Source: Gemmatimonadota bacterium
Lineage (GTDB): Bacteria > Gemmatimonadota > Gemmatimonadetes > Gemmatimonadales > Gemmatimonadaceae
Reading direction: 5' to 3'
Length of the DNA stretch: 64,000 nucleotides
NCBI GenBank assembly: GCA_028287345.1
Contig: JAQBPV010000442.1
Location: 1-64,000 of the forward strand
This document shows, in pieces, positions 1 through 64,000 of this stretch. The position numbers and the translations under genes were made by a program. The notes under the pieces were generated by a model, which was given only the letters and a program-made list of their open reading frames with translations, had not been told where the DNA came from and did no database searches. Numbering within the stretch: the first letter of the stretch is position 1; each line of letters starts with the position of its first letter.

Positions 1-90
1 GGTGTCCTTGATGGACGTCGCCATGAGATACCCAGCCGTCCCCAATACGAGGGCGCCACCGATGAGGAATTTCGTTCGAGCGGATGTCAT
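1..90 (-). CDS. ccmE: CcmE-like cytochrome c maturation heme chaperone, N-terminal part only
   Basis: The first 30 codons of a minus-strand gene run off the left edge of the window, starting with an ATG at 90. The peptide has a short basic N-terminus (MTSARTK), one membrane segment (FLIGGALVLGTAGYLMA) and the sequence TSIKDT. This matches the usual start of CcmE, which anchors in the inner membrane and carries heme to apocytochrome c in the periplasm. The heme-binding histidine and the OB-fold lie outside the window, so the call rests only on the N-terminal pattern. It is separated from tcuB by 96 bases with no recognisable gene. Any small single-pass membrane protein is an alternative. Confidence 0.5.
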   Translation of the reverse strand, partial: MTSARTKFLIGGALVLGTAGYLMATSIKDT

Positions 91-186
91 ACCAGCTGCC
101 CGCAGAGGGAGGTCGAGACCTCAGCAATATAACGACGGCGGAGTGGGCAGATAGCTCGGTCTTTCCCCTACAACTCCAGCTTTCGC

Positions 187-1302
187 CTAGTGTCCCCCGT
201 AGTCCGCGCGGGCGGCCACCTGCCGCTCCTGCGCATTGCGCAGCAGCGCAGCCGATCGATAAATGCCGTGCACGAACTTGCTGTACGGCATCGTGACGAA
301 GAACGAGAGAATGACGCCGAGATGCACGGCCAGTAGCACGCCCATGGCGCTCGAATCACGCAGGGCTAGCAGGAGGAGTCCGGTCAGCGCCGCGAGAAAC
401 AGCTGCGCGAGAAGGGCGTATTCCCCGCCCCAGAGCTTGCGGGCAGTCGGCTCTGGATCGCCGACGACCTTGAGCCAGATCAGGCCGAACGTCCCGATCA
501 CCATGCCGACCCCTCCCGCGGTGCCGAGCAGCACGGGCAGGCTGAAAAACGGATACGGCGCCGCGCGGTGCAGGAAGTGGTCGTAGATCGCGGCCGACGT
601 CGTCGAGGCGAGACAGAGCAAAAAGCCGTAGAACATGCAGTGATGATGAAGCCGTCTCGCCTGCGAGAACGACTCGTCACGATCATTGCAGCCGTGGCCG
701 CCGCCTCCGAGGTTCCGCAATGTGAGGGCATCACTCGCGGCCTTGGCGAGTGCACGGACTCCTGTCGCCTTGCCACCGCCTGTATCCCGCCAGAATCGCA
801 CGGCTCCGATACCGATCGCGAGCACCGCATAGAAAAAAGTCGCGAGCGCGACGCCGGTCATTGCCCACTGTGGAATGATCCGGTAGAACGCGCCAGCGCC
901 GAGGTGACTCTCGAAGAGCACGCCCGGCGTCTGCAGCCACGTCGCGAGTAGAAGCACAAGCGCGATGCCTCCGGCCGTGACGAGAGACACGACGGTCCCA
1001 TTGCGACGAAAAAGTGCCCCCATCGGCCTCGGCCACGCGTACTCCACGTACGTTTCCGCGCGCAGCTCCGACAGGATTTTCGGCAGGTTGATGCCGAACT
1101 CGTGCGGCGGTGCATACTGACATGCGTAGAAACAGCCGCGGCAGCCGTGGCACAGGTTCGCCAGATAGTTGAGGTCTCCGTCCGAGAAGGCGCGCCGCAG
1201 CTCCATCGCGGGAAACACCGCGCAGAAGCCTTCGCAGTAGCGACAGGCGTTGCAAATCTCCATCGACCGGCGCGCTTCGGCTGTCGTCTCAAGCGCGGGC
1301 AT
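187..1302 (-). CDS. tcuB: TcuB/CitB-type tricarballylate utilisation 4Fe-4S membrane protein
   Basis: This 371-residue protein is the electron-transfer partner of TcuA: in the known system it reoxidises the FADH2 of tricarballylate dehydrogenase and passes electrons to the membrane. Two cysteine clusters near the N-terminus, CNACRYCEGFC (about residue 18) and CHGCRGCFYACQ (about 52), suit two iron-sulfur clusters. Several hydrophobic segments follow, with His residues placed as in heme-b/quinone membrane proteins. I chose the ATG at 1302, which overlaps the TcuA stop by 14 bases; an upstream start at 1335 would overlap TcuA further. It is the last gene of the long minus-strand locus. The family is clear; the actual substrate of the pair in this organism is inferred. 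Confidence 0.85.
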   Translation of the reverse strand: MPALETTAEARRSMEICNACRYCEGFCAVFPAMELRRAFSDGDLNYLANLCHGCRGCFYACQYAPPHEFGINLPKILSELRAETYVEYAWPRPMGALFRRNGTVVSLVTAGGIALVLLLATWLQTPGVLFESHLGAGAFYRIIPQWAMTGVALATFFYAVLAIGIGAVRFWRDTGGGKATGVRALAKAASDALTLRNLGGGGHGCNDRDESFSQARRLHHHCMFYGFLLCLASTTSAAIYDHFLHRAAPYPFFSLPVLLGTAGGVGMVIGTFGLIWLKVVGDPEPTARKLWGGEYALLAQLFLAALTGLLLLALRDSSAMGVLLAVHLGVILSFFVTMPYSKFVHGIYRSAALLRNAQERQVAARADYGGH

Positions 1303-2689
1303 GCAACGCCGCCTCCTTGCCGGCAATGCGACCAAACACTGATCCGATCACCATGCCGAAGCCGGCGAGATATCCCTGACCGAGGATGTTGCCGGCCATG
1401 ATCTCCCCCGACGCGTAGAGGTTCGACATCCCGCGGCCGTCCGTGCGGATGACGCGCGCACGCTCGTCGACGCGAACGCCGAGGTAGGTGAACGTGATGC
1501 CGGGACGAAGTGGGTATCCGAGATATGGCGGCGTATCGATAGTGCGAGCCCAATGTGTCTTCGGTGGCGTGAGCCCTTCGGTCTTGCAGCCGTCGAGCGC
1601 CTGTGATGAGAAAGCGCCAGGAACAACGGCAGCGTTGTATTCCCGGACCGTTGCCTCGAGCGCGGCGGGGTCAAGCTCCAACCGATGGGCGAGCTCGGCG
1701 ATGCTGTCCGCTCGAATGGCCGGAAAGACGGAAGGCATGAAGAGGCTTTCGGCCTTGCTGTCGATGATGGAGTAGGCGATCTGGCCGGCTAGCTTTGCGA
1801 TGAGCCTGCCCCAGATAGCGTAGCGCTTCGGCCAGACGTCCTCGCCTTCGTCATAGAAGCGCTGTGCATTTCGGTCCACGACGATGGAGAAAGGCACGCA
1901 GTCCAGCCGCGTGACGATCCCACCGTCGAATTTCGGCGATCGCGCGTCGATGGCGACGGCGTGGCACTGTGTCGGATCGCCGACGGGTTCAACACCCTGC
2001 TCCAACAGTGCGTCGAGCACGCGGCCCTTCGCGTACGGCGTGCCGCGAATGATGAAGTTGTCCGCGGCGTCGCCCCAGTAGCGTTTCAGCCACTGGATGT
2101 TTGCTTGAAAACCACCGGCGGCGGCCACGACGGCTCTCGCACGAATCGTCGCGGGAAATCCGCGACTGCTCACGACGATCTCGCGCACCCTGTCGCCGTC
2201 GAGGTGCACCGACTGGACTTCAGTGTCGTAGACGACCGTGACGCCGAGTCGCTCGGCCGTCGCGTAATACGCATTCACCAGCGCCTTTCCGCCGCCGAGG
2301 AAGAATGCATTCGTGCGGGACAACCCCAGCGTGCCGGTGAGAGCCGGCTGGAAGTGCACGCCGTGGCGTTGCATCCAGGTCATGAGATCGCCGCTCGCAC
2401 GGATCGTCATTCTCGCGAGTGCTTCGTCGGTCCGTCCAGCGGTGACGCGATGCAAGTCGTCCCAGTACTCCGCTTCCGAATACGAGTCGGAGAGTACGCC
2501 CGCAGGCTCCGTGTGCATGAGGCGCAGGTTTCTCGTGTGTCGACTGTTGCCCCCACGGAACGCTCGCGGTGCATGCTCGAGCAGGAGGACGCTCGCACCA
2601 AACTCGCGCGCGGAGATTGCCGCGCAGAGCGCGGCATTCCCGCCGCCAAGCACGACGACGTCGAACTCTGCGGCCGAGAGGTCGATCAT
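1289..2689 (-). CDS. tcuA: TcuA-like FAD-dependent tricarballylate dehydrogenase
   Basis: This 466-residue flavoprotein belongs to the fumarate reductase/succinate dehydrogenase flavoprotein superfamily. The Rossmann dinucleotide motif VVLGGGNAALCAA lies at the N-terminus, and a late FAD-contact segment (YASGEIMAGNILGQGYLAGFG) lies near the C-terminus. Known TcuA oxidises tricarballylate to cis-aconitate. The adjacent tcuB, overlapping by 14 bases, supports this assignment over other family members. The start is uncertain: ATG at 2689 puts the FAD motif close to the N-terminus as usual, while a GTG at 2725 would add 12 residues; neither has a good Shine-Dalgarno sequence. The upstream neighbour is a dicarboxylate symporter. 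The product, cis-aconitate or a related unsaturated acid, could feed the aconitase-like pair encoded at 5560-7337; that link is an inference. Confidence 0.85.
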   Translation of the reverse strand: MIDLSAAEFDVVVLGGGNAALCAAISAREFGASVLLLEHAPRAFRGGNSRHTRNLRLMHTEPAGVLSDSYSEAEYWDDLHRVTAGRTDEALARMTIRASGDLMTWMQRHGVHFQPALTGTLGLSRTNAFFLGGGKALVNAYYATAERLGVTVVYDTEVQSVHLDGDRVREIVVSSRGFPATIRARAVVAAAGGFQANIQWLKRYWGDAADNFIIRGTPYAKGRVLDALLEQGVEPVGDPTQCHAVAIDARSPKFDGGIVTRLDCVPFSIVVDRNAQRFYDEGEDVWPKRYAIWGRLIAKLAGQIAYSIIDSKAESLFMPSVFPAIRADSIAELAHRLELDPAALEATVREYNAAVVPGAFSSQALDGCKTEGLTPPKTHWARTIDTPPYLGYPLRPGITFTYLGVRVDERARVIRTDGRGMSNLYASGEIMAGNILGQGYLAGFGMVIGSVFGRIAGKEAALHARA

Positions 2690-2748
2690 CGGCGTGGAAT
2701 CACGTGGTGGGGTGGCATGCGACACATCGTCGCACGACGAAGGCCGAC

Positions 2749-4059
2749 CTAATCAGCTGCCGCCAGCTCCGCTGGCACCACGTCGACCCGCGGCGTTCGC
2801 TGTTCCATTTTCATGTGAAGACGCTCGCCGTCCGCGTGTGCGACGTACGCGACTCCGACGAGTTGGCCCATCACGTTGACGGTGGTCCTGATCATGTCGA
2901 GGAGCCGATCCACTCCGACCACGAGTGCCACACCGGCCTGTGCCTGCGCACTCATTCCCACGGTGTTCAGCACGATGAGGATGGTGACCATGCCGCTGCC
3001 CGGAACGCCCGCACCGGAGATCGCCGACGCCGTGGCGGCGAGCACGATGATGATCTGCTCGGTCAGCCCAAGCGGCACGCCGTAGACCTGCGCGATGAAC
3101 ATCACCGCGACCACCTTGTACAGCGCCGAGCCCGACTTGTTGAGCGTCGCGCTCAGAGGCAGGACGAATCCAGCGACCTTCTTCGAGACGCCGAGCTCAC
3201 ACTCGGCAACCTCGAGGCTCACCGGCAATGACGCATTGGACGATGAGGTCGAGAAGGCGACGAGTGGCGCCTTGACGATCTTGCGAAGAAACGTGACCGG
3301 GTTCATCCCGATGAAGACGCGGACGATGAATCCCAGCACGCCGAAGGCGTGAATCGCTTCGCCGACGACGACTGTCACGCACAGGAAGAAGAGGCTGCCC
3401 AACAACTCCATGCCGAACTGCGCGAATACCGCCCCGCTCAGCGCGAACACGCCGTATGGGGCGAGCTTCATCACCCACCCAATCATGACCATCGAGGTCT
3501 CGTTCACTGCGTCAAAGAACGCGACGATCGGCAGCTTGTAACGATCGGCGAGGGTTCCGGTCGCTGCACCGAACATGATGGTGAAGAAGACGACGGCGAG
3601 CAGGTCGAGGTCGCTCAGCGCGCGGAAGGGATTACGCGGGATGATCTCGAGGATCGTCTGCACGAGCGGAATTGCGACGAGCGGGGCAGCGCTAGCGGTC
3701 GCGAATTTCGACGCGAGGCGGTCGCGCGTGGCGGGATCGAGGCCCGAGCCCGGCTGAATGAGATGAAACGCCGCGATACCCACGCACGCCGCGACGATCG
3801 TCAGCGCGACGGAGAAGAGCAGTGTTCGGCCGCCCACCTTTCCGACGCGTTGCGCGTCACCGAGCGACGCCGTGCCCACGAGGAGGCTGCTTACGACCAG
3901 CGGGAGCACGATCATCGTCATCAGACGAATGAACGCGGTACCCACCGGCTCGATCATCATGACGGCGCGTTGCAGCCACACGACGTCGTAGGCCTTGGCG
4001 GTGATGCCGACACTGGCGCCGACGACGAGCGCGAGGAGGATCTTCGTCGGAAGCTTCAT
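2749..4059 (-). CDS. Dicarboxylate/amino acid:cation symporter (DAACS, GltP/DctA family)
   Basis: This 436-residue inner-membrane transporter has the expected multiple hydrophobic segments. Family motifs are visible, including the serine-rich reentrant loop AFSTSSSNASLPV at about residues 272-284 and the GAGVPGSGMVTILIVL segment further on. The family imports glutamate, aspartate or C4-dicarboxylates with Na+ or H+. The reading frame remains open upstream to 4533, but the true start is the ATG at 4059 (MKLPTKILLALVVG), which overlaps the upstream dehydratase stop by 4 bases (ATGA). Its place between a PLP enzyme and tcuAB suggests that it imports the acid these enzymes consume. The substrate cannot be told from sequence alone. 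Confidence 0.9.
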   Translation of the reverse strand: MKLPTKILLALVVGASVGITAKAYDVVWLQRAVMMIEPVGTAFIRLMTMIVLPLVVSSLLVGTASLGDAQRVGKVGGRTLLFSVALTIVAACVGIAAFHLIQPGSGLDPATRDRLASKFATASAAPLVAIPLVQTILEIIPRNPFRALSDLDLLAVVFFTIMFGAATGTLADRYKLPIVAFFDAVNETSMVMIGWVMKLAPYGVFALSGAVFAQFGMELLGSLFFLCVTVVVGEAIHAFGVLGFIVRVFIGMNPVTFLRKIVKAPLVAFSTSSSNASLPVSLEVAECELGVSKKVAGFVLPLSATLNKSGSALYKVVAVMFIAQVYGVPLGLTEQIIIVLAATASAISGAGVPGSGMVTILIVLNTVGMSAQAQAGVALVVGVDRLLDMIRTTVNVMGQLVGVAYVAHADGERLHMKMEQRTPRVDVVPAELAAAD

Positions 4060-5075
4060 GAGGTTGCGGGCTGGGTCGCGGAGAACAGCTCTGTCATGGC
4101 CGACGGATCGATGTTTCCGCCACTGATGACGACGGCGATGCGCCTTCCGCGCATCTGCACACGATCGGTTTGCAACGCTGCGACGCCCGCCGCACCAGAG
4201 AATTCGATCACGAGCTTGTCGTGCAGGAAATGCCAGGCGGTTGCCGCACGCAGTGCCTCTTCCTCGACGGTGACGATCTCGTGGACCAGCGCACGCACGT
4301 GTGCGAGCGTGAGATCGCTGACGCGCACTGCGGCGAGACCGTCGGCGATCGTGCGCGTGCGCTCCAGCAGCACAGGTGCACCCGCAGCCAAGGCGGCCGT
4401 CATCGAAGGCGCTGCGACCGGCTCGACACCGATCACGCGCGCGTTCGGAGACAGCGACTTGATCGCGACGGCAATGCCGGCGAGCAATCCACCACCTCCG
4501 CAGGGCACGAGCACCGTGTCCACCTCGGGCCAATCCTCGACGATCTCGAGTCCGATGGTGCCCTGACCCGCGACGATGCGTCGGTCGTCGAATCCGGGAA
4601 CCACCGTGCGTCCGGTCTCAGCAGCGATCGCTTCAGCGCGCGTACGTCGCTCCACCGAGGTGTAGCCCTCGAGCACGACGTCCGCGCCAAGCCGACGCGC
4701 GCCTTCCTGCTTGATCGCCGGCGCCGAGAGTGGCATAACGGCAATGGCGTGGCTACCGAGCAGGCGTGCCGCGAGCGCGACGCCCTGCGCATGATTCCCG
4801 GACGAATACGTGACGACGCCACGCTTCCTCTGGGAATCCTCGAGCTGTGAGAGATAGTTGAAGGCACCGCGAATCTTGAACGAGCCGCCACACTGCAAGG
4901 ACTCGCACTTCAACCGAATCTCCGCACCGGTGATCGCGCTGAGCTCTGGCGAGGCGACCAATGGCGTACGCAGGGCGATGCCGTGCAGACGCGCGCGCGC
5001 ATCCGCTATCTCGTCCGCCGTTACGAGACGGACCGCGCGAGACCTACCGTCCGCGGGTTCTATCGAACGGTCCAA
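4056..5075 (-). CDS. PLP-dependent threonine dehydratase/serine racemase-like enzyme
   Basis: This 339-residue fold-type II PLP enzyme carries the Schiff-base lysine in GGSFKIRGAFNYL (Lys67), the substrate loop SSGNHAQG (about 91) and the phosphate-binding PCGGGGLLAG (about 191-200). Family members eliminate water and ammonia from threonine, serine or 3-hydroxyaspartate, or racemise serine. There is no C-terminal ACT domain, so it is the catabolic rather than the allosteric biosynthetic type. It overlaps the upstream lipoprotein gene by 16 bases and the downstream symporter by 4. Next to a dicarboxylate symporter, 3-hydroxyaspartate or a substituted analogue is an attractive substrate, but that is inference. 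BhcC- and BhcD-type enzymes of the beta-hydroxyaspartate cycle are not in the window. Confidence 0.85.
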   Translation of the reverse strand: MDRSIEPADGRSRAVRLVTADEIADARARLHGIALRTPLVASPELSAITGAEIRLKCESLQCGGSFKIRGAFNYLSQLEDSQRKRGVVTYSSGNHAQGVALAARLLGSHAIAVMPLSAPAIKQEGARRLGADVVLEGYTSVERRTRAEAIAAETGRTVVPGFDDRRIVAGQGTIGLEIVEDWPEVDTVLVPCGGGGLLAGIAVAIKSLSPNARVIGVEPVAAPSMTAALAAGAPVLLERTRTIADGLAAVRVSDLTLAHVRALVHEIVTVEEEALRAATAWHFLHDKLVIEFSGAAGVAALQTDRVQMRGRRIAVVISGGNIDPSAMTELFSATQPATS

Positions 5076-5563
5076 TGGAATCCCAATGGCACACGTACTT
5101 CACCCGGCCCGCCATGCACGGGAATGCCGCCACTCGCGCCGCCGTCACGCGTCACCGCGATGATCGTGTAGATCGCCGCCGCTCCGACGCCGATGGCGAC
5201 GAATGCCGTGCGCGCGCGATCGAGGCGCCGCGTCTCCATGCGTACGAGCTCCGAGCGGGCGAGCACGACCTCCTGCGTCAGCACGCGCGCGCGAAAATCA
5301 CCTTCATAGAACGAGCTCGGTACCGAGAAGAGCACACTATCCGGCCGCGTCTCGAGTACGACGCCCTCCAGCGTGAACTCGTGCAGCACGCGCGACTGCG
5401 CCTCACCGCCGCGGCGCAATCGTTCGACGCCGACGCCAGACACCTGCGCGCGAAGGTCCATCCCCGGCTGAAGCTCGGTAGCGGGGACTTCGAGGTAGCG
5501 ATAGCAGCCGCTCGCGACAGCGAGAAGCGACGACAGCGCGATCGACGCAACGCGTCTTCTCAT
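5060..5563 (-). CDS. Hypothetical lipoprotein embedded in the catabolic operon
   Basis: This 167-residue protein has a signal peptide and a lipobox (LAVASGC, lipidated Cys about residue 20). The mature part is mostly beta-rich and predicted periplasmic or outer-membrane associated. One hydrophobic stretch occurs around 121-136 (TAFVAIGVGAAAIYTI). I do not recognise a characterised family. Its start overlaps the stop of the small aconitase-like subunit by 4 bases (ATGA), and its end overlaps the dehydratase start by 16 bases, so it must be co-translated with metabolic enzymes. This is unusual for an envelope protein and suggests a role in uptake of the substrate or in the envelope response to it; no direct evidence for either is visible. 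Confidence 0.7.
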   Translation of the reverse strand: MRRRVASIALSSLLAVASGCYRYLEVPATELQPGMDLRAQVSGVGVERLRRGGEAQSRVLHEFTLEGVVLETRPDSVLFSVPSSFYEGDFRARVLTQEVVLARSELVRMETRRLDRARTAFVAIGVGAAAIYTIIAVTRDGGASGGIPVHGGPGEVRVPLGFHWTVR

Positions 5564-6075
5564 GTGGTGTCCTGCCGAAAACCGCGATGCTCGCGGAAGA
5601 ATGGAACGAGACCGCCGGCATTGAGGATCTGCAGCATGTGCGCGGGTAGCGGTCGCGCTTCCGCCACGGTGTGTCGCGTCTCGTTGCGGACGATCAGCAA
5701 CGCGCCAAGCTCGATGACAATGCGGTCGCCCTCCCGGATGTCACCTGTATCGCACTCGACGGGAACGAGCCCATTGTTGATCGCGTTGCGGTAATACGTT
5801 CGCGCGAAGCTTCGCGCGATCACGGCACGAATGCCGGCGGCATAGGGAACAGTCACCGCGATCTCCATCGCCGAGCCGCATCCGAAGTTGCGGCCGGCGA
5901 CGAAGATGTCACCTGGCTGAACGCTGGCGGCGAACGCGGGATCGAGCGTCTCGAGCATGTACTGCTTCAGCACATCAGGATCGATCGTCTCGCGCTTGCG
6001 AACCGACGCGATGATGTAGTCGGTATTCACATCGTCGCCGAGTATCCGCGCGCGCCCCTCGAGTCGGATGGACAT
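5560..6075 (-). CDS. 3-isopropylmalate dehydratase small-subunit (LeuD) family protein
   Basis: This 171-residue protein is the swivelling small subunit of an aconitase-superfamily hydro-lyase. The motifs DDVNTDYIIA near the N-terminus and GRNFGCGSAMEIAV (about residues 61-74) are the family substrate-loop signatures, and SFARTYYRNAINNGL follows. The ATG at 6075 lies 2 bases after the large-subunit stop, so the two are made together. The open frame continues upstream to 6132, but that would overlap the large subunit. The short length and archaeal/bacterial LeuD2-like character fit leucine-type, homoaconitase-like, 2,3-dimethylmalate or related dehydratases. Since no other leu genes are nearby and the context is catabolic, a leucine-biosynthetic role is unlikely. 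Confidence 0.88.
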   Translation of the reverse strand: MSIRLEGRARILGDDVNTDYIIASVRKRETIDPDVLKQYMLETLDPAFAASVQPGDIFVAGRNFGCGSAMEIAVTVPYAAGIRAVIARSFARTYYRNAINNGLVPVECDTGDIREGDRIVIELGALLIVRNETRHTVAEARPLPAHMLQILNAGGLVPFFREHRGFRQDTT

Positions 6076-6077
6076 CG

Positions 6078-7337
6078 TCAGGCGCTCCGCCGCGGATCGG
6101 TGATCCGTCCGGTCACCGCGGCCGCAGCGCACGACGCTGGTGACGCCAGGTAGATCTGGGCCGTCGCATTGCCCATGCGCGCCTTGAAATTCCTGTTGGC
6201 AGTCGAGATGACCGTCATTCCATCACCTGGAATCACTCCCGATGTTCCGCAGCAGGCGCCGCAACCGGGAGTCGTAAGGACAGCACCCATGCGCGTGAAC
6301 CGCTCGAGACTTCCGTCGAGCGTCAGTTCGAGCAGCACCTCGCGCGATGCCGGCGTCACGACGAGCATCACGCCAGGCGCTATGCCGCCGCCCTGCATGA
6401 GAATCTCGAGTGCCTCGTGGAAGTCGCGGGTTCGTCCGCCGGTGCAGGTCCCGATGAACACCATGTCGACGGGCGTACCTGCGGCGACGCTCAGCGGCAC
6501 GACATCATCCGGTTCGTGCGGTCGCGCGACTTGCGGCACCAACTGCGAGACGTCGATCACGACTTCGCGTAGATAGCGCGCATCGGCATCCGGATCGACC
6601 GGCGCGTACGTCGCGTCCGTCCGTCCGCGCAGATACGCCTCGGTGCGCGCATCGGCCATGAAGATGCCAGCCTTTGCCCCCATCTCGACGACGAGATTGC
6701 TGACGACGAGGCGATCGTCGATCGTCAACGCCTGTGCCGCAGGCCCGTGGAACTCGAGCGTCTGGTAGTTGGCGCCCTCCTGTCCGAGCTTCCCGACGAG
6801 CGCGAGCGCGATGTCCTTCGGATAGACGCCCTCCGGCAACCCGCCCTCGAGGAGAACCTTCGTCGTCTCGGGGACACGCAGCCAGACCTGTCCCGAGATC
6901 ATCGCCGCCGCGAGATCGGACGAGCCGATACCCGTGCCGAACGTGTTCATCGCGCCGAACGTCACACTGTGGCTGTCGGCGCCGACAACGAGACCGCCCG
7001 GACGGCACCACCCCGTTTCCACCATGAGCTGCAGCCCGATTCCCTCGCCCACCTCGAACGTGCGAATGCCCTGATCCCGCGCGAACTGCCGAATGCGATC
7101 GTGCAGGCCTGCGCTCTTCGCGCTGTTCGGTGGCGAATAGTGATCGAGCGAGAAGGCGATGCGTTCGGGATGCAACACTCGGTCGCCGCCCATCTCGTTG
7201 AAGTAGTCGATCGCCATCGGGGTCGAGCCGTCGGTGCCTAACGCGTAGTCGAACGTGCAGACGACGACGTCGCCGGCGCGTGCGTCGACGCCCGAGGTGG
7301 CGGACAGGATTTTCTCGCTGATGGTCTTGCCAGCCAC
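6078..7337 (-). CDS. 3-isopropylmalate dehydratase/homoaconitase large-subunit family protein
   Basis: This 419-residue protein is the 4Fe-4S catalytic subunit of an aconitase-family hydro-lyase. Three cluster ligands are visible: Cys298 in GTCTGGR and Cys359/Cys362 in PGCGACCG. The motifs GADSHSVTFGAMNTFGTGIG (about residues 119-138) and SANRNFKARMG (about 378) are also typical. The family reversibly moves or adds water on di- and tricarboxylates (citrate, isopropylmalate, homoaconitate, dimethylmalate). It is followed 2 bases later by its small subunit and preceded 3 bases earlier by an aminotransferase. In the locus it may hydrate the unsaturated acid made by TcuA or form the substrate of the RraA-type aldolase; both are inferences. 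Confidence 0.9.
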   Translation of the reverse strand: MAGKTISEKILSATSGVDARAGDVVVCTFDYALGTDGSTPMAIDYFNEMGGDRVLHPERIAFSLDHYSPPNSAKSAGLHDRIRQFARDQGIRTFEVGEGIGLQLMVETGWCRPGGLVVGADSHSVTFGAMNTFGTGIGSSDLAAAMISGQVWLRVPETTKVLLEGGLPEGVYPKDIALALVGKLGQEGANYQTLEFHGPAAQALTIDDRLVVSNLVVEMGAKAGIFMADARTEAYLRGRTDATYAPVDPDADARYLREVVIDVSQLVPQVARPHEPDDVVPLSVAAGTPVDMVFIGTCTGGRTRDFHEALEILMQGGGIAPGVMLVVTPASREVLLELTLDGSLERFTRMGAVLTTPGCGACCGTSGVIPGDGMTVISTANRNFKARMGNATAQIYLASPASCAAAAVTGRITDPRRSA

Positions 7338-7340
7338 GCG

Positions 7341-8474
7341 TCAGACCTCGACGCGTGCTGGCACGCCCGACCGCAACTCGGCGAGGACGGCCGAGAGCTC
7401 GGTGCATGTGCGATCGACGTCAGCCGAGCGAATGTCACCCATATGACCGATGCGAAACGACGTCGCCGCGTACGCGCCCAGTCCACCCGCGAGCAGGATG
7501 CCGCGCTGCGTCATCTTGTCGCGAATGGCCTTCGGTGCAATGCCGTCTGGTGCGCGAAGCGCCGTCAGCGTGGGTGATTGCTTCTCGAGCTCGGGAAAGA
7601 GCAGCTCCAATCCCATTGCTGCCGTGCGTTCGCGCGCGAGTCGCGCCGTCTCCTCATGCCGCGCGTAGACGCTGGCGAGGCCTTCCTCGTGAATGAGCTC
7701 CAGCGCGGCGGCGAGCTGCAGATACACATGCACCGGCGCGGTTCCCGTCGTTTCGGGCTGCGCCTTTCCGTACACCTTTCGCGCTTCGCCGAAATCCCAA
7801 TAGTTGCGCGGCAACGTGCCGGTGTCGTATGCCGACCATGCCCGCTCGCTGAGCGCCACGAAGGCGACGCCGGGGCTCGCCATGAGACACTTCTGCGATG
7901 CCGTGACCGCGACGTCTGCGCCCCACTCGTCGAATTGAAAGGGCACTCCGCCAAACGAGCTGATGCCGTCCACCATGCCCAGCACGCCGCATTCGCGCGT
8001 CACCGAGAGAATGGCCCGGACATCGTTCTGACCGCCTGTGGACGTATCGGTATACGCGACGGTGAGGGCCCGCGTCTTCGGATGATCTCGCAAGGCCTGC
8101 TCGACTTCCGCGACGTCGGTGCCGCGCGTCCAGTCGGTGCACACACGATGCACGATGACCCCATACGATTCGGCCAGGCTCGCCCACATCTCGCCGAACT
8201 TGCCGTTGCAGCAGGCGACGAGCTCATCACCCGACGACAGCAGGTTCGCGATGGCGCCTTCCATTCCACCGCGCCCCGTCGTGTGGACGGGAAGCACGTC
8301 GCCGGTGACTGCGCCGAAAATCGGCCGCAGCCCGTCGATGACCGAGACGAGCGCGCGTGAAAACGCCGGAGTGCGATGGTGAATCATCGGCTGACCACCG
8401 GCGTCGAGCACGCGCTGCGGCAGCCGCGTCGGGCCGGGCGTCATCAGCAGCAGCTCGACCGGGCGATCCGTCAT
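7341..8474 (-). CDS. Class V aminotransferase (alanine/serine/aspartate-glyoxylate type)
   Basis: This 377-residue PLP fold-type I enzyme begins with TPGPTRLPQRVL, a hallmark of the alanine-glyoxylate/serine-glyoxylate/2-aminoethylphosphonate branch. The catalytic lysine is Lys195 in TASQKCLMASPG, preceded by the cofactor Asp in VDGISSFGG (Asp169). The C-terminal substrate Arg region reads TSFRIGHMGD. Its start overlaps the stop of the RraA-like gene by 4 bases. The enzyme would transaminate a small amino acid with an oxo acid such as glyoxylate or pyruvate. The aspartate-glyoxylate enzyme BhcA belongs to this branch, but the rest of the beta-hydroxyaspartate cycle is not here. Alternative roles are glycine/serine metabolism or transamination of a substituted glutamate. 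Confidence 0.88.
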   Translation of the reverse strand: MTDRPVELLLMTPGPTRLPQRVLDAGGQPMIHHRTPAFSRALVSVIDGLRPIFGAVTGDVLPVHTTGRGGMEGAIANLLSSGDELVACCNGKFGEMWASLAESYGVIVHRVCTDWTRGTDVAEVEQALRDHPKTRALTVAYTDTSTGGQNDVRAILSVTRECGVLGMVDGISSFGGVPFQFDEWGADVAVTASQKCLMASPGVAFVALSERAWSAYDTGTLPRNYWDFGEARKVYGKAQPETTGTAPVHVYLQLAAALELIHEEGLASVYARHEETARLARERTAAMGLELLFPELEKQSPTLTALRAPDGIAPKAIRDKMTQRGILLAGGLGAYAATSFRIGHMGDIRSADVDRTCTELSAVLAELRSGVPARVEV

Positions 8475-9151
8475 GAGATCACGCCGCGTTTCTTGAGGAT
8501 CTCATCGATCTCACCCTTGAACAGTACTCCGGCGTCGATCTCGGCAACGCGCTTCTGCTCGCGCGCGACGAGTGCAAGCACCAACTCGAGCACGTCACTC
8601 GCCTCCTCGCGCGGAACGATCACCACGCCGTCGGCGTCGCCGATCACGAGGTCGCCGGGCATGACGACGGCATTGCCGCACGAAATCGGCACGTTGATCT
8701 CACCCGGTCCGTCCTTGTCGCAACCGCCCGCGCACACCGTGCGGCTGAACGCCGGAAAGCCGAGCGCAGCGATCTGCTCGATGTCACGAATGGCGCCATC
8801 GACAACGATACCGCCGAGACGCGCGCCAACTGCCGAGCGACACATCAGCTCGCCGAAGACGGCGCTCGTCCTGTTGCCATTCGTGCTGACGAGGACGACG
8901 TCACCTGGCTGCGCGACCTGGATCGCCTTGTGGACCATGAGATTGTCCGCCGGACGCGCATCGACCGTCACGGCTACACCACAGATCGACAGCCCGGAGC
9001 GCTGCTGGATCTCGGGATCCATGAAATGGAATCGACCCATCGCGTCGGCGACGTTCGGCGATGCCATGCCGCGGTACCGCTCCACCAACTCCGCGCTGAT
9101 GCGTGGAACGTCAGTCCTGATCCGAAATCCGATCTTGCCCTGCTCCGTCAT
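8471..9151 (-). CDS. RraA-family 4-hydroxy-4-methyl-2-oxoglutarate-type aldolase
   Basis: This 226-residue protein has the RraA/HMG-aldolase fold. The metal/pyruvate-binding pattern GARLGGIVVDGAIRDIE (about residues 111-127) is conserved, as is GDLVIGDADGVVIVP (about 165-180). The N-terminal segment includes NVADAMGR. Catalytic members cleave 4-hydroxy-2-oxo dicarboxylates to pyruvate plus an oxo acid, and many also decarboxylate oxaloacetate; the RNase E inhibitor subgroup lacks such a context. An AAGGAG Shine-Dalgarno five bases before the ATG at 9151 makes the start secure and suggests a strong internal ribosome entry after the 108-base gap that follows the BNR gene. It overlaps the aminotransferase start by 4 bases. 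Confidence 0.85.
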   Translation of the reverse strand: MTEQGKIGFRIRTDVPRISAELVERYRGMASPNVADAMGRFHFMDPEIQQRSGLSICGVAVTVDARPADNLMVHKAIQVAQPGDVVLVSTNGNRTSAVFGELMCRSAVGARLGGIVVDGAIRDIEQIAALGFPAFSRTVCAGGCDKDGPGEINVPISCGNAVVMPGDLVIGDADGVVIVPREEASDVLELVLALVAREQKRVAEIDAGVLFKGEIDEILKKRGVIS

Positions 9152-9259
9152 CTCGCTCCTTGGTGATTGACTATCAGCAGCGCAGAGCCCGGCGCACGTC
9201 GCGCACTCACGAGATCAACACTCGCGACCAGACTCTGTACCAATGGTTCGACGTCCGCT

Positions 9260-12200
9260 TCACATGAGGGGACCATTCGGCACGATCGGCTTGAGGTTGG
9301 CCTGTCGCAGCAGCTCGTTCACCCTGACGAGTTGTGTACGAGATATCTGCCCGAGCCGCTCCAGCTGCACGCCAAGCCTCGTGGAGAGCTCGCCGAAGAC
9401 CACCTGCGACTGCCGCGACGGGCGAGTGTCCGCACCGGTCGACACGGCGTACACATTGGCCAGCTTGTTCGTCAGCCTGGGTCCGAAGTGCTTGATGTCG
9501 CTTTCGGCGGCGACGCGTACCTCGTACACCTCGCTCTCGATGGCGCTCATCTGCGCGCTCAGATCCTGCGCGGCTGCCGCGATGGTGCGATCCTGCGTCT
9601 GCTTCAACCGCTCGTTGATCTGCGCCTTGATGTCGCGGATGCGAACGACCGCCGACGTAGCGTCGTTGAGACGACGATGCGTGGCAAGGGCGAACTCCTC
9701 CTGGGCGACGAGGTCCGCAGCTTCGACATCGGCGATGCGTGGGTCGCGATTGATGCTGAACGAGCGCTCGCTTTTCACGCCGTCGGCATTGATGCGGATC
9801 GTATACTTGCCCGGCAGCACGCGGGGACCGTCGACATTGGCGTCGCGGAGCCGCAGACCGGTGAAGTCCGCTGCGGGAGGATAGCGCAAATCCCAGACGA
9901 CACGATGCAGTCCAGCGGCGGTGGACACGATGGGATCGGGAGTCGACGAGCCCCAGCGTGGACCGTTCACCACGTGTCCGAGTGAGTTGCGGATCGGCAC
10001 CCTCGGCTTCGACTCGGGCGTACCGGTGAAGGTTCGCACGACTTGCCCAGTGCCGTTGACGATTTCCATGGTGACGCGCTTCGCCGGCTGCGCGAGGGAA
10101 TAGAAGACGTTCAACGCGTTCACACCCGGCACGAGCGTCTGCGAGTAGTCGACGCCATTCGATTGCTGGGCTGTCGTGCGGATCGCGTCGGCTGGCGTGT
10201 AGAGATGAAGCGGCGACCTCAACGACGTCGTGGACAACTCGCGAAGGGCCGAGATGTCATCGAGGATGTAGATGCCACGTCCGAACGTGGAGATGACGAC
10301 GTCATTGTCCTTGACATCGATGTCGGATACCTGGACGTCCGGCAGTCCGAGCGAAATGCGTTGCCAGTGCGCACCCGTGTCGAACGAGATGTACGGTGCG
10401 TGCTCGGCACCCGCGAAGAGCAGGCCTTTCCGAACGGGATCTTCGCGCACCGCGCGAACGAAATCGCCTTCCTCGATGCCGTTGACGATCTTCGTCCACG
10501 TGGCGCCGAAATCTTCCGTCTTGAAGATGTATGGCGCGATGTCCTGCAGCTTGTACTTCTCGGCGGCGAGATACGCCGTGCCGGCGGAATGCGGCGATGT
10601 CGTGATGAGGCTCGCCTTCGCGAAGTCCGGCATGCCCGGCGGCGTGACGTTCTTCCATGTCTTGCCGCCATCGCGCGTGACGTGAATGCGGCCGTCGTCA
10701 GAGCCGGTCCAGATGATGTTCGCGTCGAGCTTGGTCAGGCCGATGGTGAAGATCGTCGCGTAGTAATCCGTGCCACTGTGATCGTTGATCGGCATGTCGG
10801 AGCCGACGAGCGTCTTGGGGTCAGCGCGCGTGAGGTCGGGGCTGATGCGTTCCCAATCCAGGCCACCGTTCTTCGTCCGCCACAGGTGCTGCGATCCCGC
10901 GTAGACCACCGACGGATCCTGCGGCGACATGAGGATCGGGAAGGTCCACTGGAAGCGCTCCTTGAGTTGATTGGGGCGTTCCCCGTCGGACATGTCCGGC
11001 CAGATGTCGATGTCCTGTTTCTGCCCCGTCGCGCGGTCGTATCGCACCATGCCGCCGCGCTGCGAGCCGCCGTATCCAAGCGTCGTCTTCGTCGGATGCA
11101 TGGCAATGTATCCCTGTTCGCCTGCCGGACCGAGATACCAGAAGTCGCCATTGCCATCGCTCGGCACGCACTTGGAGGAGTTGTCCTGGTGCGCGCCACA
11201 GACGAGATAGGGGAAATCGTTCGTCGTCGTGATGTGATAGATCTGCGCCGTGGTGTAGTCGCGGTTGGTCCACGTCTGGCCGCCGTTGACGGTGACGTTC
11301 GCTCCGCCGTCATTCGCCTCGACGATGCGATTGGTGTTGCCCGGGTCGATCCACATGTCCTGATTGTCGCCATGTGGTGTGGAGATGGTGCGATACGTCT
11401 TGCCGCCGTCATCGGAGCGATAGACGTTGCGGTTGAGGACGTAAATGCGATCGCGCGCCTTCGGATCGGCGTAGATGCGCACGTAGTATTCGGCGCGATG
11501 GGCCAGCGCGTTGTCGCCGTTGATGCGCTCCCACGTGGCGCCTGCGTCGCTCGAGCTGAACACGCCGGCGCTGTCGGGGTCCGCTTCGATCACGGAGTAC
11601 AGGCGATTGCGATCGGCGCCGGATACGGCGATGGCAATCTTCCCGATGCGGCCCTTGGGCAACCCCGGATTGCGCGTGAGCTCCGTCCAGTGGTCGCCGC
11701 CGTCGGTCGTCTTGAAGATGCCACTCGTGGTGCCGGTCACGCCGCCCCACGGCGGACGCACGGCGTCCCACACAGTCGCGTAGAGTGTCCGCGGGTCTGC
11801 CGGATCCATCACGAGATCGGAGACGCCTGCGGTGTTGCTACGGAACAGAACTCGTGTCCAGTTCACGCCACCATCGCTCGAGCGATACACGCCGCGCTCG
11901 GGATTGGGGCCGTAGGGATCTCCGAGCACCGCGGCGTAGACGAGGTTGCAGTCCGTCGGATGCACGCGCATGCGCGTGATGGCGGTCTGTCCCGTACTCG
12001 ACGCGAGACCGATGTGCTTCCACGTCTTGCCTGCGTCGCGCGACGCGTATGCTCCGTCTCCGGTATTCATCTGCGCACGCCACTGTCCCTCACCGGTGCC
12101 GATGTAGACGACATCGGGGTTGGCCGCGCATACACCGATGGCACCGACGGAGGAACTCTTCATGAAGCCGTCGGTTACCGCACCCCAGCTGGTGCCGCCA

Positions 12201-12460
12201 TCCGTCGTCTTCCAGAGACCACCGCCGGTGGCGCCGAAATAATATTCGAGTGGACGACTCGAACTGCCGTGGACGGCAATCGACCGACCACCCATTCGCG
12301 GACCGACGCTTCGCCAACTCCACAGTTCCGCCATGCTCTGGACAGCCGGCATTGCCGCCGCGCTACCCTGTGCGGTGGCGAGGCGAGGGAGGAACAACGT
12401 CAGCGCGAGAGACGTGACAACCGTGACGCGCGAGCGCAGGCTGCAATGCGATGGGTTCAC
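9260..12460 (-). CDS. Secreted BNR/sortilin (VPS10)-like beta-propeller protein
   Basis: This 1066-residue exported protein has a signal peptide ending near LPRLATAQ. The mature part has many Asp-box/BNR units (KTTDGGTSW, SSDAGATWE, HVTRDGGKTW and others), the pattern of sortilin-like and exo-alpha-sialidase-like propellers. The C-terminal third (about residues 780-1066) is an Ig-like/helical tail typical of this family. The catalytic residues of true sialidases are not evident, so a binding or structural role is more likely than glycosidase activity. It starts with GTG at 12460, overlapping the aldehyde dehydrogenase stop by 4 bases (GTGA), so it is translationally coupled to a cytoplasmic enzyme. 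A paralogue lies at 44258-47374. Confidence 0.85.
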   Translation of the reverse strand: MNPSHCSLRSRVTVVTSLALTLFLPRLATAQGSAAAMPAVQSMAELWSWRSVGPRMGGRSIAVHGSSSRPLEYYFGATGGGLWKTTDGGTSWGAVTDGFMKSSSVGAIGVCAANPDVVYIGTGEGQWRAQMNTGDGAYASRDAGKTWKHIGLASSTGQTAITRMRVHPTDCNLVYAAVLGDPYGPNPERGVYRSSDGGVNWTRVLFRSNTAGVSDLVMDPADPRTLYATVWDAVRPPWGGVTGTTSGIFKTTDGGDHWTELTRNPGLPKGRIGKIAIAVSGADRNRLYSVIEADPDSAGVFSSSDAGATWERINGDNALAHRAEYYVRIYADPKARDRIYVLNRNVYRSDDGGKTYRTISTPHGDNQDMWIDPGNTNRIVEANDGGANVTVNGGQTWTNRDYTTAQIYHITTTNDFPYLVCGAHQDNSSKCVPSDGNGDFWYLGPAGEQGYIAMHPTKTTLGYGGSQRGGMVRYDRATGQKQDIDIWPDMSDGERPNQLKERFQWTFPILMSPQDPSVVYAGSQHLWRTKNGGLDWERISPDLTRADPKTLVGSDMPINDHSGTDYYATIFTIGLTKLDANIIWTGSDDGRIHVTRDGGKTWKNVTPPGMPDFAKASLITTSPHSAGTAYLAAEKYKLQDIAPYIFKTEDFGATWTKIVNGIEEGDFVRAVREDPVRKGLLFAGAEHAPYISFDTGAHWQRISLGLPDVQVSDIDVKDNDVVISTFGRGIYILDDISALRELSTTSLRSPLHLYTPADAIRTTAQQSNGVDYSQTLVPGVNALNVFYSLAQPAKRVTMEIVNGTGQVVRTFTGTPESKPRVPIRNSLGHVVNGPRWGSSTPDPIVSTAAGLHRVVWDLRYPPAADFTGLRLRDANVDGPRVLPGKYTIRINADGVKSERSFSINRDPRIADVEAADLVAQEEFALATHRRLNDATSAVVRIRDIKAQINERLKQTQDRTIAAAAQDLSAQMSAIESEVYEVRVAAESDIKHFGPRLTNKLANVYAVSTGADTRPSRQSQVVFGELSTRLGVQLERLGQISRTQLVRVNELLRQANLKPIVPNGPLM

Positions 12461-13932
12461 TGGACGGTCCGCTTACCGTGAAGGCTGATGGTGATGAGTC
12501 GTTCGTCGGTCATCTCTTCGATCGCGTAACGAGGCCCTTCCCTGCCGAAACCACTGTCCTTGACGCCGCCGTACGGCATCAGGTCCACGCGGCTGCTCGA
12601 TGTCTCATTGATGTGCACCGCGCCGACGCGCAGTCGGCGACCCGCCGACATCGCACGATCGATGTCTTGCGTGAACACCCCCGCGGCGAGCCCGTACGGC
12701 GTGGCATTCACGTGATCCAGCGCGTCATCGAATACATCGAACGGCATGATCGAGATCACGGGCGCGAAGATCTCGTCCTTGATGACACGCATCCCGGCAT
12801 TCGTGCCGAGGAGGATCGTCGGTGCGACCAATGCGCCGGAGCGAGTGCCGCCCTCCGCCAGGGTGGCGCCGCCGGACACCGCCTCGTCGATCCAACTCGA
12901 CGCGCGTTCCGCCTCGGACTCGGTGATCATCGGGCCGACGAGCGTCGCGTCATCGTACGGATCGCCGATGACAGACGACCGCAGGCGCTCGACCAACATC
13001 TCCGCGAAGCGGTCGACGATCGCGCGTTGCACGTACAGCCGCTGCACCGACGTGCACACCTGCCCCGCCTTGCGAAAGCTGGCATTCAGACATCGCGGGA
13101 GCGCTCTCTCGAGATCGGCATCTTCGCAGACGATGGTGCTGGCGATGCTGCCCAACTCGAGTGACGAGCGTCGTAGCCCGATCGCTCGATGAAGCGCGCG
13201 ACCGACTTCCGTGCTGCCCGTGAACGTATAGAAGGCCACATCCTGCTCGGCGGCGAGCCACTGCCCCACGTCACGTCCATCGCCGTGAACCAGGTTGAGA
13301 TGTCCCGCTGGAAGTCCCGCGTCGAGCAATATCTCGCACAACAGCGCGGCGCTCAGCGGCGTGAGACTCGCAGGTTTCAACACCACAGTGTTTCCAGCAG
13401 CCAATGCCGGTGCCACCTTGTGCGCCACCGTATTCAACGGGGAGTTGAACGGCGTTATCGCCACGACCACGCCGAGTGGCATGCGCACAGTGAAGGCCAT
13501 GCGGTGCGCGGTTCCTGGCGCGCCGTCGATGGGCACCATCTCGCCGTGAATACGCTTTGCCTCTTCGCCAGAGAGGAGCAGTGTCTGGATGGCGCGATCC
13601 ACTTCGCCATTCGCGTCGGAGACCGTGAATCCAGTCTCCGCAACAATGCTCGCGATCATCGGAACGCGTCGTTCGCCCAGGAGTGCGGCGGCGCGGTGCA
13701 GAATCTCGTAGCGGGCGTAGGGCGCGAGCGGATGTTGCTCGAACGACGTGCGCGCCGACGACACAGCCAACGCGACCTGCTGCCGCGATGCGCGCGCGAC
13801 CTCAGCCAGCGGTTCCCCGGTCACCTTGTGACGCACGACGAACGGCCGCTCGCCATCGACCCACGCGGAGTCGATGAACATGCGACCCGCGTTCGCACGC
13901 GGCGCCGGCGAGTGGGGAATCGACACGGTCAC
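12457..13932 (-). CDS. NAD(P)-dependent aldehyde dehydrogenase
   Basis: This 491-residue protein is a standard ALDH-superfamily enzyme that oxidises an aldehyde to its acid. The catalytic cysteine is in GQVCTSVQRL and the general-base glutamate in LELG. The cofactor motif FTGSTEVGRAL and the C-terminal PYGGVKDSGFGREG are also present. The open frame runs upstream to 14247, but the GTG at 13932 overlaps the stop of the preceding dehydrogenase by 4 bases (GTGA) and places the first conserved residues correctly. It resembles lactaldehyde/succinate-semialdehyde/vanillin-type enzymes, though the substrate cannot be fixed. A plausible source of aldehyde is the ThDP-dependent enzyme at the head of the same run of genes. 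Confidence 0.9.
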   Translation of the reverse strand: MTVSIPHSPAPRANAGRMFIDSAWVDGERPFVVRHKVTGEPLAEVARASRQQVALAVSSARTSFEQHPLAPYARYEILHRAAALLGERRVPMIASIVAETGFTVSDANGEVDRAIQTLLLSGEEAKRIHGEMVPIDGAPGTAHRMAFTVRMPLGVVVAITPFNSPLNTVAHKVAPALAAGNTVVLKPASLTPLSAALLCEILLDAGLPAGHLNLVHGDGRDVGQWLAAEQDVAFYTFTGSTEVGRALHRAIGLRRSSLELGSIASTIVCEDADLERALPRCLNASFRKAGQVCTSVQRLYVQRAIVDRFAEMLVERLRSSVIGDPYDDATLVGPMITESEAERASSWIDEAVSGGATLAEGGTRSGALVAPTILLGTNAGMRVIKDEIFAPVISIMPFDVFDDALDHVNATPYGLAAGVFTQDIDRAMSAGRRLRVGAVHINETSSSRVDLMPYGGVKDSGFGREGPRYAIEEMTDERLITISLHGKRTVQ

Positions 13933-14813
13933 GTCGGGTCTGCTGCGCGCAGTACTGCGATGACTTCGCGATAGCCAGGCATCTCGTTCGTGTCGCGCTT
14001 CGCGTGTGTCCGTTCCGCTGCCCACCGCAGTCGCTGCGCCGCGCCACGAGCCATCATTGGCTCGATGCCCATCTCGGTGAGTGTGTCGACGACCTCGTTC
14101 ATCTCGTCGGCCCGCCGCAGCCCATGCCGTGCCGTTCGGCTCAGCATGTAGTTCGCGCGCGCGACCCAATCCATTCCCGGTGTCGAGCGCGACATGCTGT
14201 CGAGAACATGTCGCTCGACGCCGGTCTGCGATGCTGCCAAGAGGCACTCCATGAGGAGTGCCTCGGTGCCCTTCACGAGAATGCTCTGAAAGAGCTTGGC
14301 GGCCGCAGCGTCACCAACGTGCGGTGACAGAATCTCCATTTCCATGCCGAAGGGACTGAGGAGCGCCACGAGATCCGCCGACGCAGCGCCGGCGAGGAGA
14401 ATCGGCACGCGATGGAGGCGCGGCGGTACAGCGGCCATCACGCCCGCATCGACATAGCGTGCGCCGAAGCTCTCGACGAGTTGTTGTGCGTTGCGCTTCA
14501 CCGCCGGCGCGGCGGAGTTCATGTCGACGAAGAACTGTCCCTCGCGCAGATGTGGCGCGGCCGCCGCTGCGGCGGCGAGGCAGTTCGACGTCACGACGGT
14601 CGAAAACACCACATCGCACGGCGCCATCATCTCGGCGTTCGAGTCGACGAGCGTCGCCCCAGCGTCCTCGGCGCGCTCACACAGCGAGCGCCGCGCAGCA
14701 GGCTCGGAGACGAGGATGTCATACGCTCTCGCCTGCACGCCCTGGGGTGTCATGCCCTTCGCAACTGCGTGCCCCACCTCGCCGAACCCGATGAACCCGA
14801 TGCAGGTCGTCAT
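13929..14813 (-). CDS. 3-hydroxyisobutyrate/threonate dehydrogenase-like oxidoreductase (DUF1932 C-terminus)
   Basis: This 294-residue beta-hydroxyacid dehydrogenase has the N-terminal NAD(P) motif IGFIGFGEVGHAVA. The substrate Ser region is in VDMNSAAPAVK, and the catalytic-lysine helix reads GDAAAAKLFQSILVKG. The C-terminal part with the STPGMDW segment looks like the DUF1932 type found in phosphogluconate-dehydrogenase-like enzymes. The ATG at 14813 overlaps the MmgE/PrpD stop by 4 bases (ATGA); the frame is open to 14888, but that extension overlaps the neighbour more and lacks conserved residues. The family oxidises 3-hydroxy acids or reduces semialdehydes or 2-oxo acids. Its position before the aldehyde dehydrogenase suggests that the two act on consecutive intermediates. 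Confidence 0.85.
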   Translation of the reverse strand: MTTCIGFIGFGEVGHAVAKGMTPQGVQARAYDILVSEPAARRSLCERAEDAGATLVDSNAEMMAPCDVVFSTVVTSNCLAAAAAAAPHLREGQFFVDMNSAAPAVKRNAQQLVESFGARYVDAGVMAAVPPRLHRVPILLAGAASADLVALLSPFGMEMEILSPHVGDAAAAKLFQSILVKGTEALLMECLLAASQTGVERHVLDSMSRSTPGMDWVARANYMLSRTARHGLRRADEMNEVVDTLTEMGIEPMMARGAAQRLRWAAERTHAKRDTNEMPGYREVIAVLRAADPT

Positions 14814-16180
14814 ACGCTGACCGGCTCGGCGGCGTGAGCACTGTCTGGCGCGAGGTCGCAGGTCGTCTCGATGCCGTCGAGTGCCCACAACGTGTCGAGC
14901 AAACGTTCAGCGCGCGCGCTGCCGATCACCGGATCGGCGAGCTCGCGGAACTTGTCGCTGAGCTCCGCGTCGGTGAGCGGCAAGTCGGGATCACCTTTGC
15001 GAGTCGGCTGGAGGAACTCTAGGCGTCTGCCGTCGCGCGTGTGCACGATCACGCGTGCCGCGCGCTGCTGCGGAAATTGCGCGTCGAGCTCCGGGCTCAC
15101 ACGCAGCTCGAATGTCTGCATGAGACGCCGGACGTCCGGATTCCGGAGGCGCTCATGACTGAACGCATCGAGCCGTACGCTGCCGTGGACGAATGCCGAC
15201 GAGACGACGTAGGGAAGACTGAACTTCGCCTCGAACTCGGTTGTCGGCGTGGCATTGCCTGTAACGTCGAGCGCCGTCTGATAGGTCTCGACCTCGATGT
15301 GGTCGATGTCCTCCCCGCTGATTCCGTCGCGCTCGCGAATGATCAGCGCGCCGTCGATCGCCGCAAAGGTATGGCCGCAGCAACCGTGGTTCTTGAAGGT
15401 CATCGCCGTGATGTTGTAGCGCGTCCCGAGATCGGCGACGGCAGCGCTCCAGTCACAGTCCTGACTCATGGCGCGGCCCATGCCGCGCTCTCCATCGAGC
15501 ATGTCGGCGGCGCCTGTCACTCCCTGCTGGGCGAGCATCGCGGCGAGCAGGCCACCCTCGGCGGCGCGGCCGGCGTGGAGCGGCTTGCTCATCGCATCCG
15601 AGCGGAAGGCCTGCTGGAGTCCCGCGGCGAACGTCGCGCTCGTGGCGAGTGCATGCCCGATCTGCGTCTCGTCGAGCTCGAACACCGTCGCTGCGGCGAC
15701 GGCGGCACCGAACGTTCCCACGGTGCCGGTCGTATGCCAGTACTTGTAGTGCGCCGGCTTGAGCGCAACGGCGATGCGCGTCGAGATCTCATAGCCGATG
15801 ATGACGGCGCGGAGCAGCGCGTCACCGGATGCACCGACGCTCTGCGCGGCCGCCAGCGCGGCAGCGATGACCGGTGCGCCCGGGTGATACATGGCGTCGC
15901 GGAAGATGTCGTCGAACTCCACGGTGTGCGATGCCGTTCCGTTCACGAGCGCCGCCGTCCGTGCCGTCGCGCGCACACCTGACGGATACAACACGGCGTC
16001 ACCGTGGCCGACGTCGTCGGCCAGCGCCATGACGAGGGACGTCGCAGGTGCTATCGCCCCGCCGGGCAGCAGGGCGGCGAACCAATCGATGATCGCGCGC
16101 TTGGTGGCATGCTCGACCTCGGGCGACGGCACGTTGATCCGCTCCGCGACCGCATACTTCGCAAGGGTCTGCTGCAACAT
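14810..16180 (-). CDS. MmgE/PrpD family protein (2-methylcitrate dehydratase-like)
   Basis: This 456-residue protein shows the MmgE/PrpD pattern. The motif VEFDDIFRDAMYHPGAPVI (about residues 88-106) carries the conserved Asp and His residues, HTTGTVGTFGAA (about 149-160) follows, and the segment KNHGCCGHTFAAIDG contains further conserved residues. Family members include 2-methylcitrate dehydratase, cis-aconitate decarboxylase and iminodisuccinate epimerase, all acting on polycarboxylates without a metal cluster. I chose the ATG at 16180; the frame is open to 16303, but that would overlap the upstream gene. In a locus with TcuAB and an aconitase-like pair, a tricarboxylate or substituted succinate substrate is likely, though not provable here. 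Confidence 0.87.
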   Translation of the reverse strand: MLQQTLAKYAVAERINVPSPEVEHATKRAIIDWFAALLPGGAIAPATSLVMALADDVGHGDAVLYPSGVRATARTAALVNGTASHTVEFDDIFRDAMYHPGAPVIAAALAAAQSVGASGDALLRAVIIGYEISTRIAVALKPAHYKYWHTTGTVGTFGAAVAAATVFELDETQIGHALATSATFAAGLQQAFRSDAMSKPLHAGRAAEGGLLAAMLAQQGVTGAADMLDGERGMGRAMSQDCDWSAAVADLGTRYNITAMTFKNHGCCGHTFAAIDGALIIRERDGISGEDIDHIEVETYQTALDVTGNATPTTEFEAKFSLPYVVSSAFVHGSVRLDAFSHERLRNPDVRRLMQTFELRVSPELDAQFPQQRAARVIVHTRDGRRLEFLQPTRKGDPDLPLTDAELSDKFRELADPVIGSARAERLLDTLWALDGIETTCDLAPDSAHAAEPVSV

Positions 16181-16196
16181 GGGGACAGTCCTCTCG

Positions 16197-17813
16197 TTAG
16201 AATTGGGACCGATACTGGGCCGGATCGATGCGCGCTTCAACCACGAGCGGTCGCGAAAGGCCGGACGCCGCGCCAAGGACGCGCCGTAAACCCGCTGCGT
16301 CATCCACGCGAATACCGTCGCAGCCCATCGCGCCCGCCAATCGCTCGAGATCGGTCGACTCGATCCGCGTCAGCACGCTCGGATACTGCTTCGCCATTTG
16401 CTTGAGCTCAATCCGGTTCAGGCTGTTGTCACAGAATACCACGACGACGATGCCAAGGCCGAGCGACGACGCGAGCTGCAGCTCGCTCTGGACCATCGCG
16501 AAACCGCCGTCGCCGATCGTGCAAACCACCGGGCGATCCCGATTGAGCAGCTTCGCCGTGATCGCGGCCGGAAGAGAGAAACCCATCGACGAGAGTCCGT
16601 TCGTCATCAGGAAATCGCCCGGCCGGAGCGCGCGCCAACCCTGCCCAATCAGCAGCTTGTGCGATCCGACATCGGTCGTCAGGATCGTGTCGATGGGAAA
16701 CGACTCGCGCACGGCATCGACGACGTCGGTCGGATTGAGTTTGCCGGCGACGCGCCCCTCGTAGAAGGCGTCGCGCAGGGTGTCGCGATGCCGAGCGATG
16801 TCGGCGCGCGGCCATTTCGGCTCGCCGCGATACTCATCGGTGAGCGTGTCCAACACGGAGGCAATGTTTCCGACGATCTCGAGTTCCGCCGGATAGATCT
16901 GATCGGTATTCGGAGTGCTGTCGACATGAATGACGGGCACCGTGAGCGACCACGGCTTGATCAACTCGACGGCATCGAATCCGACGGCGATGACGAGATC
17001 AGCCGTCTGCAGAAACTCCCATACGACTCTATTGCACGCCATGTCGATCGTGCTGGCGTACAAGGGATGGTCCTCGGGGAACACTCCCTTCGCCATTGGC
17101 GAAACGACGACCGCGCATCCGAGCTTCTCGGCGAAGGCAATCAGCTGGTCCGTTGCGCCGCTCCGCCGCGCCGAGATACCGACGAGAAGAACGGGACGTC
17201 GCGCGTGCTCGAGTTTGCGCAGGGACTCCGACACATCACCGCCGACGGCGAACAGCTGCGGGAACTGCGTCACGCCTGTCGGCGGGAGACTCACCTCTCC
17301 GTCAGTTGCCGGCTGCGCGAGCAGGTTCGCATTCGTGGTGATGTGCACCGGACCGGGACGCTCGGCGACCGCAACGCGAAGCGCCTTGCGCATGACCGTC
17401 GACGCGGACTCCGGCAGTATGCGAGCGGTCCACTTTGTTATTGGGGAATACAATCTGTTGTGGTCGACGACCTGGTGCGTGAAAAACTGCTCCAGCCGCG
17501 TGCCCACCTGGCCCGAGATCGCCAGCATCGGGACGCGGTCGAGATACGCGTTCGCCACGCCATTCACCATCGAGGTGGATCCCGGGCCGAGCGTCGATAC
17601 ACAGACACCCGGCCTGCCCGTCAACATGCCGTACGCTTCCGCCATGAAGGCGACCGTGCCCTCACGTCGACCAAGGATCATCTCGATCCCCTCGCGGCGC
17701 GTCGCTTCCAGGAGCTCGATGTTCGGATCGCCCGGATATCCGAACAGGTGCTTTATCCCCGCTGCCGTGAGGTACCGGGCCATGACGGCCGCGGTGCTGA
17801 GCGTGTCTGCCAA
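16197..17813 (-). CDS. Thiamine diphosphate-dependent enzyme (acetolactate synthase/oxo-acid decarboxylase type)
   Basis: This protein of about 538 residues has the three ThDP-enzyme domains. The N-terminal part has HLFGYPGDPNIELLEA and the activating glutamate in GRREGTVAFMAEAYG. The cofactor motif TIGDGGFAMVQSELQL, with Asn in CDNSLNR about 28 residues after GDG, lies near the C-terminus. It could be an acetolactate synthase-like protein, a decarboxylase (sulfopyruvate/phenylpyruvate/benzoylformate type) or a carboligase. No regulatory subunit gene is adjacent, which argues against biosynthetic IlvB. The start is uncertain: TTG at 17813 has GGAG nine bases upstream and gives a normal length, whereas GTG at 17879 adds 22 residues without a ribosome binding site. 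Confidence 0.82.
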   Translation of the reverse strand: MADTLSTAAVMARYLTAAGIKHLFGYPGDPNIELLEATRREGIEMILGRREGTVAFMAEAYGMLTGRPGVCVSTLGPGSTSMVNGVANAYLDRVPMLAISGQVGTRLEQFFTHQVVDHNRLYSPITKWTARILPESASTVMRKALRVAVAERPGPVHITTNANLLAQPATDGEVSLPPTGVTQFPQLFAVGGDVSESLRKLEHARRPVLLVGISARRSGATDQLIAFAEKLGCAVVVSPMAKGVFPEDHPLYASTIDMACNRVVWEFLQTADLVIAVGFDAVELIKPWSLTVPVIHVDSTPNTDQIYPAELEIVGNIASVLDTLTDEYRGEPKWPRADIARHRDTLRDAFYEGRVAGKLNPTDVVDAVRESFPIDTILTTDVGSHKLLIGQGWRALRPGDFLMTNGLSSMGFSLPAAITAKLLNRDRPVVCTIGDGGFAMVQSELQLASSLGLGIVVVVFCDNSLNRIELKQMAKQYPSVLTRIESTDLERLAGAMGCDGIRVDDAAGLRRVLGAASGLSRPLVVEARIDPAQYRSQF

Positions 17814-17925
17814 GATCGTGAGCTCCGTCTTCGCGAAAGTGAACGATTTGGTGGGGCGGCCTCGGTCCACTCGCTCCACCGTCGGAGCGAGTTTGCGCCT
17901 GCCCGGGCCGTCGTGTGACGACGAC

Positions 17926-20715
17926 CTAGGGAATCGGCGTCGGCGTCCCGTAATCGTAAAGGCCGTTGAACAGAAGCTTGAACGTACTGTGCGTTTGCCC
18001 GCGGAAGGCGACCTCGGGACCGAGCAACACCACCGTTCCCTTACCGACTTTCGCGTTCACGACGGCCGTGCCGCCGCGGACGTAATCGCGACCCCATGCC
18101 CACCCACTCGACACGAGATCCGGACTGTCGAACGAGGCCACGGAGGTGGTTCCCTTCGATGCCGCGTCTGGTGCAAGGCGGAAGACAGGGCTGTTGCTGA
18201 ACACGACGTCGACCTGATCGGGCATGCCGTACGAGAGCGGCCCACCCTTCGCGATGTTCATCTTCAGGAGCGAGCCGGGGATGTAGTACTTCTCCTGTGT
18301 CAACGGACGCTCGACACCACTCGCATCCTTTTCCACGAGATAGTTCTTCACCGGTAAACCCAGTATCTCACCCATCGACGTCGAGCTGCCGAGCGCGATG
18401 ATCGTTCCTCCCGCCTCGGCGAAGCGCTTGAGCTGCGGGATCGTCTTCTCCGAGCTGATCGAGCCGAGCCAGCCGCGGAACTCCGCCGGTAACGACTCGG
18501 GCGTCGGCTGTGCGGCGCCGCCACGTCGGCCGCCGTCCGCGGAGAGCCGCGCGGATCCATCGGGAAACACGAGTACGTCGAACTTCGCGTTGAGATTGCC
18601 GGCGTCCAACGTCTGCGGATAGACGATCTCGTATGGGTACTCGAACTGCTCGAACAGCCACTTCGTCCAGCCGGACGGAATGTTGCCGCCGTACTGATCG
18701 TAGACGCCGATGCGGGCCTGACGAAGTTGTGTCGTCTCGGAGCGCGGCGCGCTGCTCACCGCATGAATGGGGACGCCGAGCTCGCGAGCGCCGCGGTCGA
18801 CGATCGCCTTCACTGCCGGCGTGGCGGGCACCCACAGCGCGCCCGTACCGAGATCCTCGCCGTCGGCCGTCGTCGGCTCCTTCACCATGAACACCGTCGC
18901 GTTGCTCTTGAGCAGGCGATTCACGAGGATGAACGAGTTGTTGATGCGATGACTCACGAGATAGCCCGCCGGGCTGCCTACGCCGCGGACGCTCGCAACA
19001 GGCATCGATTGCAGCGACGTCACCTTGGTGAACGGTCCGTCGAACGCGTTCTGATAGCGATCGAACTGGATGCCCATCGAGAACGCCGGCGTCCAACCGG
19101 TGACGTCATACGGCGGATTCGGCGGTCCGCCCGGATACTTGAAGTCGTTGGGATGATCCTGCGGCTCGAACATATCGACGACGAATGCGCGAGGCGCCTG
19201 CGCGGTCTTCACGACGTACGAGCTCGCGGGATATCGCTTGCCCGCCACCTGGAAGGGCGACGTCGCACGCAGGACGGTGATGCCGTTCTTGAGTAGCACG
19301 TTGACGAACTTCGTCGCCGTGGCGAAGTCGGCCTGGTCCGATGGAATGACGTATCCTCTGGCGTCGCGCATCTTCGGGTCGTGCAACACGCCAGCGTAGA
19401 TCTCCGTCGGAACGATCGTCGCGCCACGTCCACCACCATCGCCACCACCGCCGGAACGCATCGCAGGAAGCTTGGCGGCCGCGCTTTCCGCCGCGGCGAT
19501 GCGCTTCGGCGTTACCGTCCAGCTGTCCGTATTGCCACGTTCGATCGAGTTCTTCCCCATCTGGTAGATGTTGTAGAGGAAGGTCTCGCGATAGCGCGAC
19601 GCGACGTCCAGCACGGCGCGGCTGTATTCCATGTCGTAGTCGATCGAGCGACGGAAGTGCCAGACCTGTGGCGCCACCGGCATCGGTCCGTTCCCGCTCG
19701 GGAGTTGGCGCTCGAGGACGAGCGGCACCTCCATCGGCGTCGGACTGCCGATGATCTCCGTGAGCAGGCCGACGATGTTGTGGAAGTAGCTCACGGTACG
19801 CATGGCGCCGTTGAACCACGTCGAATAGTTCGCCGCGGCCTTCATCGCCGAACCCGGCATCCCCTTCGCGATGAGCCGGCTGTGCATGGCGGCGCCCACG
19901 AGGTCGAGCTCAGTGATGACGAGCGGGTCGAAGCCGTAGTTGAACGGATCGCGGAATGGTGGCATGAACACCACGGCGCCGGCCGGTCCCGTCTGATGAT
20001 GCGTATGCGTTATCTGCGGCAACCAGTCCGTGAAGAGGACCTTGTTGATGTTGATCGTCTCGGGCTGGTTGGACATGAACAAGTCGCGCGCATTGTCGTG
20101 ACCGACGTACTTCTGGTACAGCCGCGGAATGTTCATGGTGCGCTTGGACGAATCGGCCTCGCGCATGTACCAGTTCGAGACGAGCTCCATGCCATCGGGA
20201 TTCGCGAGGCAGAGCAGCAGGATGTCGTCGTCGAGGAAGCGCATGGTCTCCTCGTCGTTCCGGCTCACCATCTGGAACGCGAGTTCCATCAACGCCTGAT
20301 GGCCGACGGTCTCCGTAGAGTGAAGCCCGCCGTCCATGAAGATGACGGTCTTGCCCTCCTTGGCGAGCGCTCGTGCCTGATCATCGGTCAGGCCCTCGGC
20401 CATCGCGAGCCGCTTGGAGATGCCGCGATAATGATCGAGCTTCTTCTGGTTCGCCGGCGACGTGATGACCGCCATGTATTGGTGGCGGCCTTCAGCTGTC
20501 AGGCCGATGTCCACCAGCTTCAGGCGATCGGACTCGATCGCAAGTGTCTTCCAGTACTTCTCCAGCTGCGTGTAGTTGGCGAGCCGATAGTCGTCGCCAA
20601 GGTTGAAGCCGAACGCTTGCTTCGGCGTCGTGATCTTGCGGCCCTGTGCCGACACCGGCTGGCCGACGAGCGACATGACGAGGATGAACGGCGCAATCAG
20701 CGAACGCGATCGCAT
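17926..20715 (-). CDS. Secreted M14-family zinc carboxypeptidase with long C-terminal extension
   Basis: This 929-residue exported protein has a signal peptide ending at PVSAQ. The M14 zinc ligands are clear: His132 and Glu135 in GGLHSTETVGHQ, and a third His in ITHTHHQTG (about 237-240). It is about three times longer than a classical carboxypeptidase. The extra C-terminal half contains a flavodoxin/amidotransferase-like segment (FDVLVFPDGSARL, then GGTIIALGSSTSMG). The ATG at 20715 has GGAG upstream; the frame opens earlier, at 20769. It lies directly after SusD and before the catabolic genes, so it probably trims peptides or amide-linked conjugates at the outer membrane before uptake. The specificity is unknown. 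Confidence 0.85.
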   Translation of the reverse strand: MRSRSLIAPFILVMSLVGQPVSAQGRKITTPKQAFGFNLGDDYRLANYTQLEKYWKTLAIESDRLKLVDIGLTAEGRHQYMAVITSPANQKKLDHYRGISKRLAMAEGLTDDQARALAKEGKTVIFMDGGLHSTETVGHQALMELAFQMVSRNDEETMRFLDDDILLLCLANPDGMELVSNWYMREADSSKRTMNIPRLYQKYVGHDNARDLFMSNQPETININKVLFTDWLPQITHTHHQTGPAGAVVFMPPFRDPFNYGFDPLVITELDLVGAAMHSRLIAKGMPGSAMKAAANYSTWFNGAMRTVSYFHNIVGLLTEIIGSPTPMEVPLVLERQLPSGNGPMPVAPQVWHFRRSIDYDMEYSRAVLDVASRYRETFLYNIYQMGKNSIERGNTDSWTVTPKRIAAAESAAAKLPAMRSGGGGDGGGRGATIVPTEIYAGVLHDPKMRDARGYVIPSDQADFATATKFVNVLLKNGITVLRATSPFQVAGKRYPASSYVVKTAQAPRAFVVDMFEPQDHPNDFKYPGGPPNPPYDVTGWTPAFSMGIQFDRYQNAFDGPFTKVTSLQSMPVASVRGVGSPAGYLVSHRINNSFILVNRLLKSNATVFMVKEPTTADGEDLGTGALWVPATPAVKAIVDRGARELGVPIHAVSSAPRSETTQLRQARIGVYDQYGGNIPSGWTKWLFEQFEYPYEIVYPQTLDAGNLNAKFDVLVFPDGSARLSADGGRRGGAAQPTPESLPAEFRGWLGSISSEKTIPQLKRFAEAGGTIIALGSSTSMGEILGLPVKNYLVEKDASGVERPLTQEKYYIPGSLLKMNIAKGGPLSYGMPDQVDVVFSNSPVFRLAPDAASKGTTSVASFDSPDLVSSGWAWGRDYVRGGTAVVNAKVGKGTVVLLGPEVAFRGQTHSTFKLLFNGLYDYGTPTPIP

Positions 20716-20778
20716 GGCAGCTCCAGGGGGCTCACGGAAGCCGTACCACGATGGTACGACACAGGGCACGACGTCCGA

Positions 20779-22134
20779 TCAGGACTTGATGGCAAGGTTC
20801 GGATTCGTATTCAACTCGGTGCGACCGATCGGGAAGCAGGTGTCCTTCCCCTTCCGATCGTCCATTCGCAGCAGCGCCGGCAGACCGCCAGGCGTCGCCG
20901 GATCCTTGCCGGCGCCGTCCCAGCGACGACGCAGTCCAAGCGCGCGCCCTTCGAGATAGGTCTCGATCAGTGTCTCGAGCTTGAGATACGTCCAGGCGGA
21001 GTCGCTGGTGATCGCCGTGTTGCGGAGCGGCACACCAGCGTCGGTGCGGAGGTCGTTCACGAGTGCCATCGCACCGGCAATGTCGCCCGTCCGCAGCTTC
21101 GACTCCGCGACGATCATCTGCGCTTCGCGACCATCCGTCAGGTCGATCGGCGAGCCTTGCGCGGTGTACTTCTGCTGCTGGTAGAAGAGCACTTGCCCGA
21201 CCACGCCGCGGCCATCGCCAAGGTCACCGACGGACCCCTGCGTGAACTTCCATTGCGGGAAGGTCAGGTATTTCACTCGCGGATCCTTCGTCAGGTCGTA
21301 GTAGTCCGCATACCACGTGTGCCACACGGTCTCGTTGCGGAACGTGCTGCCGTCCATCGCGAAGAAGTACGAATTCAACTGTTCGCGATCGAGGTTGTTG
21401 TAGAGCGCCTGAAACTTGTACGCTTTCGGTGTGAGCGCGGCATCCGCTGCGGCGCCGGCCCAGTTGCCGAGCCACGTGCGCACGGACGCGCGTCCGCCGT
21501 ACGCAGCATTGGTGAACGCTGCGTTGTTCACCGCCTTCGCGATCGCGATTGCCTCGGTGAACGCCGCCTCGGCGCGGGTGAAGTGCACGCTCGCGGGCTG
21601 TCTGGGGCCGCCGTCGATGGTGGTCTCACACATGTTCTCGCCGAGCAACCGGTTGCTGAATCCGACGTAGAGCAGCCCCTGCGCCGCGATCGGCGACTTG
21701 GCAAAATCCGCCGCCGGCAGTGCGGCGCGGATGCGATCGACCGCGGCTTCGGCAACCCAACGCGCCGCTGACGCCTTCGACGTGCGATTGTCCGTTTCAT
21801 CAGCCGTGATGATGCCGACGGAGAGCTGCGGACTGATACCGAACGATCCTGTCTGTCCACCGGGGTGCAGCTCGCGCGCGACGGCTGACGCGTCGAACCC
21901 CAATGCGCCACCCGTGCCGGAGGCGAGCGAGTTGGCGATGGCGCGGCCCGCGCCATTCACCACCGCTTGATGCGCCGACGCGAGATCGAGGAATTGATCC
22001 TGCACTGGCCCCGGATTCTCGACGTCGAGATTGCAGGCCGTGGCGATCAACATGCTCACCGCGACGATCGCGAGCGTGTACCGGCGCGGATGCACGCGCG
22101 ACGCCGGCCGATCGAACTGTGTGGTGGTCGGCAT
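20779..22134 (-). CDS. SusD/RagB-like outer-membrane nutrient-binding lipoprotein
   Basis: This 451-residue lipoprotein has a basic N-terminus, a hydrophobic segment and a lipobox (LIATAC, Cys about 34). TPR-like helices follow, as in SusD/RagB proteins; the C-terminal part EGRALGLRRRWDG and the closing PIGRTELNTNPNL match the way these proteins usually end. SusD lids bind the substrate and close over the SusC transporter. One base separates it from the upstream SusC-type gene. With a carboxypeptidase rather than glycosidases next door, peptides or amino-acid conjugates are more likely cargo than glycans; RagAB is the described precedent for peptides. Confidence 0.87.
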   Translation of the reverse strand: MPTTTQFDRPASRVHPRRYTLAIVAVSMLIATACNLDVENPGPVQDQFLDLASAHQAVVNGAGRAIANSLASGTGGALGFDASAVARELHPGGQTGSFGISPQLSVGIITADETDNRTSKASAARWVAEAAVDRIRAALPAADFAKSPIAAQGLLYVGFSNRLLGENMCETTIDGGPRQPASVHFTRAEAAFTEAIAIAKAVNNAAFTNAAYGGRASVRTWLGNWAGAAADAALTPKAYKFQALYNNLDREQLNSYFFAMDGSTFRNETVWHTWYADYYDLTKDPRVKYLTFPQWKFTQGSVGDLGDGRGVVGQVLFYQQQKYTAQGSPIDLTDGREAQMIVAESKLRTGDIAGAMALVNDLRTDAGVPLRNTAITSDSAWTYLKLETLIETYLEGRALGLRRRWDGAGKDPATPGGLPALLRMDDRKGKDTCFPIGRTELNTNPNLAIKS

Positions 22135-22135
22135 C

Positions 22136-24991
22136 TTAGAAGTTCACCTTGAGCGAGGTGGTGAAAATCGCGGGAGCGGGATACTGCTCGTTCATGGAGC
22201 GCACCTTCGACAGCGCGCCATCGTTGGCCATCATCTCTGGATCGAACATCTTGAAGTCCTTGTTCAACCAGCGGATCCAGTTGCGGGCCGAGAAGGTGAT
22301 GGAGGCGTTGCCGGCACCTGGCACGATCGCGGACGGCAGACCCACGCGCAGGCTCATCTCGCGCACCTTGAAGAAATCGGTCGGATAGATCGTCGATCCC
22401 GACTTGAAGTTGCTGACGATGCAGAACTGTCGGTCGTAGGCCGTGAGCTGAGCGCCGCGTCCCGCGGCGATCTCCGCATTGGCGTAAATGCACGTCGGCC
22501 AGACGGTGATGCCGCGCGACTGTGCACCCTCGGAACCGCTGTCGAAGATGTAGCCGCCGTGCTGATACTCGCCGCGTGCCGTGAACTGAATGCCGTGCGG
22601 CAACTCGATCGACGTGCTGGGGTTGATCGTCAGCGTCGGCAGATTCGGTCCGAAGAGGTAGTTGTTCTCGGTAATCGGAGCCGCGATCTCGTCGGGGTTC
22701 TTGAGATGCGTGCCGACGATGACGGGGATCGGCTGACCTTCCATGATCCATCCCTGCCCGCCGAGCGAGAAGCTCGGCGCTCCGCCGAGGTTGACGGCCT
22801 TGTTCGCCGACTTCGCCACGTTCACGCCGACGTCCCACTTGAATCCGGCGCGCTCGAGCGGCGTGCCACGCACCGCGAGCTCGATGCCCGAGTTCTCGAT
22901 GGTGCCGACGTTGCGGAGCTGTGAATTCTGGAAGCCAAGCGACGGCGTCTGCTGCACGGGGAAGAGCGCGTCCTTCGTGAGCTGATGGTAGTGCGTGAAG
23001 TCCACACCGAATCGCCCATCGAACGCGGCGAAGTCGAAGCCCAGTTCCGTCTCGGCCGTCCGCTCCGGTCCGAGTACGGGGTTACCCACGTTGAGCGGGA
23101 GATACGCCGGCAGGTTTCCCCACCCAATGGGGTCCCAGGTGCGAACCGCGTCGAATGCGCCCGGTGCGCGTCCTGCCTGACCATAGGCACCGCGCAGCTT
23201 CAGCGTGCCGATGCTCTTCGGCCAGAACGGTTCATCGGAGACGACGTACGAGACACTCGCCTTCGGATATCGCTGTAGTCCGAAATCGCTGCCGAATGCG
23301 CTGTTGCCGTCCACGCGCAGACCAAGCGTGAGGAAGTAGCGCTCCTTCAGGTTGAACAACGCCTGCGCGAATAGACCTCCATTGATGACCTTCATCGCCG
23401 ACTCGAACGATTGGCGAATCGCGCCTGAGCTCAACGTCGGAGTGCTCGGTCCGGGAAACTGGTCGGCGAGACCATCGAGTGTGTGCTCGTCGACGGTCAC
23501 ACTCTGCGCGCCGCCAGAGAGGCTGAGGCGCAGGTCATGCGCCATCGGCATGTGCTCGATGTTGTACGTGCTCACGAGATCGAGGCTGAGAATCCGGCTG
23601 CGATTCATCACATCGCTCATGCGCCCGAGCGGCTGCGGCGGGAAGCCGAACGGCCTGATCGACCGGAGCTCGTTCTCCGTCATGTCGTAGCCGGCGGTGA
23701 AGCGGTTCGTCCAGTTGGCGGTGGGTGCGTAGAGAAACGTGAGGCCACTCGTGAAGCGATCGATCATGCTGCGGACGTCGAAGGTCAGCACCTGGCTGAT
23801 GATCGCCGGATCCGCCGAGCCGAAGAAGTTGTTGGCGCCGCGATAGACGTTGAGCGTCAGCCCGTGCGAGTTGTTGCCGGTCGGCGTCGTCTGCGTTGCG
23901 GAGTGCGTGAGGAAGTTGTTCCACTGGATCTGCATTCCCTTGAAGCCGGCGAATCCGAAATTGCCGCGCAGGGATTCGCGCTTCTCGTGATCGTTCGGGA
24001 GCACGCCCTTGTTGTCCTCGAGCAGCCCCGATACGAAGTAGCCGTCCTCGCGGCCGCCGCCACGCACGGACAGGTCATACTTCTGTCGCATGCCGTTCTT
24101 GAGCCACGGATCGAGGTACGCGTACTCCGCTGGCGCGGGCGCGAAGGGCTGCAGCTTCGCATAGCCGTGATCGGCATTCAGGCTCCAGCGCGGGCTCCCA
24201 GCGGCGCCGCGCTTGGTGAAGATCTGAATCACTCCGGCATTCGCCTCGGTGCCGTACAATGTCGTCGCGGCCGCACCCTTGATGATCTCGATGCGATCGA
24301 TGTCCGACGGGTTGATGTCGTTGAGAGGACTCTGGACGTCGTTGTTGCTGCGATTCGAGCTCTCGCCGCCGGAGACGTTCTTCGAGTACGGATCGCTGCG
24401 CGTTCGCACGCCATCGATGTACACCAACGGCTGGTTGCTCATCGCCACGCTGACATTGCCGCGCAGGCGAATCTGCGCCGCGGAGCCCGGCTGTCCCGAG
24501 CTCGACATCACGGTCATGCCAGGTGCCTGCGCTTGCAGCATCGCGTCGACACTCGATGGATTGTCGATCGCCTTGGACATATCGATCTGCGAGATGCTGT
24601 TGCCGACTTCGCGCAGTCGTGCTGCGCCGGCGGTGCCCGTGACGACGACGGCATCCAGCGCCGCCACCGCTTCCTTCAAGTCGAAGTTGAGATCGACGGT
24701 CTGACCATTCACCACGAAGACGGGACTCGTCATCGCTTGATAGCCGATGCGTTGCGCGCGGATCTGCCGGCTGCCCGCGGGAACGCGGAAGATCTTGTAG
24801 CGGCCATCGGCGTCGGTCGTCGTGCCGAGTGTGGTGCCGACGACGACAAGTTGTGCTGATGGAACGGGACCACCCGCTCTCGTAACGCGCCCCTGCACCG
24901 TTCCCAGCTCCTGCTGCGCACCGACGTCGCCAAAGGGTGCGAGCAGTGAGAGCGTGAACAGTACTCGAGCTGCCGCGTGTGACGACGACAT
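22136..24991 (-). CDS. SusC/RagA-type TonB-dependent outer-membrane transporter
   Basis: This 951-residue protein has a signal peptide ending about GDVGAQ. A carboxypeptidase-regulatory-like domain (about residues 30-115, with TDADGRYKIFRVPAGSRQI) comes next, then a TonB plug domain. The plug includes the SusC signature QPLVYIDGVR and DIDRIEIIKGAAATTLYGTE. The remaining 650 residues form the beta-barrel, ending in the aromatic SLKVNF needed for outer-membrane assembly. It is the first structural gene after the ECF sigma factor and is followed by its SusD partner. It imports a bulky nutrient using TonB energy. The cargo is inferred from neighbours to be a peptide or an organic-acid conjugate. 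Confidence 0.92.
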   Translation of the reverse strand: MSSSHAAARVLFTLSLLAPFGDVGAQQELGTVQGRVTRAGGPVPSAQLVVVGTTLGTTTDADGRYKIFRVPAGSRQIRAQRIGYQAMTSPVFVVNGQTVDLNFDLKEAVAALDAVVVTGTAGAARLREVGNSISQIDMSKAIDNPSSVDAMLQAQAPGMTVMSSSGQPGSAAQIRLRGNVSVAMSNQPLVYIDGVRTRSDPYSKNVSGGESSNRSNNDVQSPLNDINPSDIDRIEIIKGAAATTLYGTEANAGVIQIFTKRGAAGSPRWSLNADHGYAKLQPFAPAPAEYAYLDPWLKNGMRQKYDLSVRGGGREDGYFVSGLLEDNKGVLPNDHEKRESLRGNFGFAGFKGMQIQWNNFLTHSATQTTPTGNNSHGLTLNVYRGANNFFGSADPAIISQVLTFDVRSMIDRFTSGLTFLYAPTANWTNRFTAGYDMTENELRSIRPFGFPPQPLGRMSDVMNRSRILSLDLVSTYNIEHMPMAHDLRLSLSGGAQSVTVDEHTLDGLADQFPGPSTPTLSSGAIRQSFESAMKVINGGLFAQALFNLKERYFLTLGLRVDGNSAFGSDFGLQRYPKASVSYVVSDEPFWPKSIGTLKLRGAYGQAGRAPGAFDAVRTWDPIGWGNLPAYLPLNVGNPVLGPERTAETELGFDFAAFDGRFGVDFTHYHQLTKDALFPVQQTPSLGFQNSQLRNVGTIENSGIELAVRGTPLERAGFKWDVGVNVAKSANKAVNLGGAPSFSLGGQGWIMEGQPIPVIVGTHLKNPDEIAAPITENNYLFGPNLPTLTINPSTSIELPHGIQFTARGEYQHGGYIFDSGSEGAQSRGITVWPTCIYANAEIAAGRGAQLTAYDRQFCIVSNFKSGSTIYPTDFFKVREMSLRVGLPSAIVPGAGNASITFSARNWIRWLNKDFKMFDPEMMANDGALSKVRSMNEQYPAPAIFTTSLKVNF

Positions 24992-25149
24992 GCGTGAGCC
25001 TCCTCGACGTGATTGAAAGGCCGTGCGGACTTCGGGCGGCGGACGGCGACGTAGGCAAGCGGCGCTGCGGGGTGCGCCACGGAAATGTCGGCCGCCCCAT
25101 CGGAATGGACGGGACGAAAGTCGCTATCGTATCCTGATAACACGCCATC

Positions 25150-25172
25150 GACGCGGATCTACTATCCGCGTC
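25150..25172. repeat. Short perfect inverted repeat after the ECF sigma gene
   Basis: GACGCGGAT at 25150-25158 pairs with ATCCGCGTC at 25164-25172 across the 5-base loop CTACT. It lies 6 bases beyond the minus-strand stop of the ECF sigma gene, so it may act as a weak transcription terminator, but no T-run follows on that strand. The same 9-base core recurs at 25830-25862 and in the dispersed repeats at 37.3-37.5 and 57.2-57.4 kb. Confidence 0.6.
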
Positions 25173-25178
25173 GCGAAG

Positions 25179-25748
25179 TCATCGCTCGAGCATCTCGCGA
25201 AGGTGGCGTCGAAGATCGAGCATCGCCGCGCTGAGATGGTTCGCGACGGTCTGCGGCGAGATCCCCATGCGCGCAGAGATCTCGAGGTACGAAAGCTTCT
25301 CTTCCTTCGCGAGAAGATAGACCTCCTTGCGCCGCGTCGGCAGCTGCTGCAACGCGCGCTGAAACGCCGTCTCCAACTCCTTCTCCTCGAGGCACTCCAG
25401 CGGAGTCCATGGCGATGCGGAATCTGCACGCAATCGCTGCTCATCACGCCGCGCTCGCGCCGCGCGCGCACGACGCTCGTTCAGCGCCGCATTGCGCGCG
25501 ATGCGATACACGTACGCGCTCACCGTTCCTGTCGGTGACCAGCGTTCACGTTGCTGCCAGAGACGAATGAAGGTCTGCTGTACGAGATCGGCTGCTGCAT
25601 CGTCATCGGCGGCGATGCGACCAGCGTACGCAAGCAACGGACGCCAGTAGCGTTGCATGAGTGCATGCAACGCCATCGCATCGCCGTCGCAAATGAGCAT
25701 CATCAATGCTTCATCCGTGGCGGCAGACGCGACGAGTGGAGAGCCCAT
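25179..25748 (-). CDS. ECF sigma factor linked to the SusCD locus
   Basis: This RNA polymerase sigma-70 family protein of about 189 residues has ECF-type region 2 (DDDAAADLVQQTFIRLWQQR) and region 4 (LPTRRKEVYLLA, then LSYLEISARMGISPQTVANH). It belongs to the group often found beside SusCD genes, where a FecR anti-sigma receives a signal from the TonB receptor. Here no anti-sigma gene is adjacent, and the SusC receptor starts with a regulatory-like domain rather than an obvious signalling domain. The start is ambiguous: ATG at 25748 or TTG at 25775, neither with a strong ribosome binding site. It probably drives transcription of the following locus; that is inferred from position. Confidence 0.88.
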   Translation of the reverse strand: MGSPLVASAATDEALMMLICDGDAMALHALMQRYWRPLLAYAGRIAADDDAAADLVQQTFIRLWQQRERWSPTGTVSAYVYRIARNAALNERRARAARARRDEQRLRADSASPWTPLECLEEKELETAFQRALQQLPTRRKEVYLLAKEEKLSYLEISARMGISPQTVANHLSAAMLDLRRHLREMLER

Positions 25749-25829
25749 CGGCAGTTCTGCAGGATCGGTTGCCAAGTACGTCTCGCCGGTGAGGAGGGAC
25801 GAGAAACGCCTGCGGGAGGATCATGCTGC

Positions 25830-25862
25830 GCTATCCGCGTCAAGGCATGCGACGCGGATAGC
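25830..25862. repeat. 12-base perfect inverted repeat upstream of the ECF sigma gene
   Basis: GCTATCCGCGTC (25830-25841) pairs with GACGCGGATAGC (25851-25862) across a 9-base loop. It lies about 80-115 bases upstream of the sigma start and about 70 bases beyond the stop of the YfiM-like gene. It could be a terminator for the preceding transcript, an operator for the sigma gene, or a member of the dispersed ATCCGCGTC repeat family. No T-run follows. Confidence 0.6.
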
Positions 25863-25931
25863 ATCCTCTACGGTGATCCCGCTCAGGACGTTGACGGACT
25901 TGTCAGAATGTTCGTTCGCGCGTGATGTGAA

Positions 25932-26243
25932 TCAGCGTCGCGTTTGTGCGAGCAATACGCTCGCGGCACCAGCGCCAGCGGCGTCCCATGTGAGGTCTCG
26001 CACGCTGAACTCTCCCTTCACGCGAAGGTCGTGCAACTCCTTCCCGACGCCCACTGCCGCCGTCGTCACCGATGCACCGGCGAGCGCCGCTCCGTGGTTC
26101 AGGCCTGAGGTTCGAAGCGCGCCATACGACATGCTTTGCACGAACGCCGACGTGAAGAAATGCTTCACCTTGTCCTCGGCCAACCATCGATCGCTCGGAA
26201 GTGACGCCGGGTTCAGCGAGAAGACCAGCCAGAGTCCGCGCAT
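25932..26243 (-). CDS. YfiM/DUF2279-like small protein
   Basis: This 103-residue protein contains SDRWLAEDKVKHFFTSAF (about residues 17-34) and GVGKELHDL (about 65-73), the DKxxHF and GxxKExxD pattern of YfiM/DUF2279 proteins. It is a small, probably envelope-associated protein of unknown function. A hydrophobic segment precedes the motif and two more Ala/Gly-rich segments follow. The ATG at 26243 overlaps the stop of the uracil-DNA glycosylase by one base (TGATG). The frame is open upstream to 26534, but that is an antisense-like extension through the neighbouring gene. It is the last gene of the mtnA-udg operon. Family assignment is by motif only. Confidence 0.7.
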   Translation of the reverse strand: MRGLWLVFSLNPASLPSDRWLAEDKVKHFFTSAFVQSMSYGALRTSGLNHGAALAGASVTTAAVGVGKELHDLRVKGEFSVRDLTWDAAGAGAASVLLAQTRR

Positions 26244-26893
26244 CAGGCCACGCTCCGTTGCGGTCGGCGCAACGCGAATCGTTGGCCAATCAAGTGAAGC
26301 GAGCGATCGAGCAACTCGCGATGTTCGGGCGCATGAATCCAACTGCTCGCACCACTCGGATGCGGCAGCGGTATCACGATCGAATTGCCTCCCTCGTGCT
26401 CGACCTCGTGCTCCCGACCGACCGCCGCGTCGAGCGGGAGAGGGCCAAGGAACCGATCGATCGCCAGCCGTCCGACGGGGATGATGAGCGGAGGACGAAT
26501 GATGCGCAGCTCGTCGGCCAGCCAATCGCCACACTTCACCCGCTCAGCCGGCGAGGGTACGCGGTCCCCTCGGCCACCGGCATGCGGGCCCGGATAGCAG
26601 CGCGTGATCGCGGAGATGTAGAGCCATTCGCGAGCAGTCGGTTCGTCGAGACCGGCGAGCTCGAGCCACCGGAAGAGTGTTTTTCCGGCGCGGCCGGCGA
26701 AGGGCGGTCCGCCACCCATCTCGACCTGTCCGGGCGCCTGCCCCACGAGCATAGCCCGCGGTGCGCGCGCGGACGAGACGATCGGCACCACGCCAGCGCT
26801 GTTGCTGCACCGGCGACAACCTGCGAGGCGATCACAGTGCGCGTCGAGTGCCTGAGCGAGCGCGAGTGGAGCGCGGGACGAAGTTCGAGCCAT
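26243..26893 (-). CDS. Uracil-DNA glycosylase, iron-sulfur family 4/5 type
   Basis: This 216-residue DNA repair enzyme removes uracil from DNA. Motif A, VGQAPGQVEMGGGPPFAGRA, and motif B, LPHPSG, are present. Cysteines in CRRC near the N-terminus, in ITRCYPG and in VKCGDWL are placed to ligate the 4Fe-4S cluster of family 4/5 enzymes. The position corresponding to the catalytic acid or amide of family 4 reads Gln/Glu in this motif, so exact subfamily assignment needs an alignment. I chose the ATG at 26893 (MARTSSR), which lies 7 bases after the mtnA stop. An upstream start at 26944 would overlap mtnA. Confidence 0.83.
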   Translation of the reverse strand: MARTSSRAPLALAQALDAHCDRLAGCRRCSNSAGVVPIVSSARAPRAMLVGQAPGQVEMGGGPPFAGRAGKTLFRWLELAGLDEPTAREWLYISAITRCYPGPHAGGRGDRVPSPAERVKCGDWLADELRIIRPPLIIPVGRLAIDRFLGPLPLDAAVGREHEVEHEGGNSIVIPLPHPSGASSWIHAPEHRELLDRSLHLIGQRFALRRPQRSVA

Positions 26894-26900
26894 CGAGTAT

Positions 26901-27956
26901 CTACCCGCCGGCGTCGGCCGAGTTTCCGCTCGCCCCGAATGCATATGGCGGCCTCACCACGCCATCGTCGGTGATGATCGCCGTGATGAGCTCTGCGGGC
27001 GTGACGTCGAATGCGGGATTGTACACCGATGCCTTCGCTGGCATGAGCAACCTTCCATTCCACTCGCGCAGCTCGTCGCCGTCGCGATGTTCGATCGTGA
27101 TGTCGCACCCACTCGCGGTCTTGACGTCCACGGTCGACTTCGGCGCCGCGACGTAGAAGGGAATGTCGTGGTAGCGTGCCGCGAGGGCGAGCGCGTATGT
27201 CCCGATCTTGTTCGCCACATCCCCGTTGGCGGCAATGCGGTCCGCACCGACGATGACCAGGTCGATGGCGCCGCCGCGCATCAGTGACGCCGCCATACCA
27301 TCGGCGAGGACGGTGACGTCAATGCCCGCCTGCGTCAGCTCCCACGCGGTGAGGCGACTGCCCTGCAGCAGCGGACGCGTCTCATTGGCGAAGACGTGCA
27401 CCCGTTTCCCTTGCTCCTTCGCCAGATAGATCGGCGCGAGGGCTGTACCGATGCCACCAGTCGCCAGCGCGCCGGCGTTGCAGTGTGTCAACACGCTCGC
27501 CATCTCGGGAATGAGCTCGACGCCGTGCTCCCCGATGCGCCGGCACATGGCGCGGTCCTCCTCGAGAATCGCGGTCGCCCCTGCCCGAAGCGCGTCGAGG
27601 ATCTCTCGGGGGCGTCCCGGGGTAGTTCGAGCGATACCACACATCCGCTCCATCGCCCAGGGCAGGTTCACGGCCGTGGGGCGCACACCACCGATGCGAT
27701 CACACAGCGCTTCCGCCGCAGCAATGAACTGCTCGCGCGTGTCTTCCGTGAGACGCGAGAGTGCGACGACCAAACCCATCGCCCCAGCGATGCCGATGGC
27801 GGGTGCACCGCGGACGGACAGCGTGAGAATCGCGTCGCAGACGTCATCGACGGTGCGCAGCTCACGGCGCACGAGCTCGTTCGGAAGCTGCCGCTGGTCG
27901 ATGATCTCGACAGCGTCTCCTTCCCCCGACCACCGCACCGCCTCGACGACCGTCAT
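26901..27956 (-). CDS. mtnA: S-methyl-5-thioribose-1-phosphate isomerase
   Basis: This 351-residue enzyme of the methionine salvage pathway converts methylthioribose-1-phosphate to methylthioribulose-1-phosphate. The substrate loop LSVRGAPAIGIAGAMG, the catalytic cysteine in LTHCNAGALATGG (about residues 156-168) and the catalytic aspartate in GADRIAANGDVANKIGTY (about 236) are all present, and the length is normal. It is the first gene of a three-gene minus-strand operon with udg and the YfiM-like gene. It is divergent from the M16 peptidase across 114 bases, which must hold both promoters. No other methionine salvage gene lies in the window. Confidence 0.95.
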   Translation of the reverse strand: MTVVEAVRWSGEGDAVEIIDQRQLPNELVRRELRTVDDVCDAILTLSVRGAPAIGIAGAMGLVVALSRLTEDTREQFIAAAEALCDRIGGVRPTAVNLPWAMERMCGIARTTPGRPREILDALRAGATAILEEDRAMCRRIGEHGVELIPEMASVLTHCNAGALATGGIGTALAPIYLAKEQGKRVHVFANETRPLLQGSRLTAWELTQAGIDVTVLADGMAASLMRGGAIDLVIVGADRIAANGDVANKIGTYALALAARYHDIPFYVAAPKSTVDVKTASGCDITIEHRDGDELREWNGRLLMPAKASVYNPAFDVTPAELITAIITDDGVVRPPYAFGASGNSADAGG

Positions 27957-28070
27957 ACTGGAAAGTTAGCCGACATCCTCACAACTTGGCTCAGGCACGG
28001 TTGCGCTCTCGTTCTTCGAAGTGTCGAACGTATTGCAACCTTTCTGCCTCTCATATTTCCCGACAACAAC

Positions 28071-30875
28071 ATGCGACTTCTCACGCGCCTCGCGGTGCTC
28101 CTCGTCACCGCGCTTCCTGTCGCGGCCCAATCCGTCGACCTGTCGGCGCGGCTTCCTCTCGATACGGCCGTCCTTCGCGGACAGTTGCCCAACGGCGTGC
28201 ACTACCTGATCCGCCGCAATGCGCTGCCACTCAAGCGCGCGGAGCTGCGACTCGTCGTGAATGCCGGCTCCATCCTCGAGGATGACGCGCAGCGCGGCGT
28301 CGCGCACTTCGTGGAGCACATGGCCTTCAACGGCACGAAGCGTTTTCCGAAGGCCGACATCGTGAACTTCCTCGAGCGCTCCGGTGGCCGGTTCGGGGCT
28401 GACCTCAACGCCTACACGTCGTTCGACGAGACCGTCTATCAGCTGCAGATCCCGACCGACACCGCGCGACTCGTCAACACGGCGCTCGACATCCTCGAGG
28501 ATTGGGCACACGACATCACCTTCGATCCCGCGGAGCTGAAGAAGGAGCGCGGCGTCGTCATCGAGGAGTGGCGCACTGGGCTCAGCGCCGAAACGCGCGT
28601 GCAGAACAAGCAGTTCCCCGTGATGCTGCACGGCTCCAAGTACGCGACGCGTCTTCCCATCGGCACGAAGGAGAATCTCGAAAAGTTTCCTGCGACGCTG
28701 GCGCAGAAGTTCTATCGCGACTGGTATCGTCCCGAGCTGATGACGGTCGTCGCGGTGGGTGACTTCGACGTCAAGGAGATGGAAGCGTCCATCCGCGAGC
28801 GGTTCGCGCGCATTCCCGCCTCCGTCAATCCGAAGCCGCGCGCGTACTCCAACGTGCCGAATCACCCGGAGACGCTCGTCTCCATCGAGACCGACAAGGA
28901 GTACCCGAACTCCTCGGTTACGCTGATGTGGCTCAGGGAGCGCGACAGCACGCGCACCGTTGCCGACATGCGGCGGCAATTCATCTCGTCGCTCTACGAC
29001 GGCATGGTCAACGCCCGCTTCGGTGAGCTCTCGCAGCGGCCCGACGCGCCGTTTGCCTATGCCGGATCGGGACGCGGCTCGTTCGTTCGCACGAAGGATG
29101 TCTACCAGCTCTATGCCGGTGTGAAGGAAAGCGGCTTCGAGAGCGCAGCTGAGGCGCTGCTCGCCGAAGCAGAGCGCATCACGCGATTCGGCTTCACGCA
29201 GACGGAGCTCGATCGTCTCCGCACCAACTACCTGCGCAGCCTCGAGCAGATGTATGCAGAGCGCACGAAGACCAACTCGTCGGCGTTCGCGGGTCAGTAC
29301 GCCAACGCCGCGCTGACAGGTGCGCCGATCATCGGCATTGCGAACCAGCAGGCGCTGGCGAAACAGCTGTTGCCCACGATCACGCTCGCCGAGGTGAATG
29401 CGCTGGCGAAGTCGTCGTTCACGGCGAGCAATCGCGTGGTCCTCGTTGCGGCGCCGGCGAAAGCCGAAGTGAAGGTGCCCACGAGCAGGGCAATGCTCGC
29501 CGTATTCGACAAGGCGAAGGGTTCGAAGCTCACCGCGTTCGTCGACTCGACCTCCGATTCGCCGCTCGTGCCGACGCCACCAACCCCGGGAAAGGTCGTT
29601 TCCGAGCGCACCATCGACGGTACCGACATCATCGAATGGAAGCTGTCGAACGGTGCGCGCATGTTGCTGAAGCCGACCGACTTCAAGGAAGACGAGGTGC
29701 TGTTCTCGGCCAACAGCCCGGGCGGTGCGTCGCTGGTATCGGACAAGGACGTCATCAACGCGGACTTGAGCAGCATCATCATGTCGATCGGCGGCGTCGG
29801 TGATTTCAACCAGATCACGCTCGGCAAGAAGCTGACGGGCAAGCGCGCCGGCGCACGGGCGGCGCTGTTCGAGAGCGCGGAGACGCTCAGTGGCTCGGCG
29901 TCGGTGAAGGACATCGAGACGATGTTCCAGCTCGTGTGGCTCCGCGTGACACAACCACGGGTCGACTCGAGCGCGTTCGTCGCGTTCAAGAACCAGATGC
30001 GCTCGGTGATGGCGAACCAGCGGAACACGCCCGAGGCCGTGTTCGAGGACACGATCACCGTCACGATGGCGCAGCATCATCCGCGCGTCTACATCGTCTC
30101 GCCGGAGCTTCTCGATTCTGTCGATCTTCGGCGCGCACTTGCGATATACCGTGAGCGGTATGCCGACGGCGGCGCGTTCACGTTCTTCCTCGTCGGCAGC
30201 TTCAAGCCGGATTCGGTGCGACCGTTGGTCGAGCGCTACATCGCTTCCCTTCCGTCATTGAATCGCAACGAGAAGGCGCGCGACGTGGGAATTCGTCCAC
30301 CCGCCGGCGTGGTGGAAAGGACGGTGCGCATGGGCGTCGAGGCAAAGGCGCAGACGCAGCTCGTCTTCACCGGCGAGTGCAAGTACAGCTACGAGAACCG
30401 CGTCGTACTCGGTGCGCTGCGCGACCTGCTCGACATCCGGCTGCGCGAAGCACTGCGCGAGGACAAGGGCGGCACGTATGGCGTGAGCGTCGGTGGATCG
30501 TGTCACCGCGTGCCGAGGGAGCACTACGAGATCAACCTGTCGTTCGGCAGTGCTCCGGAGCGAGTGGACGAGTTGGTGAAGGAGGTGTTCGCGGTGATCG
30601 ACAGCGTGAAGGCAGGCATCGTGAGCGACTCGAATCTCATCAAGGTGAAGGAGATTCCGCTGCGCTCGCACGAGACAGCCCTTCGCCAGAACGGTGCGTG
30701 GATCTCCGCCATGGCCGACGCGGATGAAGACGGCCGCGACCAGCGTGACTTCCTGAGACTCCCGGAGCTCATCAACGGCGTGACGCGTGAGAAACTGCGC
30801 GACGCAGCGCGGCTGTATCTGCGCAAGGATCAGTATGCGCGTTTCACATTGCTTCCTGCTGCAAAGACAAAATAA
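28071..30875 (+). CDS. Secreted M16 zinc metallopeptidase, two-domain (PqqL-like)
   Basis: This 934-residue protein has a signal peptide (MRLLTRLAVLLVTALPVAAQ). The inverted zinc motif HFVEH is in RGVAHFVEHMAFNGT (about residues 80-94), and the downstream glutamate is in ERGVVIEEWR. The second half is a non-catalytic M16 repeat. PqqL-like members digest peptides in the periplasm, sometimes together with TonB uptake systems. The start is the ATG at 28071; the frame is open far upstream (27396), but that overlaps mtnA on the other strand. It is a single gene with a convergent neighbour 39 bases downstream. A large antisense frame over it is a codon-bias shadow. Confidence 0.92.
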   Translation: MRLLTRLAVLLVTALPVAAQSVDLSARLPLDTAVLRGQLPNGVHYLIRRNALPLKRAELRLVVNAGSILEDDAQRGVAHFVEHMAFNGTKRFPKADIVNFLERSGGRFGADLNAYTSFDETVYQLQIPTDTARLVNTALDILEDWAHDITFDPAELKKERGVVIEEWRTGLSAETRVQNKQFPVMLHGSKYATRLPIGTKENLEKFPATLAQKFYRDWYRPELMTVVAVGDFDVKEMEASIRERFARIPASVNPKPRAYSNVPNHPETLVSIETDKEYPNSSVTLMWLRERDSTRTVADMRRQFISSLYDGMVNARFGELSQRPDAPFAYAGSGRGSFVRTKDVYQLYAGVKESGFESAAEALLAEAERITRFGFTQTELDRLRTNYLRSLEQMYAERTKTNSSAFAGQYANAALTGAPIIGIANQQALAKQLLPTITLAEVNALAKSSFTASNRVVLVAAPAKAEVKVPTSRAMLAVFDKAKGSKLTAFVDSTSDSPLVPTPPTPGKVVSERTIDGTDIIEWKLSNGARMLLKPTDFKEDEVLFSANSPGGASLVSDKDVINADLSSIIMSIGGVGDFNQITLGKKLTGKRAGARAALFESAETLSGSASVKDIETMFQLVWLRVTQPRVDSSAFVAFKNQMRSVMANQRNTPEAVFEDTITVTMAQHHPRVYIVSPELLDSVDLRRALAIYRERYADGGAFTFFLVGSFKPDSVRPLVERYIASLPSLNRNEKARDVGIRPPAGVVERTVRMGVEAKAQTQLVFTGECKYSYENRVVLGALRDLLDIRLREALREDKGGTYGVSVGGSCHRVPREHYEINLSFGSAPERVDELVKEVFAVIDSVKAGIVSDSNLIKVKEIPLRSHETALRQNGAWISAMADADEDGRDQRDFLRLPELINGVTREKLRDAARLYLRKDQYARFTLLPAAKTK

Positions 30876-30914
30876 GCTGTCGCCTCGAGCACTACGGCCT
30901 TACTGCAGCTGCTC

Positions 30915-32717
30915 TTACTGACGCATCGCGCCGTGGAGCGCTGCGCGACGAGAGAGCAGCGCAGAGTCCGCCGCGCTGTGCTTGAGCCCCACCGCGTACG
31001 CCGAGTCAGCGGCCGCCGGCCGGCCCAGCTGCTCCAGCGCAACGCCCAGGAACAGCGCAGCCACCGACGCCGACTCCGAATGCAGTAGTGATGACGCTGC
31101 GCGGACCACCGCTTCCGGACCGGCCGCGCGTCCCACCGCATCGAGATACAGCGCAATGAAGCCAGGTTCCGCGCGCGCGTCGCCGTCCTTGAGCAACGGC
31201 GCCAGTGTATTCGCCGCCGGCCCGAATCTTCCCGCCGAGTACATCGCCTGGCCGACCTCGAACCGCAGTTGTCGATCGGCCGGCGCCATCGCGAACGCAC
31301 GCTCGAGCAACTCGAGCGCGCGTGCCGTGTCGCCTCGAGCGCGCGCGTCCATGCCGAGCAGCTTGTAGCTCAGATGCTCACTCGGCTGCGACTCGGCCAA
31401 TCGCAACCAGAGCGAGCGATGGCTGGTCCACGCGATCGCGTAGTGCGTGCCGACGAGCATCGCGCGTCCGATCACGATCGCGATGATCACCGTCGCCAGC
31501 CGTCGGCCGAACTGCGGCAGACTGTCGAGCCCCCACGCGATGGCGAAGGCGACGCCGACCGTCGCGCCGAACAGCGTGCGATCGGAAAGGATCTGTCCCG
31601 TGGCCGCCAGGAGGTTGGACGCCGGAAAGTACGTCAGCATCACCCACCCCAATGCGACGAGCGGCCGGCGATCGCCGCGGCGAGCGACCGCGATACAGAT
31701 CGTCGCCAGCGCGATGACGATGGCGCCGCTGAGCAGCGCGAGTCCCGAACGGTGCGCAGGAAAGATGCTCGGCCCATAAAAGGGAGAGAGTCCCGTCGGC
31801 CACACCAGCATGCCGACGATGCGCGGCCACAGCGACAGCATCGCTGTCACACGCTCGGAGCCGGAGAGTGAGCTCAATCCCTGCGCTGCAATGGAGCCAT
31901 GCGACACCGGCGCGCCGAGGACGACCACGCGTGCCATCAACACGATCCCTACACCGACGAGCGCAGCGAGCCAGGCGCGCACGTTTCGCTGCACGAAGCG
32001 GCCGAGTGCCTCCGGCTGCCCATTGCGTCGCCAGCCCCACACGGTAAGAGCGGCGAGCGGCACGGACAGTAAACCCGATTCCTTCGCGCCGATCGCCGCT
32101 GCGGCGAGCAGGCCGATGCCCATTGCGCGCAGCCAGTCGCGTCGCTTGTCGCCTGGCGTCGGCTGGAATGAACCAATCGCCCAGACGAGTGCGACGGTAC
32201 AGATCACCATCACCAATTCGGAGCTGTTCGCGACGCTCGCAATGGCCTCGACGTGAAGCGGCTGTGTAGCGAACCACGCCGCACCCACCAGCGCCGCACC
32301 AGCCCCGACGCCTCGGCGCAGCATCCACCACACGCCCAGCGCGGCGATGGCGGCGAGCACCAGCGCGTACAAGTGCATCGCGCGCGCGGAGCCGCCGGTG
32401 AGATTCCACACCGTGGCCAACAGCGCCATGTGCAGCGGACGATAGAGGCCGAGTGCGTCGACGCCTTCCGTCGGCCAGTAGGGCTGCGACCATACATGAA
32501 CGATGGCGCCCCATCCGCGCAGGAACACGTTGTCGCGAATGATCGTCGTGTCGTCATAGACGAACGGCGCGCGCAGCGTCGGGAGCAACGGGCCGATCGC
32601 GAGAATGGCAAGCGCGAGCGCCGCACCAAGTCTTCGTCGCGCCGACGCGCCGCCTCCTGCTGCAGGCGGCGAGGCCGTGCGCGGCTCGGAGTCGGTGTCA
32701 CGCGAGGAGTGAGTCAC
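30915..32717 (-). CDS. Polytopic membrane glycosyltransferase-like protein with C-terminal TPR repeats (TMTC-like)
   Basis: This 600-residue protein has a hydrophilic N-terminus, about ten or more membrane segments (residues 28-440) and a C-terminal soluble part with TPR-like helices (about 455-600, with GDTARALELLERAFAMAPAD). The first periplasmic loop carries FVYDDTTIIRDN, the acidic motif typical of GT-C transferases, followed by YRPLHMALL. The arrangement resembles TMTC/PMT-type lipid-linked sugar transferases, which modify exported proteins or envelope components. It starts with ATG at 32717 and is divergent from the M15-like lipoprotein gene. The sugar donor and acceptor are unknown. 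Confidence 0.75.
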   Translation of the reverse strand: MTHSSRDTDSEPRTASPPAAGGGASARRRLGAALALAILAIGPLLPTLRAPFVYDDTTIIRDNVFLRGWGAIVHVWSQPYWPTEGVDALGLYRPLHMALLATVWNLTGGSARAMHLYALVLAAIAALGVWWMLRRGVGAGAALVGAAWFATQPLHVEAIASVANSSELVMVICTVALVWAIGSFQPTPGDKRRDWLRAMGIGLLAAAAIGAKESGLLSVPLAALTVWGWRRNGQPEALGRFVQRNVRAWLAALVGVGIVLMARVVVLGAPVSHGSIAAQGLSSLSGSERVTAMLSLWPRIVGMLVWPTGLSPFYGPSIFPAHRSGLALLSGAIVIALATICIAVARRGDRRPLVALGWVMLTYFPASNLLAATGQILSDRTLFGATVGVAFAIAWGLDSLPQFGRRLATVIIAIVIGRAMLVGTHYAIAWTSHRSLWLRLAESQPSEHLSYKLLGMDARARGDTARALELLERAFAMAPADRQLRFEVGQAMYSAGRFGPAANTLAPLLKDGDARAEPGFIALYLDAVGRAAGPEAVVRAASSLLHSESASVAALFLGVALEQLGRPAAADSAYAVGLKHSAADSALLSRRAALHGAMRQ

Positions 32718-32844
32718 TAAGCGTGAAGGTAGCCGTCCTCAGCCAGTGAAGCCATCGAGACCGCTAACGGTGGCACGCAACTTTAGGTGAATTGGCGGGG
32801 GGTGAATCGCTGCTTTGTCATGAGAAACCCAGTGGGAGAATTCC

Positions 32845-33768
32845 TTGCGATTGGCCATGTGGCTCGGCTGCGGCATCGCGATGATCGTGCTCGTATCGTC
32901 CTGCGGAGACGCTCAGTCGCCAACGACGGGCTCGGCGCGAATGTCGGCATTTTCATCGTCGGACACCGCGACGCCGCCCTACGTCGGCGTGGACGCACGC
33001 GGCGTTCCTCACTATGCGCGCGTGACTCTCTCCGACGACGATCGCCAACTTCTTCGCAAGGTCTACGGCGTGGAGGACCCCGGCCGGCTTTACGTTTCTG
33101 ATTCGTCGGAGGATAGGCTCCTCAAGTACGACACGCAGATCAAGCGCTGCCAGACATGCTACGTGAACTCGTACCGGATCGGCTTCCACTCCGTGCGCCG
33201 TCCGGGCGAGACGTGGGAAGCGCTGGAACGCCGAGTGCGCAGCATGCGACTCGCCGATTTCCCGCCCTCGGCGCGCATGGCGACGACCTCCATCCGCGCG
33301 CTCGATCCCGCAGTGTCCGCCAGATTCGACAGCCTCCTTTCCGAAGGGCGACGCCTCGGCTTCGTGCTGCATGTCGCCGACACCTATCGCTCTCCCGAGC
33401 GCGAGGCGTACCTCATGTGGAAGGGAGGTGGGCGCACGCATACGCTGACATCTCTCCATTCCTACGGTCGCGCGATCGATGTCGTCGTCGGAGACGGAAA
33501 CACCAGGCACGCGTCCACCCGCCAACACTGGATCGCGTTTCGACGTTGGGTCACCAGTTACGATGGCCATGACTTTCGCGTGCTCGGCACTCCCGAGCGG
33601 ACATGGGATTGGGGTCACATCGAGTTGCCCGGCGCGGATATCGGTTTGCCCACCATCCAGGCGGCAATCGCTCGCGCGCGACGCTGTCAAAGCGGCGTTA
33701 CCGGAGAGACGCCATGCGACTTTCCTCCGCACCTCGACCCGTCCGTTGCCGTCCGGCCCTCACCTTAG
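32845..33768 (+). CDS. M15-like (VanY/D,D-carboxypeptidase-related) lipoprotein
   Basis: This 307-residue lipoprotein has a lipobox in IVLVSSCGD (Cys about 20). The C-terminal half has the M15 zinc pattern: THTLTSLHSYGRAIDVVVGD (first His and Asp six residues apart) and TWDWGHIELPG with the second His. DTYRSPEREAYLMWKGGG also matches the substrate-side motif. Such enzymes cut D-Ala or peptide crosslinks in peptidoglycan. The TTG start at 32845 is preceded by GGGAG six bases away; an ATG four codons later (32857) is possible. It ends 4 bases inside the convergent topoisomerase gene. A short CQTC motif around residue 100 may form a disulfide. Confidence 0.8.
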   Translation: MRLAMWLGCGIAMIVLVSSCGDAQSPTTGSARMSAFSSSDTATPPYVGVDARGVPHYARVTLSDDDRQLLRKVYGVEDPGRLYVSDSSEDRLLKYDTQIKRCQTCYVNSYRIGFHSVRRPGETWEALERRVRSMRLADFPPSARMATTSIRALDPAVSARFDSLLSEGRRLGFVLHVADTYRSPEREAYLMWKGGGRTHTLTSLHSYGRAIDVVVGDGNTRHASTRQHWIAFRRWVTSYDGHDFRVLGTPERTWDWGHIELPGADIGLPTIQAAIARARRCQSGVTGETPCDFPPHLDPSVAVRPSP

Positions 33769-34766
33769 GCGCGCGTGCGTTTCCGTCGTTCGGGAAAGTG
33801 CGCGTCGAGGAAGCGGATCAGCGCTCGCTCCTCCGGCGAGTGCGCATACACGTCCGCACGTGACGCATAACTCGCCGGAAGCTTGATCGTCTCGCCATCA
33901 TCCACATAGCGCGCAATGACCATCGGATGCACGTACGATGATCGACAGATGGCCGGCGTGTTTCCCAACTCGGATGCCACGAGCCGCATCGTCGTGGCGA
34001 CGTTGCGCTTCGCCTCGGTCGGCGAGTCCGCCGGCCCCAACTCGGCCAGCACCGTCGCGGCGCGCAGCGTGCCGCCCCACGTACGAAAGTCCTTCGCGCT
34101 GTAATCGACGCCCAACGTCTCGTGGAGGTATGCGTTGACATCGCGCGAAGTGAGGTCGCGCCACTTACGGCCGTCCTGATAGCGGAAGAGGCGCGCTCCT
34201 GGCATGGTCATGTAGCGCTTCACGAGCCGTGTCAGCTCCCGATTGGCGACCACTTGCCGCTGCTTGATCGACTTCTTGCCCACGTAGTTGAAGACCGCTC
34301 GGCCGTCGGCGACCTGTACGTGGCGCTTGCGCAGCGTCGCGATGCCGAAGGTCTTGTTCTCCGTCGCGTACTTCTCGCTGCCGATGCGAAAGAAGCTCTC
34401 GCTGATGAGGCGCACGACTGCGGCCGCCGCCGCGCGGCGCGACGGGGTCCGCGATGCCGCATGCGTGCGGATGCGCTTCCGCAATTCCGGAAGCTCCTTC
34501 GCCATCTCGCGCACTCGATAGTACTTGCGCAGTTGTCCGCGCTCTACGGCGCGCGTGTGGTAGCGATACTGCTTTCGCCCCTTCGCATCGAGCCCCCATG
34601 CCTGCACCTCGGCGCTCGCGCTCGCGGCGATGTGTACGTTCGTCCACGCTGGCGGTACGGCGAGCAGGCGAATACGCTCGAGCGTTCGTTCGTCACGCAC
34701 TGGCTTGTCGTTTCGGGCATATCGAAATCTCGTCTTGCCACCTTCACGCGTGATCCATTCTGCCAT
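33765..34766 (-). CDS. DNA topoisomerase IB (poxvirus/bacterial type)
   Basis: This 333-residue enzyme relaxes supercoils by transient 3'-phosphotyrosine cleavage. The N-terminal domain includes WITREGGKTRFRYA and VPPAWTNVHI. The catalytic domain has LRKRHVQV, FNYVGKKS, WGGTLRAA and the active tyrosine (Tyr278) in CRSSYVHP. Length and motifs fit the short bacterial form. The ATG is at 34766. Its last codons overlap by 4 bases the convergent M15-like gene, so the two transcripts interfere unless they terminate inside each other. Upstream is a 305-base AT-rich gap shared with the enoyl-CoA hydratase promoter. Confidence 0.93.
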   Translation of the reverse strand: MAEWITREGGKTRFRYARNDKPVRDERTLERIRLLAVPPAWTNVHIAASASAEVQAWGLDAKGRKQYRYHTRAVERGQLRKYYRVREMAKELPELRKRIRTHAASRTPSRRAAAAAVVRLISESFFRIGSEKYATENKTFGIATLRKRHVQVADGRAVFNYVGKKSIKQRQVVANRELTRLVKRYMTMPGARLFRYQDGRKWRDLTSRDVNAYLHETLGVDYSAKDFRTWGGTLRAATVLAELGPADSPTEAKRNVATTMRLVASELGNTPAICRSSYVHPMVIARYVDDGETIKLPASYASRADVYAHSPEERALIRFLDAHFPERRKRTRA

Positions 34767-35071
34767 GGCGGGCTGGAGGGCAAGTTGTGGTCCGTTTGGT
34801 ATCTTCCAGTCAGACTGGCTTCCGCCTGTCAGGCTTCACTCTCAACCAACCGACAGCAACACCAACAGCAACTGACTGACTTGAATTCTTGAATTTTTGG
34901 AATTTGATCTCTGTTGCGCAGCGTTGATGAGCGCCCGACGCAGTGCTGACGCAGTCAATTCCCATAATTCTTTTTCAATACTTTGAAATTCTAGTCCTTC
35001 TTGTTTCCTGTTCGTTGGTCTGAGTGAACTACCAGCGGCAACGAACCGTCCCGATGCCCTCGATAGCACCA
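34767..35071. other. AT-rich divergent intergenic region
   Basis: This gap of about 305 bases separates divergent topoisomerase IB and enoyl-CoA hydratase genes and must hold promoters for both. Its middle (about 34875-35010) is clearly richer in A and T than the flanking genes. It contains related GAATTC/GGAATTT/GAAATTC segments (34882-34906 and 34955-34992). I see no DnaA box matching TTATNCACA, no RNA gene and no convincing -35/-10 pair. It may be an unwinding-prone promoter region or a remnant of acquired DNA. Confidence 0.45.
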
Positions 35072-35851
35072 ATGTCCTACGCGCTTCTCACGTTCCAGGT
35101 CGCAGACCGGATCGCCACGATAACGGTGAACCGGCCAGACAAGCTGAACGCGCTCAACGACGCACTGATGGCGGAGCTCGGACTCGCCATGGCCGAAGCC
35201 GTCGCGCGATCGGATGTCCGCGCCGTGTTGCTCACTGGCGCGGGCCGAGCGTTCGTTGCGGGCGCTGACATCGGTGAGCTCGTGGACCAGACGGCGGTGG
35301 AAGGGAAGGCGCGCGCCGAGCGCGGACAGCGGACGTTTCGGCAGTTCGAGACGTCCCCGAAGCCGACGCTCGCTGCGGTGAACGGTTTCGCGCTCGGGGG
35401 CGGCTGCGAGCTCGCGATGGCGTGCCACATTCGCATCGCGTCGGAGAAGGCGAGGTTCGGCCAGCCCGAAGTGAAGCTTGGGATCGTGCCTGGGTACGGC
35501 GGTTCGCAGCGACTGCCTCGGCTCGTCGGCAAGGGTCGCGCGCTCGAGCTGCTGCTCACCGGCGACATGATCGACGCAACGGAGGCGCACCGCATCGGAC
35601 TGGTGAATCGCGTCGTGAGCGCCGAGTCGCTCATCGAGACGTCGCGCGCGATGCTCACGACGATGCTCGCGCATGGTCCACTCGCCATCGCGCAGTGTAT
35701 CGAGGCAGTCGATCGCGGGTTGGACATGGGGCTCGACGACGCGATCGCCCTCGAGGCGTCGTACTTCGGAATGCTGTCCGCGACCGCCGACAAGGCGGAA
35801 GGTATGCGCGCCTTCCTCGAAAAGCGCGCCGCGACATTCACGGGAACTTGA
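35072..35851 (+). CDS. Enoyl-CoA hydratase/isomerase family protein
   Basis: This 259-residue crotonase-fold enzyme hydrates 2-enoyl-CoA in fatty-acid or amino-acid breakdown. The oxyanion segment AGRAFVAGADIGEL, KPTLAAVNGFALGGGCELAM with the first catalytic glutamate, and FGQPEVKLGIVPGYGGSQRL with the second glutamate are intact. The start is ambiguous among 35072 (MSYALL, best match to family length), 35054 and a GTG at 35024. Its stop overlaps the recF start by one base (TGATG), so a metabolic enzyme heads the recF-dciA transcript. dnaN would be the more usual neighbour of recF here. Confidence 0.92.
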   Translation: MSYALLTFQVADRIATITVNRPDKLNALNDALMAELGLAMAEAVARSDVRAVLLTGAGRAFVAGADIGELVDQTAVEGKARAERGQRTFRQFETSPKPTLAAVNGFALGGGCELAMACHIRIASEKARFGQPEVKLGIVPGYGGSQRLPRLVGKGRALELLLTGDMIDATEAHRIGLVNRVVSAESLIETSRAMLTTMLAHGPLAIAQCIEAVDRGLDMGLDDAIALEASYFGMLSATADKAEGMRAFLEKRAATFTGT

Positions 35852-37020
35852 TGACTACGGCGGACGCTCGCGTCGTACTGCGATCGCTCGCGCTGCGGGA
35901 CTTTCGCAACCTGGCTCGGCTCGATCTCTCCTTTCCGCACGCCGGTGTCGTCGTCATCGGCGACAATGGTCAGGGGAAGACGAACCTCCTCGAGGCGATT
36001 TACTACCTGCATCTCCTCCGCTCCGTGCGCGGCGCGCGCGACGTCGACATCGTGCGATTTGGCGCGCCGGGCTTTCACATCGCCGCGCGTGCCGACGGTG
36101 GCGTCAATCACGAGATCTCCGCGGGCTTCGAGCGTCAGGGCAAGCGCAAGCGCGTGAAGCTCGGCGGTTCCGAGCCGCAGCGTCTGAGCGACGCTCTGGG
36201 CGCCCTGCCCTGTGTGCTCTTCTCACCGGCCGACGTCGACCTCGTGGCTGGAGCACCCACGGCGCGGCGAAGGTATCTCGACATCCTGCTCGCGCTCTCG
36301 TCCCGCCCATACCTCTCGGCGCTGCAGCGCTATCGCCACGCGCTGGCGCAGCGCAATGCCGCGCTGCGCGACGCCATGAAGTCGGGCGGTAGCAAAGCGG
36401 AGCAACGCATCGCCGTCTGGGAGGCGCCACTCGCCGAACATGGTGCCGTGTTGTGGCTGGAGCGCGTGATGTGGGCCGAGCAGGCCGCGCCGAGATTTGC
36501 GACGGTGTGCGAGGCGATTGGTGAGCAGACCGAGGTATCGATGCGCTATGCGTCGTCGCTCGAACCGGCGACGCGTACGCTCGAGGATGTGAAGAGTGCG
36601 TTGGCGCGCGGGCTCGAGGAGCGTCGTCAGCTCGATGTGCGGCGATGCATCACGCACACCGGCCCGCATCGCGATGATCTCGCGCTGCTGCTGGGCGGCC
36701 GCGAGCTGCGGGCATTCGGGTCGGCGGGTCAGCAGCGCACGGGCGCGATTGCGCTGCGGTTGCTCGAGGGCGAGACGCTGCGCGAGCGATTGGGCGTCGC
36801 GCCGATGTTGTTGCTCGACGATCCGTTCGCTGAGCTCGACGTACATCGTTCGTCGCGGATTCTCGAGCTGCTCGGCGGGCAGGCCATGGGGCAGACAGTG
36901 CTGACGGTTCCCAGGGAAAGTGACATTCCGCCGGCGCTGACGCAGCTGTCGCGGTGGCGGATCGCCGAGGGTGTGATCACGGCAGACGTGGCGGATGACG
37001 TCCATGCGGGTGCCGCGTGA
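35851..37020 (+). CDS. recF: DNA replication/repair protein RecF
   Basis: This 389-residue SMC-like ATPase loads RecA at single-strand gaps with RecOR. Walker A (GDNGQGKTNLLEAI) is at about residues 36-49, the signature GSAGQQRTGAIALRL lies in the C-terminal third, and Walker B (MLLLDDPFAELD) follows. The N-terminal LRDFRNLARLDL is typical. The ATG at 35851 overlaps the enoyl-CoA hydratase stop by one base; the longer frame back to 35422 is spurious. It overlaps dciA by 4 bases (GTGA). The recF-dciA-gyrB order is a common replication-origin-proximal arrangement, but dnaA and dnaN are not in the window. Confidence 0.95.
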   Translation: MTTADARVVLRSLALRDFRNLARLDLSFPHAGVVVIGDNGQGKTNLLEAIYYLHLLRSVRGARDVDIVRFGAPGFHIAARADGGVNHEISAGFERQGKRKRVKLGGSEPQRLSDALGALPCVLFSPADVDLVAGAPTARRRYLDILLALSSRPYLSALQRYRHALAQRNAALRDAMKSGGSKAEQRIAVWEAPLAEHGAVLWLERVMWAEQAAPRFATVCEAIGEQTEVSMRYASSLEPATRTLEDVKSALARGLEERRQLDVRRCITHTGPHRDDLALLLGGRELRAFGSAGQQRTGAIALRLLEGETLRERLGVAPMLLLDDPFAELDVHRSSRILELLGGQAMGQTVLTVPRESDIPPALTQLSRWRIAEGVITADVADDVHAGAA

Positions 37021-37328
37021 GTCCCGCCAAGAAGAAGCCTGCCGCGCTTGGTGACGTGCTCGCCGGTGTGCTGCAGAAAGCGGGCATTGCGGCGCGCGTC
37101 GAGCAGGCGGGGATCATTCCCGAGTGGGCCGCGCTGGTGGGGGAGCAGATCGCGCGCGTGACGGAGCCACAGTCGATTGCGGCAGACGGTACGCTGTTCG
37201 TGCATGTGACGACGAACGCGTGGATGATGGAGTTATCGCTGATGGAACCCGAGCTGTTGCGTGCGCTGAATGCGAAGCCGGGGCGGATCGCGGTGAAGAA
37301 GATTCGGTGGCTGATACGGCGCGGGTAA
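37017..37328 (+). CDS. dciA: DciA/DUF721 replication protein
   Basis: This 103-residue basic protein of the DUF721 family has a lysine-rich N-terminus (SPAKKKPAALGDVLAGVLQK). The conserved IIPEWAALVGEQIARVTEP follows, then FVHVTTNAWMMELSLMEPEL and a basic tail. DciA promotes loading of the replicative helicase DnaB in bacteria lacking DnaC/DnaI. The GTG start at 37017 overlaps the recF stop by 4 bases, supporting co-translation. The small size, family motifs and location between recF and gyrB all match. The helicase partner is outside the window. Confidence 0.88.
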   Translation: MSPAKKKPAALGDVLAGVLQKAGIAARVEQAGIIPEWAALVGEQIARVTEPQSIAADGTLFVHVTTNAWMMELSLMEPELLRALNAKPGRIAVKKIRWLIRRG

Positions 37329-37340
37329 CAAGGCAAACAG

Positions 37341-37392
37341 ACAACTGCCTGACGCGGATCAACGCGGATTGTACTGCCGGATCTACACGGAT
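37341..37392 (-). repeat. Dispersed ATCCGYG-rich repeat, copy 1
   Basis: Read on the minus strand it runs ATCCGTGTAGATCCGGCAGT, then three bases, ATCCGCGT, and finally ATCCGCGTCAGGCAGTTG. It aligns over its whole length with copy 2, which lies about 100 bases away in the opposite orientation, and with copies at 57.2-57.4 kb. It starts 12 bases after the dciA stop. Confidence 0.75.
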
Positions 37393-37491
37393 CGTGCCTC
37401 GGGCAGGCGCCTTTCGCGTCGCGCGACATCATCAAAGAACCTTCGACTCTTTTTTTCTACTGCTCTTCAACGTGGTTCGTGGCTTGGCAGT

Positions 37492-37539
37492 ATCCGTGAA
37501 AATCCGGCAGTGTCCGCGTGCATCCGTGTCAGGCAGTTG
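37492..37539 (+). repeat. Dispersed ATCCGYG-rich repeat, copy 2
   Basis: It begins ATCCGTGAAAATCCGGCAGT and ends ATCCGTGTCAGGCAGTTG. Compared with copy 1 it has three fewer bases in the middle and a few substitutions. Copies 1 and 2 form an imperfect inverted pair of about 50 bases, a layout seen in REP/MITE-like elements. No transposase is nearby. Confidence 0.75.
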
Positions 37540-37667
37540 ATCTTCCGTCGACCGAAGTTTGGTGCTCGTTTCGTCGTTGATCCGCGGCATCCGCATGCAT
37601 CAGATTTGCCAGTGCGGTAACTTGTTGGCTGACAACGCCTTATACCGCGTGCTTTCTATTGCATAAA

Positions 37668-37693
37668 CCTGCAAAATCATGTAGATTTGCAGG
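37668..37693. promoter_or_regulatory. Palindrome upstream of gyrB (candidate operator)
   Basis: CCTGCAAAATC (37668-37678) faces GATTTGCAGG (37684-37693) across ATGTA; the arms match except for one extra A. It ends 67 bases before the gyrB ATG in a region likely to contain the promoter. It could be a repressor site or an mRNA hairpin in the leader. The symmetry is visible directly; the function is inferred. Confidence 0.4.
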
Positions 37694-37700
37694 TCTGTAG

Positions 37701-39704
<2,004 letters not shown>

Positions 39705-39721
39705 CGACCTCGCTGATCCAA

Positions 39722-39762
39722 AGTGGCGGAGAGACACTCGAGTCTCTCCGCCACTTTTTTTT
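39722..39762 (+). terminator. Strong intrinsic terminator after gyrB
   Basis: A perfect 14-base stem (AGTGGCGGAGAGAC, 39722-39735, paired with 39742-39755) with a 6-base loop is followed by seven T residues on the plus strand. It begins 18 bases after the gyrB stop. It is the clearest rho-independent terminator in the window. Confidence 0.95.
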
Positions 39763-40023
39763 GGCAACCAGTGCAGAACTGGCGCTTCGAATCGTCATCC
39801 CCAGTCCAGCTCGAGCTCGAGTCAGAGGGTGAGCGGTCAGCCGGAGCGCGAGCGTGAGCCTCCAGCCACCAGCAAGTCAGAGCGCGAGCTCGGGCTCTGA
39901 GCTGAAGCTCGAGCTCTGGTGGGCTCAGAGCTGGAGGCTCACGCTCACGCTCATACTCCGGCTCGAAGCTGAATCGAGCTGCTGCGCTCTACGAGTAAAC
40001 GCTGTCTCGACTGGTGACGTACC
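39763..40023. repeat. GAGCTC-rich imperfect cruciform between gyrB and an ECF sigma gene
   Basis: This gene-free stretch is built of GAGCTC/GAGCGTGAGC-like units arranged as a nested imperfect palindrome. The strongest arms are 39841-39866 (ending CGTGAGCCTCCAGC) and 39930-39962 (beginning GCTGGAGGCTCACG), which differ by a 6-base insertion. An inner pair, CAGAGCGCGAGCTC and GCTCGAGCTCTG, sits within, and an outer pair lies near 39807 and 39985. It could fold into a long hairpin in DNA or RNA. The ECF promoter should lie at the right end; I cannot point to it. Confidence 0.6.
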
Positions 40024-40629
40024 ATGGGCGTGAACATCGAACCTGCGCGACCGGCTTCCGGACACGACGACTTGCCGCCCCTCCTCAAGCATGCGTGCGC
40101 CGGGGACGAGGTTGCGGTGGAGCGCTTGCTCGTTCGCTTCCGCGATCGGATCCACCAGTGGGCCGCCCGCTACACGCACGACGCGGACGAGGCGGACGAC
40201 GTCGCGCAGGAGGTGATGGTCGGCCTGCCTGATCGCGTGAAGCGGTTCGACCAGCGCCGCCCGTTCGCGGCGTGGCTGTACGTCCTCACCCGACGCGTCG
40301 CGCGCTCGACGCAACGGACGGCATCGCGGCGCAGGGACCTGCTCGCGTCGTTCGTCCCTGATGTCGACGAGGCCACCGACAGCCACGGTTCGACGGAGAA
40401 TGCCGAGACCCTGAGCGCGCTCGTCCTGGGTTATTTCGACGCGCTGCCGCCGAGGCAGCGACAGGTGTTCGAGATGGTGGAGCTACGCGGCACACCGCAC
40501 GCCGTTGTGGCGCGCGAGCTCGGCATGCAGGAGTCCACTGTTCGCGCGCACCTGTTCAAGGCGCGCGCAAGCATCCGGACCAAGTTGCTGGAACATCACG
40601 AAGCGTTGGTACGGGAGTACCTCTCATGA
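40024..40629 (+). CDS. ECF sigma factor with adjacent anti-sigma
   Basis: This 201-residue sigma-70 family protein has ECF region 2 (DEADDVAQEVMVGL, then AAWLYVLTRRVARS) and region 4 (LPPRQRQVFEMVELRG, AVVARELGMQESTVRAHLFK). The final codons overlap the next gene, a zinc-finger anti-sigma, by 4 bases (ATGA), the normal arrangement for partner-controlled ECF factors. It would direct RNA polymerase to envelope or oxidative-stress promoters when released. The ATG at 40024 lies just after the GAGCTC-rich palindrome. Confidence 0.92.
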   Translation: MGVNIEPARPASGHDDLPPLLKHACAGDEVAVERLLVRFRDRIHQWAARYTHDADEADDVAQEVMVGLPDRVKRFDQRRPFAAWLYVLTRRVARSTQRTASRRRDLLASFVPDVDEATDSHGSTENAETLSALVLGYFDALPPRQRQVFEMVELRGTPHAVVARELGMQESTVRAHLFKARASIRTKLLEHHEALVREYLS

Positions 40630-41045
40630 ACTGCACCGAGGCACGATCCGCCATGCTGGAATGCGAGCTCGCCGACCTGGCGCCGCAGGCGACCGGCAGG
40701 CTCGCACGCCACATCGGGCGATGCAGCGATTGTCGCGCGCGCGCCGACGCGATCGTCGCGCGCACTGGGACGCTGCGAACGGCGCTCGCCGCACGAGGCC
40801 GACCCGGAGCGGAGCGAGTCTTCCGGCGTGGTCGCGCGATCGGCGCGTTATCGATTGCGGCGGGACTCGTCGTGGTCGTCGCCCTCGCGCGTCGCGCACC
40901 ACATGCTCCAATCGCGCCGATACCTCAGGCGTTACAGCAACTCAGCCCGGTCACCATCGAGAACGCGCAGGGACGCGCGGTCACGGTCGTGGAGCGGCGG
41001 GACACCATCGACGTCGTCTTTCACATTCGGGAGCCCAATGAATAG
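40626..41045 (+). CDS. Membrane anti-sigma factor with zinc-finger (ZAS-like) domain
   Basis: This 139-residue protein has the anti-sigma zinc pattern HIGRCSDC (about residues 29-36) preceded by a conserved cysteine (MNCTEA). One membrane segment (about 73-91, ALSIAAGLVVVVALA) and a short periplasmic tail follow. It should hold the upstream ECF sigma factor at the membrane until a signal changes the redox or proteolytic state. It overlaps the sigma gene by 4 bases and the following secreted protein by 8 bases, so the three are one operon. The periplasmic part is too short to contain a known sensor domain. Confidence 0.85.
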   Translation: MNCTEARSAMLECELADLAPQATGRLARHIGRCSDCRARADAIVARTGTLRTALAARGRPGAERVFRRGRAIGALSIAAGLVVVVALARRAPHAPIAPIPQALQQLSPVTIENAQGRAVTVVERRDTIDVVFHIREPNE

Positions 41046-41691
41046 AATCGTGTTGTGCGCGACGCTCCTCTGCAGCGCGGTCTCCCTCCCCGTCGCCGCC
41101 CAGGGGCCGGCGGCCGGCGTGCGCTTCCATCTCCGGCTCATCTCGGCCGATACGGGCGTCGCGGCCGTCGCGGCGCTCGATCGGGAGGCGCAGCTGAAAC
41201 AGGACGAGATCGAGCGTCGTGCGCGGGCGCTCTCCGGCATACGAGCAGGTGCGAAGATGCCGGCAGTCTCGGCCCCGAACGCGCTCATTGGGAAGCCCTC
41301 CATGGTGTACGTGAAGTGCGTGCGCCCCGACTCCGGAAAATGGAAGCGCGAGTCACCCGGGTGCGGGCCGCAGGTGAACGACTCGACATACAAGTTGCTT
41401 GCGGAGTCGACCGTGACCTCCGACGCCCAGGGGCATCTGAGCGAGCGCCTGATCTGGGCCGGCGGCGACGCGGTCGTGGAGCTCGATGCGTCGGAGCGGT
41501 CGGGGGTGGGTTCGACCGAGCGCATGCGGTTGAAGATCGGCTTCTGGCCGCGGCTGGCCAAGGGTGCGGCGGCGCCGCAGGAGACCGCACTGCGCATGAC
41601 GAACGCCGCCGCCATCTTCGGTAAGTCGGTTATGATGACCGTGCTGTTCAAGGACGGCGCTCAGATACTGCTCGTGGTACCGGAGCGATGA
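41038..41691 (+). CDS. Secreted protein of unknown function in the ECF/anti-sigma operon
   Basis: This 217-residue protein has a signal peptide ending at PVAAQ and a mature beta-rich domain. I do not recognise the family. A CVRP...GCGP pair of cysteines (about residues 92-108) could form a disulfide. The N-terminal mature part has a charged helix (about 45-65, LDREAQLKQDEIERRARAL). The ATG at 41038 overlaps the anti-sigma stop by 8 bases. Its co-translation with a sigma/anti-sigma pair suggests that it is a periplasmic modulator or sensor of that pathway; this is inferred from context only. The longer frame starting at 40828 is spurious. Confidence 0.75.
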   Translation: MNRIVLCATLLCSAVSLPVAAQGPAAGVRFHLRLISADTGVAAVAALDREAQLKQDEIERRARALSGIRAGAKMPAVSAPNALIGKPSMVYVKCVRPDSGKWKRESPGCGPQVNDSTYKLLAESTVTSDAQGHLSERLIWAGGDAVVELDASERSGVGSTERMRLKIGFWPRLAKGAAAPQETALRMTNAAAIFGKSVMMTVLFKDGAQILLVVPER

Positions 41692-41705
41692 GGTCGGCGA
41701 TGTCG

Positions 41706-41915
41706 TCAGCCGGGCGTTCCGCCCGACCCACCGCCAGAGCTCTGCGAAGCGCCGGTCCCACCGGATCCCTTGGCGCCGGACGACCCGTACTTCCCCTGGG
41801 CTTTGCGGCTGCTGTCCGTCTTCCCCTGATCGGTGCCGGACTGACCCTTGCCACCCTGCCCGCCCGGCATGCCGTCCTTTTCGCCGCCCTTCTTGCCCTT
41901 GCCCTTGTCCGCCAT
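41706..41915 (-). CDS. Small glycine/lysine-rich hydrophilic protein
   Basis: A 69-residue open frame encodes an extreme composition of Gly, Lys, Ser and Gln, beginning MADKGKGKKGGEKDG and ending in SGG repeats. It has no hydrophobic segment and would be disordered. GAGG eight bases before the ATG at 41915 supports real translation. Similar small basic KGG-like proteins are stress-related in some bacteria, but the match is only of composition. It converges on the secreted-protein gene. It might be a chance frame in GC-rich DNA. Confidence 0.45.
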   Translation of the reverse strand: MADKGKGKKGGEKDGMPGGQGGKGQSGTDQGKTDSSRKAQGKYGSSGAKGSGGTGASQSSGGGSGGTPG

Positions 41916-41979
41916 GATCTCGACCTCGCGATGTGAGTCGGTTCACCGCTGGGTAGGGCATAAATAGGGCCCTCGCTCC

Positions 41980-43365
41980 TTACCTCTTGGTCCAGATGAC
42001 GATCACGCCACAACCACGGTTCGCGCCTGGCGGACCACCAGCCAGATCGTTGTAGACCTCCATCGCGCCGATGTCGTACGGATGAATGATGCTGAGATCC
42101 TGATTCTGCATGTTGTCGATCACGATGTTCGGCGCGCAGTTGCGCCCGGCACCACCGCCTCTCGTGCTCACGACTCTCGAATCGAATCCCGATCCAACGA
42201 CGCGAAAGCCCGGCATCATGCGAAACAGTTCGGCAGTCTCGGACGCGTGACGCTGGGTAATCTGCTCCTCGGTGAAATACCGGCCGACCGACGAGCGCTT
42301 GTGCTGCTCGAACTCCCGATACCTGCTGCGCTGCGCGATGACACGAACGGAGTCGAGTGACACTATGCGGTCGACCGACAGCTGGATGTCGACCGTACGT
42401 CCACTGCGCAGCGCGACCGGCATTCGACCGATGAAGTACCCGATGCGAAGAGCCTCGACCAGCTGGCTACCCGCGGGCAGTCCACTGAGCCTGAAGTGGC
42501 CGAGTGAATCGGTGCGCGCCGTGCCCGCGGCGTCCTCTACGCGAATCGTGACGTCGGCGAGCGGCAGGCCGGTGGAGTTGCGCACCGTTCCCGTGAGGAC
42601 GGCGGTTCCAGTGAGCGGAGGCGGCTCAGTGGTGTCGGCACTGACCAACGCGCGTGACGCGACCGCACTGAAGGTAAGGTCGAGTCGCCTGAAGCCAACG
42701 CTGTCGGAGACTTCGGTACGAAGCACGCTGCCCGCGCGTCCGCCCGCCTGCACCTGCAGCAGCAGATAGCTGCCCGTGGGAACGCCGCACAATCGATAGA
42801 TGCCCGCGGAGTCCACGCGCACGCTTCCTGATCGTGCAGCGGTCATCGTTTGCAGCGTCGTTCGATCGATGGTGATGTCGTTCCACGTCACCGCGACCGA
42901 TGCGCCGATGAGTGGCCGGTCGGTGTCCGCGTCAGTTACCGTCCCAACGACTGCGCCAGTATTCGCGGCAAGCAGCAGCCCTGGACAGGCGGCACGGCGC
43001 AAGGTGGCGCCGGATGGAATGCCGAGATCGACGCGCGCTCTCTCTCCGGCCGTAAGCACGACTTCGCGCGCTGCGACGGGCACGTCGAGCGAGTCGAGCG
43101 TCGGATGGGTGAACAACACGGAGTAGCGTCCGGCAGTGAGACTGTCGAGGTGATAGCGACCATCCTTGTCGGAGACGACCGTCCGCATGAACTCCGGCTG
43201 TGCGGGTTCGATGCGAGTGATGTAGATGATGGCGTCGGACAGCGGCTTGTAATGCGTGCTGTCGGTCAACACGCCGTCGATGCGCGCGGGCTGTTGGGCG
43301 ACGGCTCGCTCTGCAGCGAGTGCGAGCGTCATGATCACAAGAGCGGCGACGATGCGGTTCGTCAT
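41980..43365 (-). CDS. Carboxypeptidase-regulatory-like protein with TonB plug domain but no barrel
   Basis: This 461-residue exported protein has a signal peptide (about residues 1-23, ending AVAQ). It has three regulatory-like beta-sandwich repeats, about 28-100 (SDKDGRYHLDSLTAGRYSV), 125-215 (GIYRLCGVPTGSYLL) and 245-315 (DSLGHFRLSGLPAGSQLV). It ends in a TonB plug-like region (about 340-461) with ETAELFRMMPGFRVVGSG and the DIGAMEVYN segment. The transmembrane barrel expected after a plug is missing, and the protein stops at a VIWTKR end. The ATG at 43365 was chosen; the upstream frame to 43539 runs through the neighbour's promoter. It may be a periplasmic adaptor or a decayed receptor. 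Confidence 0.8.
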   Translation of the reverse strand: MTNRIVAALVIMTLALAAERAVAQQPARIDGVLTDSTHYKPLSDAIIYITRIEPAQPEFMRTVVSDKDGRYHLDSLTAGRYSVLFTHPTLDSLDVPVAAREVVLTAGERARVDLGIPSGATLRRAACPGLLLAANTGAVVGTVTDADTDRPLIGASVAVTWNDITIDRTTLQTMTAARSGSVRVDSAGIYRLCGVPTGSYLLLQVQAGGRAGSVLRTEVSDSVGFRRLDLTFSAVASRALVSADTTEPPPLTGTAVLTGTVRNSTGLPLADVTIRVEDAAGTARTDSLGHFRLSGLPAGSQLVEALRIGYFIGRMPVALRSGRTVDIQLSVDRIVSLDSVRVIAQRSRYREFEQHKRSSVGRYFTEEQITQRHASETAELFRMMPGFRVVGSGFDSRVVSTRGGGAGRNCAPNIVIDNMQNQDLSIIHPYDIGAMEVYNDLAGGPPGANRGCGVIVIWTKR

Positions 43366-43502
43366 CGGGGAGAAGATACGCACGATTCTGACATTCGCGA
43401 CAGGAAGCAGGTGCCTCGATCGCTGCGCTCCTGTCGGGAGGACAGAGATACCGCTAAGATCTGCCGTCACCGCGCCACGCTCGCTCCCCAGGTGAGACCG
43501 AC

Positions 43503-44255
43503 ATGCGACGCATCGTGCTGCAGGTTCTCGGACTCGCACTACTCTCCCAGCCGCTCGCGGCGCAGACCGCCGACGACGTCATCGCCCGCTACATCAAGAC
43601 CATCGGCGGGATGGAAACCATCCAGGCGGCGAAGTCGCTGCGACGGACAGGCAAGTTCATCGGAGGCGGCGGCTTCGAGGCCAAGGTCGTCCAGGAGAAC
43701 AAGCGACCAAACCTCGTGCGCGAGGAGTTCTCACTTCAGGGCATGACGGCCATCAACGCCTACGACGGCAGGGCGGGATGGAAGATCGATCCCTTCGGCG
43801 GCAAGAAGGATCCCGAATCGCTGAGCGAGGACGAGATGCATGGCATCCTCCTCGACGCCGACTTCGACGAGCCGCTCATCAACTACCGGGAGAAGGGAAA
43901 CAAGGTCGAATTGGTGGGCACCGAACAGATCGAGGGCACCGACGTCTACAAGCTGAAAGTGTCGCTGCCCAACGGCGACGTGCGCCATTACTACATGGAC
44001 ACCGACTCCTACGTGCCGATCAAGATGGAGGAGAAGCGACTGATCCGCGGCAGCGAGCAGGAGTTCGAGACGACGCTCGGCGATTACAAGGCGGTGAATG
44101 GCTGGTTCATGCCTTTCTCCATCGAGAGTGGACCGAAGGGACAGGACAAGAGCACGGTGACGTACGAGAAGATCGAAGCCAACGTGCCGCTCGATGATCG
44201 GCGCTTCAGCAAACCCATCGTGGCTACGAAGCCCGCGTCACCGGAGAGGAACTGA
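43503..44255 (+). CDS. LolA-like outer-membrane lipoprotein-sorting family protein
   Basis: This 250-residue exported protein has a signal peptide (MRRIVLQVLGLALLSQPLAAQ). The beta-rich mature part resembles the LolA/LolB-like fold, with AYDGRAGWKIDPFGG and YYMDTDSYVPIKME as typical strands. In the wider family such proteins carry or bind lipids or lipoproteins across the periplasm. Two bases separate it from the following BNR propeller gene, so they are likely translated together. A role in delivering or supporting the propeller protein is inferred. It is divergent from the barrel-less plug gene across 137 bases. Confidence 0.8.
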   Translation: MRRIVLQVLGLALLSQPLAAQTADDVIARYIKTIGGMETIQAAKSLRRTGKFIGGGGFEAKVVQENKRPNLVREEFSLQGMTAINAYDGRAGWKIDPFGGKKDPESLSEDEMHGILLDADFDEPLINYREKGNKVELVGTEQIEGTDVYKLKVSLPNGDVRHYYMDTDSYVPIKMEEKRLIRGSEQEFETTLGDYKAVNGWFMPFSIESGPKGQDKSTVTYEKIEANVPLDDRRFSKPIVATKPASPERN

Positions 44256-44257
44256 CC

Positions 44258-47200
44258 ATGCGCGCACGCTCTTACGTTGTGCTCTTGACGTTGGTGCTGT
44301 TCGCAGGTCGACTAGCCGCACAACAGTCAACTGTGAAGGTCGACTCCGAGACGATCTCCGGACTCGGCGCGCGCAACATCGGCTCGGCGGCGATGAGCGG
44401 CCGCATCGCCGCAGTCGACGCTGTCCATGAAGGAAACCGTCTCACCGTATACCTCGGCTCCGCGAGCGGCGGCGTATGGAAGTCGGTGAACGGCGGCACG
44501 ACCTACAAGCCGATCTTCGACAAGCAGGATGTACAGTCGATCGGCGCGGTGACGATCGACCCGACGAATCCGCGAACGATCTGGGTCGGCACCGGCGAAG
44601 CGTGGACACGCAACAGCGTCTCCATCGGCGACGGCGTGTACAAGTCCACCGACGGCGGCGACAACTGGACCAACCTCGGACTCCGCGAGTCCGAGCGCAT
44701 CGCGAAGATTCTCGTCGATCCATCAGCGCCCAACACGGTTTACGTCTGCGTCCCGGGAAAGCTCTGGAGCGACAGCGACGAGCGTGGCGTCTACAAGACG
44801 ACCGACGGCGGAAAGAGTTGGAACAAGGTGCTCAGGGGCGCGAACGCATCCACCGGATGCTCGATGATGTCGATGGATCCGAAAGATCCCAAGACCATCT
44901 ACGCCGGCATGTGGGATTTCCGCCGAAAGGGGTGGACCTTCCGCTCCGGCGGTGACGGTCCGGAGGCGCCGAGTGCCAGTGGGCTGCTCAAGAGCACGGA
45001 TGGCGGCGCGACGTGGTCTGACCTCACTGCGACGAGCGCGCAGGGATTGCCGACAAAGCCGTGGGGACGCGTCGCCGTGGCAGTCGCGCCATCGAACCCG
45101 AACGTCGTCTACGCATTCATCGAAGCGGTGCCGCCAAAGAACGCGCTCTATCGCTCGGACGACGGCGGCAAGACGTGGCAGATGCGCGATCGCAGCCAGA
45201 ATATGATCTGGCGACCGTTCTATTTCGCCAACCTCATCGTCGATCCGAAGGACGAGAACCGCGTCTTCAAGCCCGACGGTCCGCTGATCCTCAGCACTGA
45301 CGGAGGGCAGAGCTTCAGCAACATCTCCGGCGGCGCACATGGGGACTTTCACGACGTGTGGATCGATCCGAAGAGCACCGATCGTCTCATCACCGGCGAC
45401 GACGGCGGCGTGTGGTACTCGTACGACGGCGGCAACAAGTGGTGGAAGGGAGAGAACCTGCCGGTATCGCAGTTCTACCACGTGAGCGTCGACATGGATC
45501 GACCGTATCGCGTCTACGGCGGACTCCAGGACAACAGCAGCTGGGTCGGCGAGTCAGCGTACCCAGGCGGCATCACCAACAGTCGGTGGGAGAACATGTA
45601 CGGCGGCGACGGCTTCTGGATGTTCGCTGATCCGGTCGATCCCGACTACGTGTACGCCGAGGCGCAAGGCGGAGAGATCGGTCGCATCAATCGCAAGACG
45701 CACGAGTCGCGACCCATCAAGCCCCTGCCGCTCTACCAGGAAAAGAAGCTCCGCTTCAACTGGAATACGCCGATTCACCTGAGCACCGTGAACAAGGGCA
45801 CGCTGTACATCGGCGCGGAGTTTCTCTTCCGCTCGCGCGACTTCGGGGAGTCGTGGGACCGCGTGTCGCCCGACCTCACGACGAACGATCCGGCGAAGCA
45901 GAAGCAGGAGGAGTCCGGCGGCGTGACCATCGACAACTCCGCGGCAGAGATGCACACGTCGATCTACACCATCTCGGAGTCGCCGAGGAACGCGAGGATC
46001 ATCTGGGTCGGCACGGACGACGGCAACGTCCAGCTGACGCGCGATGCCGGAAAGACATGGACGAACATGGTGGCGAACATTCGCGGCCTGCCGAAGAACG
46101 CGTGGGTCTCGTCGATCGAAGCGGGGCGACACGAGGACGGCGTGGTGTACGCGACCTTCGACCTGCACACCTTCGGCGACATGCGGCCGTATGCGTATCG
46201 GTCGGCGGATTTCGGCAAGACGTGGACGCCGCTGGTGGCAGCGAACAGTCCCGTGCGCGGCTACGCCCACGTCGTGAAGGAAGATCTCGTCAACCCGGAT
46301 CTCCTCTTTCTCGGCACGGAGTTCGGACTGTGGATCTCCGTGGACCGCGGTGCGAACTGGTCACGCTTCAAGGGTGGCGATCTTCCGAATGTCGCCGTTC
46401 GCGACCTCGCGATTCATCCGCGCGACAACGACCTCGTGATCGCCACACACGGCCGAGGGATTTGGATCGTGGACGACATCACGCCGCTTCGCGCGCTCAC
46501 GCCGCAGGCGCTCGCGAGCGACGTGATGTTCGCGAAGGTGCGGCCGACCATCGCGAGGGCCTCCGCCGGTGGTGGATGGGTCAATGGCGACGCGTCATTC
46601 GTCGGCCCCAACCCGCCCGATGACGCGATGATCACCTACTACCTGAAGAAGCGGCACATCTTCGGCGACATGAAGCTCGAGGTGCTCGACTCGGCAGGTC
46701 ACATCGTCGGTACGCTGCCGAGCAGCAAGCGGCGTGGCTTGAGCCGAGTCGCCTGGTCGATGCGGTTGAAGGCGCCAACCGTGCCCGCTGCTGCGTCGGC
46801 GGCTGGAGGAGCGTCGGTTGGGCCACGCGTGTTGCCGGGCAACTACACCGTGCGCATGACGAAGGACAACAAGGTGTTCACGACGGCATTGCAGGTGCTT
46901 CCCGATCCGCGGTCAAAGCATTCCGCGGCAGACCGGCGGGCACAGTTCGACCTCTCGATGAAGCTGTCGGGAATGCTCGGCGAGATGGCGGCCGCCGTGG
47001 ATCGCATGAACGACATCCGCTTCGCCCTCGAGGATCGTACAGGCAAGCTCTCGACGGGAGACACGCTCGCGCCGCGCCTGACACGCGCATCGTCAGACGT
47101 GGACGAGATGCGCAAGAAGATCGTGGCGACCAAGGAGGGCGGCATGATCACCGGCGAGGAGCGCTTGCGCGAGAATCTTGCCGACCTGTATGGCAACGTG

Positions 47201-47374
47201 ATCTTCTACGACGGTCGTCCATCGCGAGCGGAGTTCACGCGCACGGGTGCGATCGGCCGAGAGTTGACGGACATCTCGCGCACGTTCGACCAGTGGATCA
47301 ATCGCGAGCTGGGAGGAATCAATTCGGCGCTCAAGACGAGACAGCTCGACCCGATCCCCGTGCTGGTGCCGTAG
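44258..47374 (+). CDS. Secreted BNR/sortilin (VPS10)-like beta-propeller protein, second copy
   Basis: This 1038-residue protein has a signal peptide ending LAAQ. Many Asp-box units follow (KSTDGGDNW, KTTDGGKSW, RSDDGGKTW, TRDAGKTW), and the C-terminal tail is helical (about residues 880-1038). It is similar in length and plan to the protein at 9260-12460, and the two are presumably paralogues. No clear catalytic set is visible. The ATG follows GAGAGG eight bases away and lies two bases after the LolA-like gene. Such proteins are abundant in Gemmatimonadota and may bind peptides or glycans at the surface. Confidence 0.87.
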   Translation: MRARSYVVLLTLVLFAGRLAAQQSTVKVDSETISGLGARNIGSAAMSGRIAAVDAVHEGNRLTVYLGSASGGVWKSVNGGTTYKPIFDKQDVQSIGAVTIDPTNPRTIWVGTGEAWTRNSVSIGDGVYKSTDGGDNWTNLGLRESERIAKILVDPSAPNTVYVCVPGKLWSDSDERGVYKTTDGGKSWNKVLRGANASTGCSMMSMDPKDPKTIYAGMWDFRRKGWTFRSGGDGPEAPSASGLLKSTDGGATWSDLTATSAQGLPTKPWGRVAVAVAPSNPNVVYAFIEAVPPKNALYRSDDGGKTWQMRDRSQNMIWRPFYFANLIVDPKDENRVFKPDGPLILSTDGGQSFSNISGGAHGDFHDVWIDPKSTDRLITGDDGGVWYSYDGGNKWWKGENLPVSQFYHVSVDMDRPYRVYGGLQDNSSWVGESAYPGGITNSRWENMYGGDGFWMFADPVDPDYVYAEAQGGEIGRINRKTHESRPIKPLPLYQEKKLRFNWNTPIHLSTVNKGTLYIGAEFLFRSRDFGESWDRVSPDLTTNDPAKQKQEESGGVTIDNSAAEMHTSIYTISESPRNARIIWVGTDDGNVQLTRDAGKTWTNMVANIRGLPKNAWVSSIEAGRHEDGVVYATFDLHTFGDMRPYAYRSADFGKTWTPLVAANSPVRGYAHVVKEDLVNPDLLFLGTEFGLWISVDRGANWSRFKGGDLPNVAVRDLAIHPRDNDLVIATHGRGIWIVDDITPLRALTPQALASDVMFAKVRPTIARASAGGGWVNGDASFVGPNPPDDAMITYYLKKRHIFGDMKLEVLDSAGHIVGTLPSSKRRGLSRVAWSMRLKAPTVPAAASAAGGASVGPRVLPGNYTVRMTKDNKVFTTALQVLPDPRSKHSAADRRAQFDLSMKLSGMLGEMAAAVDRMNDIRFALEDRTGKLSTGDTLAPRLTRASSDVDEMRKKIVATKEGGMITGEERLRENLADLYGNVIFYDGRPSRAEFTRTGAIGRELTDISRTFDQWINRELGGINSALKTRQLDPIPVLVP

Positions 47375-47389
47375 CGGTTGTCACCCGAG

Positions 47390-48634
47390 CTACTTCGACG
47401 CCTTTGGAAGCGAGAGCGTGAACGTCGACCATTGATCGACCTTGCTTTGGACGCGGAGTTCGCCATTCATCGCTTTCGCGAGGTCACTGCTGATGGCGAG
47501 ACCAAGGCCGGTGCCTTCCTGCTTGCTGGTGAGCGAACGGCCCACTTGGACGAAGGGCTGGAAGATGGCGTCGATCGCTTCTTCGGGAATGCCGATTCCC
47601 GTGTCGTGTACGCTGAGCTCGTAGCAGTCACCCCGCTCCTCGCAGCGGATGGAGATGGCCCCGCCGGAGGCCGTGAACTTCACCGAGTTCGACATCAGGT
47701 TGATGAGTATCTGCTCGATCTTGGACCGGTCGCCGGCGACGATGGCGCCGTCGAAATCTCCCAGCTCCAAACGAAGGTTCTTCGCAATGGCCTGCGGCTC
47801 GATCATCGGCACCACCGCGTCCACGACGTCCTGCAGTGCTACCGGGCCGACATCGACCGTCAATCGCCCGGCTTCGAGGCGGCTGAAGTTGAGGATGTCG
47901 TTGATGATGGCGAGGAGATGCTGCTGGCTGTTGCGAATGCGCTCGAGGTACTGCGTCTGCTGTGGTGAGATGGTTCCGCCGATCCCGGTGAGGAGCAGGT
48001 CGGCGTAGCCGCCGATCGCGTTCAACGGTGTACGTAGCTCGTGGCTCATCGCGGCGAGAAACGACGCCTTGACCTGATTCGCCTCTTCTGCCTGGTCGAC
48101 GCGGCGGGCCGCGGCGAGGGCCCGCAACTCAGCCGCGCGTCGTTCGGTGAGGTCGCGCGTGACCTTCGCAAAGCCGACGAGCCGCCCCGTGCCATCGCGG
48201 AGGGCCGTGATGACGATATTCGCCCAGAAGCGCGTGCCGTCCTTTCGCACGCGCCAGCCTTCGTCCTCGACACGCCCCTCACGCGACGCGACTTCGAGCT
48301 CCCAGGCTGGCTTCGTGTACTTCTCCTCTTCGGTATAGAAGACAGAGAAGTGCTTGCCGATGATCTCCTCCGGCAGGTAGCCCTTGAACCGCTGCGCGCC
48401 GCGGTTCCAGCTCAGAACGTGGCCGGTCGCGTCCAGCGCGAAGATCGCGTAGTCCTGTACGCTCTCGACCAGAAGTTTATAGAGGCCGTCGCCTTCGCTG
48501 AACGGAGCGCCACCCATCCGCGCACTCGCGAAGGTCGCCGCGTCGGTTACGGCGTGCTCCGACGTCCGCGTCGAGACTCGCTCGGACACGGCATTGGAGA
48601 CATCAGGACTGGTGCGGGTGCTGCGGTCGGCCAT
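47390..48634 (-). CDS. Cytoplasmic PAS-domain histidine kinase (orphan)
   Basis: This 414-residue sensor kinase has a PAS domain (about residues 50-160, with YAIFALDATGHVLSWNRG and GWRVRKDGTRFWAN). The HisKA helix has the phosphorylated His in AMSHELRTPLNAI, and a HATPase domain has the N-box INLMSNSVKFT, G1 DTGIGIP and G2 GTGLGLAIS. It has no membrane segments, so the signal is sensed in the cytoplasm. The ATG at 48634 (MADRST) is preferred; the frame opens earlier at 48718. No response regulator is beside it. It converges on the BNR gene with a 15-base gap and is divergent from a glucosaminidase gene. Confidence 0.9.
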   Translation of the reverse strand: MADRSTRTSPDVSNAVSERVSTRTSEHAVTDAATFASARMGGAPFSEGDGLYKLLVESVQDYAIFALDATGHVLSWNRGAQRFKGYLPEEIIGKHFSVFYTEEEKYTKPAWELEVASREGRVEDEGWRVRKDGTRFWANIVITALRDGTGRLVGFAKVTRDLTERRAAELRALAAARRVDQAEEANQVKASFLAAMSHELRTPLNAIGGYADLLLTGIGGTISPQQTQYLERIRNSQQHLLAIINDILNFSRLEAGRLTVDVGPVALQDVVDAVVPMIEPQAIAKNLRLELGDFDGAIVAGDRSKIEQILINLMSNSVKFTASGGAISIRCEERGDCYELSVHDTGIGIPEEAIDAIFQPFVQVGRSLTSKQEGTGLGLAISSDLAKAMNGELRVQSKVDQWSTFTLSLPKASK

Positions 48635-48759
48635 GGCTGAGTGCGCTTCTTTTGGCGAAGGGTGGGGGTGAGGTATTGATAACGCACAGCGGAGGCCACG
48701 TGCGCGAGGAGCATGCAAATGCTATTCTGGTGGCCACCCACCGCCCAGGAGATGATCGC

Positions 48760-49284
48760 ATGGCCATGCTCATCGCGGCGAAGAACGCGAACCTCGAATC
48801 CTTCAAGCTCACCGCGCTGCAACAGGCTGCGGACGCGGCGGAAATCGCTGCACAGGCGATGGTTGACTATCCACCAGCGCTCACGCCGGTGACGGTCGCC
48901 CAATTCCTGCTCGAGTCGAACTGGGGGCGAAGCGGTATGGGCGACGCGAACAACTACTTCGGTATAAAGGCGCGCGCTGGCGAGCCGTTCGTAATGAAGG
49001 ACACGACCGAGTTCGTGAGCGGGAAACCGGTGAAGGTGCAACAGCCCTTCCGCCGCTACGAGTCGATGGCGGACTGCTTTGCCGATCATGCACGGCTGAT
49101 CTGCAACCGCATGAGCAACGGCAAGAAGATCTACGCCAAGGCACTCTCGAATCCGAACGATCCCGTCGCCTTCGCGAATGCGCTCACCGGCATATACGCG
49201 ACGGACCCGCAATACGGAAGCAAGCTTGTCGCGATCATGAAGGATCGCGGCCTGCTGGAGACGTTCGGCTTCACGATTTCGTAG
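48760..49284 (+). CDS. GH73-like glucosaminidase (FlgJ-type muramidase domain)
   Basis: This 174-residue protein is essentially one glucosaminidase domain. The catalytic-glutamate region reads VAQFLLESNWGRSGMG, followed by NNYFGIKA and the FRRYESMADCFADHARL motif. Family members cleave beta-1,4 links in peptidoglycan. AGGAG eight bases before the ATG at 48760 decides the start. No signal peptide is visible, unlike most wall hydrolases, so export would need another route (flagellar rod, phage-like lysis or a secretion system). No flagellar or phage genes lie nearby. The neighbours are an orphan kinase and a permease. Confidence 0.85.
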   Translation: MAMLIAAKNANLESFKLTALQQAADAAEIAAQAMVDYPPALTPVTVAQFLLESNWGRSGMGDANNYFGIKARAGEPFVMKDTTEFVSGKPVKVQQPFRRYESMADCFADHARLICNRMSNGKKIYAKALSNPNDPVAFANALTGIYATDPQYGSKLVAIMKDRGLLETFGFTIS

Positions 49285-49296
49285 CGTTACTCTTTC

Positions 49297-49316
49297 GCGA
49301 GGCTCCGCCGCCTCGC
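49297..49316. terminator. Hairpin in the convergent gap between the glucosaminidase and gntP-like genes
   Basis: GCGAGGC (49297-49303) pairs with GCCTCGC (49310-49316) across a 6-base loop in the 32-base gap between two convergent genes. It could terminate both transcripts, but there is no good T-run on either side, so it may need Rho. Confidence 0.35.
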
Positions 49317-50660
49317 CTAGATCACCGCCGCCAACGCGAGCGTCAAGAGCAAGGCAACGACAGAGATCAACGTCTCGGCCACTGTCCATGTCTTGAAAGT
49401 CTGCGTCACCGTCAGGCCGAAGTACTGCTGCACCAACCAGAAGCCCCCGTCGTTGACGTGCGAGAGCGTCAGCGATCCGGCACCCGTCGCAAGGACCATC
49501 AGCTCCGGCGACACCCCGGTACTCGCTGTCGCGAGCGGGGCCACGATTCCGCACGCCGTCGTCATCGCCACTGTCGCCGACCCCGTGGCGACACGGATCA
49601 GCGCCGCCACCAACCACCCCAGCACGAGGGGTGACATGTTCACGTTTTTCGAGACACCGATGACGGCGGACGCGATTCCACTGTCCATCAGGATGCGGCC
49701 GAAGCCAGCGCCCGCACCTACGACGAGTGTCACCAGTGCAATGGGCGCCACCGAGTCACTGGTGAACTTCAGGATGTCCTCGCGATTGAATCCGCAGGCG
49801 CGTCCCAGCGTGTAGAAGCTCAGCAGCAGTGAGAGAAGCAACGCGACCACCGGATTGCCAGCCAACCGAAGCGCGTCATTCCCGAACGTCCCCGCCGGCG
49901 CGAGTTGGTCGGCCCAGTTCCCGACGAGGATCAAGACCACGGGAAGAAGAATCGTGAAGAGCGTGATCCCGAATCCGGGAAGCGCTTGCCGACGCGGTGC
50001 GTCGGTGAGCGCGTTCATCAACGCCGTGTTCGGCGTAGGAATCACATAGCGCGACACGAGCTTCGCGAAGATGGGTCCCGAGAGCGCCGCCGTCGGGATG
50101 CCCACCGCCAGGCCGTAGAGCATCGTACGCCCGATATCCGCGTTGTACGCTGTCACGGCGAACAGCGCCGCCGGATGCGGTGGGAAGAGCCCGTGCACCA
50201 CACTCAGTCCCGCAGCCATCGGAATTCCAACGAGCACCATCGACGCGCCCGTGCGTTTCGCGATGGTGAACGCGATGGGCACGAGCAACACGAAGCCGAC
50301 GTCCCAGAAGACTGGAAGCCCGACGATGAACGCGACGCAGCCCATGGCCCAGTGGACGTTGCGCGGCCCGAACAGGCGAATCATCGTCTGTGCGATGGTA
50401 TCCGCGCCGCCCGACTCCGCGAGCATCTTGCCGAGCATCGCGCCGAGCGCGATGACCATCGCCACGTGTCCGAGTGCGTTGCCGACACCGGTCTCGAACG
50501 ACTTCACGATGGTGTTCATCGGCATGCCGACGGCGATGCCGAGCGTGAGTGAGACGATGACGAGCGTGACGAACGGATTGAGCCTGAACTTCGCGATCAG
50601 GATGACGAGCAGGACGATCGCCGCCGCGGCGTAGATCAGGAGAAGATTGCCTTGAATCAT
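49317..50660 (-). CDS. GntP-family permease (gluconate/D-serine type)
   Basis: This 447-residue polytopic transporter has the GntP pattern. The N-terminal hydrophobic hairpin has FRLNPFVTLVIVSLTLGIAVG, then the loop LPVFWDVGFVLLVPIAF and GLFPPHPAALF (about residues 165-175). The central SGPIFAKLVSRYV and the C-terminal NDGGFWLVQQYF are also typical. The family moves gluconate, fructuronate or, in DsdX, D-serine with protons. It is divergent from a D-aminoacylase gene 71 bases away, which makes a D-amino acid or N-acyl-D-amino acid substrate likely; that is an inference. Confidence 0.88.
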   Translation of the reverse strand: MIQGNLLLIYAAAAIVLLVILIAKFRLNPFVTLVIVSLTLGIAVGMPMNTIVKSFETGVGNALGHVAMVIALGAMLGKMLAESGGADTIAQTMIRLFGPRNVHWAMGCVAFIVGLPVFWDVGFVLLVPIAFTIAKRTGASMVLVGIPMAAGLSVVHGLFPPHPAALFAVTAYNADIGRTMLYGLAVGIPTAALSGPIFAKLVSRYVIPTPNTALMNALTDAPRRQALPGFGITLFTILLPVVLILVGNWADQLAPAGTFGNDALRLAGNPVVALLLSLLLSFYTLGRACGFNREDILKFTSDSVAPIALVTLVVGAGAGFGRILMDSGIASAVIGVSKNVNMSPLVLGWLVAALIRVATGSATVAMTTACGIVAPLATASTGVSPELMVLATGAGSLTLSHVNDGGFWLVQQYFGLTVTQTFKTWTVAETLISVVALLLTLALAAVI

Positions 50661-50731
50661 GGGCGCAACTCTGCACCAAAGCCGGGCGCATGGATAGACC
50701 TCGCCCTTCCGCGCCGCTACGTTGGACCGCC

Positions 50732-52177
50732 ATGAATCGGTGCGACACGCTCATCGCCAACGCGCAGGTGGTCGACGGAACGGGGGAACCGGCGCGGCGC
50801 GCCGACGTTGCCGTCCGCGACGGCCGGATCGTCGCGATCGGGAGTCTGCGAGACTGGACGTCAGCCGAAGTCGTCGACGCAGGGGACAAGGTGTTGAGCG
50901 CCGGATTCATCGACGTCCACACACACGATGACATCTCCGTCATTCGCACTCCGGAGATGTGGCCCAAGCTGTCGCAGGGTGTCACCACGGTGATCGTCGG
51001 CAACTGCGGTATCAGCGCGGCACCTGTGCGGCTGCGCGGCGAGGTGCCCGATCCCATGAACCTGCTCGGACGCAGGGAGGATTTCAGCTATCCGACATTT
51101 GCGGCCTACCGCGACGCAGTCGAACGTGCATCGCCAGCCGTGAACGTCGCGGCCCTCGTGGGACACACGGCGCTCAGAAGCAATCACATGAATAGCTTCG
51201 ATCGTGCGGCGACATCACGTGAGATCGAGGCGATGCGCGCAGAATTGTCCGAGTCGTTGGCGGCGGGCGCGCTGGGCCTGAGCACCGGGCTCGCCTACGC
51301 CAACGCGTTCTCCGCCCCGACCGAGGAGGTCGTGGCCCTCGCCGAGCCACTGCATTCGGCAGGCGCGCTGTACGCAACTCACATGCGGACCGAGCACGTC
51401 GCAATTCGCTCGGCCATCGACGAAGCCGTGCGCGTAGGACACGAGGCCCGTGTGCCCGTGGCGATCTCGCACCTCAAGTGCGCGGGCCGCGAGAACTGGG
51501 GGCGCAGTGCGGAGGTGCTCGCCGCGCTCGACGACGCGCGCGCGTCGTCGGCAATCGGGTGGGATTGCTATCCGTACTCGGCCAGCTCATCTACGCTCGA
51601 TCTCGGCCAGGTGAACGAGAGCATCGAGATCATCATCACGTGGTCGGACCCGCATCCAGAAGTCGCAGGCAGTTCGCTCGCTGCAATCGCCAGGGAATGG
51701 AACGCGACGCTCATCGACACCGCTCGGCGGCTGCAGCCCGCCGGCGCGATCTACCACTCGATGTCCGAGCAGGACATGACGCGCATTCTGCGACATCCCA
51801 CCACGGTGATCGGTTCGGACGGACTGCCGAACGATCCGCGTCCGCATCCTCGGCTCTGGGGTGCGTTTCCGCGTGTATTGGGACGCTATTGCCGCGATGA
51901 GAAGTTGTTTCCACTCACCGAAGCGGTGCACAAGATGACGGGGTTGTCGGCGCGGCGCTTCGGCCTTGTCGAGCGCGGCGAGATCCGCGAAGGGTTCTGG
52001 GCGGATCTCGTGTTGTTCGACGCTGCGACGATTCGCGACGTTGCAACGTACGCCGACCCGATGCGCGCGGCAGAGGGCATCGCGGCCGTCTGGGTCAACG
52101 GCGTATGTGCGAGTCGCGATCAGGTGCCGACGGGGGATCGTGCGGGTCGGTTCCTGCCGCGGCGACACGTTGGCTAG
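50732..52177 (+). CDS. D-aminoacylase/N-acyl-D-amino-acid deacylase
   Basis: This 481-residue amidohydrolase hydrolyses N-acyl-D-amino acids to free D-amino acids. Zinc/active-site motifs are FIDVHTHDDISVI (about residues 62-74), VGNCGISAAP, THMRTEHVAI, AISHLKCAG and VIGSDGLPNDPRPHPRLWG. The C-terminal GLVERGEIREGFWADLVLFD is the normal urease-superfamily strand. The ATG at 50732 (MNRCDTLI) is chosen over an upstream ATG at 50690. Its last bases overlap a phosphoribosyltransferase remnant in another frame. The divergent GntP permease may import its substrate. Confidence 0.92.
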   Translation: MNRCDTLIANAQVVDGTGEPARRADVAVRDGRIVAIGSLRDWTSAEVVDAGDKVLSAGFIDVHTHDDISVIRTPEMWPKLSQGVTTVIVGNCGISAAPVRLRGEVPDPMNLLGRREDFSYPTFAAYRDAVERASPAVNVAALVGHTALRSNHMNSFDRAATSREIEAMRAELSESLAAGALGLSTGLAYANAFSAPTEEVVALAEPLHSAGALYATHMRTEHVAIRSAIDEAVRVGHEARVPVAISHLKCAGRENWGRSAEVLAALDDARASSAIGWDCYPYSASSSTLDLGQVNESIEIIITWSDPHPEVAGSSLAAIAREWNATLIDTARRLQPAGAIYHSMSEQDMTRILRHPTTVIGSDGLPNDPRPHPRLWGAFPRVLGRYCRDEKLFPLTEAVHKMTGLSARRFGLVERGEIREGFWADLVLFDAATIRDVATYADPMRAAEGIAAVWVNGVCASRDQVPTGDRAGRFLPRRHVG

Positions 52178-52283
52178 GTTCGCCGATCTGCGCGCCGGGC
52201 GCCGCGCGCTGGCCGAGTCGTTGGCGCACTACCGCGGCGATGCGAGTGCGTTGGTGTTGGGCGTCGCGCTGCACTACAACTAG
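52170..52283 (+). pseudogene. Truncated phosphoribosyltransferase N-terminus
   Basis: A 37-codon frame encodes FADLRAGRRALAESLAHYRG, then ALVLGVALHYN and a stop. It matches the start of a widespread putative phosphoribosyltransferase family, which usually begins FADRxxAGRxLAxxL and continues ALVLGLPRGG. The match ends exactly where the conserved nucleotide-binding GLPRGG region should come, replaced by GVALHYN and a stop. The fragment has no start of its own and begins in the tail of the D-aminoacylase gene. It is best read as a decayed gene end left after a rearrangement. Confidence 0.6.
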
Positions 52284-52349
52284 TCTCGGTGACACGCCAA
52301 GGCAAATGGGCACGCCACCGAGACTCGAGCTAGGCGCTGGAGCGGGCAA

Positions 52350-53732
52350 TCAGCCACCAAGTATCGCCATTCCCGCTTGCAGGTCGCCGGCGTAGTACGA
52401 CATGGCCGCGCGCTGGAACGCGACTGTGTATCGCGCGGTGACGACGGCGCTGGCCGCCTGCAGCTGTGCGGCACGGGCCTGCGTGAGCTCGAGCAACGTC
52501 GACGATCCGAGCTCGTAGCGCTTCTGCGTCGTCGTCACAGCGAGATCGGCCGCCTTCTGCTGCGCCTGCGTGGCGACGAGTTGCTGGCGCGCCGTCTCGT
52601 AATCGAGATACGCACGTCGCACCTCGAGGCCGACAGCCTGTCGCTGATTCTCCAGCGCGAGGCGAGCGTTGTCCTCCTGGAGACGGGCCTGCTGCGTCGC
52701 GATGCTTGTGGCGCCGCGATCGAACAGCGGGAACGACACACCGATGCCGACGGAGCCGCCGCGACGCTGGTTGAGCTGATCGACCAGTCCGAGGTCGGTG
52801 GCGGAGCTGAACGCCGTGTTGTAGCCGACGCTGAGCGAGACGGTCGGCAGTTTCGCGCCGGACGCACCCTTCACCGTCTGCGCTGACGCACTGACCCGCG
52901 ACTGTTCGGCCGCAAGGTCGCTGCGTCGTGCAAAGGCGCGCTCGAGCAGGCTGTCGAGGTGGATGGTTGTTGTCGTCGGATCCGTTGCGACGGCCGGCGT
53001 CGCGAATTGATAGTTGCTGCGTGGATCGAGTTGCAGCGTCTGCATGAGTCCGATCTTTCCGAGCTCCACATCACGCTGCGCCGCCACCACGGTGGACCGT
53101 GCGCTCGCCGTCGCGGCCTGCTGCTGATAGAGGTCGCTGATTGCACGCGTGCCAGCCTGGACGAACTTGTTGATCTGCGCCTCCTGCGCCTCGAGCGCAA
53201 CGAGGTTCTCGCGTTGGATGCGCAACTGCTCCTGCGCCTTCACGAGCGTGAGAAAGTCGGACGCCACGGTGAACACCGTCGTCTGCCGGGCGCGCGCGAG
53301 CTCATTCGAACTTGCCGTCTGGTCGAGTTGCGCCGCGCGGAGGGCGGTGACGTTTCGCATTCCGTCGAACAGCGTCACCGACGACGACACGCCCGTGTTC
53401 AGCGTGGACGTCGTCTGCGTGACGATGGTGCCTTCGGACTGGTTGAAGGTGCGACCGAGCGTCTGCGCCGTGTTCGTCGACAGCGAGAGCGTCGGCAGGA
53501 ATGCCTGCTTTCGCGATGATACGACGGTTGCACTGAGCGTCGACGCGTTCTCCGACTGTCTGAGCACCGCGTTCTGTCGCAGTGCGATGCTCATCGCTTC
53601 GTCGAAGGTGATGGTGTCGGACGTCGGCGAGGTCGCCGCGACCTGGGCCTCTGCACTGGACGACAGGAGACCGATGCTTCCGAGCGTCGCGATACCGATC
53701 GCGACGATGCGCGAATATTTGAAGAACTTCAT
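52350..53732 (-). CDS. TolC-family outer-membrane efflux channel
   Basis: This 460-residue protein has a signal peptide ending SSAEA. Two TolC halves follow, each with a long coiled-coil pair: TITFDEAMSIALRQN at about residue 42 starts the first repeat. Conserved strands read LFDGMRNV and FPLFDRGATS. The protein forms the outer-membrane tunnel for the MacAB-like pump encoded just upstream on the same strand (31-base gap after the permease). It would export antibiotics, peptides or lipids. The order TolC-permease-ATPase-MacA here is the reverse of transcription: MacA is made first. Confidence 0.9.
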   Translation of the reverse strand: MKFFKYSRIVAIGIATLGSIGLLSSSAEAQVAATSPTSDTITFDEAMSIALRQNAVLRQSENASTLSATVVSSRKQAFLPTLSLSTNTAQTLGRTFNQSEGTIVTQTTSTLNTGVSSSVTLFDGMRNVTALRAAQLDQTASSNELARARQTTVFTVASDFLTLVKAQEQLRIQRENLVALEAQEAQINKFVQAGTRAISDLYQQQAATASARSTVVAAQRDVELGKIGLMQTLQLDPRSNYQFATPAVATDPTTTTIHLDSLLERAFARRSDLAAEQSRVSASAQTVKGASGAKLPTVSLSVGYNTAFSSATDLGLVDQLNQRRGGSVGIGVSFPLFDRGATSIATQQARLQEDNARLALENQRQAVGLEVRRAYLDYETARQQLVATQAQQKAADLAVTTTQKRYELGSSTLLELTQARAAQLQAASAVVTARYTVAFQRAAMSYYAGDLQAGMAILGG

Positions 53733-53763
53733 GGTGGGTGACCTCTATGGTGACGGCAGCGCG

Positions 53764-54981
53764 TTACTCGAAGCGCAGCGCTTGAATGGGATCGAGCGAC
53801 GCGGCCTTGCGCGCCGGGTAGTAGCCGAAGAAGATGCCAACCGCCGCCGAGAATCCGACCGCGAGCAACACGGCCGACGCCGGTGTGGTGACGCGCCAGC
53901 CGGTGAAGTGGCCGACGAGTGCTGCTCCGCCGGTTCCCGCGGCGAGCCCCACGATGCCGCCGAGCAGGCACATCACGATGCTCTCGACGAGGAACTGCGT
54001 GAGCACGTCGCCGCCGCGCGCGCCGATGGCCATGCGGATACCGATCTCACGCGTCCGCTCCGTCACCGACACGAGCATGATGTTCATGATGCCGATGCCG
54101 CCGACGATGAGCGACACCGAGGCGATCGCGGCCAGCAGGGACGTCATCACGGAGCTGGTGCTCGTTGCCGCCTGCGCGATGGTGGTCTGATCGCGGACGG
54201 TGAAGTCATCGGGTCCGCCGGGATTGATGCCGTGCGCATCGCGCATGATGTCGCGAATTTCGTTCTGCGCTTCGGCAAGCACCTTCGGATCCGACGCGCT
54301 AGCGAGGATCTGCCCGAGGAAGCTGAAACCGTTCAGCCGCGACTGCGCCGTGGTGTATGGCACGAGCACGACGTCGTCCTGGTCCGAGCCGTTGGCCGTC
54401 TGGCCCTTGCTCGCCAGTACGCCCACCACGGTGAACGGCGAGCGGCCAAGCCGAATCTCGCTGCCCACGGGATCGATGTCGGGAAACAGGTTCTTCGCCA
54501 CCGTGGCGCCGAGGACGACGACTGTCCGCTTGGAACGCACGTCGTCGTCGCTGAACAGCGAGCCGCTCGTCACGCCCCAGTTGCGAATCGTCAGGTAGTC
54601 CGTCGCCACGCCATTCACTTCAGCGCGCCAGTTCTTCCCTGCACCGACGATCTGCGTGCGTGTCACGATCACCGGCGACACGGCAGCGAGCATCGTCGCC
54701 TGGCTCTTGATCTTGTCCACGTCCGCGACGGTCAGGCGGTTGAACGACTGCGCACCCTGGCTCGCGCCGCCCGCGTTCGTCGTACCGGCGGTGATGACGA
54801 TGAGGTTGGTGCCGAGGTTTTCGATCTGCTGCTTGATCTGCGACTGCGCGCCATTGCCGATGGCGACCATCACGATCACCGCACCCACGCCGATCACGAT
54901 GCCGAGCATCGTGAGCAACGTGCGCATCTTGTTCTTCAGGATGCTCTGCAGCGACATCTTGAGCAGGATTCTGTTCTTCAT
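53764..54981 (-). CDS. MacB-type ABC transporter permease
   Basis: This 405-residue permease has one N-terminal membrane helix ([20 protein letters not shown]). A large periplasmic MacB-PCD domain follows (about residues 60-270). The FtsX core has three more helices near the C-terminus (about 285-390), with the conserved [14 protein letters not shown] motif. It acts as a mechanotransmitter rather than a true substrate channel. It is encoded separately from its ATPase, which starts 4 bases before the permease's own start codon ends. It works with the HlyD-like MacA protein and the TolC channel on either side. Confidence 0.92.
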
Positions 54982-55763
54982 GCTGCCTCCTCCACCACAT
55001 CGAACGGATCGCTCTCGATGTTGGTGAGATCGTCGGCGGCAATGCGCCGTCCAACGACAGGGTGGTCGCGAATGATGTGGCCATCGCGGACTTCCACGAT
55101 GCGCTTCGCGTACTGCGCGATGTCCGGCTCGTGCGTGACGATAAGGATGGTGATGCCCTGATCGTTGAGCTCCTGAAACAGGGCCATCACTTCGATCGAT
55201 GTGCGCGAGTCGAGATTGCCCGTGGGCTCGTCGGCGAGCAGCAGCGTCGGCTGCGTCACCATGGCCCGCGCAATCGCGACGCGCTGCTGCTGTCCACCCG
55301 AAAGCTCGCCCGACTGGTGATCGAGCCGGTCGCCGAGGCCGACCTTCGCCAGCGCCTCTTCGGCGCGACGCCGAGAGTCGGTGCCGCTCGTGCCGCGGCG
55401 ATAGAGCAGCGGCAGCTCGACGTTGTCCACCGCACTCGTGCGCGGCAGCAGGTTGAAACCCTGGAAGATGAAGCCGAGCTTCTCGTTGCGGAGATCGGCG
55501 AGATCGTTCTTGCTCAAACCGTTCACCTGCTTGCCGTCGAGCGTGTAGTTGCCCGCCGTCGGGATGTCGAGGCAGCCGAGGATGTTCATCAGTGTGGACT
55601 TACCCGATCCCGAGGTGCCCATGACGGCGAGCATCTCTCCGCGCTCGACGCTCAGGTCGACGCCGCGCAGCGCGAACACTTCGTTCGTCCCCATGCGGTA
55701 GACCTTCTTGACGCCGGCGAGGCGAATGACTGGAGAGCTCATGGTATGATTGGATTTGGTCAT
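54978..55763 (-). CDS. MacB-type ABC transporter ATPase
   Basis: This 261-residue ATPase has Walker A ([14 protein letters not shown]), the signature [14 protein letters not shown], Walker B ([12 protein letters not shown]) and the switch His in [12 protein letters not shown]. It belongs to the LolD/MacB group. GGAG eight bases before the ATG at 55763 supports that start; the family core begins at [11 protein letters not shown], seven residues later. Its stop overlaps the permease start by 4 bases. It drives the tripartite pump made with MacA and TolC. Confidence 0.94.
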
Positions 55764-55777
55764 GTCATCGTCTCCGA

Positions 55778-57040
55778 TCAGAAGGGACCCGGAGGACCAC
55801 CGCGACCACCCGTGGTGGCCGGCTGCAGCGGATTCTTGGTCGCCGCGGTTGCGCCAGGCGCAGCGGCGCCCGCCTGCTGCGTTCCGAGCACGATCGCCGC
55901 GCCCGCGTTGAGATCCTTGCTGTCGATCTGGGTGCGCGAGCCGTCGGTGAGTCCGGTCCGGACGGTGTGCTTCTGCAATACGCCGTTGGCGTCGACGGTC
56001 CAGATGCTTCCGCGTGTTGCGCCTGCACCTGCGGGGCGCGTTCCGGCGGGACGTGCGCCAGCAGGACGTCCGGCGCCAGTTGGGCGCGCCTTCGCGGCCG
56101 CACTATCAACCGGTACCGCGCCGGCCGGTGGCGTAAAGCGCAACGCCGTGGTGGGAACGGTGAGCACGCTGTCAGCGCTGCCGGTGACGAACTTCGCTGT
56201 CGCCGTCATGCCAGGGAGCAGCTTGCCATCCTGATTCTGCACCGAGATGATCGCCGTGTAGCTCACGACGTTGTTGACCGTCGTGGAGTTGAGGCGCACC
56301 TGCTTCACCTTGCCCGTGAACTGGCGATCCTTATATGACTGCACCGAGAACGAGACGTCCTGATCAGGCGTGATGAGCCCGATGTCGCTCTCGTCCACGT
56401 TCGCGAGGATCTGCATCTGCGAGAGGTCGTTGGCGATGACGAACAGCTTCGGCGCCGAGAGACTCGCGGCGACGGTCTGCCCCACGTCCATCGCGCGCTC
56501 GACAACGACACCGTCGATGGGCGAGTAGATGTTCGTATACGAGAGATTCTGCCGCGCCTTCTGCAGGCTGATGTCGGCCGACGTGTAGTTCGCCTTCGCG
56601 ATAGCGTACGTCGACACCGAGGCGTTGAACTCGACGTCGGTGACGATCTTTTGGTCGTGCAGCGTCTTGTTGCGCTCGTACTCGAGCTTGGCCTGCGTCA
56701 ACGGAGCCTGTGCGCGCGCGACACCGGCCTGTGCATCCTGCACGGCCTGCTGCTGCAGCGTGGGGTCGATGCGCGCGATGAGCTGGCCCTTCTTGACATG
56801 GTCGTTGAAGTCGACGTTGATCGCCGAGATCTGCCCGGAGACCTGCGTGCCGACTTCGACGGTGCGCACGGCGCCGAGAGTACCGGTGGCCGACACGGTC
56901 GCGCGAATGTTGCCGCGCTCGACGCTACCAAGGCGGTATTGCGGTGTACTGCTGGCGTCGGCCCGCTGGTGCACCCACAGCGCCGCGCCGAGTGAAGTCG
57001 CCGTGAGTACGGCGGCGATGATGCGTGTCTTGTTGGTCAT
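55778..57040 (-). CDS. MacA-like efflux adaptor (HlyD/RND periplasmic subunit)
   Basis: This 420-residue periplasmic adaptor has an N-terminal membrane anchor (IIAAVLTATSLGAALWVHQ). The barrel-sandwich segments include VEVGTQVSGQISAINVDFN, a coiled-coil hairpin follows (about residues 90-150), and a beta-barrel domain has VDESDIGLITPDQDV. Unusually, the membrane-proximal C-terminal part carries a Pro/Ala/Gly repeat tract (about 310-345, GAGRPAGARPAG units) and a GGRGGPPGPF tail. It is the first gene of the pump operon and is divergent from a LytS-type kinase across a 441-base gap. Confidence 0.9.
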   Translation of the reverse strand: MTNKTRIIAAVLTATSLGAALWVHQRADASSTPQYRLGSVERGNIRATVSATGTLGAVRTVEVGTQVSGQISAINVDFNDHVKKGQLIARIDPTLQQQAVQDAQAGVARAQAPLTQAKLEYERNKTLHDQKIVTDVEFNASVSTYAIAKANYTSADISLQKARQNLSYTNIYSPIDGVVVERAMDVGQTVAASLSAPKLFVIANDLSQMQILANVDESDIGLITPDQDVSFSVQSYKDRQFTGKVKQVRLNSTTVNNVVSYTAIISVQNQDGKLLPGMTATAKFVTGSADSVLTVPTTALRFTPPAGAVPVDSAAAKARPTGAGRPAGARPAGTRPAGAGATRGSIWTVDANGVLQKHTVRTGLTDGSRTQIDSKDLNAGAAIVLGTQQAGAAAPGATAATKNPLQPATTGGRGGPPGPF

Positions 57041-57076
57041 GATGTCCTCGAAGGCGGGCAGTGGGTAAGCGTGTTT

Positions 57077-57172
57077 CGCTCATGCACGATACCCGCATCG
57101 ATTGTCGCTGTGGTGCGCCCTGTTCCGAGACGCCGTTGCATGTCATGAACGGCGTTCTGTGTGGCATGAGCG
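57077..57172. promoter_or_regulatory. Nested dyad upstream of macA (candidate operator)
   Basis: CGCTCATGC (57077-57085) is the exact reverse complement of GCATGAGCG (57164-57172). Inside them, ACGCCGTT (57130-57137) faces AACGGCGT (57148-57155). The outer left half-site is about 40 bases upstream of the macA ATG. A dimeric regulator such as a LytTR protein could bind, but the spacing is unusual and chance symmetry is possible. Confidence 0.3.
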
Positions 57173-57173
57173 G

Positions 57174-57230
57174 AACTGCCACAGCTCACACGGATGAACA
57201 GACGCGGATGACTGCCGGATTTTCACGGAT
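57174..57230 (-). repeat. Dispersed ATCCGYG-rich repeat, copy 3
   Basis: Read on the minus strand, it starts ATCCGTGAAAATCCGGCAGT, then CATCCGCGTC, and ends with ATCCGTGTGAGCTGTGGCAG. The first 20 bases are identical to copies 2 and 5. It forms an inverted pair with copies 4 and 5. Confidence 0.7.
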
Positions 57231-57257
57231 CAAACAGCACCTTCCTTGTTTCGTAGT

Positions 57258-57309
57258 ATCCGTGAACATCCAGGTGCTTTCCGTGTCGGTTATCCGTGTA
57301 GGCAGTTGT
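57258..57309 (+). repeat. Dispersed ATCCGYG-rich repeat, copy 4
   Basis: It begins ATCCGTGAACATCCAGGTGC and ends TTATCCGTGTAGGCAGTTGT. It is the most diverged copy. It is a direct repeat of copy 5, whose start lies 62 bases downstream. Confidence 0.7.
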
Positions 57310-57319
57310 GTTTTGCAGT

Positions 57320-57372
57320 ATCCGTGAAAATCCGGCAGTACTCCGTGTCGGTTATCCGCGTCAGGCAGTTGT
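57320..57372 (+). repeat. Dispersed ATCCGYG-rich repeat, copy 5
   Basis: It begins ATCCGTGAAAATCCGGCAGT, continues ACTCCGTGTCGGTT and ends ATCCGCGTCAGGCAGTTGT. It shares the central TCCGTGTCGGTTATCCG with copy 4 and both ends with copies 1 and 2 of the dciA/gyrB gap. Confidence 0.75.
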
Positions 57373-57481
57373 GCGTTTCCGCTTTCACTCGAACCATCCC
57401 GAGGCGGCTCATGACACCCTCACCACGGTTCGTGCCTCCACACCTACCGCCCAAGAGCACCATCCGCGTAAATCTCCTTCC

Positions 57482-58639
57482 ATGGAAGCACACGCCAACG
57501 ACCAGGACCTCCCGCTCACGCGACGCGAGATCGCGACGATCATCGCGTTCTGGACCGCGTTCGCGATGCTGCAATTCGCGAACAGGCTGTTCGACGCGAT
57601 GTCCCGCCCTGGCCCGACGAACTTCCAGAGCGGATGGCTCACCATCCCGCTCGTCGATTCCATCTCCTGGGCGCTGCTCACCGCCCCGCTCTTCTGGCTC
57701 GCGTCGCGCTACTCCACGGATCGCGTGTCACGCCGCCAGCAGTTCCTGGTATTCGGTGCCGTCGGTCTCGTCGTCGTTCTTCTCGTCGGAGTGCTGGGCA
57801 CCGAGGCGCGCTCCATCCTCGGCTCGGCACCTCCGGGTGGAGGTGGCGGGGGCGGCCGAGGAGGACGTGGAAATCGCCCGCCTCCCTTCTGGTTCGGCAT
57901 CCTCAACGCGCTCGTCATCTATTTCGGTGTGATCGCGGCCGGCATCGCGCGAGCATACTCGGTGCGCTATCGCGCGCGTCGCGAGCAGACGGTCAAGCTC
58001 GAGCGACAGCTCGCCGAGGCACGCCTCGATGCGCTGCGTCGCCAGCTCGATCCGCACTTTCTCTTCAACACGCTCAACGTGATCTCGTCGCTCGTCGAGC
58101 GCGATCCACGTGGCGTGCGACGGATGATCTCGCGGCTCGGTGGCCTGCTGCGATTCAGTATCGAGGGAGCGCAGGCACCGGAGATACCTCTGCGGCAGGA
58201 GCTCAAGCTGCTCGAGCAATACCTCGACATCATGCAAGTGCGCTTTCAGGGACGTCTCGAGACGGTCGTGGAGGCGGATCCGCGCACGCTCGGCGCGCTC
58301 GTTCCTACGCTCATCCTGCAGCCGCTCGTGGAGAACGCGATCAAGCACGGCATCGAGCGACAGCGTGAGGGTGGTCGTATTCGCATCGAGACGCTGCTGC
58401 GCGATGACGTACTGGTGCTTCGCGTCACCGACAACGGAGCCGGGCTCACGCCGTCTGCGAGCAACGGGAGCGACACGACGGGCACCGGCGTCGGGCTGCG
58501 CAATACGCGCGCACGACTGGCGGAGCTCTATGGAACGAAGCAGAGTTTCTCGCTGTCCGCCGCGCCGGAAGGTGGCGCAGTGGCCGAGGTGTCGCTTCCG
58601 CTGCATTCCACGGAGCCGTTGGAGGTCGCGCATGGCTGA
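57482..58639 (+). CDS. LytS-type membrane histidine kinase
   Basis: This 385-residue kinase has an N-terminal membrane domain with about four helices (residues 15-150), broken by a poly-Gly/Arg loop (PPGGGGGGGRGGRGNRPPP, about 117-135). A coiled coil and a HisKA_7TM/LytS catalytic part follow. The phospho-accepting His lies in ALRRQLDPHFLFNTLNVIS, and the HATPase domain has PLVENAIKHGIE and DNGAGL. The start is uncertain: ATG at 57482 (MEAHAND) suits the family but has no clear ribosome site; the frame opens at 57308 inside the repeats. It overlaps the response-regulator start by 8 bases and is divergent from the MacA pump operon. Confidence 0.88.
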   Translation: MEAHANDQDLPLTRREIATIIAFWTAFAMLQFANRLFDAMSRPGPTNFQSGWLTIPLVDSISWALLTAPLFWLASRYSTDRVSRRQQFLVFGAVGLVVVLLVGVLGTEARSILGSAPPGGGGGGGRGGRGNRPPPFWFGILNALVIYFGVIAAGIARAYSVRYRARREQTVKLERQLAEARLDALRRQLDPHFLFNTLNVISSLVERDPRGVRRMISRLGGLLRFSIEGAQAPEIPLRQELKLLEQYLDIMQVRFQGRLETVVEADPRTLGALVPTLILQPLVENAIKHGIERQREGGRIRIETLLRDDVLVLRVTDNGAGLTPSASNGSDTTGTGVGLRNTRARLAELYGTKQSFSLSAAPEGGAVAEVSLPLHSTEPLEVAHG

Positions 58640-59465
58640 TTCGCTCAACGTCGGCAACGCGCCGCTGCGCGTGCTCGTCGTCGACGACGAACCACTCAAT
58701 CGACTTCGCCTGGAAGATCTGTTGCGGCGAGAGACCGGAGTCGCTGAGATCCTCAGCGCGAGCGATGGATACGAGGCAGTCACCGCCATACGCGCCGAAC
58801 GTCCCGATCTCGTCTTCCTCGACGTGCAGATGCCCGGGAAGACCGGTCTCGACGTCGTGCGCGAAGTCGGCGCCGATGCGATGCCCGCGACGATCTTCGT
58901 CACCGCATACGATCAGTACGCGGTGGAAGCGTTCGCCGTCGCCGCCGTGGATTATCTCGTGAAGCCGTTCGATGACGAGCGCTTCGAGGAGGCGTTTCGT
59001 CGCGCGAGAAAGACGCTGGCCGCGAACGACATGGGCCGGCTCCGCGAACAGCTCCTGTCGATCCTGCAGCCGGGCGCGAACGCGGAACGTGACGGCACCA
59101 GCGCTACGTCTGCCGCGCCGGGATCGCCCTACCTCGAGCGACTTGCCGTCGAGATTCGCGGCACCGTGAAGCCCGTGCTCGTGCAGGAGATCGACTACAT
59201 CACGTCCGACGGACCCTATGCGGAGCTGCACGTCGCCGGACGACGCCACGTGATCCGCGAAACGATGCAGACGCTCGAGGAGCGACTCGATCCGTCGAAG
59301 TTCATGCGCGTGCATCGCTCCGTCATCGTGCGACTCGAGCTCATCGAGTCACTGGAGCGCGGTGCCGGCGGCGACGGCGAGCTCCGACTGCGTGGCGGCG
59401 CGCGCCTTCGCGTGAGCCGGACGCGGCGCGAAGCGCTCGAGCGGTGGCTCGGCCTCGCGCGCTGA
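58632..59465 (+). CDS. LytTR-type response regulator
   Basis: This 277-residue regulator has an N-terminal receiver domain with the phosphorylated Asp in LVFLDVQMPGKTG (about residue 61) and the KPF motif (VKPFDDERF). A linker and a C-terminal LytTR DNA-binding domain follow (about 165-275, with DYITSDGPYAELHV and FMRVHRSVIVRL). GGAGG upstream of the ATG at 58632 marks the start, which overlaps the kinase stop by 8 bases. It likely controls the divergent MacAB-TolC operon; the nested dyad at 57077-57172 would be a candidate site. It converges on corA with a one-base gap. Confidence 0.94.
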   Translation: MADSLNVGNAPLRVLVVDDEPLNRLRLEDLLRRETGVAEILSASDGYEAVTAIRAERPDLVFLDVQMPGKTGLDVVREVGADAMPATIFVTAYDQYAVEAFAVAAVDYLVKPFDDERFEEAFRRARKTLAANDMGRLREQLLSILQPGANAERDGTSATSAAPGSPYLERLAVEIRGTVKPVLVQEIDYITSDGPYAELHVAGRRHVIRETMQTLEERLDPSKFMRVHRSVIVRLELIESLERGAGGDGELRLRGGARLRVSRTRREALERWLGLAR

Positions 59466-59466
59466 C

Positions 59467-60513
59467 TTACAGCATCTTCTTCTGCTTCAGTGCGACGATG
59501 AAGAGCACCGCGAGCGCCACCTGAAACCCCACCATGATCTCGAAGCCGTAGGGATGATGCGCGAGCGGGATCTTCTCGAAGTTCATCCCGTACACGCCCG
59601 CGACGACCACGAAGGGCACGCTCACCGCTCCCACCGTTGCCAGTGCCTTGGACACGTAGCCGAGTCGGTTGGACACCTGCGTGAGATACGCATCGAGCGT
59701 GCTGCTCAGCAGGTCGCGATAGCTGTCGAGTGAATCCGTGATGCGGAGCATGTGGTCATGCACATCACGGAAGTAGATCTGCGCCTCGAGCGGCAGGAAC
59801 GGCGACGGACGCATGGTGAGCTGGCTGAGCACGTCGCGCTGCGGGGCGAGAAAGCGACGCAGTGAGATCACGAGTCGCTTCACCTTGAAGATCTCCTGCA
59901 GCAGCTCCTCGTCGAACCTGCCGAATACGCGCTCCTCGATCTCGTCCACGAATTCGTCGAGCTGATCGAGCACCGGGAAGTACGCGTCGACCGCTCCATC
60001 GAGGACGAAGTGTGCGATGCGCGCGGGCCCTCGCTCGAGCAGGTCCGGGTTGGCGCGCAGCTGCGAGACGAGTGTCTGGATGATCGGCAGGTTCTGCAAG
60101 TGCGTCGTGATCACGGCGTTCTTCGTGATGAACATCGTGAGGTTCGCCGTATCCAGGTCGTACGGATCAGGCGTCGAATCCGCGAAGCTCACCACCCGCG
60201 CGATGACGAGCAGAAAGGTGGGATACTCATCCACCTTCACTCGGCTGTTCGGATTGAGCGCGTCTTCGATGGCGAGCGGGTGGAAGTTGAAGACGTCCTT
60301 CAGCAGCGACGCCTGCGCGGGGTCGGAGGCGTCGAGATCCACCCAGAGCGTGCCCTCACCACTCGTGAAGGCTTTGCGCAATGCGTCGGGATCGAGTGAG
60401 TCTTCGACCTTGCCGTCGCTCTTGCGGTGAATGGTGCACAGGGTCGAGCCCTCCTCGTCTGGAACGAGGAGCGGGAGCGCCTTCATGATGGAACGTGCGT
60501 GTTGACGGGCCAT
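59467..60513 (-). CDS. corA: CorA-family magnesium/cobalt transporter
   Basis: This 348-residue channel has a long cytoplasmic alpha/beta domain, two C-terminal membrane helices and the signature GMN in VYGMNFEKIPLAHHP. The segment FNFHPLAIEDALNP (about residues 72-85) is the conserved N-terminal motif. It imports Mg2+ (or Co2+/Ni2+) as a pentamer. The ATG at 60513 has GAGG 11 bases away; an internal ATG at 60486 is possible. It is a single gene, convergent with the LytTR regulator. Confidence 0.93.
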   Translation of the reverse strand: MARQHARSIMKALPLLVPDEEGSTLCTIHRKSDGKVEDSLDPDALRKAFTSGEGTLWVDLDASDPAQASLLKDVFNFHPLAIEDALNPNSRVKVDEYPTFLLVIARVVSFADSTPDPYDLDTANLTMFITKNAVITTHLQNLPIIQTLVSQLRANPDLLERGPARIAHFVLDGAVDAYFPVLDQLDEFVDEIEERVFGRFDEELLQEIFKVKRLVISLRRFLAPQRDVLSQLTMRPSPFLPLEAQIYFRDVHDHMLRITDSLDSYRDLLSSTLDAYLTQVSNRLGYVSKALATVGAVSVPFVVVAGVYGMNFEKIPLAHHPYGFEIMVGFQVALAVLFIVALKQKKML

Positions 60514-60571
60514 CGCGGACGCTACCTCACTCTCCCTCAGTTCGGTAGATGGGCGGCGCGCTTCGGTCGTC

Positions 60572-60847
60572 CTACGTGGCGTAGTAGTGCTGGATGCAGC
60601 TCAGGATCGCACGCTCGGCGATCGGCTTGCTCTCACCGTCGATCGCCTCCGCGATGACCTGCTTCGCATCGATGAGCATGGCTTCCGGCGTGTGCCCCTT
60701 TCGCCGGAGCACCTGGCAGAATCGCGCGGCAGCGGCTTCGACCTCGCCGATGTCCTTGCGCGTTTCGTGCGTCTTCCGGAGCGCCATTCGGAACTCCTGC
60801 CGCGCGATGACAAGGTCGTTGTCGGAGGGCGTTGTGCCTTCGTTCAT
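60572..60847 (-). CDS. Small helical protein of unknown function
   Basis: This 91-residue charged protein is predicted to be almost all helix, with no membrane segment. I do not recognise a family. It contains REFRMALRKTHETRKDIGEV and a C-terminal SKPIAERAILSCIQHYY. GGGAG four bases before the ATG at 60847 supports this start over one at 60877. It is upstream of corA on the same strand with a 58-base gap and might be co-transcribed. It may be an adaptor or regulator, but nothing in the sequence shows this. Confidence 0.6.
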   Translation of the reverse strand: MNEGTTPSDNDLVIARQEFRMALRKTHETRKDIGEVEAAAARFCQVLRRKGHTPEAMLIDAKQVIAEAIDGESKPIAERAILSCIQHYYAT

Positions 60848-60950
60848 CTGTCTCCCGTTAGTCTCCACGGTTGGCACACGGTGCGAATATCATTCCAGCA
60901 ACTGATGATTTGCCGGTGAACCCAACCTTGGCGCGTGGAGTAGCAAGGAC

Positions 60951-61496
60951 ATGCATTCATCCGTTCGGTGTCGTTGGCCACAGCAGACGAAGCGGCCGGC
61001 GCGCCGCGTTGCGATCGTCTATGTCGCAGCTGCTCTGATCGCAGCGGCATGTGGCCCGCTGGCGACCTCAGGGCCGCTGAGCGGCTCGGGCTCGATCAAA
61101 CTCAATGCGTCGGGCGAGGACATCGTCGTCCGAACCAATACGCAGCGCGAGTTGCTCGGTCTTCCCGTGCTGCGGCGGAGCACGCATCTCATGAGCGCTG
61201 CGCAGCTCCAGGCGGATCAGATGGCGGCGCTCAACACCATGGCGCACGAGCTGTCCGGCGCATCGTATCCGTCACCAAGCTCGCGCCTCGATGCAGTGGG
61301 ATATCGAATGAGCGCGTCGGCCGAAAACGTCGCGGAGGGCTATCCGACTCCGGCAGCCGTTGTCGCGGGATGGATGACGTCACCTGGCCATCGCTCGAAC
61401 ATCGTCTCTACGGCGTTCACCGAGATGGGAGCCGGATACGCCGCCGGCAAGAACGGCCGGAAGTACTATGCGCAGGTGTTCGGTCGCCCTCGCTGA
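60951..61496 (+). CDS. CAP-domain (SCP/PR-1-like) lipoprotein
   Basis: This 181-residue lipoprotein has a basic N-terminus, a hydrophobic segment and a lipobox (LIAAACG, Cys about 34). The CAP domain follows with N-terminal VVRTNTQRELLGLPVL, NTMAHELSG with the conserved His and Glu, ENVAEGYPT and WMTSPGHRSNIVST. Bacterial CAP proteins are extracellular, with proposed lipid-binding or protease-like roles. Two histidines and two glutamates of the CAP cavity appear intact. It is a single gene. The start at ATG 60951 gives a normal signal sequence. Confidence 0.87.
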   Translation: MHSSVRCRWPQQTKRPARRVAIVYVAAALIAAACGPLATSGPLSGSGSIKLNASGEDIVVRTNTQRELLGLPVLRRSTHLMSAAQLQADQMAALNTMAHELSGASYPSPSSRLDAVGYRMSASAENVAEGYPTPAAVVAGWMTSPGHRSNIVSTAFTEMGAGYAAGKNGRKYYAQVFGRPR

Positions 61497-61497
61497 C

Positions 61498-61740
61498 CTA
61501 GATCGGCCGCGCTTCGCCCTTCGAGAGCAGGAGCAGCTGTCGGCCGAACACGACGTGCACGCCAATCAGCGCGAGGACCACTCCCGCCACCGTGAACCAC
61601 GAGAGAAAGCGCAGCGTCGGATCGAGTCCGCTCGTCGGCACGGGCCTCGTGATGTACAGGAATAGCGCGTAGATGGCCGCAATGCCGCCACACGCGGCAA
61701 GGGCTCCGAGTCCGGCGAGCTTGGCGATCTTCGGGGGCAT
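61498..61740 (-). CDS. Small two-helix membrane protein of unknown function
   Basis: This 80-residue protein has two membrane helices (about residues 7-30 and 44-67) and a short basic tail; the family is unknown to me. GAGG six bases before the ATG at 61740 (MPPKIAKL) makes this start better than the frame's first ATG at 61809. The last codons lie one base from the convergent CAP-domain gene. It is 76 bases downstream of the pyrimidine phosphorylase on the same strand and may share its transcript. No function can be inferred. Confidence 0.55.
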   Translation of the reverse strand: MPPKIAKLAGLGALAACGGIAAIYALFLYITRPVPTSGLDPTLRFLSWFTVAGVVLALIGVHVVFGRQLLLLSKGEARPI

Positions 61741-61815
61741 CGCAATCCTCATGAGATTGAGTGAACCAGCTGCACGTTCATCGTAGCCAGCGCGCGGCGC
61801 TCTCGGCAAGCGGCG

Positions 61816-63147
61816 TCAGCGCGCCAGCACCTCGACGCCCGCCGACGTCACGCGATGCGATACTAACGGCAAGGGGAGCTCGGCCTCGTCGGCGATTGTG
61901 ACGGCTGCGCGCAGCGTGGCGCGACCGCTCTCCACACCCGACCTGTCGCGCGCGAAGATGGTCGCGATCGGCTCGCCCTGCTCCACCCAGTCGCCGGGCC
62001 GCGCCGTGATGACGAATCCCACGGAGAGATCGAGCTTGTCTTCCATCTTCGTGCGTCCACCGCCCAGCGCAGCGATCCCTCTCCCAATGGTTCGCGGCTC
62101 GACACGTGAGATGAAGCCGCGTCTCGCCGCGACGAAGAGCTCGACCTCCTTCGACTGCGGCAGGATCGCCGGATCATCCACCACGGAAGGATTGCCGCCC
62201 TGCGCTTCGATGATGCGCTGGAAATGCTCGGCCGCTTTTCCCGAGGCGATCTGTGCCTCCATCATCGCGCGCGCCTCGGCTCGGTCCTTCGTCACATCGG
62301 CGAGCAGGAGCATCTCCGCGCCGAGCGCGTATGTCACGTCCATGAGGTCGGCCGGCCCTTCACCCTTGAGTGCGGCGATGGACTCCTCGACCTCCAGCGC
62401 ATTGCCACATGCGCGGCCCAGCGGACGATCCATCGCGGTGACCAGCGCGACGACGGGACACTTCTGATCCGCGCCGAGCGCGATCATCGTGTTCGCGAGC
62501 TCGAGGCCTCGCTCGAGATCTGGGAGGAACGCACCCGATCCGCGCTTCACGTCGAGGACGAGGCCCGTCAGTCCTTCCGCGAGTTTCTTGCTCATGATGC
62601 TCGCGGCAATCAGCGGGATCGACTCGACGGTGCCTGTGGCGTCGCGCAACGCATACATCTTCCTGTCGGCAGGCGCGATCTCCTCCGTCTGCCCGAACAG
62701 CGCGCAATTCAACGTCTCGAGAAGTTTTCTCGCTTCGTAGAGCGCCATGTTCGTATCGAAGCCGGGAATCGACTCCAGCTTGTCGAGCGTACCTCCGGTA
62801 TGACCCAGTCCTCGTCCCGACATCATCGGCACGGCGACGCCGAGCGACGCGATCAGCGGCGCGAGGACGATCGACACCTTGTCGCCCACGCCACCGGTGG
62901 AGTGTTTGTCGATGCGCGGGCGATTGAGATATCCCAGCTCGAGCGTGTCACCGCTGCGGAGCATGGCGTCGGTGAGCGCGTGCGTCTCGCTGCGGTCGAG
63001 ACCGCGGAGAAAGCACGCCATGAGGAACGACGCCATCTGGTAGTCGGGGACGTGCCCGGCGGCATAGGCGTACGCGAGGGCGCGCCACTCGCCTGGCTCG
63101 ATATGGCCGCCGTCGCGTTTGCGCTCGATGAGTCTTAGCGCGAGCAT
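61816..63147 (-). CDS. Thymidine/pyrimidine-nucleoside phosphorylase
   Basis: This 443-residue enzyme cleaves thymidine, deoxyuridine or uridine with phosphate to the base and (deoxy)ribose-1-phosphate. The family signature is in IDKHSTGGVGDKVSI (about residues 79-93), with SGRGLGHTGGTLDKLESIPG (about 109-128) and LVLDVKRGSGAF. The length fits the bacterial deoA/pdp type; which pyrimidines it accepts cannot be decided by eye. The ATG at 63147 is the likely start. It stands alone without cdd or other deo genes in the window. Confidence 0.95.
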   Translation of the reverse strand: MLALRLIERKRDGGHIEPGEWRALAYAYAAGHVPDYQMASFLMACFLRGLDRSETHALTDAMLRSGDTLELGYLNRPRIDKHSTGGVGDKVSIVLAPLIASLGVAVPMMSGRGLGHTGGTLDKLESIPGFDTNMALYEARKLLETLNCALFGQTEEIAPADRKMYALRDATGTVESIPLIAASIMSKKLAEGLTGLVLDVKRGSGAFLPDLERGLELANTMIALGADQKCPVVALVTAMDRPLGRACGNALEVEESIAALKGEGPADLMDVTYALGAEMLLLADVTKDRAEARAMMEAQIASGKAAEHFQRIIEAQGGNPSVVDDPAILPQSKEVELFVAARRGFISRVEPRTIGRGIAALGGGRTKMEDKLDLSVGFVITARPGDWVEQGEPIATIFARDRSGVESGRATLRAAVTIADEAELPLPLVSHRVTSAGVEVLAR

Positions 63148-63276
63148 TGAGCCTTCTGTGGGGTATACGTATCATGGCGGAGGGCTGGCCTTGCTCTCCG
63201 TGGCACCACCCGCACCGGCCCGAACCCACCCGTCGGATCAGCCGTCCGATCGTTCACCAGAATCATGGAGTCTCTC

Positions 63277-64000
63277 ATGTTCGTTTCTTTCGCGACCTCA
63301 CGCCGCCTTCTGGGCGCCGCTGTCGTCGTCACGCTTGCTGCCGCGCCGGTCCGCCTCATGGCGCAGTCGGCGGCCGAGCATGTCGCGCTCGGCGACAAGG
63401 AGCACGCGGCAATGAACGCGCCGGGTGCGCTCCGTCACTACGAAGAGGCGATCAAGGTCGACGCGAAAGACTACGACGCGCTCTGGAAGGCGACGCGTGA
63501 AGCCGTGGACGTCGGCGAGTTCAATTCGGACGACAATGAACGCGACCGCCTGTACACGCTGGCCGAACAATACGCGCGGCGCGCCGTGGAGGCGAATCCC
63601 AACGACGCTGAGGGACATTTTCATCTCGCGCGCGCACTCGGACGCAAGGCGCTGTCGCTCGGCAAGCGTGACCAGGTGAAGTACGCTGGTGACGTGCGCA
63701 CGCAGGCACTCGAAGCACTGAAGCTCAACCCGAAGCATCCCGGCGCATTGCACGTCATGGGGATGTGGAACTACAACGTCATGCGCCTCAGCGGCATGAC
63801 GCGCTTCATGGCGAAGACCTTCCTTGGCGGCAAGGTGTTCGACTCCGCCAACTGGGACGACGCGCAGAAGTACATGGAAGAGTCGGTGGCCATGGAGCCG
63901 TCGCGCGTGGTGCACCATCTCGACTTGGCGCGGGTGTACAAGGCGCGGGACAACAAGGAGCGCGCGCGTGCCGAATACCAGGCAGCAATCAGCGCCACGC
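63277..64000 (+). CDS. Exported TPR protein (RMDN-like), C-terminus outside window
   Basis: This frame is open to the right edge, so the protein is partial (241 codons seen). It has a signal peptide (about residues 1-30, ending RLMAQ). TPR-like helices follow with NAPGALRHYEEAIKVDAKD, RRAVEANPNDAEGHFHLARA and EESVAMEPSRVVHHLDLA. It resembles bacterial relatives of regulator of microtubule dynamics proteins, which are periplasmic TPR proteins of unknown function. GGAG six bases before the ATG at 63277 supports this start over an ATG at 63265. It is divergent from the phosphorylase gene. Confidence 0.75.
   Translation, partial: MFVSFATSRRLLGAAVVVTLAAAPVRLMAQSAAEHVALGDKEHAAMNAPGALRHYEEAIKVDAKDYDALWKATREAVDVGEFNSDDNERDRLYTLAEQYARRAVEANPNDAEGHFHLARALGRKALSLGKRDQVKYAGDVRTQALEALKLNPKHPGALHVMGMWNYNVMRLSGMTRFMAKTFLGGKVFDSANWDDAQKYMEESVAMEPSRVVHHLDLARVYKARDNKERARAEYQAAISAT

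Follow-up and report, generated by a model that had tools for sequence, protein, structure and literature searches.

A large family of barrel-less plug proteins with a conserved cysteine pair in Gemmatimonadota, and a possible role in docking TonB

TonB-dependent transporters of the SusC type carry a 22-stranded outer-membrane barrel C-terminal to the plug, and a plug is usually regarded as one component of a pore. The Ton box of SusC proteins lies between a transthyretin-like (TTR-like) N-terminal extension (NTE) and the plug; in Bt1763 it reads VDEVVV and is flexible in solution (PMC7782687). The pull of TonB unfolds half of the BtuB plug (PMC5413942). Here we describe a gene of a Gemmatimonadota bacterium (GenBank assembly GCA_028287345.1, a draft of 543 contigs) whose product follows the order of the periplasm-facing part of such a receptor and stops at the end of the plug. 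The window, by which we mean the whole stretch of DNA that was analyzed, comprises positions 1 to 64,000 of contig JAQBPV010000442.1.

Table 1. Features of the barrel-less plug gene and its product (positions are those of the window; AF2, AlphaFold2)
Feature	Coordinates	Strand	Basis
Whole gene, barrel-less plug protein of 461 aa (signal peptide, three Reg domains, Ton-box-like strand, plug)	41980..43365	-	Open frame, Pfam, family profile
Residues 1-23, probable type I signal peptide lacking a lipobox	43297..43365	-	Read by eye; AF2 helix 2-22
Reg domain 1 (transthyretin-like), about residues 27-105	43051..43287	-	Pfam PF13620; SpaA/SdrD_B-like matches too
Reg domain 2, about residues 136-235	42661..42960	-	Pfam PF13620; AF2 strands
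Reg domain 3, about residues 255-332	42370..42603	-	PF13620/PF13715 at 257-342; place equivalent to SusC NTE
Ton-box-like segment, L337-D-S-V-R-V342	42340..42357	-	Place and pattern as Bt1763 Ton box; conservation; AF2
Plug domain, residues 348-461, up to protein end	41983..42324	-	PF07715; hhalign 98.1%; AF2
Cys127, invariant	42985..42987	-	C in 23/23 full-length homologues
Cys193, invariant	42787..42789	-	C in 23/23 full-length homologues
Cys410, just before the plug strand bearing the VDG motif in receptors	42136..42138	-	Aligned pair in family
Cys452, just before the last plug strand (CGVIVIWTK)	42010..42012	-	Aligned pair in family

An earlier note on this DNA had described a long, intact frame with a normal signal peptide, in which three regulatory-like repeats are followed by a plug-like domain and then by a stop. 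The frame runs uninterrupted for 461 codons on the minus strand, from ATG at 43365 to TAA at 41980, exactly where that note had placed it, and the order of domains is upheld by Pfam: CarboxypepD_reg (PF13620) matches over three stretches at 101.6 bits (cut-off, 32.3), and Plug (PF07715) matches residues 364 to 443 at 31.1 bits (cut-off, 23.9). The N terminus, MTNRIVAALVIMTLALAAERAVA-Q, has the look of a type I signal peptide and shows no lipobox, and this part of the description, judged by eye, stands as probable. A Pfam scan found no TonB_C domain (PF03544) in the protein. The best NCBIfam model was that of SusC/RagA (TIGR04056), which covered residues 257 to 461 at 46.7 bits against a full-length cut-off of 368, a shortfall that is expected if the barrel is missing.

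At the level of sequence profiles, the homology of the C-terminal domain to plugs was confirmed independently of Pfam. The window protein matches a family profile with an E value of 7.3e-39, although it is itself one of the 15 rows of that profile and the 15 founder sequences match their own profile by construction. Against the PDB, the profile matches the plugs of the colicin I receptor and BtuB (E about 1e-4), and in a profile-profile comparison (hhalign) against the plugs of 18 receptors from this genome it reached the last plug strand with a probability of 98.1% and an E value of 1.3e-13. AlphaFold2 models built with family alignments had a mean pLDDT of 92.3 for the third Reg domain plus plug and of 88.1 for the complete chain. 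The predicted last plug strand spans residues 454 to 459, and the chain ends some two to three residues later, at 461. Foldseek matched the two-domain model to the NTE of the SusC protein BT3090 (PDB 9hfj). Fold searches with both models returned only Reg-domain and pilin-like matches and none for the plug fold, because the Reg domains dominate the score.

The barrel model PF00593 was run on the whole draft genome in six frames, with stop codons read through. It gave 46 matches, only one of which lay in the window, in another gene (22808-23923), and no barrel was found near the plug gene in any frame. The earlier note had argued that a free plug cannot by itself be a transporter and that a barrel-encoding frame restored downstream would overturn its reading; the first point holds, with no barrel in or near the gene, and no such frame emerged nearby. 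The window protein lacks the barrel that defines a TonB-dependent transporter and is not to be filed as one, and TonB-energized transport of a substrate is implausible without a barrel. Nearly all of the 46 barrel matches share their frame with a plug match. A barrel frame with no plug match occurs on contig C209, and contig C194 carries a barrel fragment at its edge. Elsewhere in the same genome, an ordinary receptor on contig C345 (8653-10755; L017) is broken into two frames, one of 274 aa with the plug and one of 500 aa with the barrel, through either a natural frameshift or an assembly error, and a plug-only frame of 182 aa with a lipobox-like N terminus (L026, contig C399) is a second, separate kind of barrel-less plug. 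The window itself holds, at 20782-24991, a 951-aa receptor frame with plug and barrel matches, and the adjoining 438-aa protein may, by its position, be a SusD-type partner.

Used as a query, the window protein revealed many similarly built paralogues within its own genome, which contains at least 15 free plugs of this family. An alignment of 15 plug regions has five invariant columns (Cys, Glu, Pro, Cys, and Trp). Among 31 near relatives, the profile derived from it detected members in 25; in a sample of 298 genomes from over the phylum it did so in 238, with up to at least 13 copies per genome; per-genome copy numbers are lower bounds, as 13 candidates at most were scored in each genome. Applied to the phylum of a Bacteroidales record, the same profile matched in 2 of 198 genomes. 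Almost all of the different members taken from fetched loci (91 of 94) terminate no more than 19 aa past the plug match, so that the relatives of this gene are not full-length receptors, the other outcome that the earlier note had named as refuting its reading; the three longer members are two TonB_C fusions and one broken frame. The same architecture and the same kind of ending were found on a complete plasmid of Gemmatirosa kalamazoonensis, another member of the Gemmatimonadota, in 484 codons from stop to stop. A mobile origin was considered and rejected: no phage match to the plug protein was found, and the only near-full-length plasmid match is that 1.1-Mb Gemmatirosa replicon.

A quick maximum-likelihood tree without bootstrap was computed from 68 plugs, comprising 48 family and fusion rows and 20 others (18 receptors, the split receptor, and the plug-only L026). 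A single branch with an SH-aLRT of 99 parts the 48 rows from the 20 on the receptor side, where the split receptor and L026 fall, the latter grouping with SusC receptors; these two look like separate losses, and the 68-plug tree gave no sign of repeated barrel loss inside the family. As judged from these plug sequences, the family to which the window protein belongs is large and of one lineage. Variants of the theme were also encountered. Tandem arrays of two to four members occur in relatives (L093 to L097 and L111), and three longer proteins (L037, L039, and L058) carry between their Reg domains an extra domain of about 250 aa to which Pfam has no match; the same cysteine-bearing plug terminates two of them, and L058 stops before the plug. 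A peptide-pattern scan of the genome contigs turned up an ordinary receptor of the SusC type and an unrelated protein with a Reg domain.

The four residues listed in Table 1 are all the cysteines of the window protein, and they are invariant across homologues of 28 to 50% identity. In 87 of 94 members the equivalents of Cys410 and Cys452 align strictly, and the plug contains two or four cysteines in every member bar two fragments; the best 30 ordinary plug matches of the same genome have none in the plug region, and neither has the plug of L026. Because of this co-conservation we infer a disulfide between Cys410 and Cys452, and Cys127 and Cys193 probably form another. The Tyr-Gly motif that is invariant in receptors before the last strand has been lost in the family, where P..Y/F....CG is found instead.

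The segment LDSVRV occupies the position of the Ton box in SusC proteins, after the third Reg domain and before the plug. In the whole-protein model, pLDDT falls below 50 at residues 338 to 346, and the two-domain model assigns neither strand nor helix to the stretch that separates the last Reg strand, which ends at residue 330, from the first plug helix, which starts at residue 350. Among 83 homologues, position 337 is occupied by a hydrophobic residue in 99%, position 340 in 95%, and position 342 in 92%. The retention of an alternating hydrophobic pattern in a predicted flexible linker, as for a strand-addition motif, is suggestive; three hydrophobic positions make a weak motif.

Matches to the family profile were crossed with TonB_C matches in the same 31 genomes, and plug and TonB_C were found in one open frame, with the plug first, in six cases (L146 to L151, at G010:C2, G013:C9, G015:C7, G012:C14, G014:C33, and G002:C361). 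TonB_C exceeded the Pfam cut-off in all six, and Plug and CarboxypepD_reg did so in five; in the sixth, L151, the latter two fell below the cut-off, and the family profile matched with an E value of 1.6e-27. A fusion profile matched 70 places in 59 of the 298 genomes, in 19 genera, with nearly all matches spanning both domains; the genomes that bear fusions all belong to the family-level group of the window, and the fusion-profile search found none in the window's own genome. TonB_C domains are also present in other envelope proteins, so that a fusion need not mean receptor binding. A further link comes from one type of paralogue (C438), which in five genomes is followed by lgt, the gene for prolipoprotein diacylglyceryl transferase, and a DinB-like gene (L106, L098, L100, L101, and L102); it overlaps lgt in several of the five, and tonB lies 2.4 to 6.5 kb away in at least three. 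The window's own genome has eight PF03544 matches, and on its contig C255 another family member is convergent with a TonB_C gene. The conserved Ton-box-like segment, the fusions, and the paralogue clustered with tonB lend indirect support to the previous suggestion of a decoy or adaptor for TonB, and it is from these that we infer that TonB may be bound.

No recognized TonB-system gene lies beside the plug gene or its closest relatives in the loci compared. No conserved gene partner emerged: the neighbors differ, and the closest relatives belong to tandem arrays with different flanking genes. On the side convergent with the plug gene, the window encodes at 40024-41688 an ECF sigma factor, a possible anti-sigma factor (by position), and a small secreted protein with no Pfam match; divergent from it, at 43503-47374, are a secreted protein that resembles LolA at a score short of the Pfam cut-off and a sortilin/BNR-repeat protein of 1,038 aa.

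We suggest, tentatively and with a confidence just short of even, that the product is soluble, resides in the envelope, most likely in the periplasm, and is a probably disulfide-stapled mimic of the periplasmic face of a SusC receptor that docks TonB; TonB docking in some form is in itself almost evenly balanced. The suggestion draws on the domain order, the end at the plug, the single lineage, the cysteine pair, the Ton-box-like motif in a segment predicted to be disordered, and the TonB_C fusions, all of them features read from sequence. Such a protein would reproduce the TTR-like extension, Ton box, and plug with which a SusC-type receptor faces the periplasm, minus the pore. After export to the periplasm and oxidation, a staple between the plug cysteines would tie the last strand and the VDG strand together, and the plug would thereby be stable without a barrel. 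Strand addition would pair the Ton box with the TonB C-terminal domain, and the protein would serve as a docking adaptor for TonB or would compete with the cell's many receptors; it may restrain TonB, pass it on, or tether some other component to it. In members of the fusion subfamily, a receptor-like side (plug and Ton box) and a TonB-like side (TonB_C) would be joined on one chain, as a relay or a self-inhibited pair. A bolder extension, which we consider less likely than not, is that free stapled plugs throughout the phylum bind TonB via the Ton box and share it out or restrain it among dozens of receptors, with the fusions as soluble relays; this would be a regulatory layer absent from the literature searched.

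Alternatively, a secreted protein may have co-opted the plug fold as a stable module, held by disulfide bonds, for ligand binding or as a scaffold; the TTR-like domains would then be spacer arms and the link to TonB historical only. This explanation has a real but minority share of the probability. The replacement of the receptor Tyr-Gly motif is in keeping with such a module, as is the resemblance in fold of chains of TTR-like domains to pilin and adhesin shafts, and the many paralogues, tandem arrays, and varied N-terminal arms fit a diversification of binding. By analogy with BtuB, a stapled plug may resist the unfolding that TonB drives, and, given that the BtuB plug unfolds under force, it could represent a fold recruited for an unrelated role. 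Recruitment of this kind is at odds, however, with the retention of the Ton-box-like segment despite its predicted disorder and with the fusion of TonB_C in 59 of the 298 genomes.

We think it very improbable that the free plug is one half of a split transporter and fills a barrel encoded elsewhere. The plugless barrel frame on C209, besides the contig-edge fragment on C194 and the split gene on C345, offers some material for such an arrangement, but there is no set of barrel-only genes to match at least 15 free plugs, nearly all barrels having a plug of their own, and a plug with a cysteine pair and without the Tyr-Gly motif would be ill suited to filling a barrel. Decay of a receptor, or an assembly or frameshift error, is scarcely credible even in a 543-contig draft that contains one true split receptor, since 91 of 94 members stop at the same point, as does the protein on the complete plasmid, no barrel lies nearby in any frame, the four cysteines persist at 28 to 50% identity, and the tree shows one lineage; the earlier doubt about simple decay was well placed, and the option of a decayed receptor, which had been left standing beside it, is rejected on the same evidence.

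The Plug, Reg, and TonB_C domains are known. In the open literature searched, with subscription papers and preprints largely outside the search, we found no description of a barrel-less, cysteine-paired plug family of this kind, and likewise no paper on plug-TonB_C fusions. A plug lineage persists here without a pore across a phylum, and counts of PF07715 matches overstate the number of receptors in these bacteria. With a natural soluble plug that bears a probable docking strand and a probable staple, the question of how TonB picks among receptors becomes directly testable.

Four systems come closest to the window protein. L026 is likewise a plug without a barrel but has a lipobox-like N terminus, no Reg domain that we could see, no cysteine in the plug, and a place on the receptor side of the tree. 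Proteins with a TonB C-terminal domain (PF03544) are approached by the one subfamily in which TonB_C follows the plug directly; the inspected fusions, however, seem to begin with a signal peptide and then a Reg domain, which is not the usual TonB layout. With the plugs of BtuB and the colicin I receptor Cir (PF07715), homology is detectable by sequence over the plug core, whereas the window plug is free-standing, probably stapled, and outside any pore. The order of TTR-like NTE, Ton box, and plug in the SusC/RagA transporters (TIGR04056; Bt1763) is paralleled in the window protein by an NTE-like Reg domain, a Ton-box-like segment, and a plug; the window protein differs from them in having no barrel and three Reg domains rather than one, and its family differs in carrying a cysteine pair in the plug and in lacking Tyr-Gly before the last strand.
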